This document shows, piece by piece, positions 1-29,060 of a stretch of 29,060 bases of DNA. Both the position numbers and the translations under genes were made by a program. The notes below the pieces were generated by a model. That model worked only from the letters and a program-made list of their open reading frames with translations. It had not been told where the DNA came from and ran no database searches. Origin of the DNA: a virus. Each line of letters begins with the position of its first letter. Position 1 is the first letter of the stretch. The stretch is from IMG/VR virus record IMGVR_UViG_3300021962_000475, positions 1 through 29,060 of that record. One strand, given 5' to 3'.

Positions 1-31
1 AGATAATTAAAAAAATTGCAAACAAACTATA

Positions 32-277
32 ATGGCAGAAGAAAACGACCTGATCTACGGAGTCTACGACAAAACAAGAGGTGTTGGAGGATGTGATGAC
101 TACTTCGGATACTTCAAAAAACATAAAGATGCTAAATCTGAAATGAAAACTCAGTTTGAACATCTAAAACAAAAAAACCCAAAAGAGACTTTGAAATTGT
201 ATAAGGACAGAGTTGTTAAAGTGAAAGATAAAACAGAAGAAATAATAATAATTATACACCCAATTTTATTAAGATGA
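32..277 (+). CDS. hypothetical protein (81 aa)
   Basis: I do not recognise this 81-residue protein. It is charged and lysine-rich, has no obvious membrane segment, and ends in an odd run of five isoleucines (EEIIIIIHPILLR) encoded by a short ATA/ATT repeat. Its stop overlaps the next start by ATGA, which suggests translational coupling. The start is the only ATG near the beginning of the frame and is preceded by an A-rich leader, as is usual for Bacteroidota-type genes without a Shine-Dalgarno site. The promoter, if any, lies off the left edge. Confidence 0.7.
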   Translation: MAEENDLIYGVYDKTRGVGGCDDYFGYFKKHKDAKSEMKTQFEHLKQKNPKETLKLYKDRVVKVKDKTEEIIIIIHPILLR

Positions 278-468
278 AAGTAGAACTTTTAGTGAGATTT
301 GCAAATGAGGGGCATCACTATAACAGTATAAAAGTTGACCCTGATAGAATAGAAGATGTTTTACCGTTTCCTAATGAAGTATTTTTTACCATAGATGGTG
401 TAAGAGTGGCTTGTGATAGAGAAGATTGGGATAGAATACAAAAAGAAATAGTAGAAAATAAAAAGTAA
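274..468 (+). CDS. hypothetical protein (64 aa)
   Basis: A small protein of unknown function, predicted soluble and mixed alpha/beta, with an acidic second half (DREDWDRIQKEIVENKK). It starts inside the stop of the preceding gene (ATGA) and ends one base before the AAA+ ATPase gene, so the three are probably one transcript. No known motif is visible. Confidence 0.7.
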   Translation: MKVELLVRFANEGHHYNSIKVDPDRIEDVLPFPNEVFFTIDGVRVACDREDWDRIQKEIVENKK

Positions 469-469
469 G

Positions 470-1462
470 ATGATGGATAAACAATTGCAAAAAATAATGG
501 CAGAACTTGAAACTTTAGAACAAGAGGAAAGGTATGAGACATTAGAACTTTCAAATGAGTACATTGATACCACAAAAAATGAAAGTTCTACCTCAGCAAC
601 CCCAACATGTTGGGGAACCTTACCTGATGAGGAATTTACACCGGCCTTCAAATCAGTGGATAAAGTTCCTGCAGGTATTTATGAGATAGTGTGGAATAGA
701 TCACTTTCTCAACACACAATAAAAAAACAACCATTTAAGACAGATGAATTATATCAGTTACCCTCATATGAAATCCAAGATATCCTCAAGGATATTCAAA
801 ATTTTTGGGATCGTAGAGACAAATATCGAGAGTATAACTTTGTTCATAAGCGTGGGATTCTAATGTATGGTGAACCTGGATGTGGTAAATCAGGAATTAT
901 TCAGCTTATCTCAAAACAACTTATTGAAAACGACGGGATCATTCTCAATATTAAAGACAGTGAAGATGTTGAATATTTCATAGACTTTATTGCAACATTT
1001 CGAAAGATTGAAGCACATCGACCTTTGATTGTTTTGTTAGAGGATATCGACTCAATTGCTGGAGACTCTAATCACGCAACAAGTAAATTATTAAACATTC
1101 TTGACGGTGTAAAACAAATAGAAGATGTTGTGTATATTGCAACAACTAACTATCCTGAGAAACTTCAAGAACGAATCACTAACAGACCGTCTCGTTTCGA
1201 TAGACGATACAAAGTTGAACTTCCAAATGAAGAAATCCGAGAGGCTTACATTCGTCACAAACTAACTGAAGAAGATTTGAAGAATGTTAATATTGAAGAA
1301 TGGATCAAAAGAACAGAAGGAATGTCCCTTTCACACTTGAAAGAAGTTGTAATTTCAACTATTGTTATGGGTAGAGAATTTGAGGAAGTGATGGATAACC
1401 TCGAAGGATTGAAAAAAGCACCATCAATTAAAGGATCGGGTAAAGTAGGATTTAATAGATAA
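470..1462 (+). CDS. AAA+ family ATPase
   Basis: This is a single-module AAA+ ATPase of 330 residues. The Walker A motif GEPGCGKS lies at residues 134-141, Walker B (LIVLLEDID) at 186-194, sensor 1 (ATTN) near 224-227, and RPSRFDRRYKVE at 239-250 carries the arginine-finger region and the start of the lid. The order and wording resemble the BCS1/26S-protease-like branch. The first 110 residues are a separate region, rich in Glu and Thr at its start, with no recognised domain, and probably select the substrate. Two ATG codons stand in tandem at the start; the first is used here. A role in remodelling or unfolding a phage or host complex is inference; the ATPase assignment is firm. Confidence 0.93.
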   Translation: MMDKQLQKIMAELETLEQEERYETLELSNEYIDTTKNESSTSATPTCWGTLPDEEFTPAFKSVDKVPAGIYEIVWNRSLSQHTIKKQPFKTDELYQLPSYEIQDILKDIQNFWDRRDKYREYNFVHKRGILMYGEPGCGKSGIIQLISKQLIENDGIILNIKDSEDVEYFIDFIATFRKIEAHRPLIVLLEDIDSIAGDSNHATSKLLNILDGVKQIEDVVYIATTNYPEKLQERITNRPSRFDRRYKVELPNEEIREAYIRHKLTEEDLKNVNIEEWIKRTEGMSLSHLKEVVISTIVMGREFEEVMDNLEGLKKAPSIKGSGKVGFNR

Positions 1463-1465
1463 GAT

Positions 1466-1618
1466 ATGAATAAAGGAATGTATTACATGCCAATGTTTTT
1501 GGTTTTAATTGGAAACATAATTGTAAGTTGGTTTTTAAAGGATTGGTATAGTTTAGCTGGTTGGTTTATTGCTTTGTTTTTTTTATGTGAAGTTTATTAT
1601 TTAAGATTTTTAAAATGA
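1466..1618 (+). CDS. micro membrane protein (50 aa)
   Basis: An open frame from ATG to TGA encodes 50 residues with two hydrophobic stretches (about residues 8-23 and 29-45) separated by KDW, and a basic end (RFLK). It starts three bases after the ATPase stop and overlaps the next start by ATGA. This tight packing and the membrane-like composition argue that it is a real gene. Function is unknown; a small inner-membrane protein is likely. Confidence 0.6.
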   Translation: MNKGMYYMPMFLVLIGNIIVSWFLKDWYSLAGWFIALFFLCEVYYLRFLK

Positions 1619-1794
1619 TAGTAGAACATGAAGGTAAAATTTATGAAACTGTGATAACTAAACCAATAATGGAAGGTGATTTATATTATGATTGTATGAT
1701 ACATGAAATCAAAAGATGTAAGTCTTACATATGTTTCGATCCGTGGTCTTTAAAATTAGAAAAAATTGGAGATTCTGAAAAAAAAACATTATAG
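1615..1794 (+). CDS. hypothetical protein (59 aa)
   Basis: A 59-residue frame begins in the ATGA overlap with the micro membrane gene. It reads MIVEHEGKIYETVITKP and contains three cysteines (DCMIHEIKRCKSYIC) that could bind metal but match no pattern I know. It is soluble by composition. Its stop is followed after 23 bases by the next gene, with a TATTTAT box between them. Confidence 0.6.
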   Translation: MIVEHEGKIYETVITKPIMEGDLYYDCMIHEIKRCKSYICFDPWSLKLEKIGDSEKKTL

Positions 1795-1802
1795 ATTAAG
1801 CT

Positions 1803-1817
1803 AGTATTTATTTAAAC
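1803..1817 (+). promoter_or_regulatory. candidate TATTTAT box before the reductase gene
   Basis: The sequence AGTATTTATTTAAAC lies directly before the start at 1818. The same TATTTAT core occurs before several other genes in this window. Its nature (promoter or initiation element) is inferred from recurrence only. Confidence 0.4.
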
Positions 1818-2561
1818 ATGGAACTTAATCTTAATAAGGTCAAAGAAGGTAATCACAAAAAATTGGTTGATACGATCAATACTTTGAAAAAATTTGACAA
1901 AGTCTTACTTTTAACTTGTTCAAATAGGTATGATAAAATTTCAAAAAATCAAACACCAAAATCAACTATTCTTGCTAAAGTTATAAAATCTGAATTAGAT
2001 AACTGCACATTAATAAATATACCTGATTTAAATATTCACCCGTGTGAGGGAAATGTTTCACTAATGGAGGGTAACAGGTGTGGTATCAAAGCAGCTCTAT
2101 TGAAAGATAAAGAAAAAAACCCAAGTGGATATCACAGATGTTGGGCATCCTTACATAATCCCGATGATGAATTATGGAAAATCTCAAAAGAATTATTCGA
2201 ATCTGACTGTGTAATTTTCTTTTCTTCTGTAAGATGGGGAAGTGCTAATATGTTTTATCAAAAATTAATTGAAAGATTAAATTGGATTAACAATCGTTAC
2301 ATACCTTTAGGTGAGGATAACATAATTAAGGATGTGACATCAGGGTTTATTTGTGTTGGACAACACGACGATGCTGACAGAGTTTGTGCAATTCAAATGA
2401 ACACACATGATTATTACGGATTCAAGGTAGACGAAAAACTTTATTGGTATTGGATGTCGGAAGATATTGAATTTGATGAAGAAACACTCAAAGGTTATAT
2501 AGAAAGTTACCCAAAGTTTTTTAAACAGTTTAAGATAGAAAAAAAAGAAAAAAATAATTGA
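1818..2561 (+). CDS. flavodoxin-fold NAD(P)H-dependent oxidoreductase
   Basis: A 247-residue protein that looks like the NADPH-dependent FMN reductase family in the flavodoxin fold. The first strand and loop read KVLLLTCSNRYDK (residues 28-40), where the phosphate of FMN would bind. A cysteine-bearing segment (IHPCEGNVSLMEGNRCG) follows, and then DCVIFFSSVRWGSANMFYQKLIERLNW, the usual strand-loop-helix around the flavin ring. The C-terminus is lysine-rich. Family members use FMN to move electrons from NAD(P)H to small acceptors; the substrate here cannot be told. It appears to be the first gene of a short unit, with a TATTTAT box ahead and a new promoter straight after. Confidence 0.75.
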   Translation: MELNLNKVKEGNHKKLVDTINTLKKFDKVLLLTCSNRYDKISKNQTPKSTILAKVIKSELDNCTLINIPDLNIHPCEGNVSLMEGNRCGIKAALLKDKEKNPSGYHRCWASLHNPDDELWKISKELFESDCVIFFSSVRWGSANMFYQKLIERLNWINNRYIPLGEDNIIKDVTSGFICVGQHDDADRVCAIQMNTHDYYGFKVDEKLYWYWMSEDIEFDEETLKGYIESYPKFFKQFKIEKKEKNN

Positions 2562-2567
2562 TGAATG

Positions 2568-2597
2568 TTGTGGAATTGAAATAAAACACTATCTTTG
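2568..2597 (+). promoter_or_regulatory. Bacteroidota-type promoter for the zinc-ribbon gene
   Basis: TTG at 2568-2570 and TATCTTTG at 2590-2597 are separated by 19 bases, matching the known Bacteroidota form TTG-N19-TAnnTTTG. The predicted transcript would have a leader of roughly 25 bases before the start at 2627. Confidence 0.7.
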
Positions 2598-2626
2598 TAG
2601 TGTAATCAATTAAAAACACCATCACT

Positions 2627-3355
2627 ATGTCTACCATCACTCAAGTTCAAAATTATCAAGGTTCTAACTCTTTCGTCCTTAAAATGAAAGATGTCATTTC
2701 TAAATATGGTAAACTTACCGTAGGTCAGGCGTTAACCGTTGAGAAGATTCTAAACGCTCCTGTTGAAGCGAAACAAGTTGAATTGACTGAGGACATGAAA
2801 AAAATCCAAGCGTACACTGGTGAGAATTCTTTTGTGAAAGAGATCCAGTCTAAACTTGAGAAATATGGTAAATTGTCTGATAAACAAGTATCGGCAGCTT
2901 TGAACCAAATTCAAAAAGAGGAAAATAAAGCAGCTACCAAGAAAATGAACATCCCCGCTGAGGGAGACACCATCCAAGTTGGTCGTAAGATCGGTCAACA
3001 AATGAAAGAGACCTATGGTCTTCAGTTTAATCCTACAATTTTGGATATCACTAAAGTTTTAGGAATTTCACCTAAGGCCGTTAAGTTCGCAGGTAAGATG
3101 ACTGTGAAGAGAGCTAAAGTTTGTGTATGTTGTGCTAAGACTTTGACTGACGAGTTTTCAATGTTGACTACGATGGGTAAGACATGTGCTAAACACATGG
3201 GTGTTGAATACATCAAAGACAAGAGTCAGGCGGATCGTTTCCGTGAGGACTACCTAAAACGAGTAGAAGAGATCGGTGTGATGGAATTTTGGGTTCCTAA
3301 GTCACAACTTAAGAACTGGGAAGGTGACACCAACTTCTTACTTGAGATCCTGTAA
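2627..3355 (+). CDS. duplicated-repeat protein with DUF6011-like zinc ribbon
   Basis: A 242-residue protein in two parts. Residues 7-43 and 60-96 are an internal duplication: both read roughly (I/V)QxYxGxNSFVxxxxxxxxKYGKLxxxQ. The C-terminal half holds a zinc-ribbon-like site with C166, C168, C169, C187 and H190 around KTLTDEFSMLTTMGKTCAKH, which resembles the DUF6011 pattern often joined in phages to similar repeats. The gene has its own promoter and terminators. It uses more GGT, AAG and GAG codons than its neighbours, which suggests high expression. The function is unknown; nucleic-acid binding is a reasonable inference for the zinc part. Confidence 0.8.
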   Translation: MSTITQVQNYQGSNSFVLKMKDVISKYGKLTVGQALTVEKILNAPVEAKQVELTEDMKKIQAYTGENSFVKEIQSKLEKYGKLSDKQVSAALNQIQKEENKAATKKMNIPAEGDTIQVGRKIGQQMKETYGLQFNPTILDITKVLGISPKAVKFAGKMTVKRAKVCVCCAKTLTDEFSMLTTMGKTCAKHMGVEYIKDKSQADRFREDYLKRVEEIGVMEFWVPKSQLKNWEGDTNFLLEIL

Positions 3356-3360
3356 GAGAC

Positions 3361-3384
3361 CCCACTCCTTGAGGGTGGGCTTTT
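3361..3384 (+). terminator. hairpin with short T tract after the zinc-ribbon gene
   Basis: CCCACTC (3361-3367) pairs with GGGTGGG (3373-3379) with one G-U pair and a five-base loop, followed by CTTTT. It begins six bases after the stop. It is a weak intrinsic terminator or a 3' end stabiliser. Confidence 0.55.
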
Positions 3385-3390
3385 AGGACC

Positions 3391-3408
3391 GTTATCCGTT
3401 AGGGTAAC
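3391..3408 (+). other. second hairpin in the 3' region
   Basis: GTTATCC (3391-3397) pairs with GGGTAAC (3402-3408), with one G-U pair and a four-base loop. It sits between two terminator-like hairpins and has no T tract of its own, so it may be part of a structured 3' RNA. Confidence 0.4.
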
Positions 3409-3414
3409 AATCGA

Positions 3415-3443
3415 AAGGGGGAATTCGCTACTCCCCCTTTTTT
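3415..3443 (+). terminator. intrinsic terminator
   Basis: AAGGGGGA (3415-3422) pairs perfectly with TCCCCCTT (3432-3439) over a nine-base loop and runs into six Ts. This is a strong rho-independent terminator closing the zinc-ribbon transcript. Confidence 0.85.
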
Positions 3444-3471
3444 ATTTATAAAACATGACTATTATTAGGTT

Positions 3472-3549
3472 ATGATAATTGGTATTATATATATTATTCT
3501 TATTTTAGCAATTGGGATAATAGGTAAACATAGAAAATTTTTGAAATGA
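3472..3549 (+). CDS. micro membrane peptide (25 aa)
   Basis: A 25-residue frame reads as one hydrophobic helix (MIIGIIYIILILAIGIIG) with a basic tail KHRKFLK. Its stop overlaps the start of the HAD gene by ATGA. The positive-inside tail, the overlap and the same design in other micro genes of this window support it, but a frame this short could occur by chance in AT-rich DNA. Confidence 0.45.
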   Translation: MIIGIIYIILILAIGIIGKHRKFLK

Positions 3550-4151
3550 AAGTAATTTTCTTAGATCATGACGGTGTAATTTGTCTCTCTTATAACTGGG
3601 GTGGGAGATCAAAGAAATGGGCAAAATACCGTAGTGCAAATCCCGACAGTAGTAAAGAAAAGAAAGACGCCCCTGTTTCTGTAAGATTTGACGACTTTGA
3701 TAAAAAGGCGATTAAGATCCTTAATGAAATAATTGAAGAAACAGGTTGTGAGATTGTTGTAAGTTCTGATTGGAAGTTACATGCGACATTAGAAGAACTT
3801 GGGGATTACTACGAAAGTCAGGGGATAATCAAACGACCAATTGACCTAACACCAAACATCCAAAATTGTACCGTTCATGGTAATTTGTTTATTTGGTCCC
3901 CAAGATGGGACTTAGAACAAACAAGAACTATTGAGATTAGACAGTACCTACACGATCATCCTGAGGTAACACACTGGGTTTCAGTTGATGATTTAAACAT
4001 GGGTAAGATTGGTGAACCATGGAAAGATGTGTGGGCGATTGATAACTTTGTTCTTACACCAAGATCAAATGAGGGAATTAAACAGTGCGGAGTTAAAGAA
4101 AAAATTATTAATTTTTTAACAAATGAAGAACATAAATCAATTATTTCGTAA
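3546..4151 (+). CDS. HAD-superfamily protein (SAK-type HAD domain)
   Basis: A 201-residue HAD-fold protein. Motif I is FLDHDGV with D7 and D9 (nucleophile and acid/base), motif II is VVSSDW at 71-76, and the acidic motif IV is SVDDLN with D148 and D149. The overall shape matches the HAD domains found in 'Swiss Army Knife' RNA-repair proteins and in many phages. Such proteins are thought to remove phosphates, possibly from nucleic-acid ends; the substrate here is not shown. The insert after motif I (residues 15-45) is lysine-rich and forms part of the cap. The next gene begins inside its last 29 bases. Confidence 0.8.
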   Translation: MKVIFLDHDGVICLSYNWGGRSKKWAKYRSANPDSSKEKKDAPVSVRFDDFDKKAIKILNEIIEETGCEIVVSSDWKLHATLEELGDYYESQGIIKRPIDLTPNIQNCTVHGNLFIWSPRWDLEQTRTIEIRQYLHDHPEVTHWVSVDDLNMGKIGEPWKDVWAIDNFVLTPRSNEGIKQCGVKEKIINFLTNEEHKSIIS

Positions 4152-4437
4152 AAGAACCGATTTACTAAATAATGAAGAAGTACAAAAACTTATAGAATAT
4201 ACACAAGACCTTGAAGGTAAAGTTTTAGAAAGAAAAGTAGAAGATACTTATAATAAAGAACACCTTTTAAAGACTATGTTATCGGATATACTTTCAAGTT
4301 GTAAAGAATATGAAGAAAATAAAATTCTTCAAGATAGATATCCTGAGTTGTATAAAAAAATTGACGCGGATGATTTAGTAAAAAATTTATTAGAGTATAT
4401 TACTAGTATGAACGCTAAAAATAACTTAAAACTGTAA
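4123..4437 (+). CDS. hypothetical protein, helical (104 aa)
   Basis: An alpha-helical, charged protein of 104 residues with no recognised motif. Its pattern of Leu and Ile every three to four residues suggests a coiled coil. The start lies 29 bases inside the HAD gene in another frame; there is no later in-frame ATG that would keep most of the protein. The long overlap suggests coupled translation with the HAD protein. Confidence 0.65.
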   Translation: MKNINQLFRKRTDLLNNEEVQKLIEYTQDLEGKVLERKVEDTYNKEHLLKTMLSDILSSCKEYEENKILQDRYPELYKKIDADDLVKNLLEYITSMNAKNNLKL

Positions 4438-4440
4438 ATT

Positions 4441-4758
4441 ATGGAACAGAATATCAAACAAAAAGTTAAACTCATGATCGTTGACGACAAACCATATGTT
4501 GTTTCATTAGACAAAATAGAAGTTGGGGATAAAGTAATTGTTACAGTAGGAGGTCAGTATCCATCTATTGTTGAATGTGAAAATGAAACGGTTCTCAATT
4601 TACTTACAGGATCAAAACTTTCATTAACTCAACCTTTTAAAGTTTTCATGGAACCTGAGTATATAAAATTCACTGATGACCAAATTGAAAAAATAATGGA
4701 AAACGAAGGTCTACTTGAAGTGGAAATAGTTGACGGAGTTTATCAATATAGTTTATGA
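4441..4758 (+). CDS. hypothetical protein (105 aa)
   Basis: An acidic protein of mixed strand and helix content, with a small-barrel look in the middle (LDKIEVGDKVIVTVGGQYPSIVE). I do not recognise it. It follows the previous gene by three bases and overlaps the next micro gene by ATGA, so it belongs to the same unit. Confidence 0.68.
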   Translation: MEQNIKQKVKLMIVDDKPYVVSLDKIEVGDKVIVTVGGQYPSIVECENETVLNLLTGSKLSLTQPFKVFMEPEYIKFTDDQIEKIMENEGLLEVEIVDGVYQYSL

Positions 4759-4862
4759 TGATAATCGAGACATATGTACATGTGGTTGGAATTCTTTTGA
4801 CTATAGTTATACTTACGGGTTACTTGACATATAGATATTTTAAAAAAAGAAAAAAGAAATAA
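4755..4862 (+). CDS. micro membrane peptide (35 aa)
   Basis: A 35-residue frame with one transmembrane helix (VHVVGILLTIVILTGYL, about residues 8-24) and a strongly basic C-terminus, RYFKKRKKK. It overlaps the previous gene by ATGA and the next by one base (TAATG), leaving no unused DNA. This end-to-end packing is good evidence that it is translated. Its role is unknown; topology would be N-out, C-in. Confidence 0.6.
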   Translation: MMIIETYVHVVGILLTIVILTGYLTYRYFKKRKKK

Positions 4863-5494
4863 TGGCACATATAGAACATAATTTTTTTCCGTTGAAAGTT
4901 TGGGTAAGAAATGAATATTTTTACCAAGGTGAAAAAGGGCAGGGTGATTTAACCGAGGGTGTAATAATCTCCGTAAGGTGTATGCCAGGACAGGCGGCGT
5001 TATTTCAAGTTCTTTTGAATAATGGTGTGATGAGGGATAAATTACCTGCGCATGCACTACTAACAGAACCTGAGTTGCCAGATCCTGACTTACCATTTCA
5101 TTACCTACAACTTTGGAATTGTTTTTCATACAATTTCACATTGATTCATCTTTCATATGTTTACGACACACCTGTTGAGGTTTTTATGAAAGATAAAAAT
5201 TGGTATAGTGGTCGTTATTATGCGACAATAAATTGGGGTTCAAATGATTTAAACACCGATCTCACTTTGGCTGAAGACCCAATGGAACACAAATCACACC
5301 ATATTATTTTACTTGATAACGGTCAAATTGCGTTACAACCAAACAACAGAATTAAGTGGTCGGAACCATCATTTGTGACTAAACCTTTCCCTGATAAACC
5401 AGATTTTTTAGTAAACAAGGACTGGTTTAATTGTGAAGGTCACGAGAAATGGGCAACTGAAGATAGTGAAAGAATGTTCTACGATACTGAGTAG
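4862..5494 (+). CDS. hypothetical protein (210 aa)
   Basis: A 210-residue soluble protein rich in Trp, Pro and aromatic residues, with the stretch GVIISVRCMPGQAALFQVLLNNGV that looks like a conserved core. I do not recognise a family or a catalytic motif. The start is fixed by the one-base overlap with the preceding micro gene. After its stop there are 50 bases containing a small perfect hairpin (GGCAA/TTGCC at 5510-5522) before the Smr gene. Confidence 0.72.
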   Translation: MAHIEHNFFPLKVWVRNEYFYQGEKGQGDLTEGVIISVRCMPGQAALFQVLLNNGVMRDKLPAHALLTEPELPDPDLPFHYLQLWNCFSYNFTLIHLSYVYDTPVEVFMKDKNWYSGRYYATINWGSNDLNTDLTLAEDPMEHKSHHIILLDNGQIALQPNNRIKWSEPSFVTKPFPDKPDFLVNKDWFNCEGHEKWATEDSERMFYDTE

Positions 5495-5544
5495 AAACTT
5501 CTTTCCGTAGGCAATTTTTGCCATAATTCACTAATTCATTTTTT

Positions 5545-5766
5545 ATGAAAACACTTGATTTACACGGAGTTAAACATGCGGATGTACCCAAATTATTGGA
5601 TCAATTTATTTGGGAACAGATGAATAAAAAATCTAGAGAGGTTGAGATCATCACAGGAATAAGTCAGGCGATGAAACAAGTAGTAATTAAAACCCTAAAA
5701 GATTATGACTTCATTTACAACGAAGCATGGAATAATCCTGGTAAGTTCGTAGTTAGTTTAATTTAA
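5545..5766 (+). CDS. Smr-domain protein
   Basis: A 73-residue stand-alone Smr domain. The LDLHG motif is at residues 4-8 and the second motif, normally TGxG, reads ITGIS at 36-40, followed by the helix QAMKQVVIKTL. Smr domains, first seen at the C-terminus of MutS2, bind and in some cases nick DNA or RNA. The last motif residue is Ser rather than Gly, which may affect activity. Because it is about the minimum length of the domain, it probably acts with a partner. A terminator follows straight after the stop. Confidence 0.75.
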   Translation: MKTLDLHGVKHADVPKLLDQFIWEQMNKKSREVEIITGISQAMKQVVIKTLKDYDFIYNEAWNNPGKFVVSLI

Positions 5767-5781
5767 TGAAAAAATGTGACT

Positions 5782-5810
5782 CCCCCGGTTGAATAAGTCG
5801 GGGGTTTTTT
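5782..5810 (+). terminator. intrinsic terminator after the Smr gene
   Basis: CCCCCG (5782-5787) pairs with CGGGGG (5799-5804) over an 11-base loop and is followed by six Ts. It is a clear rho-independent terminator, and the next gene's promoter is embedded in it. Confidence 0.85.
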
Positions 5811-5819
5811 CTATCTTTG
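5789..5819 (+). promoter_or_regulatory. Bacteroidota-type promoter overlapping the terminator
   Basis: TTG at 5789-5791 lies in the terminator loop and TATCTTTG lies at 5812-5819, 20 bases downstream. The start codon at 5824 is only four bases past the box, so the transcript would begin at or near the ATG. Confidence 0.6.
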
Positions 5820-5823
5820 TGGT

Positions 5824-7560
5824 ATGTTGCAAGTAGAAGGTAAAACATTTCATAAGTTTCTTGAGTTAAAGTCTTATAAAACACAGACTTTCAAGAACAC
5901 CTGTCCTATAGAGTACGGACCTGCATATCGTAACGGAAACGAATGTATTATAAAAAAATCAGGTAGGTTTTATTATGACGAACTTTTTTTATCTGAAGAA
6001 GAATTTGTTAAAAATTTTGGAAACCCATTTGCTCAAGTTGATTTTTCAAGACAACGAGTTTTCATTGAAGAAGGTGAAGATTCAATTTCAATAAAGGCAC
6101 AGTATTACCATAAATGGAGAGTAGTTGGGAAAAAATTCTTTATGGTAAGAAAACATACTAACTACATATCTTTTAATTTCAAAACTAAAATGTTCTACAC
6201 TGGAACATTCAAAGGAAAGAATAAAACAAAGATCGGAAACTCTATGAAGGTTGATCCAAGTTATAGGGCCATTAGAGATTTAGAATACACTTTAAAAATT
6301 CATGATTCTGTAAGACCTGAAAGTTACTTTTATTTCTTTTTAGAAAAAATATGGGATAGACTTGGACTTGAGAACCCGCAAAACTTTGAGACAAAAAATC
6401 CTTTTACTCATTATAGTTTAACTAAGTATCTGATCAAAGGTGTAAAAATACCAAACAATTGGATTCAATACACCGACACATTTGTTCCAATCAAAACTCT
6501 TAGAAGTTGTGACATGAACTTAGTTGATGGGGTTATGAAAATGTTGAAATTAAAAGGGTCAAAAATCAAAAGAATTCTTAATGAAACCCCAAGTGTTAAT
6601 TTTGATAGACTCACAGGACTCTACTACTTGTTAGGGATTGATAGATTCAATAAACTACCTGATAAAATATTTGATTATCAATTCTCTAATGATAGATATG
6701 GCCACATAGTTGAAGAAAATCCTGCGGGAGGACAATATTGGTATTGTACCCATGTGGACTATCTAAAAGATTTCAAAAGAAAGTTTCCTGAGTTAACTAA
6801 TAAAGAAAAAGATAGAATTCTTACATTGGGCGAACATCTTGATGATGCGGTATTTCATACACTTATTGAACATTTAGAGTTCAAAAAGAAACTAAATGAA
6901 CTTGGAGAAGATGTTAAGTTGAAATTTGAAAATAGAAGTACTTTCAATTTAGAACACGAAGAATTTAGTAGACTACTTTCTTCATACACAAGAGGTGAGG
7001 TTGAAAGATATTACGGTGAAATTGATCGTTTAGAAACACCAATTGAACATGAAGGTGAAACATATTATCCTGTTCTTTTAAGAAAAACACAGGACTATGA
7101 GAAAGAATCTCAACACCAACATAATTGTGTTAGGACTTATGTCGAAAGACCAGATTGTTTGATTTTCTCAATTCGTAAAGGGTCGGTTGATGGACAAGAA
7201 AGGATTACGGTTGAATATCAATTCAGAAAGAATGAAATAAAAAATGTCCAAGAAAGAGCGAGGTTTAACGAACTACCAAATGAAACATTTTCTTATGTTG
7301 CAAATATTCAGTTGGCAAATATTAATTTAGAATATAAACTTGGAACACTCAAACTTCCAAAGTTAACTAAAAGATATCGTAATGGTAAAGTTACAGAACA
7401 GTTCTCAACTTTTGAAATTGACTTCGATAATGGAACAAGAGTAATTCCTATGACACCAAGATGGAATTATGAAACACTTGAATTCAACCATTGGCAAAAT
7501 GAAATTTTAGATATGCAAGTACCAGTTCCTGTAAATGATTTTTGGGATGAATTACCATAA
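5824..7560 (+). CDS. PcfJ-like protein
   Basis: A 578-residue protein whose C-terminal third resembles PcfJ-like proteins. The core is a helix with QHQHNCVRTYVE (H433, C435) after YPVLLRKTQDY, followed by FSIRKGS and a strand ITVEYQF, which is the usual order in that family. PcfJ was named from a conjugative plasmid and is widespread in phages and mobile elements; its activity is not established. The N-terminal 350 residues are basic and aromatic with no recognised domain and may bind nucleic acid. It begins a new transcription unit with its own promoter and probably a leaderless mRNA. Confidence 0.75.
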   Translation: MLQVEGKTFHKFLELKSYKTQTFKNTCPIEYGPAYRNGNECIIKKSGRFYYDELFLSEEEFVKNFGNPFAQVDFSRQRVFIEEGEDSISIKAQYYHKWRVVGKKFFMVRKHTNYISFNFKTKMFYTGTFKGKNKTKIGNSMKVDPSYRAIRDLEYTLKIHDSVRPESYFYFFLEKIWDRLGLENPQNFETKNPFTHYSLTKYLIKGVKIPNNWIQYTDTFVPIKTLRSCDMNLVDGVMKMLKLKGSKIKRILNETPSVNFDRLTGLYYLLGIDRFNKLPDKIFDYQFSNDRYGHIVEENPAGGQYWYCTHVDYLKDFKRKFPELTNKEKDRILTLGEHLDDAVFHTLIEHLEFKKKLNELGEDVKLKFENRSTFNLEHEEFSRLLSSYTRGEVERYYGEIDRLETPIEHEGETYYPVLLRKTQDYEKESQHQHNCVRTYVERPDCLIFSIRKGSVDGQERITVEYQFRKNEIKNVQERARFNELPNETFSYVANIQLANINLEYKLGTLKLPKLTKRYRNGKVTEQFSTFEIDFDNGTRVIPMTPRWNYETLEFNHWQNEILDMQVPVPVNDFWDELP

Positions 7561-7574
7561 TTTTATTATATTTG
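7542..7574 (+). promoter_or_regulatory. candidate Bacteroidota-type promoter
   Basis: TATATTTG at 7567-7574 fits TAnnTTTG, and TTG at 7542-7544 lies 22 bases upstream, slightly longer than the usual spacing. It sits just before the gene at 7590 and after the PcfJ-like stop. Confidence 0.45.
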
Positions 7575-7589
7575 TAAAAAACATATAAA

Positions 7590-7856
7590 ATGACAGATAG
7601 ACAACAAGAACTTTTGATTGAAATGATGCTGAAGATCAATGAGGCAAGAACTTATAATAGAATTTCAGGAGTTTTGACTTTGCTATGGATATTTGAAGTG
7701 ATATATTTTATTTTTTGGGATCGTATGTCCAACATAAGTTTATATTTTACTATTTGGTTGGTTTGTATAGGTGGATGGACTCATATGAACCGCAAATTCA
7801 AAAAATGTATGGATGAATATAAAAAAATAAGTGAAGAATATGAAAACTTACTCTAA
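7590..7856 (+). CDS. two-helix membrane protein (88 aa)
   Basis: An 88-residue protein with two likely transmembrane helices: about residues 25-43 (ISGVLTLLWIFEVIYFIFW) and 49-65 (ISLYFTIWLVCIGGWTH). Helical, charged ends lie on the same side of the membrane. The C-terminal part (KKCMDEYKKISEEYENLL) could form a coiled coil. Function is unknown. The next gene begins inside its last 17 bases. Confidence 0.7.
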   Translation: MTDRQQELLIEMMLKINEARTYNRISGVLTLLWIFEVIYFIFWDRMSNISLYFTIWLVCIGGWTHMNRKFKKCMDEYKKISEEYENLL

Positions 7857-8421
7857 ATTACCAATCCCTGAAGATACGGCTTGGGATAGATCAACATTAT
7901 ATGGGAGATTACACTGGAGAATTAGAAATTTTTTAACCAGTTGTCATAACTTAATCAAGTGGTTTCCAACTATTTGGAACGATAGAGATTGGGATTCAAC
8001 CTTCATTTTGAAAATACTTCAAAAGAAAATAGAGTTCCAACAAAAAGAACTTGTTAATGCCAACCGACACATGAGAATAGAACTCGATAATCGTGATATG
8101 ACTCTTGCTTTAAACTTACTTGAAAGAGTAAAAGAAGAATATTACAATTTGGAATGTATAGATTATTGGGATAACGATATGATATTTGAAGATGTTGATG
8201 GTAGACCAGACCTTAAGTCAATTGATTTTGAGGAAAAGTGGGAAAAATATGATGAGTACCTTTCTAAATATCCTTCTTCAGTTCGTGCGGTTGTTAAAGA
8301 ACATGGTGAACAAGATGATAAAAAGCGTTTATGTTTGATGGTTTCTCACTATAATCATAAAAAGGCAAATAAACTACTATTCAGAGTGCTTGAGGAAAGA
8401 CTTGCATTTTGGTGGGATTAA
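7840..8421 (+). CDS. hypothetical protein (193 aa)
   Basis: A protein of 193 residues with many Trp and Arg in its first third (WDRSTLYGRLHWRIRNF) and a long helical middle. I chose the ATG at 7840 over the GTG at 7831, three codons upstream. The start overlaps the membrane-protein gene by 17 bases. The sequence looks like a conserved phage protein, but I cannot name a family or function. Confidence 0.7.
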   Translation: MKTYSKLPIPEDTAWDRSTLYGRLHWRIRNFLTSCHNLIKWFPTIWNDRDWDSTFILKILQKKIEFQQKELVNANRHMRIELDNRDMTLALNLLERVKEEYYNLECIDYWDNDMIFEDVDGRPDLKSIDFEEKWEKYDEYLSKYPSSVRAVVKEHGEQDDKKRLCLMVSHYNHKKANKLLFRVLEERLAFWWD

Positions 8422-8432
8422 AAAATAAAATC

Positions 8433-8609
8433 ATGGATAAAAAAGTACTACACGGACAATTAATGAATCAACATAGAATAATTTCTAATGAAATTGCTGA
8501 TATCAAGGCAAATAGTTATGAATTGAATGAAGAAGAAAAAAGGAAAGTTGCTGAGTTACAAAAACAACAGTTGATAATTATGAAAAAACTTGAAAATTTA
8601 TTTAGATAA
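8433..8609 (+). CDS. hypothetical coiled-coil protein (58 aa)
   Basis: A 58-residue helical protein (MDKKVLHGQLMNQHRIISNEI...) with heptad-like leucine and isoleucine spacing. I chose the ATG at 8433; an upstream TTG at 8409 lies inside the previous gene and is unlikely. The stop lies inside a perfect inverted repeat. Confidence 0.65.
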   Translation: MDKKVLHGQLMNQHRIISNEIADIKANSYELNEEEKRKVAELQKQQLIIMKKLENLFR

Positions 8610-8614
8610 ATAAA
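8597..8614. repeat. perfect inverted repeat TTTATTTA-GA-TAAATAAA
   Basis: Two eight-base arms are separated by GA. The repeat spans the stop of the gene ending at 8609 and lies 13 bases before the next start. It could be an operator, a weak RNA hairpin or a relative of the TATTTAT box. Confidence 0.4.
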
Positions 8615-8627
8615 AATAATTTAAAGT

Positions 8628-8879
8628 ATGACAGGATATTTAACGCAAACACTCGGAGCATGGATGGTTAAACACGGTGATCAGGGTAATGAAAAATTTT
8701 ACCCATTGTGTCCCCAATCTGAAGAGTGGTCAAAAAAAGATGAAACTAAAAAATTTATCAAAGAAGGAGTTGAGGTCATTTTTGACTTCGTTGTGAAAGG
8801 GGAATATTGTGAAACAAAAGAATCAATGATAAAAAATTATTTTGCCAAAATCAAAAGAATAGAACACGAGGGATTATAA
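8628..8879 (+). CDS. hypothetical protein (83 aa)
   Basis: An 83-residue soluble protein (MTGYLTQTLGAWMVKHGDQGNEKFYPLCPQ...) that I do not recognise. It has two cysteines but no metal-binding pattern. Its stop directly abuts the next start. Confidence 0.65.
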   Translation: MTGYLTQTLGAWMVKHGDQGNEKFYPLCPQSEEWSKKDETKKFIKEGVEVIFDFVVKGEYCETKESMIKNYFAKIKRIEHEGL

Positions 8880-9317
8880 ATGAAAAATTTACACGAATTC
8901 AAAATCGTTAAGTATGTATACCCATTCACAAGTGAAATGTTGGGTGAAAAAATTTGGGATAAAATGACTGAAGAAGAATCTAAATGGGCTCTCATGTTAA
9001 CATTGAAAGGAATTACTGACACTGGTGATGATGGTGAAACTTCTTGGGATTTATTTTTCTTGGATGATAAATTAGGAAAAAAAATTGAAGATGTTTTAAT
9101 AAAATACGAAGTTCCATTTGAAGTTACGGATCAGAGTAGTCTCTTACTTAAGAACCCTGACCTTTTCTCTGAAGAATTTTTAGAAAAATTAGATTCTTAT
9201 TTGAATCGACATCTAACAGTAGACGATGTGTTAGATAATATAATTGAAGTTGGGATAAACAATATCTCAATTTTCGAAAAGTACTTTTTAGAAAACAACA
9301 AAGAAAATAAAGATTAA
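8880..9317 (+). CDS. hypothetical acidic protein (145 aa)
   Basis: An acidic, largely helical protein of 145 residues without recognised motifs. The start codon begins on the base after the preceding stop, so the two are almost surely co-translated. One base separates it from the next gene. Confidence 0.68.
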   Translation: MKNLHEFKIVKYVYPFTSEMLGEKIWDKMTEEESKWALMLTLKGITDTGDDGETSWDLFFLDDKLGKKIEDVLIKYEVPFEVTDQSSLLLKNPDLFSEEFLEKLDSYLNRHLTVDDVLDNIIEVGINNISIFEKYFLENNKENKD

Positions 9318-9318
9318 A

Positions 9319-9624
9319 ATGAGTTTCGATAAAAAAATATTGGAATTAAGTAGAACGATCTACCAAACTTCAATTATGGCTCACGGGACAAAACAAGATC
9401 CGGCAAAACAAATCGAAAAAATTAAAAACTCAATCAGAGAGTTCATCAGAGTTGAGGTTGTGCCTTATGAACTGACCGACTCTGAAAAATTGACCTTTAT
9501 TTTAAAAAATGAATCCAAAATTTGTGATGCTATCGCCAAAGGACATAAAGCTTCCAATCAAGACGAATTCCAAACCATAAGAGATAAAATGAAACAATAT
9601 AGAAAAGAATTAGGAATAATATGA
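9319..9624 (+). CDS. hypothetical protein (101 aa)
   Basis: A 101-residue helical protein of mixed charge, unknown function. It overlaps the next gene by ATGA. No membrane segment or motif is visible. Confidence 0.68.
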   Translation: MSFDKKILELSRTIYQTSIMAHGTKQDPAKQIEKIKNSIREFIRVEVVPYELTDSEKLTFILKNESKICDAIAKGHKASNQDEFQTIRDKMKQYRKELGII

Positions 9625-9851
9625 AAGAAAATGAAATACCTTATATAGGTTCGGAAGGTTACTTCCACATGGATGAAGAAGAAATGAAATTGTGGGACAA
9701 TACATTAATGGATGGATTACATGAGTTTGAAGTTTCAGAAACAATTCAAAAAATCAGAAACTATTACAATGGACATCACAATATTGACGGACGACCACCA
9801 TCAAGAAAAGATTTCAACGACTACCTTGATTCGCTAGAAAAAAACTCGTAA
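9621..9851 (+). CDS. hypothetical protein (76 aa)
   Basis: An acidic 76-residue protein of unknown function. The end contains GRPPSRKDFNDYLDSL, a compact helix-like segment. It is coupled to the previous gene by ATGA. Confidence 0.66.
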   Translation: MKENEIPYIGSEGYFHMDEEEMKLWDNTLMDGLHEFEVSETIQKIRNYYNGHHNIDGRPPSRKDFNDYLDSLEKNS

Positions 9852-9861
9852 TCTTTTAATT

Positions 9862-10110
9862 ATGACAGAAAAAGAACTTTTCCTATTAGGATTTGAAAAA
9901 GAAGAAATTAAGGATTACGATGACGATGATTCTTACTACTATGTATTAGATGTAGTTGATGGATTAACATTTATTACACCAACAAATGAAAACTTTAGAG
10001 ATGGTAATTGGTATGTTGAAATTTTCAATACACAACCATTCATAAGGTTCACTGAATTTGGAGAACTCCAAGGGATTATTAATCAACTTACAAAGTCAAT
10101 TGTAAAATGA
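9862..10110 (+). CDS. hypothetical protein (82 aa)
   Basis: An 82-residue acidic protein with the layout LLGFEKEE...YYYVLDVVDGLTFITPTNE...WYVEIFNTQPFIRFTEFGELQGII. This strand-rich pattern is common among small phage proteins of Bacteroidota, but I know no function. It overlaps the next gene by ATGA. Confidence 0.68.
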   Translation: MTEKELFLLGFEKEEIKDYDDDDSYYYVLDVVDGLTFITPTNENFRDGNWYVEIFNTQPFIRFTEFGELQGIINQLTKSIVK

Positions 10111-10343
10111 TCAAACCTTATCCCCAACCTGGTGAAAAATACCAACACTATAAAGGTGGTCAGTACGAAGTTATTTGTATGTGTAATCATACAGACACTA
10201 ACGAACCACTTGTAATTTACAAATCACTTTCGTTTGGTTCACAATATGCAAGACCATTTTCTGAATGGAATGATGATGTTGAAATTAAAAAATTTGGGAA
10301 TAAAGAATATCCAATTTTTAGATTTGAAAAAATAGAACAATAA
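10107..10343 (+). CDS. DUF1653-domain protein
   Basis: A 78-residue protein that matches the DUF1653 layout from end to end: PGEKYQHYKGGQYEVICMCNHTDTNEPLVIYKSL, then ARPFSEWNDDV and a closing FRFEKI. The family is a small SH3-like barrel of unknown role, found in bacteria and phages. The gene overlaps thymidylate synthase by one base (TAATG) and the previous gene by ATGA. Confidence 0.8.
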   Translation: MIKPYPQPGEKYQHYKGGQYEVICMCNHTDTNEPLVIYKSLSFGSQYARPFSEWNDDVEIKKFGNKEYPIFRFEKIEQ

Positions 10344-11404
10344 TGAATAGTTTAGACAAACAATACCAAGATTTACTCCAAACCATTTTGGATTATGGGG
10401 TTGAAAAGAAAGATAGGACAGGAACTGGTACCAAATCAATTTTTGGATACACCATTCGTCATAATATGAGTGAAGGATTTCCTGTGTTAACAACCAAGAA
10501 AATGGCTTGGAAGACGATGGTAACCGAACTTCTATGGTTCCTTCGTGGTGATACGAACATTAAGTTCCTTGTTGATAATGGTTGTCATATTTGGGATGGT
10601 GATGCGTATAAAAGATATTTTAGTGAAATTGCGTCAAATAAAAATATGGATTTCGAAGTACCTCTTTCAAAAGAAGAATTCATCAACAAAATAAAAACCG
10701 ATGATGAGTTTGCTAAGAAGTGGGGTGAATTAGGACCTGTGTATGGTAAGCAATGGAGAAGTTGGGACGCTCATAATAAATACGATATTGACCCAACACC
10801 AGTAGACCAAATCACAAACTTAATCAACGACCTTAAAACAAATCCCGACTCAAGAAGACTAATGGTTAATGCTTGGAATGTGGGTGAATTAGACCAAATG
10901 GTTCTTCCACCTTGTCATTATGGATTCCAAGTTTATACAAGAGAGTTGAGTTTAGAAGAGAAATGGGAACAATACATTAAATCAGGTCTAAATGTAGAAA
11001 TAAACGGAACTCCATTAGAACTTAAACATATGGGAACTCCGTTTTATCCAAAATCATTACCTCAACGAGCAATCTCTCTAATGTGGAACCAAAGGTCGGT
11101 AGATACATTCTTAGGTTTACCATTCAACATTGCATCTTACGGACTTCTTCTAACTATTTTGGCTAAAGAAGTTAATATGGTTCCTGACCAACTGATTGTT
11201 AATTTAGGTGATACCCATCTTTACCTTAATCATATTGAACAATCAAAAGAACAGATTACAAGAGAACCATTTGAATTACCAACTCTTAATCAGTTCCCAA
11301 CTTACGAAGGCTCAAGACCATCAATAGAATCTTATGTAGTTAGTGATTTCACACTTAAAGATTATAAATCACACGAATCAATTAAAGCACCATTATCAAA
11401 TTAA
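10343..11404 (+). CDS. thyA: thymidylate synthase
   Basis: ThyA methylates dUMP to dTMP using methylene-tetrahydrofolate and so feeds phage DNA synthesis. All key parts are present: DRTGTGT at 24-30, the tryptophan-rich WKTMVTELLWFLRGD, RR at 171-172 that binds the phosphate from the partner subunit, the catalytic C191 in PPCHYGF, LGLPFNIASY at 257-266 and DTHLYLNH at 290-297. At 353 residues it is longer than the 264 of E. coli ThyA, owing to an insert near residues 93-128 in the small domain and another near 203-243. It is the only clear nucleotide-metabolism gene in the window. Assignment is firm. Confidence 0.97.
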   Translation: MNSLDKQYQDLLQTILDYGVEKKDRTGTGTKSIFGYTIRHNMSEGFPVLTTKKMAWKTMVTELLWFLRGDTNIKFLVDNGCHIWDGDAYKRYFSEIASNKNMDFEVPLSKEEFINKIKTDDEFAKKWGELGPVYGKQWRSWDAHNKYDIDPTPVDQITNLINDLKTNPDSRRLMVNAWNVGELDQMVLPPCHYGFQVYTRELSLEEKWEQYIKSGLNVEINGTPLELKHMGTPFYPKSLPQRAISLMWNQRSVDTFLGLPFNIASYGLLLTILAKEVNMVPDQLIVNLGDTHLYLNHIEQSKEQITREPFELPTLNQFPTYEGSRPSIESYVVSDFTLKDYKSHESIKAPLSN

Positions 11405-11408
11405 AATT

Positions 11409-11645
11409 ATGAAAGAACAAAACAATTGGAATGATCCACAATTATCAGACGGCGATTTCCCACAAGAAAACAAAACAAAATTCCAAGTAGGAGATAAGGC
11501 GGTTAAAGTCAAAGGGTATAAGTTCCCATGTACAATAGTTTCGGTATTTAAAACCGTGGAGGGAAATGTTCGAGTTGTAGGTGAGATGGACAAATACGGA
11601 CTTCTTCACATATTTAACGAAGATCAGTTGGAACATTTACAATAA
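11409..11645 (+). CDS. hypothetical protein, SH3-like barrel (78 aa)
   Basis: A 78-residue protein whose body (KFQVGDKAVKVKGYKFPCTIVSVFKT...RVVGEMDKYGLLHIFNEDQLEHL) has the strand and turn pattern of small SH3/KOW-like barrels often seen in phages. I chose the ATG at 11409, four bases after the thyA stop, over an earlier start inside thyA. Function is unknown. Confidence 0.7.
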   Translation: MKEQNNWNDPQLSDGDFPQENKTKFQVGDKAVKVKGYKFPCTIVSVFKTVEGNVRVVGEMDKYGLLHIFNEDQLEHLQ

Positions 11646-11669
11646 AAGTAAAGATAGTATTATTATACT

Positions 11670-11951
11670 ATGGAAAAAATTATAGTCAAAGAAACATATC
11701 GTAACAACAAACCAGGTTCTGATAAAAAAAGAACATACAAACCTCGTAAGAAAAAAGAAGAGAAGTTTGATTTAGATAATGAATTTGTCATGAGATCTGA
11801 AGAGGTTCCTAACATTAAAGGATTACCAAAACAAGTTGGATACTACAAAATTGGTAAAAGTTTTCATGTTTTCTTCGAAGTGAAACCAAATGTTATTCAC
11901 AGATATTTTACAAAATTATTCCTTGGTTGGAAATGGCACGACCAAAAGTAA
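11670..11951 (+). CDS. hypothetical protein with basic N-terminus (93 aa)
   Basis: A 93-residue protein with a disordered, lysine- and arginine-rich first third (KKRTYKPRKKKEEK) that could bind nucleic acid, and a folded end ending in FLGWKWHDQK. No family is recognised. The next gene starts 19 bases before its end. Confidence 0.67.
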   Translation: MEKIIVKETYRNNKPGSDKKRTYKPRKKKEEKFDLDNEFVMRSEEVPNIKGLPKQVGYYKIGKSFHVFFEVKPNVIHRYFTKLFLGWKWHDQK

Positions 11952-12181
11952 AACGAATTCATGTAAACCAACATCACATAAGGTCCAACAAAACCAAAGG
12001 GACCGAACTACCTGTCATCACCATCAAAGAAGGTAAAACAAACACCTATTGTAATGAAGTAGAAATACTTGGACCAAGTAAAATAGTTTATGCAGGTTCG
12101 GGTTGTGATGTTAAACCAATAATGAGTTGTGGTGCAAGGGTCGTCATAGAAACAACTAGTGAAATTAACATTCTTTCCTGA
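11933..12181 (+). CDS. hypothetical protein (82 aa)
   Basis: An 82-residue basic, strand-rich protein (MARPKVKRIHVNQHHIRSNKTKG...). I chose the ATG at 11933; a TTG two codons earlier is less likely. The second half (YCNEVEILGPSKIVYAGSGCDVKPIMSCGARVVIET) reads like a small beta-fold with three cysteines. Function is unknown. Confidence 0.68.
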   Translation: MARPKVKRIHVNQHHIRSNKTKGTELPVITIKEGKTNTYCNEVEILGPSKIVYAGSGCDVKPIMSCGARVVIETTSEINILS

Positions 12182-12201
12182 CTCATTCACAAGTCAAGAC
12201 A

Positions 12202-12217
12202 TATTTATTACTAAAGA
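12202..12217 (+). promoter_or_regulatory. candidate TATTTAT box before the amidase gene
   Basis: TATTTATTACTAAAGA begins 22 bases before the amidase start, the same distance seen for two other boxes in the window. Assignment rests on recurrence and spacing. Confidence 0.45.
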
Positions 12218-12223
12218 ATTGTT

Positions 12224-13108
12224 ATGAAAGTACTCAAATTAGGTTCTAAAGGAAAAGAAGTAGAGGATCTTCAAAAATACCTTAAAATCAAAGTCGACGG
12301 AGATTTTGGTCCTAAAACAGAAGAAGCTGTTAAAAAATTCCAAACCGCAAATAAATTAGTTTCAGATGGTATCGTTGGTGAAAAAACATGGAATGTCATG
12401 GGTTTCTATATTACTACTGATTTATCTGAAACAGTTATATCCACTGAAAAATTGATCATAGATCAAAAGTACATGGATAAAGATGAATATTTGGCGGGAC
12501 CAACAAAAAAAGAATATTTGTTTTTACACCATACCGCTGGAGGACACGACCCTTATTCTGTAATCAAGATGTGGAACAACGACACTCGAGGAAGAGTCGG
12601 GACAGAGTTTGTTATGGGAGGTCAGTCCGTATTCAATGGTAATGACATATATGACGGAACTCTCGTTCAATGTTTTCCTGAAGGTGCTTACGGTTGGCAC
12701 TTGGGAGATAACGGTTCACAACACATGCACACTCATTCAGTGGGTATTGAAGTTTGTAATTTTGGTCCTATTAAAAATGGATTAACTTACACAGGACAGA
12801 AAGCAAACCCACTTCAAATTGTTGAACTAAAACAACCATTTAGAGGGTCTAAATTTTATCATAGATATTCTGACAAACAAATCAGCACACTTAAATCATT
12901 TATTTTATTCATTGCCGATAGAGATAATATCGATGTAAGAAAAGGATTGGTACAAGAGATAAAAAACAAAGGAGCTGCAGGTTTTGAATTTAATTCTGAC
13001 GCTTACTATGGAAAAGTAAAAGGTATGTGGACACATACTAATACGAGAAAAGACAAGTCTGACATGTTTCCTCAGCAAGAACTGATAGACATGTTGTTGT
13101 CTCTATAG
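12224..13108 (+). CDS. peptidoglycan-binding N-acetylmuramoyl-L-alanine amidase (endolysin)
   Basis: A 294-residue cell-wall hydrolase. Residues 3-57 are a PG_binding_1 repeat (LKLGSKGKEVEDLQKYL...VDGDFGPKTEEAVKKFQ...DGIVGEKTW). The rest is an Amidase_2/PGRP-type zinc amidase with FLHHTAGG (H102, H103), the W158-H159 pair, HSVGIEVCNFG near 171-181, and the closing MWTHTNTRKDKSDMFPQ, where H271 and D280 stand where the last zinc ligand and neighbour usually are. It cuts the bond between muramic acid and the stem peptide. There is no signal peptide, so it needs a holin or another exit route. It likely works with the lysozyme at 27391. Confidence 0.9.
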   Translation: MKVLKLGSKGKEVEDLQKYLKIKVDGDFGPKTEEAVKKFQTANKLVSDGIVGEKTWNVMGFYITTDLSETVISTEKLIIDQKYMDKDEYLAGPTKKEYLFLHHTAGGHDPYSVIKMWNNDTRGRVGTEFVMGGQSVFNGNDIYDGTLVQCFPEGAYGWHLGDNGSQHMHTHSVGIEVCNFGPIKNGLTYTGQKANPLQIVELKQPFRGSKFYHRYSDKQISTLKSFILFIADRDNIDVRKGLVQEIKNKGAAGFEFNSDAYYGKVKGMWTHTNTRKDKSDMFPQQELIDMLLSL

Positions 13109-13142
13109 GAGAAAAGTTCTCCAAGTTGACTTTCATTGTCAA
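13108..13142 (+). other. two small perfect hairpins after the amidase
   Basis: GGAGAA-AAG-TTCTCC (13108-13122) starts on the last base of the stop codon, and TTGAC (13126-13130) pairs with GTCAA (13138-13142). Neither has a T tract. They may stabilise or process the mRNA, or be a weak terminator. Confidence 0.35.
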
Positions 13143-13159
13143 TAATCATTAAATAATTT

Positions 13160-13345
13160 ATGATGAGTAAAGTTAGTATTTTAAAAGAGGTAAAACCACT
13201 TTTAGAAAAACTAAAAAGAATCCAAACCGAAGAAACAAAACCTTTAGTTGACGAGTTGGAGGATAAACTTTCAAAAAAACAAAACGAACTCCAACTTCGC
13301 AATGATCAAATGAAGATGGAAATCCATAGACTTTCAAGCTTATGA
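13160..13345 (+). CDS. hypothetical coiled-coil protein (61 aa)
   Basis: A 61-residue, lysine- and glutamate-rich helical protein (LLEKLKRIQTEETKPLVDELEDKLSKKQNEL). Two Met codons stand in tandem at the start. It overlaps the next micro membrane gene by ATGA. In an endolysin neighbourhood it could be a lysis accessory, but nothing in the sequence proves it. Confidence 0.6.
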   Translation: MMSKVSILKEVKPLLEKLKRIQTEETKPLVDELEDKLSKKQNELQLRNDQMKMEIHRLSSL

Positions 13346-13437
13346 TTACATTAGGTTCAGCATTAGTTATAGGGGCATTATGTTCCTTAGGAGTAATAGG
13401 AATGGTAAAAGACTTTAAAGGAAGAAAAAAAAAGTAA
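13342..13437 (+). CDS. micro membrane peptide (31 aa)
   Basis: A 31-residue frame with one hydrophobic helix (LGSALVIGALCSLGVIGMV) and a basic tail, KDFKGRKKK. It is coupled by ATGA to the coiled-coil gene and is followed within seven bases by a terminator, so it closes the transcript. Being next to the endolysin, it could be a very small holin-like or pinholin-like protein; this is only a guess. Confidence 0.55.
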   Translation: MITLGSALVIGALCSLGVIGMVKDFKGRKKK

Positions 13438-13443
13438 AAGAAT

Positions 13444-13467
13444 CCCCACCTTCGAGTGGGGTTTTTT
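13444..13467 (+). terminator. intrinsic terminator
   Basis: CCCCAC (13444-13449) pairs with GTGGGG (13456-13461) over a six-base loop and runs into six Ts. It ends the amidase unit. Confidence 0.88.
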
Positions 13468-13479
13468 ATTTTTTACCTA

Positions 13480-13519
13480 TTGACAAACATATTTATATTT
13501 GTTAAATTTTGTTAACAAA
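13480..13519 (+). promoter_or_regulatory. promoter region and palindromic operator for the lipoprotein gene
   Basis: TTGACA at 13480-13485 and TATATTTG at 13494-13501 lie between a terminator and the gene at 13543. The spacing does not fit the Bacteroidota form well, so the exact promoter is uncertain. A perfect 12-base palindrome, TTTGTTAACAAA (13508-13519), sits where transcription should start and could be a repressor site. Confidence 0.45.
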
Positions 13520-13542
13520 TAAACCTTTTAAAAAACTTAATT

Positions 13543-13719
13543 ATGAAAAATGTATTTTTTGTAAGTTTGATGGTACTTGGTACTACACTTGGTGTTGTTT
13601 CTTGTGGAGAAAAAAAAGAAAATCTAACCACACAAGAAGCAAAATCTGAAGACTCAACAACAAATGTTGCAACTCAAAGTGTAAAACAAGACACAGTTGT
13701 TCTAGAAAATCAGAAATAA
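13543..13719 (+). CDS. small lipoprotein (58 aa)
   Basis: A 58-residue lipoprotein precursor. MKN is followed by a hydrophobic helix (VFFVSLMVLGTTLGVV) and a lipobox VVSC with the lipid-bearing C21, then GEKKE and a hydrophilic Thr/Glu/Lys-rich tail of 37 residues with no fold. It should be made as a lipid-anchored periplasmic or surface peptide. It stands alone between a promoter region and a terminator. Short lipoproteins in phages often block superinfection at a receptor; that role here is inferred. Confidence 0.7.
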   Translation: MKNVFFVSLMVLGTTLGVVSCGEKKENLTTQEAKSEDSTTNVATQSVKQDTVVLENQK

Positions 13720-13749
13720 TAATTTATATCAATCTGGATATTATTTCTT

Positions 13750-13774
13750 CCCCACTCAACAGGTGGGGTTTTTT
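13750..13774 (+). terminator. intrinsic terminator after the lipoprotein gene
   Basis: CCCCAC (13750-13755) pairs with GTGGGG (13763-13768) over a seven-base loop and runs into six Ts. The stem is identical to the terminator at 13444. Confidence 0.88.
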
Positions 13775-13814
13775 ATTTGACATATAACTCAAATTCAATT
13801 ATTTTTAAAATAAA

Positions 13815-14045
13815 ATGAAAAAACTAATTTTACTTCTATCAATAGTTGCAACAATGGTGTCGTGTTCATACGACGGAAAATACAAATATGCAATTTACAA
13901 TAATAGAGGAGTTCTTTATTATGCGAATTTTTATGTAGAAAATGAGGATGGATGCATCATGTTCAACGACTGTCCTGGTTTAGATAACACACCAGGAAAA
14001 CCAACAATTATTTGTGGTGATTATACAATTAAAAAATTAAAATGA
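13815..14045 (+). CDS. lipoprotein (76 aa)
   Basis: A second lipoprotein precursor. MKKLILLLSIVATMVSC is a classic signal with lipobox MVSC and lipid-bearing C17. The mature part of about 60 residues is aromatic and has three more cysteines (C47, C53, C67 by count), enough for a disulfide in the periplasm. It overlaps the next micro membrane gene by ATGA. The family is not recognised. Position next to another lipoprotein suggests a host-envelope modification cassette. Confidence 0.72.
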   Translation: MKKLILLLSIVATMVSCSYDGKYKYAIYNNRGVLYYANFYVENEDGCIMFNDCPGLDNTPGKPTIICGDYTIKKLK

Positions 14046-14179
14046 AAAACATAAAAATAGACCCCAAAAAAGTTATTAAACCAAAACCTCGAATGATGAA
14101 AGATACAACAGCTGCGGAAATGTTAATAGTCATGATCATAGGTATATTGTTTGGTATGATATTAATCTCATTATTTTAA
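14042..14179 (+). CDS. small membrane protein (45 aa)
   Basis: A 45-residue frame with a basic, proline-containing N-terminus (MKNIKIDPKKVIKPKPRMMK) and one C-terminal transmembrane helix (AEMLIVMIIGILFGMILISLF). It begins in the ATGA overlap with the lipoprotein gene. The basic N-terminus predicts N-in topology. It may be an envelope partner of the lipoprotein. Confidence 0.6.
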   Translation: MKNIKIDPKKVIKPKPRMMKDTTAAEMLIVMIIGILFGMILISLF

Positions 14180-14191
14180 GTTAAAAAAAAT

Positions 14192-14515
14192 ATGACAGAT
14201 CAAGAAATAATTAAGTACGGAGAAATCCAATACCTCAAAGGTAGATTAGATGAATTGTTCAAGGCTCTTCCAACTATCTATAACATGGATAGACATAGAA
14301 AACTTGATCAACGAATTGAAAAATATCTTAATAAACTAAGAAAGGTTGATGAGGTTGGTTATCATTTATATCAAGTTGAGTTGGTAAACAGACAAAGGTC
14401 AAAAGAAAAGTCCAAGAACGAAATCAAAGACCTATTGGAACAAATTCTAATTAATAAAAATATCATGAATGAAGACATTCTTGATAGAATTAAAAAGCAA
14501 ATAGATCTCTACTAA
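14192..14515 (+). CDS. hypothetical helical protein (107 aa)
   Basis: A 107-residue, mostly helical and basic protein with many Leu, Lys and Asp residues. I see no motif. It overlaps the DUF2452 gene by one base (TAATG). Confidence 0.68.
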   Translation: MTDQEIIKYGEIQYLKGRLDELFKALPTIYNMDRHRKLDQRIEKYLNKLRKVDEVGYHLYQVELVNRQRSKEKSKNEIKDLLEQILINKNIMNEDILDRIKKQIDLY

Positions 14516-14904
14516 TGAGCGATAAAAAACCTGATAATGTTTCTGATAACCCTGGGTTATTACCTTATGGTAGTAATGTTGGGGCGCCAGCAATTAAGGT
14601 CACCAATATGGAACATTGGAAGGAACCGAGAATTATAAATGTCAATCAACAATTTGAAGACAAGTTTTTGGAGTTAAGAAAAGAATACGAAAAACTTGTT
14701 GACGAATATCAATGGAACGATATGGTATACAGATCAAAGTTTAGTTTTGAACCAGTGATTGGGAAAATTTATCATCTATATTATGGTACGGATGAAAAAA
14801 TATTCTTATCTTTGATTTCACCAAGTGAGTGGAACAAAAAGTACATTGGTTCGTTTAAGTATAATCACGACAATAAATGGATTAAAACAGAATGGAACAA
14901 TTAA
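14515..14904 (+). CDS. DUF2452-family protein
   Basis: A 129-residue protein matching DUF2452: an opening KPDNVSDNPGLLPYGSNVGAPAIK, a helical middle, then VYRSKFSFEPVIGKIYHLYYG...LSLISPSEW. This family of unknown function is common in Bacteroidota chromosomes, so the copy here may have come from a host. It overlaps the thioesterase gene by 13 bases. Confidence 0.78.
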   Translation: MSDKKPDNVSDNPGLLPYGSNVGAPAIKVTNMEHWKEPRIINVNQQFEDKFLELRKEYEKLVDEYQWNDMVYRSKFSFEPVIGKIYHLYYGTDEKIFLSLISPSEWNKKYIGSFKYNHDNKWIKTEWNN

Positions 14905-15308
14905 ACACACATCCGATTAAGAAATCAGATTTAGGATTTCACGGGAATCTTTTTGGGGGGAAATTATTATCTTGGATTGATGCGTCTGCTGCTGGATATG
15001 CGATGCAACTATGCGATACACCAAGAATGGTAACAGTGTCGATTGATAAGTGTAACTTTGAAAGACCTGCTAAAGAAAGTCAGTTGTTGAAGATATACGC
15101 AAGACCACATAAAGTCGGCAATACTTCAATGACTTTGTACATGGAAGCAAGGGCACACAATGTTTATACAGGAAAACAGGACCTGATATTAAAAACAAAT
15201 ATTACCTTTGTACAAATTGACGAAGGTGGGAACCCAATCCCACTTGGTGAAAAAGCGAAAAGAAGAATCACTAACATAATAGAACAAAATGAAAATAACA
15301 CCATCTAA
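14892..15308 (+). CDS. acyl-CoA thioesterase, hotdog fold
   Basis: A 138-residue single hotdog-domain thioesterase of the YciA/BFIT-like branch. The signature HGNLFGGKLLSWIDASAAGYA (residues 17-37) contains the GG turn and the likely catalytic Asp30; a second strand region (ITFVQIDEGGNPIPL) is also typical. Family members cut acyl-CoA to free fatty acid and CoA, working as dimers or higher oligomers in the cytosol. It lies between DUF2452 and a small gene with which it overlaps, so it is part of the same transcript. It is a likely host-derived metabolic gene. Confidence 0.88.
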   Translation: MEQLNTHPIKKSDLGFHGNLFGGKLLSWIDASAAGYAMQLCDTPRMVTVSIDKCNFERPAKESQLLKIYARPHKVGNTSMTLYMEARAHNVYTGKQDLILKTNITFVQIDEGGNPIPLGEKAKRRITNIIEQNENNTI

Positions 15309-15489
15309 CGAACTTAAACACATTATTAGAATCCTTGAGTCATGTGAGAACGAATCACACTTAGAAAGCGTTCAAAACATGTTCAAGAATTTTAAAAACA
15401 AATGGGAAAAGAAAGTTGACTCAACTGTAATGATTGAGTATATGTATGATTTTACTCACAAATTAGAAAGAAAAAGAAATAAGTTATGA
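15289..15489 (+). CDS. hypothetical helical protein (66 aa)
   Basis: A 66-residue helical, basic protein beginning 20 bases inside the thioesterase gene and ending in an ATGA overlap with the phosphoesterase gene. No motif is seen. Confidence 0.6.
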   Translation: MKITPSNELKHIIRILESCENESHLESVQNMFKNFKNKWEKKVDSTVMIEYMYDFTHKLERKRNKL

Positions 15490-16178
15490 AAATTACAATA
15501 ATATCAGACACACACAATCACCACAACAGAATTACTGATGATCTTCCTGGTGGTGATCTTCTTATTCATGCTGGCGACCTTAGTTCTATGGGTTATGAAC
15601 ACGAGATCCGTGAGTTCGCTAAGTGGTACAATGGATTGGATAATTACACCAGTAAAGTTTTTATTGCGGGTAACCACGATTGGGGATTTCAAAATAATAC
15701 AGAGAAAATTAAAGGTATTCTTACGGGTTATAAAAATATAGATTATCTTGAAGATGACTTTATGGGAATCATTGAAGGAGGAGAGCCTGAAGTTAAAATT
15801 TGGGGTAGTCCTTGGCAACCTGAGTTTTATAATTGGGCATTTAATCTACCACGAAATGGTGATGAGTTGAAATCAAAATGGGATCTTATTCCTGAGGATA
15901 TTGATATTCTAATAACACATGGTCCGGCTTGGGGATTCTTAGATGATGTTGAAGGTCGAAGAGGTCAACATTTAGGTTGTGAATTACTTGCCGAAAGAAT
16001 CAAACAAATTAAACCTAAGATTCATATCTGTGGTCACATTCATACTGGTTACGGACATTATTATAATGGACATACTCATTTCTTCAACGCTTCAGTTCTT
16101 AATGAGAGATACGCTTATGCCCATTTACCTTGGAATATAGATTGGAATCCAATAACAAACGAACTAAAATTTTTATGA
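15486..16178 (+). CDS. calcineurin-like metallophosphoesterase
   Basis: A 230-residue metallophosphoesterase with every family motif: SDTH (7-10), HAGD with D31, GNHD (62-65), THGP with H145, and GHIH (183-186). These residues bind two metal ions and activate water for phosphoester cleavage. The spacing and the WGSPWQPEF segment resemble the MPPED/239AB-like branch, which acts on cyclic nucleotides and other phosphodiesters. The substrate here is not known. It is coupled by ATGA to genes on both sides. Confidence 0.9.
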   Translation: MKITIISDTHNHHNRITDDLPGGDLLIHAGDLSSMGYEHEIREFAKWYNGLDNYTSKVFIAGNHDWGFQNNTEKIKGILTGYKNIDYLEDDFMGIIEGGEPEVKIWGSPWQPEFYNWAFNLPRNGDELKSKWDLIPEDIDILITHGPAWGFLDDVEGRRGQHLGCELLAERIKQIKPKIHICGHIHTGYGHYYNGHTHFFNASVLNERYAYAHLPWNIDWNPITNELKFL

Positions 16179-16675
16179 TCGAGATTGCATATTTTATTGA
16201 AAACAAAATCTTTAAGGATAAAAGAGGAACTTTCAGTCCGTTGGAACTTGATAAGACAGGTAAGAATTGGGTTCAGAGTAACATCAGTGTAAATCCCCGA
16301 AAATATACACTTCGGGGACTACACTTTCAAAAAAATGAATATGCTCAAGCTAAACTAATAAAAGTAATTTCAGGGAAGATTTTAGACTTTGTTGTTGATC
16401 TAAGAATGGTATCTGATGATTACAATAAAATTTTCTTTTTTGAATTGAATGAAGGTGATGAGTTATTAGTTCCAAGATACTTTGCACATGGTTTTATAAC
16501 TACCGAGGATAATACGGTAGTTCAATATTTGGTGGACAATGATTATAGTCCTGAGAATGAAGGGGTGAAAGTTTGGACCAACTATCCTGAGATAAAAAAT
16601 GAGATGAAAAAGATTGACCCTTTGTTTAGTGAAGAACTTATTGTAATTGCCGATAAAGATTCGGAGGAAAAATAA
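16175..16675 (+). CDS. dTDP-4-dehydrorhamnose 3,5-epimerase-like protein (RmlC family)
   Basis: A 166-residue cupin of the RmlC family. Matching parts are FKDKRGTFS, the RGLHFQ motif with the catalytic-type H50, AKLIKVISGKILDFVVDLR with D75, VPRYFAHGF, and VQYLVDNDYSPENEGVKVW. Family members epimerise dTDP-4-keto-6-deoxyglucose on the way to dTDP-rhamnose, or make related sugars. I chose the ATG at 16175 in the ATGA overlap over an upstream ATG at 16130. The other rhamnose genes are not in the window, so it may alter a host sugar pool or supply sugar for glycosylation. At 166 residues it is somewhat short for the family (about 180). Confidence 0.87.
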   Translation: MIEIAYFIENKIFKDKRGTFSPLELDKTGKNWVQSNISVNPRKYTLRGLHFQKNEYAQAKLIKVISGKILDFVVDLRMVSDDYNKIFFFELNEGDELLVPRYFAHGFITTEDNTVVQYLVDNDYSPENEGVKVWTNYPEIKNEMKKIDPLFSEELIVIADKDSEEK

Positions 16676-16684
16676 AAATATCAA

Positions 16685-16700
16685 AGTATTTATAATAAAA
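16685..16700 (+). promoter_or_regulatory. TATTTAT box before the Dps-like gene
   Basis: AGTATTTATAATAAAA is identical over 16 bases to the element at 18714. The TATTTAT core begins 22 bases before the start codon. Confidence 0.5.
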
Positions 16701-16708
16701 ATTGTAAT

Positions 16709-17221
16709 ATGAATAAGTTTGATTTAACTGAGAAACTGAAAGAAGAGTTGAAAAAAAGAAATCTTTGGGAGCAAGAGGAAGATGAAGATGACCAAGATGA
16801 CGACCAAGATGACGACCAAGAGGTAGAAGATTCAGAAGAAGATTCAGAAGGTCATAACGAAGATTTCTGTGAAATGGTTTGTCAGTTGTTACATTCACAA
16901 ACACAAGTTCATATTTTTCATTTAGGGACCAAATCATACGCTGAACACAAAGCTCTGCAAGGTTATTATGAAGGTATTGACGCTTTGGTCGATGGAATTA
17001 TCGAATCGTTCCAAGGAAAGTATGGTTTACTTACTAATTACAAATCATACAAAAATCAATCCTACAAAAACAAAAATCAGGTATTGAAATACATGAAAGG
17101 ATTATTAAATACTATTGAGGAAAAAAGAGATTGTTGTGATGATTCATACATCCAAAATCAAATTGATACTGTACAAGAGTTGATTTATTCAACAATGTAT
17201 AAGTTGAAATTCCTTAACTAA
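16709..17221 (+). CDS. Dps/ferritin-like protein (DUF5856-type)
   Basis: A 170-residue protein. Residues 20-50 are an acidic, probably disordered spacer with the repeat DDQDDDQDDDQ. From 52 on it reads like Dps. Residues 66-100 align without gaps to the E. coli Dps ferroxidase region, placing H68, H80, D95 and E99 at the positions of its His51, His63, Asp78 and Glu82, while Asp67 is replaced by Q84. This resembles small Dps-like proteins of large phages (DUF5856). Iron binding or DNA protection is possible; the substitution makes activity uncertain. Its 3' end overlaps the opposite-strand gene by four bases. Confidence 0.72.
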   Translation: MNKFDLTEKLKEELKKRNLWEQEEDEDDQDDDQDDDQEVEDSEEDSEGHNEDFCEMVCQLLHSQTQVHIFHLGTKSYAEHKALQGYYEGIDALVDGIIESFQGKYGLLTNYKSYKNQSYKNKNQVLKYMKGLLNTIEEKRDCCDDSYIQNQIDTVQELIYSTMYKLKFLN

Positions 17222-18036
17222 TCTATTTCGTAAATATTATTTATAACATTCAGAGGGTCTCCTTCTGCGTCACCTTCGTATTCTTGTTCTGGCTTCCAAG
17301 ATGGAACTTTGTCGTCAATCTCATTAGTCTCGAGTAATATTGGTTCTGAATGATATATCATATTAACTTGATCATCGTTCAAGAATGTACCTTCAGGTAA
17401 TGATTTCAGTTCAGGGTTCAAACCAAAAAAATCAATTTCATCCTCTGTATAGTATTCATCACTTGATTCATACTCACCGGCACCATCACAATAATCGCAA
17501 TCAACTCGTCCATAACCATCACATCTGTTACAGTCAAATTCACCATTACCATTACATTCAGAACATTCAACATCCCCATTTCCTTGACAAACTGAACATG
17601 GTTCACCATCCACTTCACCACTACCATCACAGTTTCCACATTCTTCAGTTCCATTTCCATCACATCTATCACAATTTTGATTACCACTACCATCACAATT
17701 ACTGCAATATTCAGTTCCTGATCCGTCACATTCATGACATGTTTCATCACGAGTCCCTAAATCTCTATAATGATACATCCCAATGTTTATAAGATTACCA
17801 CGAACTTTAGAAAAGGAAGATTCAATATCTTTAGTTTGCGAAAAGAAGTAAACCATAAATGCAATCTCAACTTTTTCAATTCTTCTAACATTCTTCAAAA
17901 GAAGTTTCAATAGTTCATCATTATTAATATGAGACATAATTTGTCCAACATTCATATCATGATCTCCATGTTCATCAAGTAAATGATTATAAACTTGTTT
18001 TGTGAATACTTTATATTTTGAAGGTTGTAAGGACAT
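17218..18036 (-). CDS. protein with eight DnaJ-type CxxCxGxG zinc knuckles
   Basis: A 272-residue protein on the minus strand. Residues 100-187 hold eight CxxCxGxG knuckles (cysteine pairs starting at 100, 111, 122, 133, 147, 158, 169 and 180), mostly 11 residues apart. DnaJ has four, binding two zinc ions, so this array could bind four. There is no J domain (no HPD). The N-terminal 95 residues are helical and unrecognised, and the C-terminus is acidic. A role in binding unfolded protein or in redox chemistry is inferred from DnaJ. It is the only complete minus-strand gene here, convergent with the Dps-like gene and divergent from 18074. Confidence 0.82.
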   Translation of the reverse strand: MSLQPSKYKVFTKQVYNHLLDEHGDHDMNVGQIMSHINNDELLKLLLKNVRRIEKVEIAFMVYFFSQTKDIESSFSKVRGNLINIGMYHYRDLGTRDETCHECDGSGTEYCSNCDGSGNQNCDRCDGNGTEECGNCDGSGEVDGEPCSVCQGNGDVECSECNGNGEFDCNRCDGYGRVDCDYCDGAGEYESSDEYYTEDEIDFFGLNPELKSLPEGTFLNDDQVNMIYHSEPILLETNEIDDKVPSWKPEQEYEGDAEGDPLNVINNIYEID

Positions 18037-18041
18037 TATTT

Positions 18042-18058
18042 AGTTTTATAAATAAATA
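18042..18058 (-). promoter_or_regulatory. TATTTAT box for the minus-strand zinc-knuckle gene
   Basis: Read on the minus strand the sequence is TATTTATTTATAAAACT, beginning 22 bases before the start codon at 18036. Finding the box in the minus orientation before a minus gene supports its being directional. Confidence 0.5.
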
Positions 18059-18073
18059 TTGTATTTTTTTGTT

Positions 18074-18358
18074 ATGGGACAAACTCCATCTATTAATAAA
18101 GATTTATTTTTCTATTTGGTTAGACACAATAAAGTGTTCTTCCCTTCTAATTCCTTATTTAATTCAAATAAACCCCATGTTGTAGTAGAGGATAGGTTCT
18201 TTCAAATCGAGAATAATAAAAAGTATTTAAAAAGAAAGATCTATAATTTAATAGAACAAGAGAAACCTGAATTGGTTGAGGGAAAAGAAAATATTTCAAA
18301 CACTCATAAGACAATAAAGTATTTTTTACAAGAATCTAATAAAATTAAAAAACTATAA
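18074..18358 (+). CDS. hypothetical protein (94 aa)
   Basis: A 94-residue basic protein of unknown function (MGQTPSINKDLFFYLVRHNKVFF...). I chose the ATG at 18074; a TTG at 18059 would fall inside the shared upstream region. It is divergent from the zinc-knuckle gene with 37 bases between the starts and lies one base before the DUF6915 gene. Confidence 0.65.
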   Translation: MGQTPSINKDLFFYLVRHNKVFFPSNSLFNSNKPHVVVEDRFFQIENNKKYLKRKIYNLIEQEKPELVEGKENISNTHKTIKYFLQESNKIKKL

Positions 18359-18359
18359 A

Positions 18360-18713
18360 ATGGCACACCCAATTTTACATGCAAAAAGTTCTGCTAAAAA
18401 GTTTGGCGGAAAATGGGAAGATTATATGCACCTTCATGACTGGTTAGATGAAACTAAAGGATGGTATGGACATTCACTACACAGAGCGTTCAGACACCAT
18501 TCAGAAGGAATATTCGAGATGGAACAAAGATTCGGGTCGGAATTTGTAAATAGTGACGGGAAAACCGTTTATACTCGTTATGTTGGAGAACAACATGTTA
18601 AAGAAGATTGTGATGGAATTATACCATCGGCGTCAGATTGGATTCGAATTCTAATATCAGGTGAAAGACCAACTTGGGTTATAAGATCAAAAAAGTTAGA
18701 GTTCGAAGATTAA
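18360..18713 (+). CDS. DUF6915-family protein
   Basis: A 117-residue protein that matches the DUF6915 pattern: MAHPILHAKSSAKKFGGKWEDY, HDWLDETKGWYGHSLHRAFRHHSEGI, then GEQHVKEDCDGIIPSASDW. The many conserved His, Asp and Trp residues suggest metal or nucleotide binding, but no activity is known. The family occurs in phages and in bacterial genomes. Confidence 0.78.
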   Translation: MAHPILHAKSSAKKFGGKWEDYMHLHDWLDETKGWYGHSLHRAFRHHSEGIFEMEQRFGSEFVNSDGKTVYTRYVGEQHVKEDCDGIIPSASDWIRILISGERPTWVIRSKKLEFED

Positions 18714-18729
18714 AGTATTTATAATAAAA
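18714..18729 (+). promoter_or_regulatory. TATTTAT box before the gene at 18736
   Basis: AGTATTTATAATAAAA repeats the element at 16685 exactly. The TATTTAT core starts 20 bases before the start codon. Confidence 0.5.
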
Positions 18730-18735
18730 GTTTAG

Positions 18736-19473
18736 ATGGAACTAACAGACAAACAAAAACACGATTTAAGAAGATTTTCTTTAATACTAAATTCCTTGAA
18801 CATGGAAGATGGTGTAGAATGGACATATAGACATTATGATGAGTGGGAAAGTGATTATCCTGACGGACCTTATTATAGAAATAAAAGTGTAAAAGATGAA
18901 TTAGATTTTTTACCAGGATCAATTGGACCTTTGTTTAATGAAATAAAAGATAATTTTGATACTGATCTTTTTTATAATGATGCTTACGACAATTACACAG
19001 GAGGACTTCAGTTAATTGTTAATGCCGAAAAGAAAATGCTAGTTGTTAAATATCACTATTACACAATGACAACTGAGGATAGTAGAATAAAAAGATCGTT
19101 CAAAGATATAGCTGAGATGAGTAATCCTTGGAGAAGTGGTGAAAGAGAAGTTAAAAAACTAACTAATGAAGATTTTTTAAACAGAATGAAAGAAGAGTAT
19201 GGATCTTACGCTCTATTAGAATATGACGGAAGTGGTGATAGTGGATGGATAGATGACAATGTACAAAGTGAAAAAGGATATAAAAGATCAACTAATGAAC
19301 TAGAAAACATTGCATATGAAGGTTTAGAACTATTTCATGCAGGATGGGAAATTAATGAAGGTTCAAGGGGATCAATGACATTTAATTTTGACGATCAAAC
19401 TTTTACTATTGAACACTACCAAAATATTGAAGATGAAGTTGAAGACTTCTATAAATCTTTTTCTTTTGCTTAA
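18736..19473 (+). CDS. DUF6878-like phage protein (245 aa)
   Basis: An acidic 245-residue protein. The C-terminal third contains YDGSGDSGWIDD and then ENIAYEGLELFHAGWEINEGSRGSM, which resembles the DUF6878 family (GDSG and GWE-NEGS motifs). The first half has no recognised domain. Function is unknown. It starts a run of same-direction genes leading into the leader-family block. Confidence 0.6.
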   Translation: MELTDKQKHDLRRFSLILNSLNMEDGVEWTYRHYDEWESDYPDGPYYRNKSVKDELDFLPGSIGPLFNEIKDNFDTDLFYNDAYDNYTGGLQLIVNAEKKMLVVKYHYYTMTTEDSRIKRSFKDIAEMSNPWRSGEREVKKLTNEDFLNRMKEEYGSYALLEYDGSGDSGWIDDNVQSEKGYKRSTNELENIAYEGLELFHAGWEINEGSRGSMTFNFDDQTFTIEHYQNIEDEVEDFYKSFSFA

Positions 19474-20280
19474 ATGATGACACCAGGACAAATGTGGGTA
19501 TCAAGAAGAATTGAAGATATAATAACTTCAACTGAAAGAGCCGCAAGCGATATTCATCCTGCCTATTATCCTAACTCCCAATCTTATATTACTGATGTGT
19601 TAGATGAAGTTTTATCACAACTTTATGATGGAAGTGCCACCGAATTAGAATCAGATTCATTTAATGATAAGTATTCAAGTGTTATAACAACATTAGAAGA
19701 AATATTTGGTGACGATCTTAAACATCATTATGATTCAGTATTTTCTAATGAACAAGAAACACTTAACGAAAGTGAGGTTTATAAAAATATTGAAAAACTT
19801 ATCAAACACTGGAAAAATCAATTAAAAAAAGGAGAACAAATTAGGTTTGAAACAGATGATTTAGAATTTTGGGGTATAACCAAACGATCTGATAAAATGA
19901 GAACCCAATTGTTATTTCAAGAGTTAGTAGGTGACGAGGTTTTTGCTGAAAAATTCATTAACAAACTACTAAATAAAACATTTTCAACAAAAGACTTTAG
20001 TGATAGAATTGTGGGAGGTTATGATTTTGAGTGGGTTCTTACTGATTTGGAATATAGAGATTTTGAATTCTTTTTATATGGTAAAACTTTACCAGGTGGA
20101 TCTGTAAGTTTGATGGATGGGAGACACCTGTCTTTACAAGAAGCAACCGAGGATGAATATCTTGGTTGGGAGATTCAAAGTGAAGTAAATGAGGTAGTTC
20201 AGGACTGTATGAATGAAATAATTTTACCCATTACTGGTTATGATGTTATTGTACCGGTTATTTATATATCAGAAGAATGA
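19474..20280 (+). CDS. hypothetical protein (268 aa)
   Basis: An acidic, mainly helical 268-residue protein that I do not recognise. Two ATG codons stand in tandem at the start, directly after the previous stop. It overlaps the first leader-family gene by ATGA, so the proteins are probably made together. It lacks the leader itself. Confidence 0.68.
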   Translation: MMTPGQMWVSRRIEDIITSTERAASDIHPAYYPNSQSYITDVLDEVLSQLYDGSATELESDSFNDKYSSVITTLEEIFGDDLKHHYDSVFSNEQETLNESEVYKNIEKLIKHWKNQLKKGEQIRFETDDLEFWGITKRSDKMRTQLLFQELVGDEVFAEKFINKLLNKTFSTKDFSDRIVGGYDFEWVLTDLEYRDFEFFLYGKTLPGGSVSLMDGRHLSLQEATEDEYLGWEIQSEVNEVVQDCMNEIILPITGYDVIVPVIYISEE

Positions 20281-20663
20281 AAATAATAATCTCAGAAAAA
20301 CAACAAAAGTTATTAACTGAGTCAAAAGGTATTGAGTTGGCACAAAACCTTATTGATCAGGCATTTGAGGAATTAAAAGAAAACTGTGAAAAAAAATGGG
20401 TTGAGCCTATGGCTTGTGATCAAATGGAATCTGTTGAAGAGGTTAAGGTTGTTGCATCAGAGAAAGGAGCAACAATGAGAGGAGGAAAAGAAATGAAACT
20501 TTGGTTTATCGAGGTTGACATATATTATTCATCGTTAGGATATACACCATTTGAAGATTTTATTCACCAACTTCAGTGGGAAGTAAGACAAATTGTCGGA
20601 GCTAGAAATGTTATAATAACAATTCGAGGTACTATAAACTCAAACAAAGATCCAAACTGGTAA
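20277..20663 (+). CDS. leader-family protein 1 (128 aa)
   Basis: The first of six genes that share an N-terminal leader. Here it reads MKIIISEKQQKLLTE, then S16; residues 13-15 are L-T-E. The body (SKGIELAQNLIDQAFEEL...FEDFIHQLQWEVRQIVG) resembles the first domain of the gene at 22141, so the two are paralogs beyond the leader. No catalytic motif is seen. Coupled by ATGA to the upstream gene and by one base (TAATG) to the next. Confidence 0.75.
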   Translation: MKIIISEKQQKLLTESKGIELAQNLIDQAFEELKENCEKKWVEPMACDQMESVEEVKVVASEKGATMRGGKEMKLWFIEVDIYYSSLGYTPFEDFIHQLQWEVRQIVGARNVIITIRGTINSNKDPNW

Positions 20664-21106
20664 TGAAAATAATAATATCAGAATCACAATATAATTTACT
20701 TTTTGAATCAAAGTTGAAACAAAATCTTAAACAGGAAATTAAAAATTTTGGGGTAAAAGATACTGCCGAACTTGTTAATGGTTTCGATAATTTAATGGAA
20801 ATATTAAACATAAATTCTCCGATGGATTTTTTACATTTGTTTAATGACTTAGATGTTGTTCAGAGTGAACAAGAACCTGATTGGACTTTATTTCGATATA
20901 AACCAACACATAATTTGATGATTTATGATAGAAAAGATAAAATTGTCCACATTAATTACGAAGAAATTTGGAAACCTTTATTTGATACTGGTCTTTTCAA
21001 TTCTGACATTGAGGAACTTACAAAGGAGTGGTTGTCTAGTGTCTACAATTTAAGGGGAGTCACAATTTCTCGGTGGATGAAGCTGGATTCAATGCAGGTT
21101 GTCTAG
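20663..21106 (+). CDS. leader-family protein 2 (147 aa)
   Basis: Leader MKIIISESQYNLLFE then S16. The body is acidic and helical and unlike those of its neighbours. The stop codon lies inside the second copy of a 20-base direct repeat, and the last residues (MQVV) look arbitrary, so the C-terminus may have been changed by a recent rearrangement. No family is recognised. Confidence 0.72.
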   Translation: MKIIISESQYNLLFESKLKQNLKQEIKNFGVKDTAELVNGFDNLMEILNINSPMDFLHLFNDLDVVQSEQEPDWTLFRYKPTHNLMIYDRKDKIVHINYEEIWKPLFDTGLFNSDIEELTKEWLSSVYNLRGVTISRWMKLDSMQVV

Positions 21107-21116
21107 TGTCTACAAT
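21030..21116 (+). repeat. 20-base direct repeat at the end of leader-family gene 2
   Basis: Positions 21030-21049 and 21097-21116 are identical over 20 bases, 67 bases apart start to start. The copies are in different reading frames and the second supplies the stop codon. Loss of one repeat period would end the protein as WLSSVYNIK. Confidence 0.85.
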
Positions 21117-21131
21117 ATAAAATAATAGAAT

Positions 21132-21722
21132 ATGAAAATAATAATATCAGAATCACAATATAGTTCACTTTTTGAATCCAACTACGAGAAGAATAAAAAG
21201 TTGGTTGAAAAGATGTGGGATGAAGGTATGTCTTTTTCGGATATTCGAGAACTGATTGGAATAACTAAAAGTCAACTTTATTTTCTTTTGAAAGATAAAG
21301 AACACAAAATTAACTGTTCCACCGCTTATCATGATATTTTAGATATTATAGAAAACACGGATCTAATAAATAAAAAAATAAATGTTAAAGATATTAAATT
21401 AGAACTCTATACAGATAGTTTTGTAGGAACTTTAAACTTTATTTATAGAGACGATGATTTTCATATTGAAGGGATGGCAACTCCTTACTATGACGGGAGT
21501 TGTTTAATACCTGTGGATATTAGTTATTTTGAAGATTTAACAACAAATGAATATAACGACGAGTATGATGAAATGCAAATGACCGTCGACTATGAGTTAG
21601 TTCCAAAAAAGTATAATTCATTCCAAGAAATGATTGATTTTATGAATAATGATTATCCACTTTTAATTATTCCTAAAATACAAAATTCAATACCACATTA
21701 CATAGATAGACTTAGTAAATGA
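21132..21722 (+). CDS. leader-family protein 3 with helix-turn-helix-like segment (196 aa)
   Basis: Leader MKIIISESQYSSLFE then S16. Directly after it, residues 18-50 (EKNKKLVEKMWDEGMSFSDIRELIGITKSQLYFLL) read like a helix-turn-helix, so DNA binding is possible. The remaining 140 residues are acidic and strand-rich with no recognised domain. A 25-base gap separates it from the previous gene and one base from the next. Confidence 0.72.
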   Translation: MKIIISESQYSSLFESNYEKNKKLVEKMWDEGMSFSDIRELIGITKSQLYFLLKDKEHKINCSTAYHDILDIIENTDLINKKINVKDIKLELYTDSFVGTLNFIYRDDDFHIEGMATPYYDGSCLIPVDISYFEDLTTNEYNDEYDEMQMTVDYELVPKKYNSFQEMIDFMNNDYPLLIIPKIQNSIPHYIDRLSK

Positions 21723-21723
21723 C

Positions 21724-22125
21724 ATGAAAATAATAATATCAGAATCACAACTCAGACTTATAAAAGAAGAATCCATTGCCGACATGGGTCTTCAGGAACT
21801 ATATGACAGGGCTATAAAATTAAAAAAGGTCGTTTCTAAAATGGTTAGAAAAGAGTTGGAAGATTATTCTTGGTTTGATGGATTACAAGTAAGTATTGAT
21901 AGAGATTGGGGGGGACTACCTTATTATTTTTTTAATATAAAAACAAATTTAAGTATTAGTGAAGACGACTTTTATAATCAAAAATTAGGTGATGAAATTC
22001 ATGATAAAATAGAAGATATTTTCATTCATTATTTTCCAAAGGTTAATAAAAATACACAATATAACTTAACTGGTGTTTGGGACGCTTTTATAACAGACAG
22101 ACATGAATATGTAATTCATATCTAA
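21724..22125 (+). CDS. leader-family protein 4 (133 aa)
   Basis: Leader MKIIISESQLRLIKE then E16-S17. The body (helical first, then strands such as FDGLQVSIDRDWGGLPYYFFNIKTN) has no recognised family. Its first 27 bases are identical to those of the genes at 20663 and 21132, whereas the rest differs fully. Confidence 0.72.
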   Translation: MKIIISESQLRLIKEESIADMGLQELYDRAIKLKKVVSKMVRKELEDYSWFDGLQVSIDRDWGGLPYYFFNIKTNLSISEDDFYNQKLGDEIHDKIEDIFIHYFPKVNKNTQYNLTGVWDAFITDRHEYVIHI

Positions 22126-22126
22126 A

Positions 22127-22140
22127 ACTATTTATTAAAT
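22127..22140 (+). promoter_or_regulatory. short TATTTAT box before leader-family gene 5
   Basis: ACTATTTATTAAAT lies directly before the start codon. The core begins 12 bases from the ATG, as short as the case at 1803. Confidence 0.35.
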
Positions 22141-22833
22141 ATGAAAATCATTATAACTGAAAATCAAAAAAATTTACTAGTTGAATCAAAACAAATTGAT
22201 TCAGTTCAAAATCTTGTTGATATGGCGGTTGATGATTATGTTGAAGTGTGTTCAAGAATGCATGCATTTAGAAACCTTGAACTTGCACTTTGTAAGGGGT
22301 TCAAGAACGGAACAACAAAACTTAAGGTTTTGGATGTAAAAAAAATACACGACCATTATAATGTAAAACTTTCTATACACACAGATCAAGAATGGTTTCA
22401 AAGAGCAGACTTTGAAGATTTTGAAATCAAATTACAACTTTTAGTTGCAAATATAATAGGAACACACAAATATGGGTTTGATCTGAGAGATATGGAATTA
22501 AATGATGGTGAAGGTGAGGACATGATTAGTGAAAGTCGTGAAATGAGTACTAAACTAAGACGAAGATTTAGTGAACTTGAAAAAATTGGCGATATAATTG
22601 AATACCAAACTGAAATTCAAGACCCTTGTGACTTTGAAGATGAAACTGACTACGCAGACTTTTGTATTGGACAAGGACTTACTTTTTACTATAATGATGA
22701 AGAAGATGAAGATTATGAATATCCACCAGACGAAATGGTTGAAGTTAGAGATGAGGTTGAGGATTATTTAGAAAAAAAATACCACGATTATTTGGTAGAT
22801 ATTTATAATGACTTAGTAACAAATTGTAAATAA
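22141..22833 (+). CDS. leader-family protein 5 (230 aa)
   Basis: Leader MKIIITENQKNLLVE then S16. Residues 16-115 resemble the body of the gene at 20277 (SKQIDSVQNLVDMAVDDY...FEDFEIKLQLLVANIIG). A second, very acidic part follows (CDFEDETDYADFC...NDEEDEDYEYPPDE). The leader is more diverged in DNA than in protein, so it is kept by selection and not only by recent copying. Overlaps the next gene by one base. Confidence 0.74.
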   Translation: MKIIITENQKNLLVESKQIDSVQNLVDMAVDDYVEVCSRMHAFRNLELALCKGFKNGTTKLKVLDVKKIHDHYNVKLSIHTDQEWFQRADFEDFEIKLQLLVANIIGTHKYGFDLRDMELNDGEGEDMISESREMSTKLRRRFSELEKIGDIIEYQTEIQDPCDFEDETDYADFCIGQGLTFYYNDEEDEDYEYPPDEMVEVRDEVEDYLEKKYHDYLVDIYNDLVTNCK

Positions 22834-23141
22834 TGAAAATACTATTAACAGAAAAACAGGCTGATAGAATATTCAACGACAAGATTGGGTGTGAAAAGTG
22901 TGAACACTCTTGGAAAAAGGAAGATAAGGATCCACACCCTTATCTTTGTCACGATTGTGGGTGGGATCAAAAGAAAAAAAAATATGATAAAGAAAATCTT
23001 CATAAGTTTTGGAAAAACTTTAAATCGAAAAGAGAAATAGAGGAAAAGTGGTCACAAAAATATAAAAAATCCATCAATTGCAATAATCCAAAGGGATTTA
23101 GTCAAAGAGCGCATTGTCAAGGAAGAAAGAAGAACAAATAA
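22833..23141 (+). CDS. leader-family protein 6, zinc ribbon (102 aa)
   Basis: A basic 102-residue protein with a diverged leader, MKILLTEKQADRIFND, which lacks the E15 of the others. A zinc ribbon follows: C20-x2-C23 ... C39-x2-C42 in CEKCEHSW...YLCHDCGWD. The end is the conserved-looking motif CNNPKGFSQRAHCQGRK, which I believe recurs in phage proteins but whose role I do not know. The high positive charge fits nucleic-acid binding. Confidence 0.75.
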   Translation: MKILLTEKQADRIFNDKIGCEKCEHSWKKEDKDPHPYLCHDCGWDQKKKKYDKENLHKFWKNFKSKREIEEKWSQKYKKSINCNNPKGFSQRAHCQGRKKNK

Positions 23142-23189
23142 TTTTACGAAAACTTCATCAAATTACCCTTCACTTTTTGTTGGGGGTTA

Positions 23190-23204
23190 TATTTATTATA
23201 AAAA
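23190..23204 (+). promoter_or_regulatory. TATTTAT box before the Thr/Pro-rich gene
   Basis: TATTTATTATAAAAA begins 24 bases before the start codon, in a 72-base gap between genes. It has the TATTTAT(n)ATAAAA form of the other boxes. Confidence 0.5.
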
Positions 23205-23213
23205 AAAGAAACT

Positions 23214-26200
23214 ATGCCAATTAATATTTCGATACAACAAGTAGGTAATGATGTTCATATCAACGCAACGGCATCATTTGACCTTACAAAATTTGTGAAT
23301 GGAGTTTATAATAATACAATAACTAACACAATCAATAACTACAAATTCGGACCTGAAGCTCCAACTTTATTATTTTCACCTTTGAACAACCCATTAGTTG
23401 GAACCGCTTATGTTGTTCCTGATGTTTTTGCTTGGAAGTGTTATCCTGGTGCACCTGGAACGCCAGTTTTCAATTTATTAACTTATGTTGGAACTTTTTA
23501 CCAACCAACTTCTATTACATATAGTGAAGAGTGGGGTATTTATTTCGATCCTAATTCATTACAACCTGCTAAAATAATCTTACCTTTTGGATACAAAACT
23601 AATTCCGCGTTGACAGGTCAAATGATTTTTGCTAACACTACACTTTCAGCGATGGGGTTAATTACCCCTGGAGGTTTCACAGTGGGAGGTGCTAAAGCGG
23701 GATTCAGTTGGGGATCATCTCAGAATAATTCAGACTATTGTAGTGTTGTAATTGGTAATGGTGGTTTTACACATGCAAATGGATCAAACTATAAAGTGAG
23801 TGTTTATAATGATCCATTGAATAGTAATTTCGTAGTTGCTGAAGGAATCGGACCCCTTTGGTCAGGTCCCTTTACTACAAATAGTTACCAACTATTTCCA
23901 CCAGCAAGTATAAACCCATATAACTCCCAATTTGTTTTCAACCCTGGTAATAATCAGGTTAAACCTTATTTTTTAAATGCGGCACCTTATATACAAACTT
24001 CAATACCTACAGTAACAGGAGGGACATTCCAAGGAACATTCTCACCTTTTAATGTAATCAACAATCAAGGTTTTTGGAGAGGTGACGATGCGGGTGGAAA
24101 TTCAGGTCTGAATACGAGAAATAAATTTTGTCCGGCATTGGCGATCAATTCACAAAAACTTATATTTGCCACTACAAATATACAAGATTTAGGTATCACA
24201 AACGGAGAATACACATTCAGTGGTGTAAACAACACAATAAGTTATAGTTTCAACGGAGAAGGGGTTACTCCAACACCAACTGCGACTGTAACAAATACAC
24301 CAACAATAACACCAACACCAAATTATGATTGTATAACAGTAAATTCTGAGTGTGGAAATATACAGGTAAGTGCTGGACCATTCCTCAACGGAAAACCAAC
24401 TTATTCATGGAGTTTTATTGTTACGGCACAACAATACAATTATACAATTTATTGGGATCCTAATCTTGGTGCTTGGGTCCTTAGAGAGAATACTACAAAC
24501 ACGATTGCACAATATCTTTATCTAAATACACCAGCACCTATAGGAAATGTTAATCAATGGGTAGATGCCCCAATATTACCTGGTCCAAGTGTTGGTTGTG
24601 TATTTGCAGGAGCACAATTTTTCACCACATTATCAACCAATTGTCCTACACCAACCCCAACCACAACAGCAACTGTTACACCGACAGCCACAGTTACCCC
24701 AACTGTAACAAAAACACCTACAGTTACGGCTCAACCAACTAGAACACCAACGGTTACCGCAACTAAAACACCAACACAGACTGCAACTCAATCACAAACA
24801 CCAAGACCTACTGAGACACCGACAAATACACCAACACCAACTGCGGGAATACAAGAGTTCTGTCCGTCCAGAGCACAATTGGCACAACCAGGAATTGATG
24901 GTACACTTCTTGGAGTTAATTACTCCGCTACAGGTAGTGGAGTGAGCGTTGGGCCATTAGGTACAAATGTGTTCTATAACCAATATATTGGAACATTCCA
25001 AATGTTACAAGATGTGACTTTAGGTATTGGTGCACCATTCAACTACACTATTGATTTTGCAACTCCTCTCACAAACTTCCAATTCTTAATTTATGGATTA
25101 GACACAGGAATTGAACTTGTAAACTTCTTTGTTGACAGTAATGTGAATTTTACTTTAGTACAACTATTAAATGCTGGAACTATTGTTAATGGAAATGCAA
25201 TTAAAGCGGATGCAACATTCCCACTATCAAGAACTGCAGGTTACTATCAAATCCAATCACCAACACCATTTACCAAAATTACATTAATTGGATCACAGGG
25301 ACCTGATGACGGTATTGGATTCCAATTCTGTACATTAGAGGCTGAAATTCCAACACCAACACCTACTGAGACACCAACTTTAACTCCATCAAACACACCA
25401 ACACAAACTCCGGCTCAAACACAAACTGCAACACCAACAAATACAGTTTCAGTAACACCAAGTACAACATTGACCGCAACACCGACACAGACTGCAAATC
25501 CAACAAGTACTCCTACTGCAACCGTTACTCCTACTGTTACCACAACACCTACTAACACTATTACTCCTACTGAAACGCCTACAAATACACCAACACAAAC
25601 CCCTACAGATACGCCATCACCAACAAATTCACCAACAGTGACTAATACTGTTACACCATCTAACACGCCAACAAATACTCAAACACCAAGTGTTACGCCT
25701 AACCCAACAAAAACACCAACCGCAACTGTTACTCCAACAGTAACAAACACACCTACAAATACAGAAACACCTACCAACACACCTACAAATTCAGAAACAC
25801 CTACAAATACACCAACACCATCTAATACAGAAACACCAACTGTAACTCCTACTAATACACCAACAAACACTGAAACACCAACTAACACTCCTACACCTTC
25901 TATAACTGAATCACCAGGAGCATCACCAACACCTACACCAACTAATACAGCAAGTGTAACTCAAACACCAACTAATACACCGTCAGAAACACCAACTAAT
26001 ACTCCAACCGTTACTTTAACAAGAACACCAGCTGAGACACCTGCAGGTACACCTGACCCAACTCAAACACCGACAGAAACTGTAACACCAACTGTAACTA
26101 CAACCCCTACAAATACAATTACACCAACTAATACACCTACAAACTCACAAACTGCAACGGCTACGGTTACACCTACAAACACCATGACACCAACTGAAAC

Positions 26201-26888
26201 ACCGACAAACACACCATCGAATACACCTACTCAAACGAGTACACCGTCTAACACGCCTGAACCAACTGTGAGTCCTACTGCCACTGTTACACCTACTGTA
26301 ACAACAACACCAACTAATACAATTACGGCAACTATAACATCTACCCCAACAAATACTGAAACGCCAACAAATACACCAAGTAACACTGTAACACCAACAA
26401 ATACACCAACAAACACTCAGACGCCAACAAATACACCAACAAATACACAAACTCAAACCAATACACCATCAAACACGGAAACGCCAACTAACACACCAAC
26501 TGTAACACCAACTGCAACACCAACATTGACATTCTTCCCAACACCTACAACAACACCTACAAATACCGCAACACCAACAATGACAATGACAAACACACCT
26601 ACCGATTCACCACCAGCGACTGTTACCCCAACAAATACGGCGACAGTAACCCCAACCCCAACAAACACAGCAACAAACACAGCAACTCCTACTGTTACCG
26701 CAACTCAAACTGCTACACCAACAAATACACCTTCGGTTACCCCAACCATATCAGTTACAGCATCAAATACACCAACACCTACAGTTACCCCAACTTATAC
26801 ACCTTATCCAACAGTTACTCCTACATCACCTAACTGTTGTCCGATTATTTTAGCGGTGGATACGAATCCTTGTAACACAAATATTTAA
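23214..26888 (+). CDS. large Thr/Pro-rich repeat protein, probable virion surface protein
   Basis: A 1224-residue protein. Residues 1-350 are a strand-rich region of Asn, Gly and aromatic residues; a short TP linker (352-370) leads to a second domain (371-476), then a longer TP linker (478-543), a third domain with two cysteines (545-710), and about 494 residues (713-1206) of TPTNTPT-type repeats. It ends with [18 protein letters not shown]. There is no signal peptide or membrane helix. Globular domains on mucin-like stalks suggest a fibre or surface decoration; the Thr density makes it a possible O-glycosylation target. Structural role is inferred from architecture and late-type context only. 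Confidence 0.7.
25350..26828 (+). repeat. Thr/Pro coding tandem-repeat tract
   Basis: About 1.48 kb of imperfect short repeats encoding TPTNTPT-type units. A longer order is present: a block of about 24 residues ([24 protein letters not shown]) recurs four times, beginning its ATV/ETV part at 25518, 25722, 26076 and 26280. The first and third intervals are both exactly 204 bases. Confidence 0.85.
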
Positions 26889-26904
26889 AATTTAAAAGCA
26901 TCAT

Positions 26905-26960
26905 CCTGAGTTGTTTCAAAAAAAGAAACGACTCAGGAATTGATATTTTATTTTTTTTTC
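26905..26960 (+). terminator. strong intrinsic terminator
   Basis: A 13-base stem (26905-26917 with 26925-26937, one G-U pair) has an all-A seven-base loop, and T-rich sequence follows to 26960. It closes the Thr/Pro-rich transcript. The 131-base gap to the next gene is otherwise AT-rich with no clear promoter. Confidence 0.85.
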
Positions 26961-27019
26961 TATCAAAAATTTTTGAAAAAAAGTTTTTTATATTTTCTTT
27001 TTATTCCTAAATTCGTGAT

Positions 27020-27382
27020 ATGGAACACTCAAGAAAAAAAGGAAGGGCAATATCAGACAAAGATACCAAGTTCATTAAAAAACTTTTGAAAAAAAATCCC
27101 ATCAAATTTGAGGGTAAAATTCACCAAAATGATGACTGCATAATCGAAATCACAAACATCAGAAAATACGATAATCATTGGTTTTACGGATCCAATACAA
27201 AGTTTGTTTATGAAATAGATATCATAGTTAAAAAAAATGATAAATCTCGTTGGTATTATTCTGAAAGAACTCATTATAAAAACCGAAGATTAAGATCTTG
27301 GAATATGGAAAAATTATTTCAAGATGAATTATGTTATTTTAACATCGTTGATTTTTGTATTTCTAAAATTTCTTATTTATAA
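27020..27382 (+). CDS. hypothetical basic protein (120 aa)
   Basis: A basic 120-residue protein, rich in Lys at the start (KKGRAISDKDTKFIKKLLKKNP), then strand-rich and aromatic (HWFYGSNTKFVYEIDIIVKKNDKSRWYY). I do not recognise it. It lies eight bases before the lysozyme gene and may be co-transcribed with it. Confidence 0.68.
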   Translation: MEHSRKKGRAISDKDTKFIKKLLKKNPIKFEGKIHQNDDCIIEITNIRKYDNHWFYGSNTKFVYEIDIIVKKNDKSRWYYSERTHYKNRRLRSWNMEKLFQDELCYFNIVDFCISKISYL

Positions 27383-27390
27383 ATTTCATT

Positions 27391-28059
27391 ATGAATCATT
27401 TTAAAACACAATTGTTGAATTTTTTGTTGAACCCAAAAACTTTTACAGGTATCGTTTCATTTTCTTTTATTATAATTATTGGGGGTTACATAAATAAACA
27501 TACCGAACCAACTCTTAAAATTGTTGAAAAAGAAAAAGTAAAAGTTGTTGAAAAAATTATTGTTAGAACAGCATCCGCTGATCTTGTACCTCATTTAAAA
27601 AATGTTGAAGGTTACAGAGATAAACCTTACATGTTGGGAGATGGTGCTGTAACAATTGGGTATGGTCATGCTGTATTTAAAGGTGAAAAAGAAGGATATA
27701 AATTCCTTGAAGATTATAACGGACTCAGAAGAAAAAAAACAAAAATTACCCTTGATCAAGCTGAAATTTTACTTTTTGATGACATTAAAATCGCAGAAAA
27801 AAATTTAAATAATTTGTTAGATGATATCAACAAATCTGGATCCGAAGTAGAAATTACACAGGGAATGTATAACTCCATGATTTCATTGATTTTCAACATG
27901 GGGTATTACGGATTTAAAAAATCAGACTTTTTCAAACATGTAAAAGAAAATGATTTAGAATCGGCCAAAAATCAAATTCTCAAAACTAGTAAAAGACTAT
28001 TTATTAGATATCCTGGACTCAAAGCTAGAAGAGAGTCCGAGTATGCAATGTTCAAATGA
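27391..28059 (+). CDS. membrane-anchored GH24 lysozyme
   Basis: A 222-residue endolysin. A hydrophobic helix (about residues 19-33) forms a signal anchor, followed by a short coiled segment and a T4-type GH24 lysozyme domain from about residue 63. The core NVEGYRDKPYMLGDGAVTIGYGH has the catalytic E73, T88 and H93. Aligned to T4 lysozyme without gaps, the Asp20 position is L82, with D84 two residues later. It would cleave the glycan strand of peptidoglycan from the periplasmic side. The anchor suggests Sec export without a holin, like SAR-type endolysins. Coupled by ATGA to the next gene. Confidence 0.85.
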   Translation: MNHFKTQLLNFLLNPKTFTGIVSFSFIIIIGGYINKHTEPTLKIVEKEKVKVVEKIIVRTASADLVPHLKNVEGYRDKPYMLGDGAVTIGYGHAVFKGEKEGYKFLEDYNGLRRKKTKITLDQAEILLFDDIKIAEKNLNNLLDDINKSGSEVEITQGMYNSMISLIFNMGYYGFKKSDFFKHVKENDLESAKNQILKTSKRLFIRYPGLKARRESEYAMFK

Positions 28060-28715
28060 TCGATAACGAAAAAATATTAAAACTATTCAAACATTTTGCA
28101 GGTGATCCTTTGGACATCAAAGGGTTGGTTGTTACACCCGTTAAAGTAGAACCATCTGTCAGAAGAAATGGTAGAACTAATATGTATTTTAAAGTTCAAA
28201 ACCCAAATGATGTTTCTTATTTCTCTCCAATTGTTGAAAATTATATTTATGATGAAACAGAAGACTTTGGGGATTTTGTAAATGAAAAAATTGATGTGTA
28301 TTTTGTACCAAACTTTAAACAAGGAATTTATTTAAATGAAGAATTAAAATCAAGAATTCAAAAAGTATTTGATTCGGTAAAGGTTATTGAGTTTACATTA
28401 GGAACTCCTTTTATTGGTTATGAAAGATACAAATTATTTATTGAATCAGTTGGTGTATCAACAAGTTATTGGGATAATGAAAGTTTTGGTTTATACAATA
28501 ATGTGAAAGTAGTAAGAGCCGAAAAAGATGGTGAGTGGTGGGATCCTAAAGTTGTTGTAAGTGAATATCTTAATGACTTTCTACCTGACAAAGAAAGTTA
28601 CTGGGAAACAGAAAATTTTTACCCCCAAATTGACAACATCTTAAACAATTATCCCCTCTTTATAGATTTATACGGCAACATTTCAGGTTACTACGACACC
28701 AAGTTTATCCAATAA
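28056..28715 (+). CDS. hypothetical protein (219 aa)
   Basis: A 219-residue acidic protein rich in aromatic residues, with no motif I recognise. It is coupled to the lysozyme gene by ATGA and its 3' end overlaps the convergent uvrC-like gene by 11 bases, so no terminator or attachment site lies between them. Confidence 0.7.
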   Translation: MIDNEKILKLFKHFAGDPLDIKGLVVTPVKVEPSVRRNGRTNMYFKVQNPNDVSYFSPIVENYIYDETEDFGDFVNEKIDVYFVPNFKQGIYLNEELKSRIQKVFDSVKVIEFTLGTPFIGYERYKLFIESVGVSTSYWDNESFGLYNNVKVVRAEKDGEWWDPKVVVSEYLNDFLPDKESYWETENFYPQIDNILNNYPLFIDLYGNISGYYDTKFIQ

Positions 28716-29060
28716 CTTTCTTCGATCTTTTTTGTCGGTGAAAAGAAATAACAAATCTGTGAACTTCATTTTGAACTTCAGCCAACAAGAATCCAAACTC
28801 ATTTCGTGGAATATCAAATGACGATCCATTAGTCAAGTGGATTGTTTGAGATTGGTGTTTGTCGTTTTTAGAAATAGAAATCAAATCAATATGGGACAAT
28901 AAACCAATAGACTCAAATACTTGTTTTGCAACACCCAACTGACCTTTACCACCATCAATAACAACAAGTGAAGGTAATTCTTGTTTCTCGTTCAAAAGTC
29001 TTGTAAAACGACGAGAAAGAACTTCAGTGAATGAAGCGTAGTCATCAGGTCCCTCAACAG
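28705..29060 (-). CDS. uvrC: UvrC-like excinuclease subunit, C-terminal part (5' end off the window)
   Basis: The minus-strand frame is open from the right edge to 28705 and encodes the C-terminal nuclease region of UvrC: GPDDYASFTEVLSRRF, then LVVIDGGKGQL with the RNase H-like catalytic Asp, DLISISKND, PRNEFGFLLAEVQNEVHRF and SFHRQKRSK. UvrC makes both cuts around DNA damage with UvrA and UvrB. The protein stops at RSKKVIG, where the usual linker and two helix-hairpin-helix motifs should follow; the DNA beyond the stop does not encode them in another frame. Whether the N-terminal GIY-YIG domain is present cannot be seen. Confidence 0.88.
   Translation of the reverse strand, partial: VEGPDDYASFTEVLSRRFTRLLNEKQELPSLVVIDGGKGQLGVAKQVFESIGLLSHIDLISISKNDKHQSQTIHLTNGSSFDIPRNEFGFLLAEVQNEVHRFVISFHRQKRSKKVIG

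Follow-up and report, generated by a model that had tools for sequence, protein, structure and literature searches.

A recurrent N-terminal leader on unlike proteins of large phages: a probable capsid-targeting propeptide

Why should adjacent viral genes, whose products are otherwise unlike, open with nearly the same fifteen residues? The question is raised by a gene array within a 29,060-nt stretch of viral DNA (IMG/VR virus record IMGVR_UViG_3300021962_000475, positions 1-29,060; hereafter, the window). A preliminary description of this DNA had noted that the ORFs at 20277, 20663, 21132, 21724 and 22141 share the start MKIII(S/T)ExQ, with L or I at residue 13 and E at residue 15 in all 5, followed by S16 in 4 of them and by E16-S17 in the ORF at 21724, and had proposed a set of capsid-targeting signals of the kind known from T4. 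The ORF translations bear out each of these sequence features, as well as the dissimilarity of the bodies, apart from one paralogous pair, namely, 20277 and the N-terminal half of 22141. The array itself, described as consisting of five genes, extends to six adjacent ones, the sixth being diverged. The features, all on the plus strand, are as follows.

19474-20280, +: gene upstream of the array; residues 90-267 of its product share homology with a leader-protein body from contig G004
20277-20663, +: leader protein 1, 128 aa; leader MKIIISEKQQKLLTE at 20277-20321, body from S16
20663-21106, +: leader protein 2, 147 aa; leader MKIIISESQYNLLFE at 20663-20707
21132-21722, +: leader protein 3, 196 aa; leader MKIIISESQYSSLFE at 21132-21176
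21724-22125, +: leader protein 4, 133 aa; leader MKIIISESQLRLIKE at 21724-21768, then E16 S17
22141-22833, +: leader protein 5, 230 aa; leader MKIIITENQKNLLVE at 22141-22185; two domains, the first homologous to 20277
22522-22563, +: MISESREMSTKLRR, residues 128-141 of leader protein 5, at the head of the second domain; judging from sequence comparison, the probable remnant of a decayed second leader; the corresponding domain in L010 and L055 opens with MKIIITESQELSL
22833-23141, +: sixth, diverged leader protein, 102 aa, zinc-ribbon-like; leader MKILLTEKQADRIFND at 22833-22880

Chance can be dismissed as the source of the leaders. The DNA pattern encoding MKIII(S/T)ExQ has exactly 5 matches in the window versus 0.00 expected from 100 dinucleotide-preserving shuffles, and a search for more leader proteins, as the preliminary description had suggested, yielded 6 to 30 N-termini of the general leader form per contig versus 0.15 to ~1 expected from the internal rate (ten contigs, the window included). 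For the fetched contigs considered without the window, the figures are 9 to 30 versus ~0.3 to 1. The exact pattern occurs in at least 120 IMG/VR stretches, up to four times per stretch and in contigs of up to 296 kb. A stricter version, which includes L13 and E15, was found in at least 119 viral stretches but only once in 257 Gb of genome sequence from bacteria and archaea. This lone match, a protein with peptidoglycan-binding and M23 domains, comes from an 83,794-bp contig of a Prochlorococcus single cell; an IMG/VR viral contig is also 83,794 bp long and contains a leader ORF equal in length and N-terminus. Since the only cellular match is itself listed as viral, the leader is essentially a phage feature. 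A literature search with the leader strings MKIIISE and LTESDL found no mention of them, and a short-peptide tblastn against phage records gave no match, such peptides being too short for an informative search; the leader proteins of window gene 21132 and of L101 have no relative among deposited phages.

The leaders fall into several classes, each with its own sequence. Class A, MKIII(T/S)ExQ, comprises 187 proteins with at least 72 unrelated body clusters, among which I3-I5, T/S6 and L/I13 predominate, M1, K2, E7 and Q9 being fixed by the search itself. Across these 72 bodies, the motif [LIVMF]xE ends at E15 in 32%, at E16 in 18% and at E20 in 10% (background ~2%), and with E anywhere at residues 13-22 it is present in 69%, versus 16-29% in later windows; about one third of the class-A bodies lack a site near the leader end. 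Because E15 accounts for only 32% of the class, its presence in all five window leaders is a local feature. In class B, MKKIIRLTESDLTRIVKRVIKE, the 57 unrelated bodies have [LIVMF]xE at one and the same position in 84% of cases (~2% elsewhere), and conservation does not extend beyond this site. Class C, MKKFIITEEEKxRILxMH, is looser, with 40% at the best position (20 clusters). Class D is a short helix of the form MKxLIKxILKE, for example, MKELIRNILKEE, and 4.6% of the remaining genes contain D-type motifs, versus 0.8% of internal windows. Most of the classes that accompany class A in the same genomes end with (I/L/V)xE. These genomes thus encode what characterizes a T4-type capsid-targeting sequence, a short N-terminal peptide common to otherwise unlike proteins, which in most leaders, though not in all, terminates in the (L/I)xE consensus. 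By inspection, the leader is a charged amphipathic helix of ~10 residues with no hydrophobic core and so does not resemble a secretory signal peptide.

A prohead protease, the enzyme expected if the leaders are cleaved, is missing from the window, a 29 kb fragment with no head genes, but present in its nearest sizeable relative, G063 (140 kb, with most of the same array at ~80% identity), and in other leader-bearing contigs. Indeed, Peptidase_S77 is encoded in 31 of the 33 leader-bearing contigs that have a T4-type portal gene, and the two exceptions, G019 and G045, both end near the portal. This association was assessed where the head module is present; many contigs carry leaders and no head genes, presumably because they are fragments. 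The gp23 capsid protein was identified in 10 of the first 22 contigs, as well as in G063 and G069, close relatives of the window that both also encode S77, whereas no capsid protein of the HK97 family (PF05065) was detected in 70 contigs. The head genes are arranged in the order portal, protease, acidic scaffold, capsid. In a check that the preliminary description had proposed for the capsid and scaffold proteins, [LIVM]xE sites were seen in capsid, protease and scaffold alike. All 13 capsid proteins contain (I/L/V)(N/T)E|(A/S/T) at residue 60 or 61, immediately before the conserved domain. We take this location to resemble the position of the T4 gp23 cut. The pro-region of the S77 protease has [LIVM]xE at residues 33-42 in 13/14 cases. 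This agreement supports cleavage but does not prove it because the motif is loose and recurs elsewhere in the N-termini of the capsid and protease proteins.

Taken together, these observations make it probable that the leader serves as a propeptide for capsid targeting and is removed by a gp21-type protease, in a system that resembles T4 but has different leader sequences and a larger set of cargo proteins. In this model, the MKIII(T/S) segment of the leader is extended and leads into an amphipathic helix that terminates in (L/I)xE. During assembly of the T4-type prohead, the leader would attach to the scaffold or core, bringing the cargo inside, where Peptidase_S77 would cut after (L/I)xE, as expected on the capsid and protease precursors; the mature cargo would then stay in the head and be ejected together with the DNA. 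Scaffold binding, cleavage, packaging and injection are steps that we infer. A second match to the cleavage consensus is the invariant (I)(T/S)E of residues 5-7, so that the cut could fall there instead of, or besides, at residues 13-15. The T4-like interpretation offered in the preliminary description is thus supported by the S77 protease, the gp23 capsid, the sites and the modularity of the leader (see below), with the qualification that (L/I)xE is less universal than MKIII(T/S)ExQ.

This qualification is an argument for a different reading, in which the leader is an uncut docking tag that attaches proteins to the head core, portal, tail or another complex through MKIII(T/S)ExQ, the E near residue 15 marking a helix end. 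Such a tag would account for the greater constancy of MKIII(T/S)ExQxxxL compared with the (L/I)xE end and for bodies that continue without any site, as in L010 and L055. It would not readily explain why the (I/L/V)xE end is common to classes A and B, with class B conservation ceasing right after it, or why phages with S77 have a site of this kind ahead of the capsid fold, and we consider it unlikely. Structural modeling bears on this point: the predicted structures of 20277 and 20663 have confident bodies, and one helix spans the proposed cut in both, as would suit an uncut tag.

The continuous helix would equally suit a leader that forms the N-terminal part of one fold common to all these proteins. 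Model confidence, however, is lowest precisely at the leader if the C-terminal tails are set aside, and an integral piece is hard to reconcile with at least 72 unrelated bodies and with homologous bodies that carry other leaders or none. The body of 20663 has a class-A leader in the window, MKELIRNILKEE in G004 and none in G002, and a head-cluster protein (G004, 83713-84174, and its relatives) combines the same body with a leader of class B or class D depending on the genome, the junction between leader and body being located at xE. Thus, the leader does not behave as part of each domain; had it done so, the proposal would have been refuted by the criterion of the preliminary description. An integral fold piece is barely conceivable.

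The leaders are exchanged at the DNA level as well. At the nucleotide level, the leaders of 20663 and 21132 share 96% identity across 45 nt, compared with 42% for the following 45 nt, and the two bodies are unrelated. Among close relatives, synonymous changes affect 12/148 leader codons versus 255/1269 body codons, which fits recent exchange between leaders. Homogenization between neighbors, the deficit of synonymous changes and an upstream sequence box (see below) could all be taken to mean that the shared stretch acts mainly at the DNA or RNA level, for example, as a promoter, a translation start or a recombination cassette, with the peptide being incidental. Across unrelated bodies, however, the residues are fixed and third positions track background codon use, and peptide features are common to classes whose DNA differs. 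Given that codon choice in the leaders is close to the genome background, selection appears to act mainly on the peptide; a purely DNA-level element is thereby ruled out, and even a predominantly nucleic acid function seems highly improbable.

The array records further rearrangements. The gene at 19474-20280 joins its body to another N-terminal part and retains a decayed leader, VFSNEQETLNES, at 19738-19773, ending in LNES; its ortholog is a separate leader protein in L257 (MKIIISEHQFNFLNE|S) and L269. In L269, the 20663 body is present as two tandem copies. Because of these tandem copies, the decayed leader within 19474 and the probable one within 22141, we regard the array as a site where units of leader plus body duplicate, shuffle and fuse. 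The sixth leader, at 22833, ends with FNE in L257 and FNN in L262.

The box mentioned above, TATTTAT, is located ~12 or 21-24 nt upstream of start codons. Two instances in the window, both identified from sequence, are:

20259-20265, +: TATTTAT box upstream of 20277
22129-22135, +: TATTTAT box starting 12 nt upstream of 22141

Of the leader genes, 59% are preceded by this box; the share is 34% for structural genes, 19% for genes without a homolog in the Flavobacterium phage vB_FspM_immuto and 8% for replication and nucleotide genes. None of 74 replication homologs carries a leader of class A, B or C. This distribution is consistent with late expression, and the box may be a late promoter.

What the leaders carry can be told in few cases. 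Of the 121 clusters of bodies that follow an A, B or C leader, few belong to a Pfam family, and no function could be assigned to the window bodies from Pfam or PHROGs. Leader protein 1 (20277), which has relatives in L265-L267 at 79% identity, has no Pfam family and merely a weak PHROG match; leader protein 2 (20663) has neither a Pfam nor a PHROG family, and leader protein 3 (21132) yields a weak HTH-like match for its body. A fold search with the models of 20277 and 20663 found no significant PDB match: 20277 produced weak OsmC/Ohr-like matches alone and 20663 matched uncharacterised phage proteins. In other contigs, single leader proteins are DHH-like, with matches solely in unannotated metagenomic giant phages, or GDSL/SLT proteins. 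Peptidoglycan enzymes recur among the assigned bodies, namely, M23, lysozyme with LysM, and SLT with GDSL, and could be ordinary endolysins. Their recurrence raises the possibility that the leader directs proteins to the membrane, periplasm or tail, as for virion-associated or lysis peptidoglycan hydrolases. Most leader bodies, however, are not recognisable as cell-wall enzymes, the window's own cell-wall enzymes, at 12224 and 27391, are both leaderless, the leader shows no hydrophobic signal peptide, and its sites match those of the capsid and protease; such targeting is therefore very improbable.

If the capsid-targeting propeptide reading is correct, the proteins that these phages load into their heads, and probably inject into the host, could be listed from sequence alone, with about ten to thirty candidates per genome, nearly all without an assigned function and likely including early host-takeover or anti-defence proteins. 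Capsid targeting, familiar from a handful of proteins in T4, would then apply to a large class of aquatic phages, and the leaders would provide new tags for loading proteins into phage heads. A more speculative extension, which we put forward as a possibility less likely than not to hold, concerns the large T4-like phages that infect Bacteroidota: their leader classes A (MKIIITESQ), B (MKKIIRLTESDL), C (MKKFIITEEEK) and D would constitute an addressing code, each class with its own prohead partner, through which tens of proteins per genome are loaded and cargo is exchanged by leader recombination.

The assignment to Bacteroidota stems from bS21. Homologs of this protein are encoded in 5 fetched contigs, one confirmed by Pfam, and lie in the head cluster where their position was checked; G004, which was also fetched and has the array of the window, yielded no bS21. 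Passages of a report on bS21-encoding Bacteroidetes phages describe a cluster of TerL, portal, prohead protease and capsid genes with bS21 on the opposite strand, a head cluster like that seen here, and make no mention of such leaders (PMC9723584). Because bS21 homologs occur in five contigs, as in those phages, Bacteroidota hosts are likely, and the window probably derives from a large uncultured virus of such a host. A cultured relative with respect to the capsid and S77 protease is vB_FspM_immuto, the capsid of which has the site IVSE|A; unlike the phages analysed here, it has no leaders of classes A, B or C bar one chance-like match, and possesses a few short class-D-like N-termini. A search for virion data on this phage found none.

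The closest functional parallel is T4, in which IPI, IPII, IPIII and Alt, together with gp21, likewise present a short N-terminal peptide on unlike proteins, ending in (L/I)xE, in a phage that also encodes an S77 protease, a T4-type portal, a scaffold and a gp23 capsid. The leader itself presumably differs from the T4 signal, with which it appears to have little in common beyond MK and the terminal E. By contrast with T4, there are several leader classes here and many more candidate proteins per genome, some class-A leaders have no site, and packaging and cleavage are predictions from sequence. T4 gp21 cuts after L/I-X-E, and in IPIII the first ten residues suffice for packaging, residues 4 and 7 weighing most for targeting and residues 8 and 10 for processing (PMC9026906). 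Thus, in IPIII the targeting part lies ahead of the processing part (PMC9026906), similar to the constant front and (L/I)xE end of the leaders. In the giant phages phiKZ, 201phi2-1 and SPN3US, a protease related to gp21 cleaves many head proteins, in each case after a motif with glutamate (PMC9026906), so that these, too, are large phages with ejection proteins cleaved by a prohead protease. The motif of phiKZ, however, is S/A-X-E, whereas the phages described here combine strong S77 matches and a gp23-type capsid with leader classes that are recognisable by sequence.

The motif TATTTAT lies 5′ of leader genes, that is, genes with the common short N-terminal leader; examples in the window are:

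20259-20265, TATTTAT box 5′ of a leader gene
22129-22135, TATTTAT box 5′ of a leader gene

The box is positioned at about -12 or at -21 to -24 and is enriched ahead of leader genes and structural genes, and it is a possible late promoter in this phage group.

Outside the leader array, the window encodes, among others, two cell-wall enzymes that lack the leader, a long repeat protein and two minus-strand genes:

12224-13108, amidase with a peptidoglycan-binding domain, without leader
17218-18036, minus strand, protein rich in cysteine, containing CxxCxGxG repeats of the DnaJ type
23214-26888, 1224-residue protein consisting mostly of TPT/NTPT repeats, for which no Pfam family was found
27391-28059, lysozyme, membrane-anchored in appearance, without leader
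28705-29058, minus strand, UvrC-like protein, C-terminal portion only, with a match to Pfam UvrC_RNaseH_dom (E 1e-26)

Likely minus-strand genes, including that for the cysteine-rich protein, are very few in the window. The UvrC-like gene is incomplete, extending past the window end, and may be the phage's own or mark a junction with bacterial DNA.

Among the leader-bearing viral contigs, G001, G003, G016, G018 and G020 encode homologs of ribosomal protein S21, and that of G018 (L154 1999-2181) lies within the head cluster, on the opposite strand. An 83,794-bp contig of a Prochlorococcus single-cell genome and an IMG/VR viral contig (matched stretches L276 and L093) agree in size and leader protein. 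G003 (L177-L190) carries two head modules, both complete-looking, with different capsid, portal and S77 prohead protease genes; this contig may be chimeric or represent two phages joined. One of the two modules resembles that of the cultured Flavobacterium phage vB_FspM_immuto.
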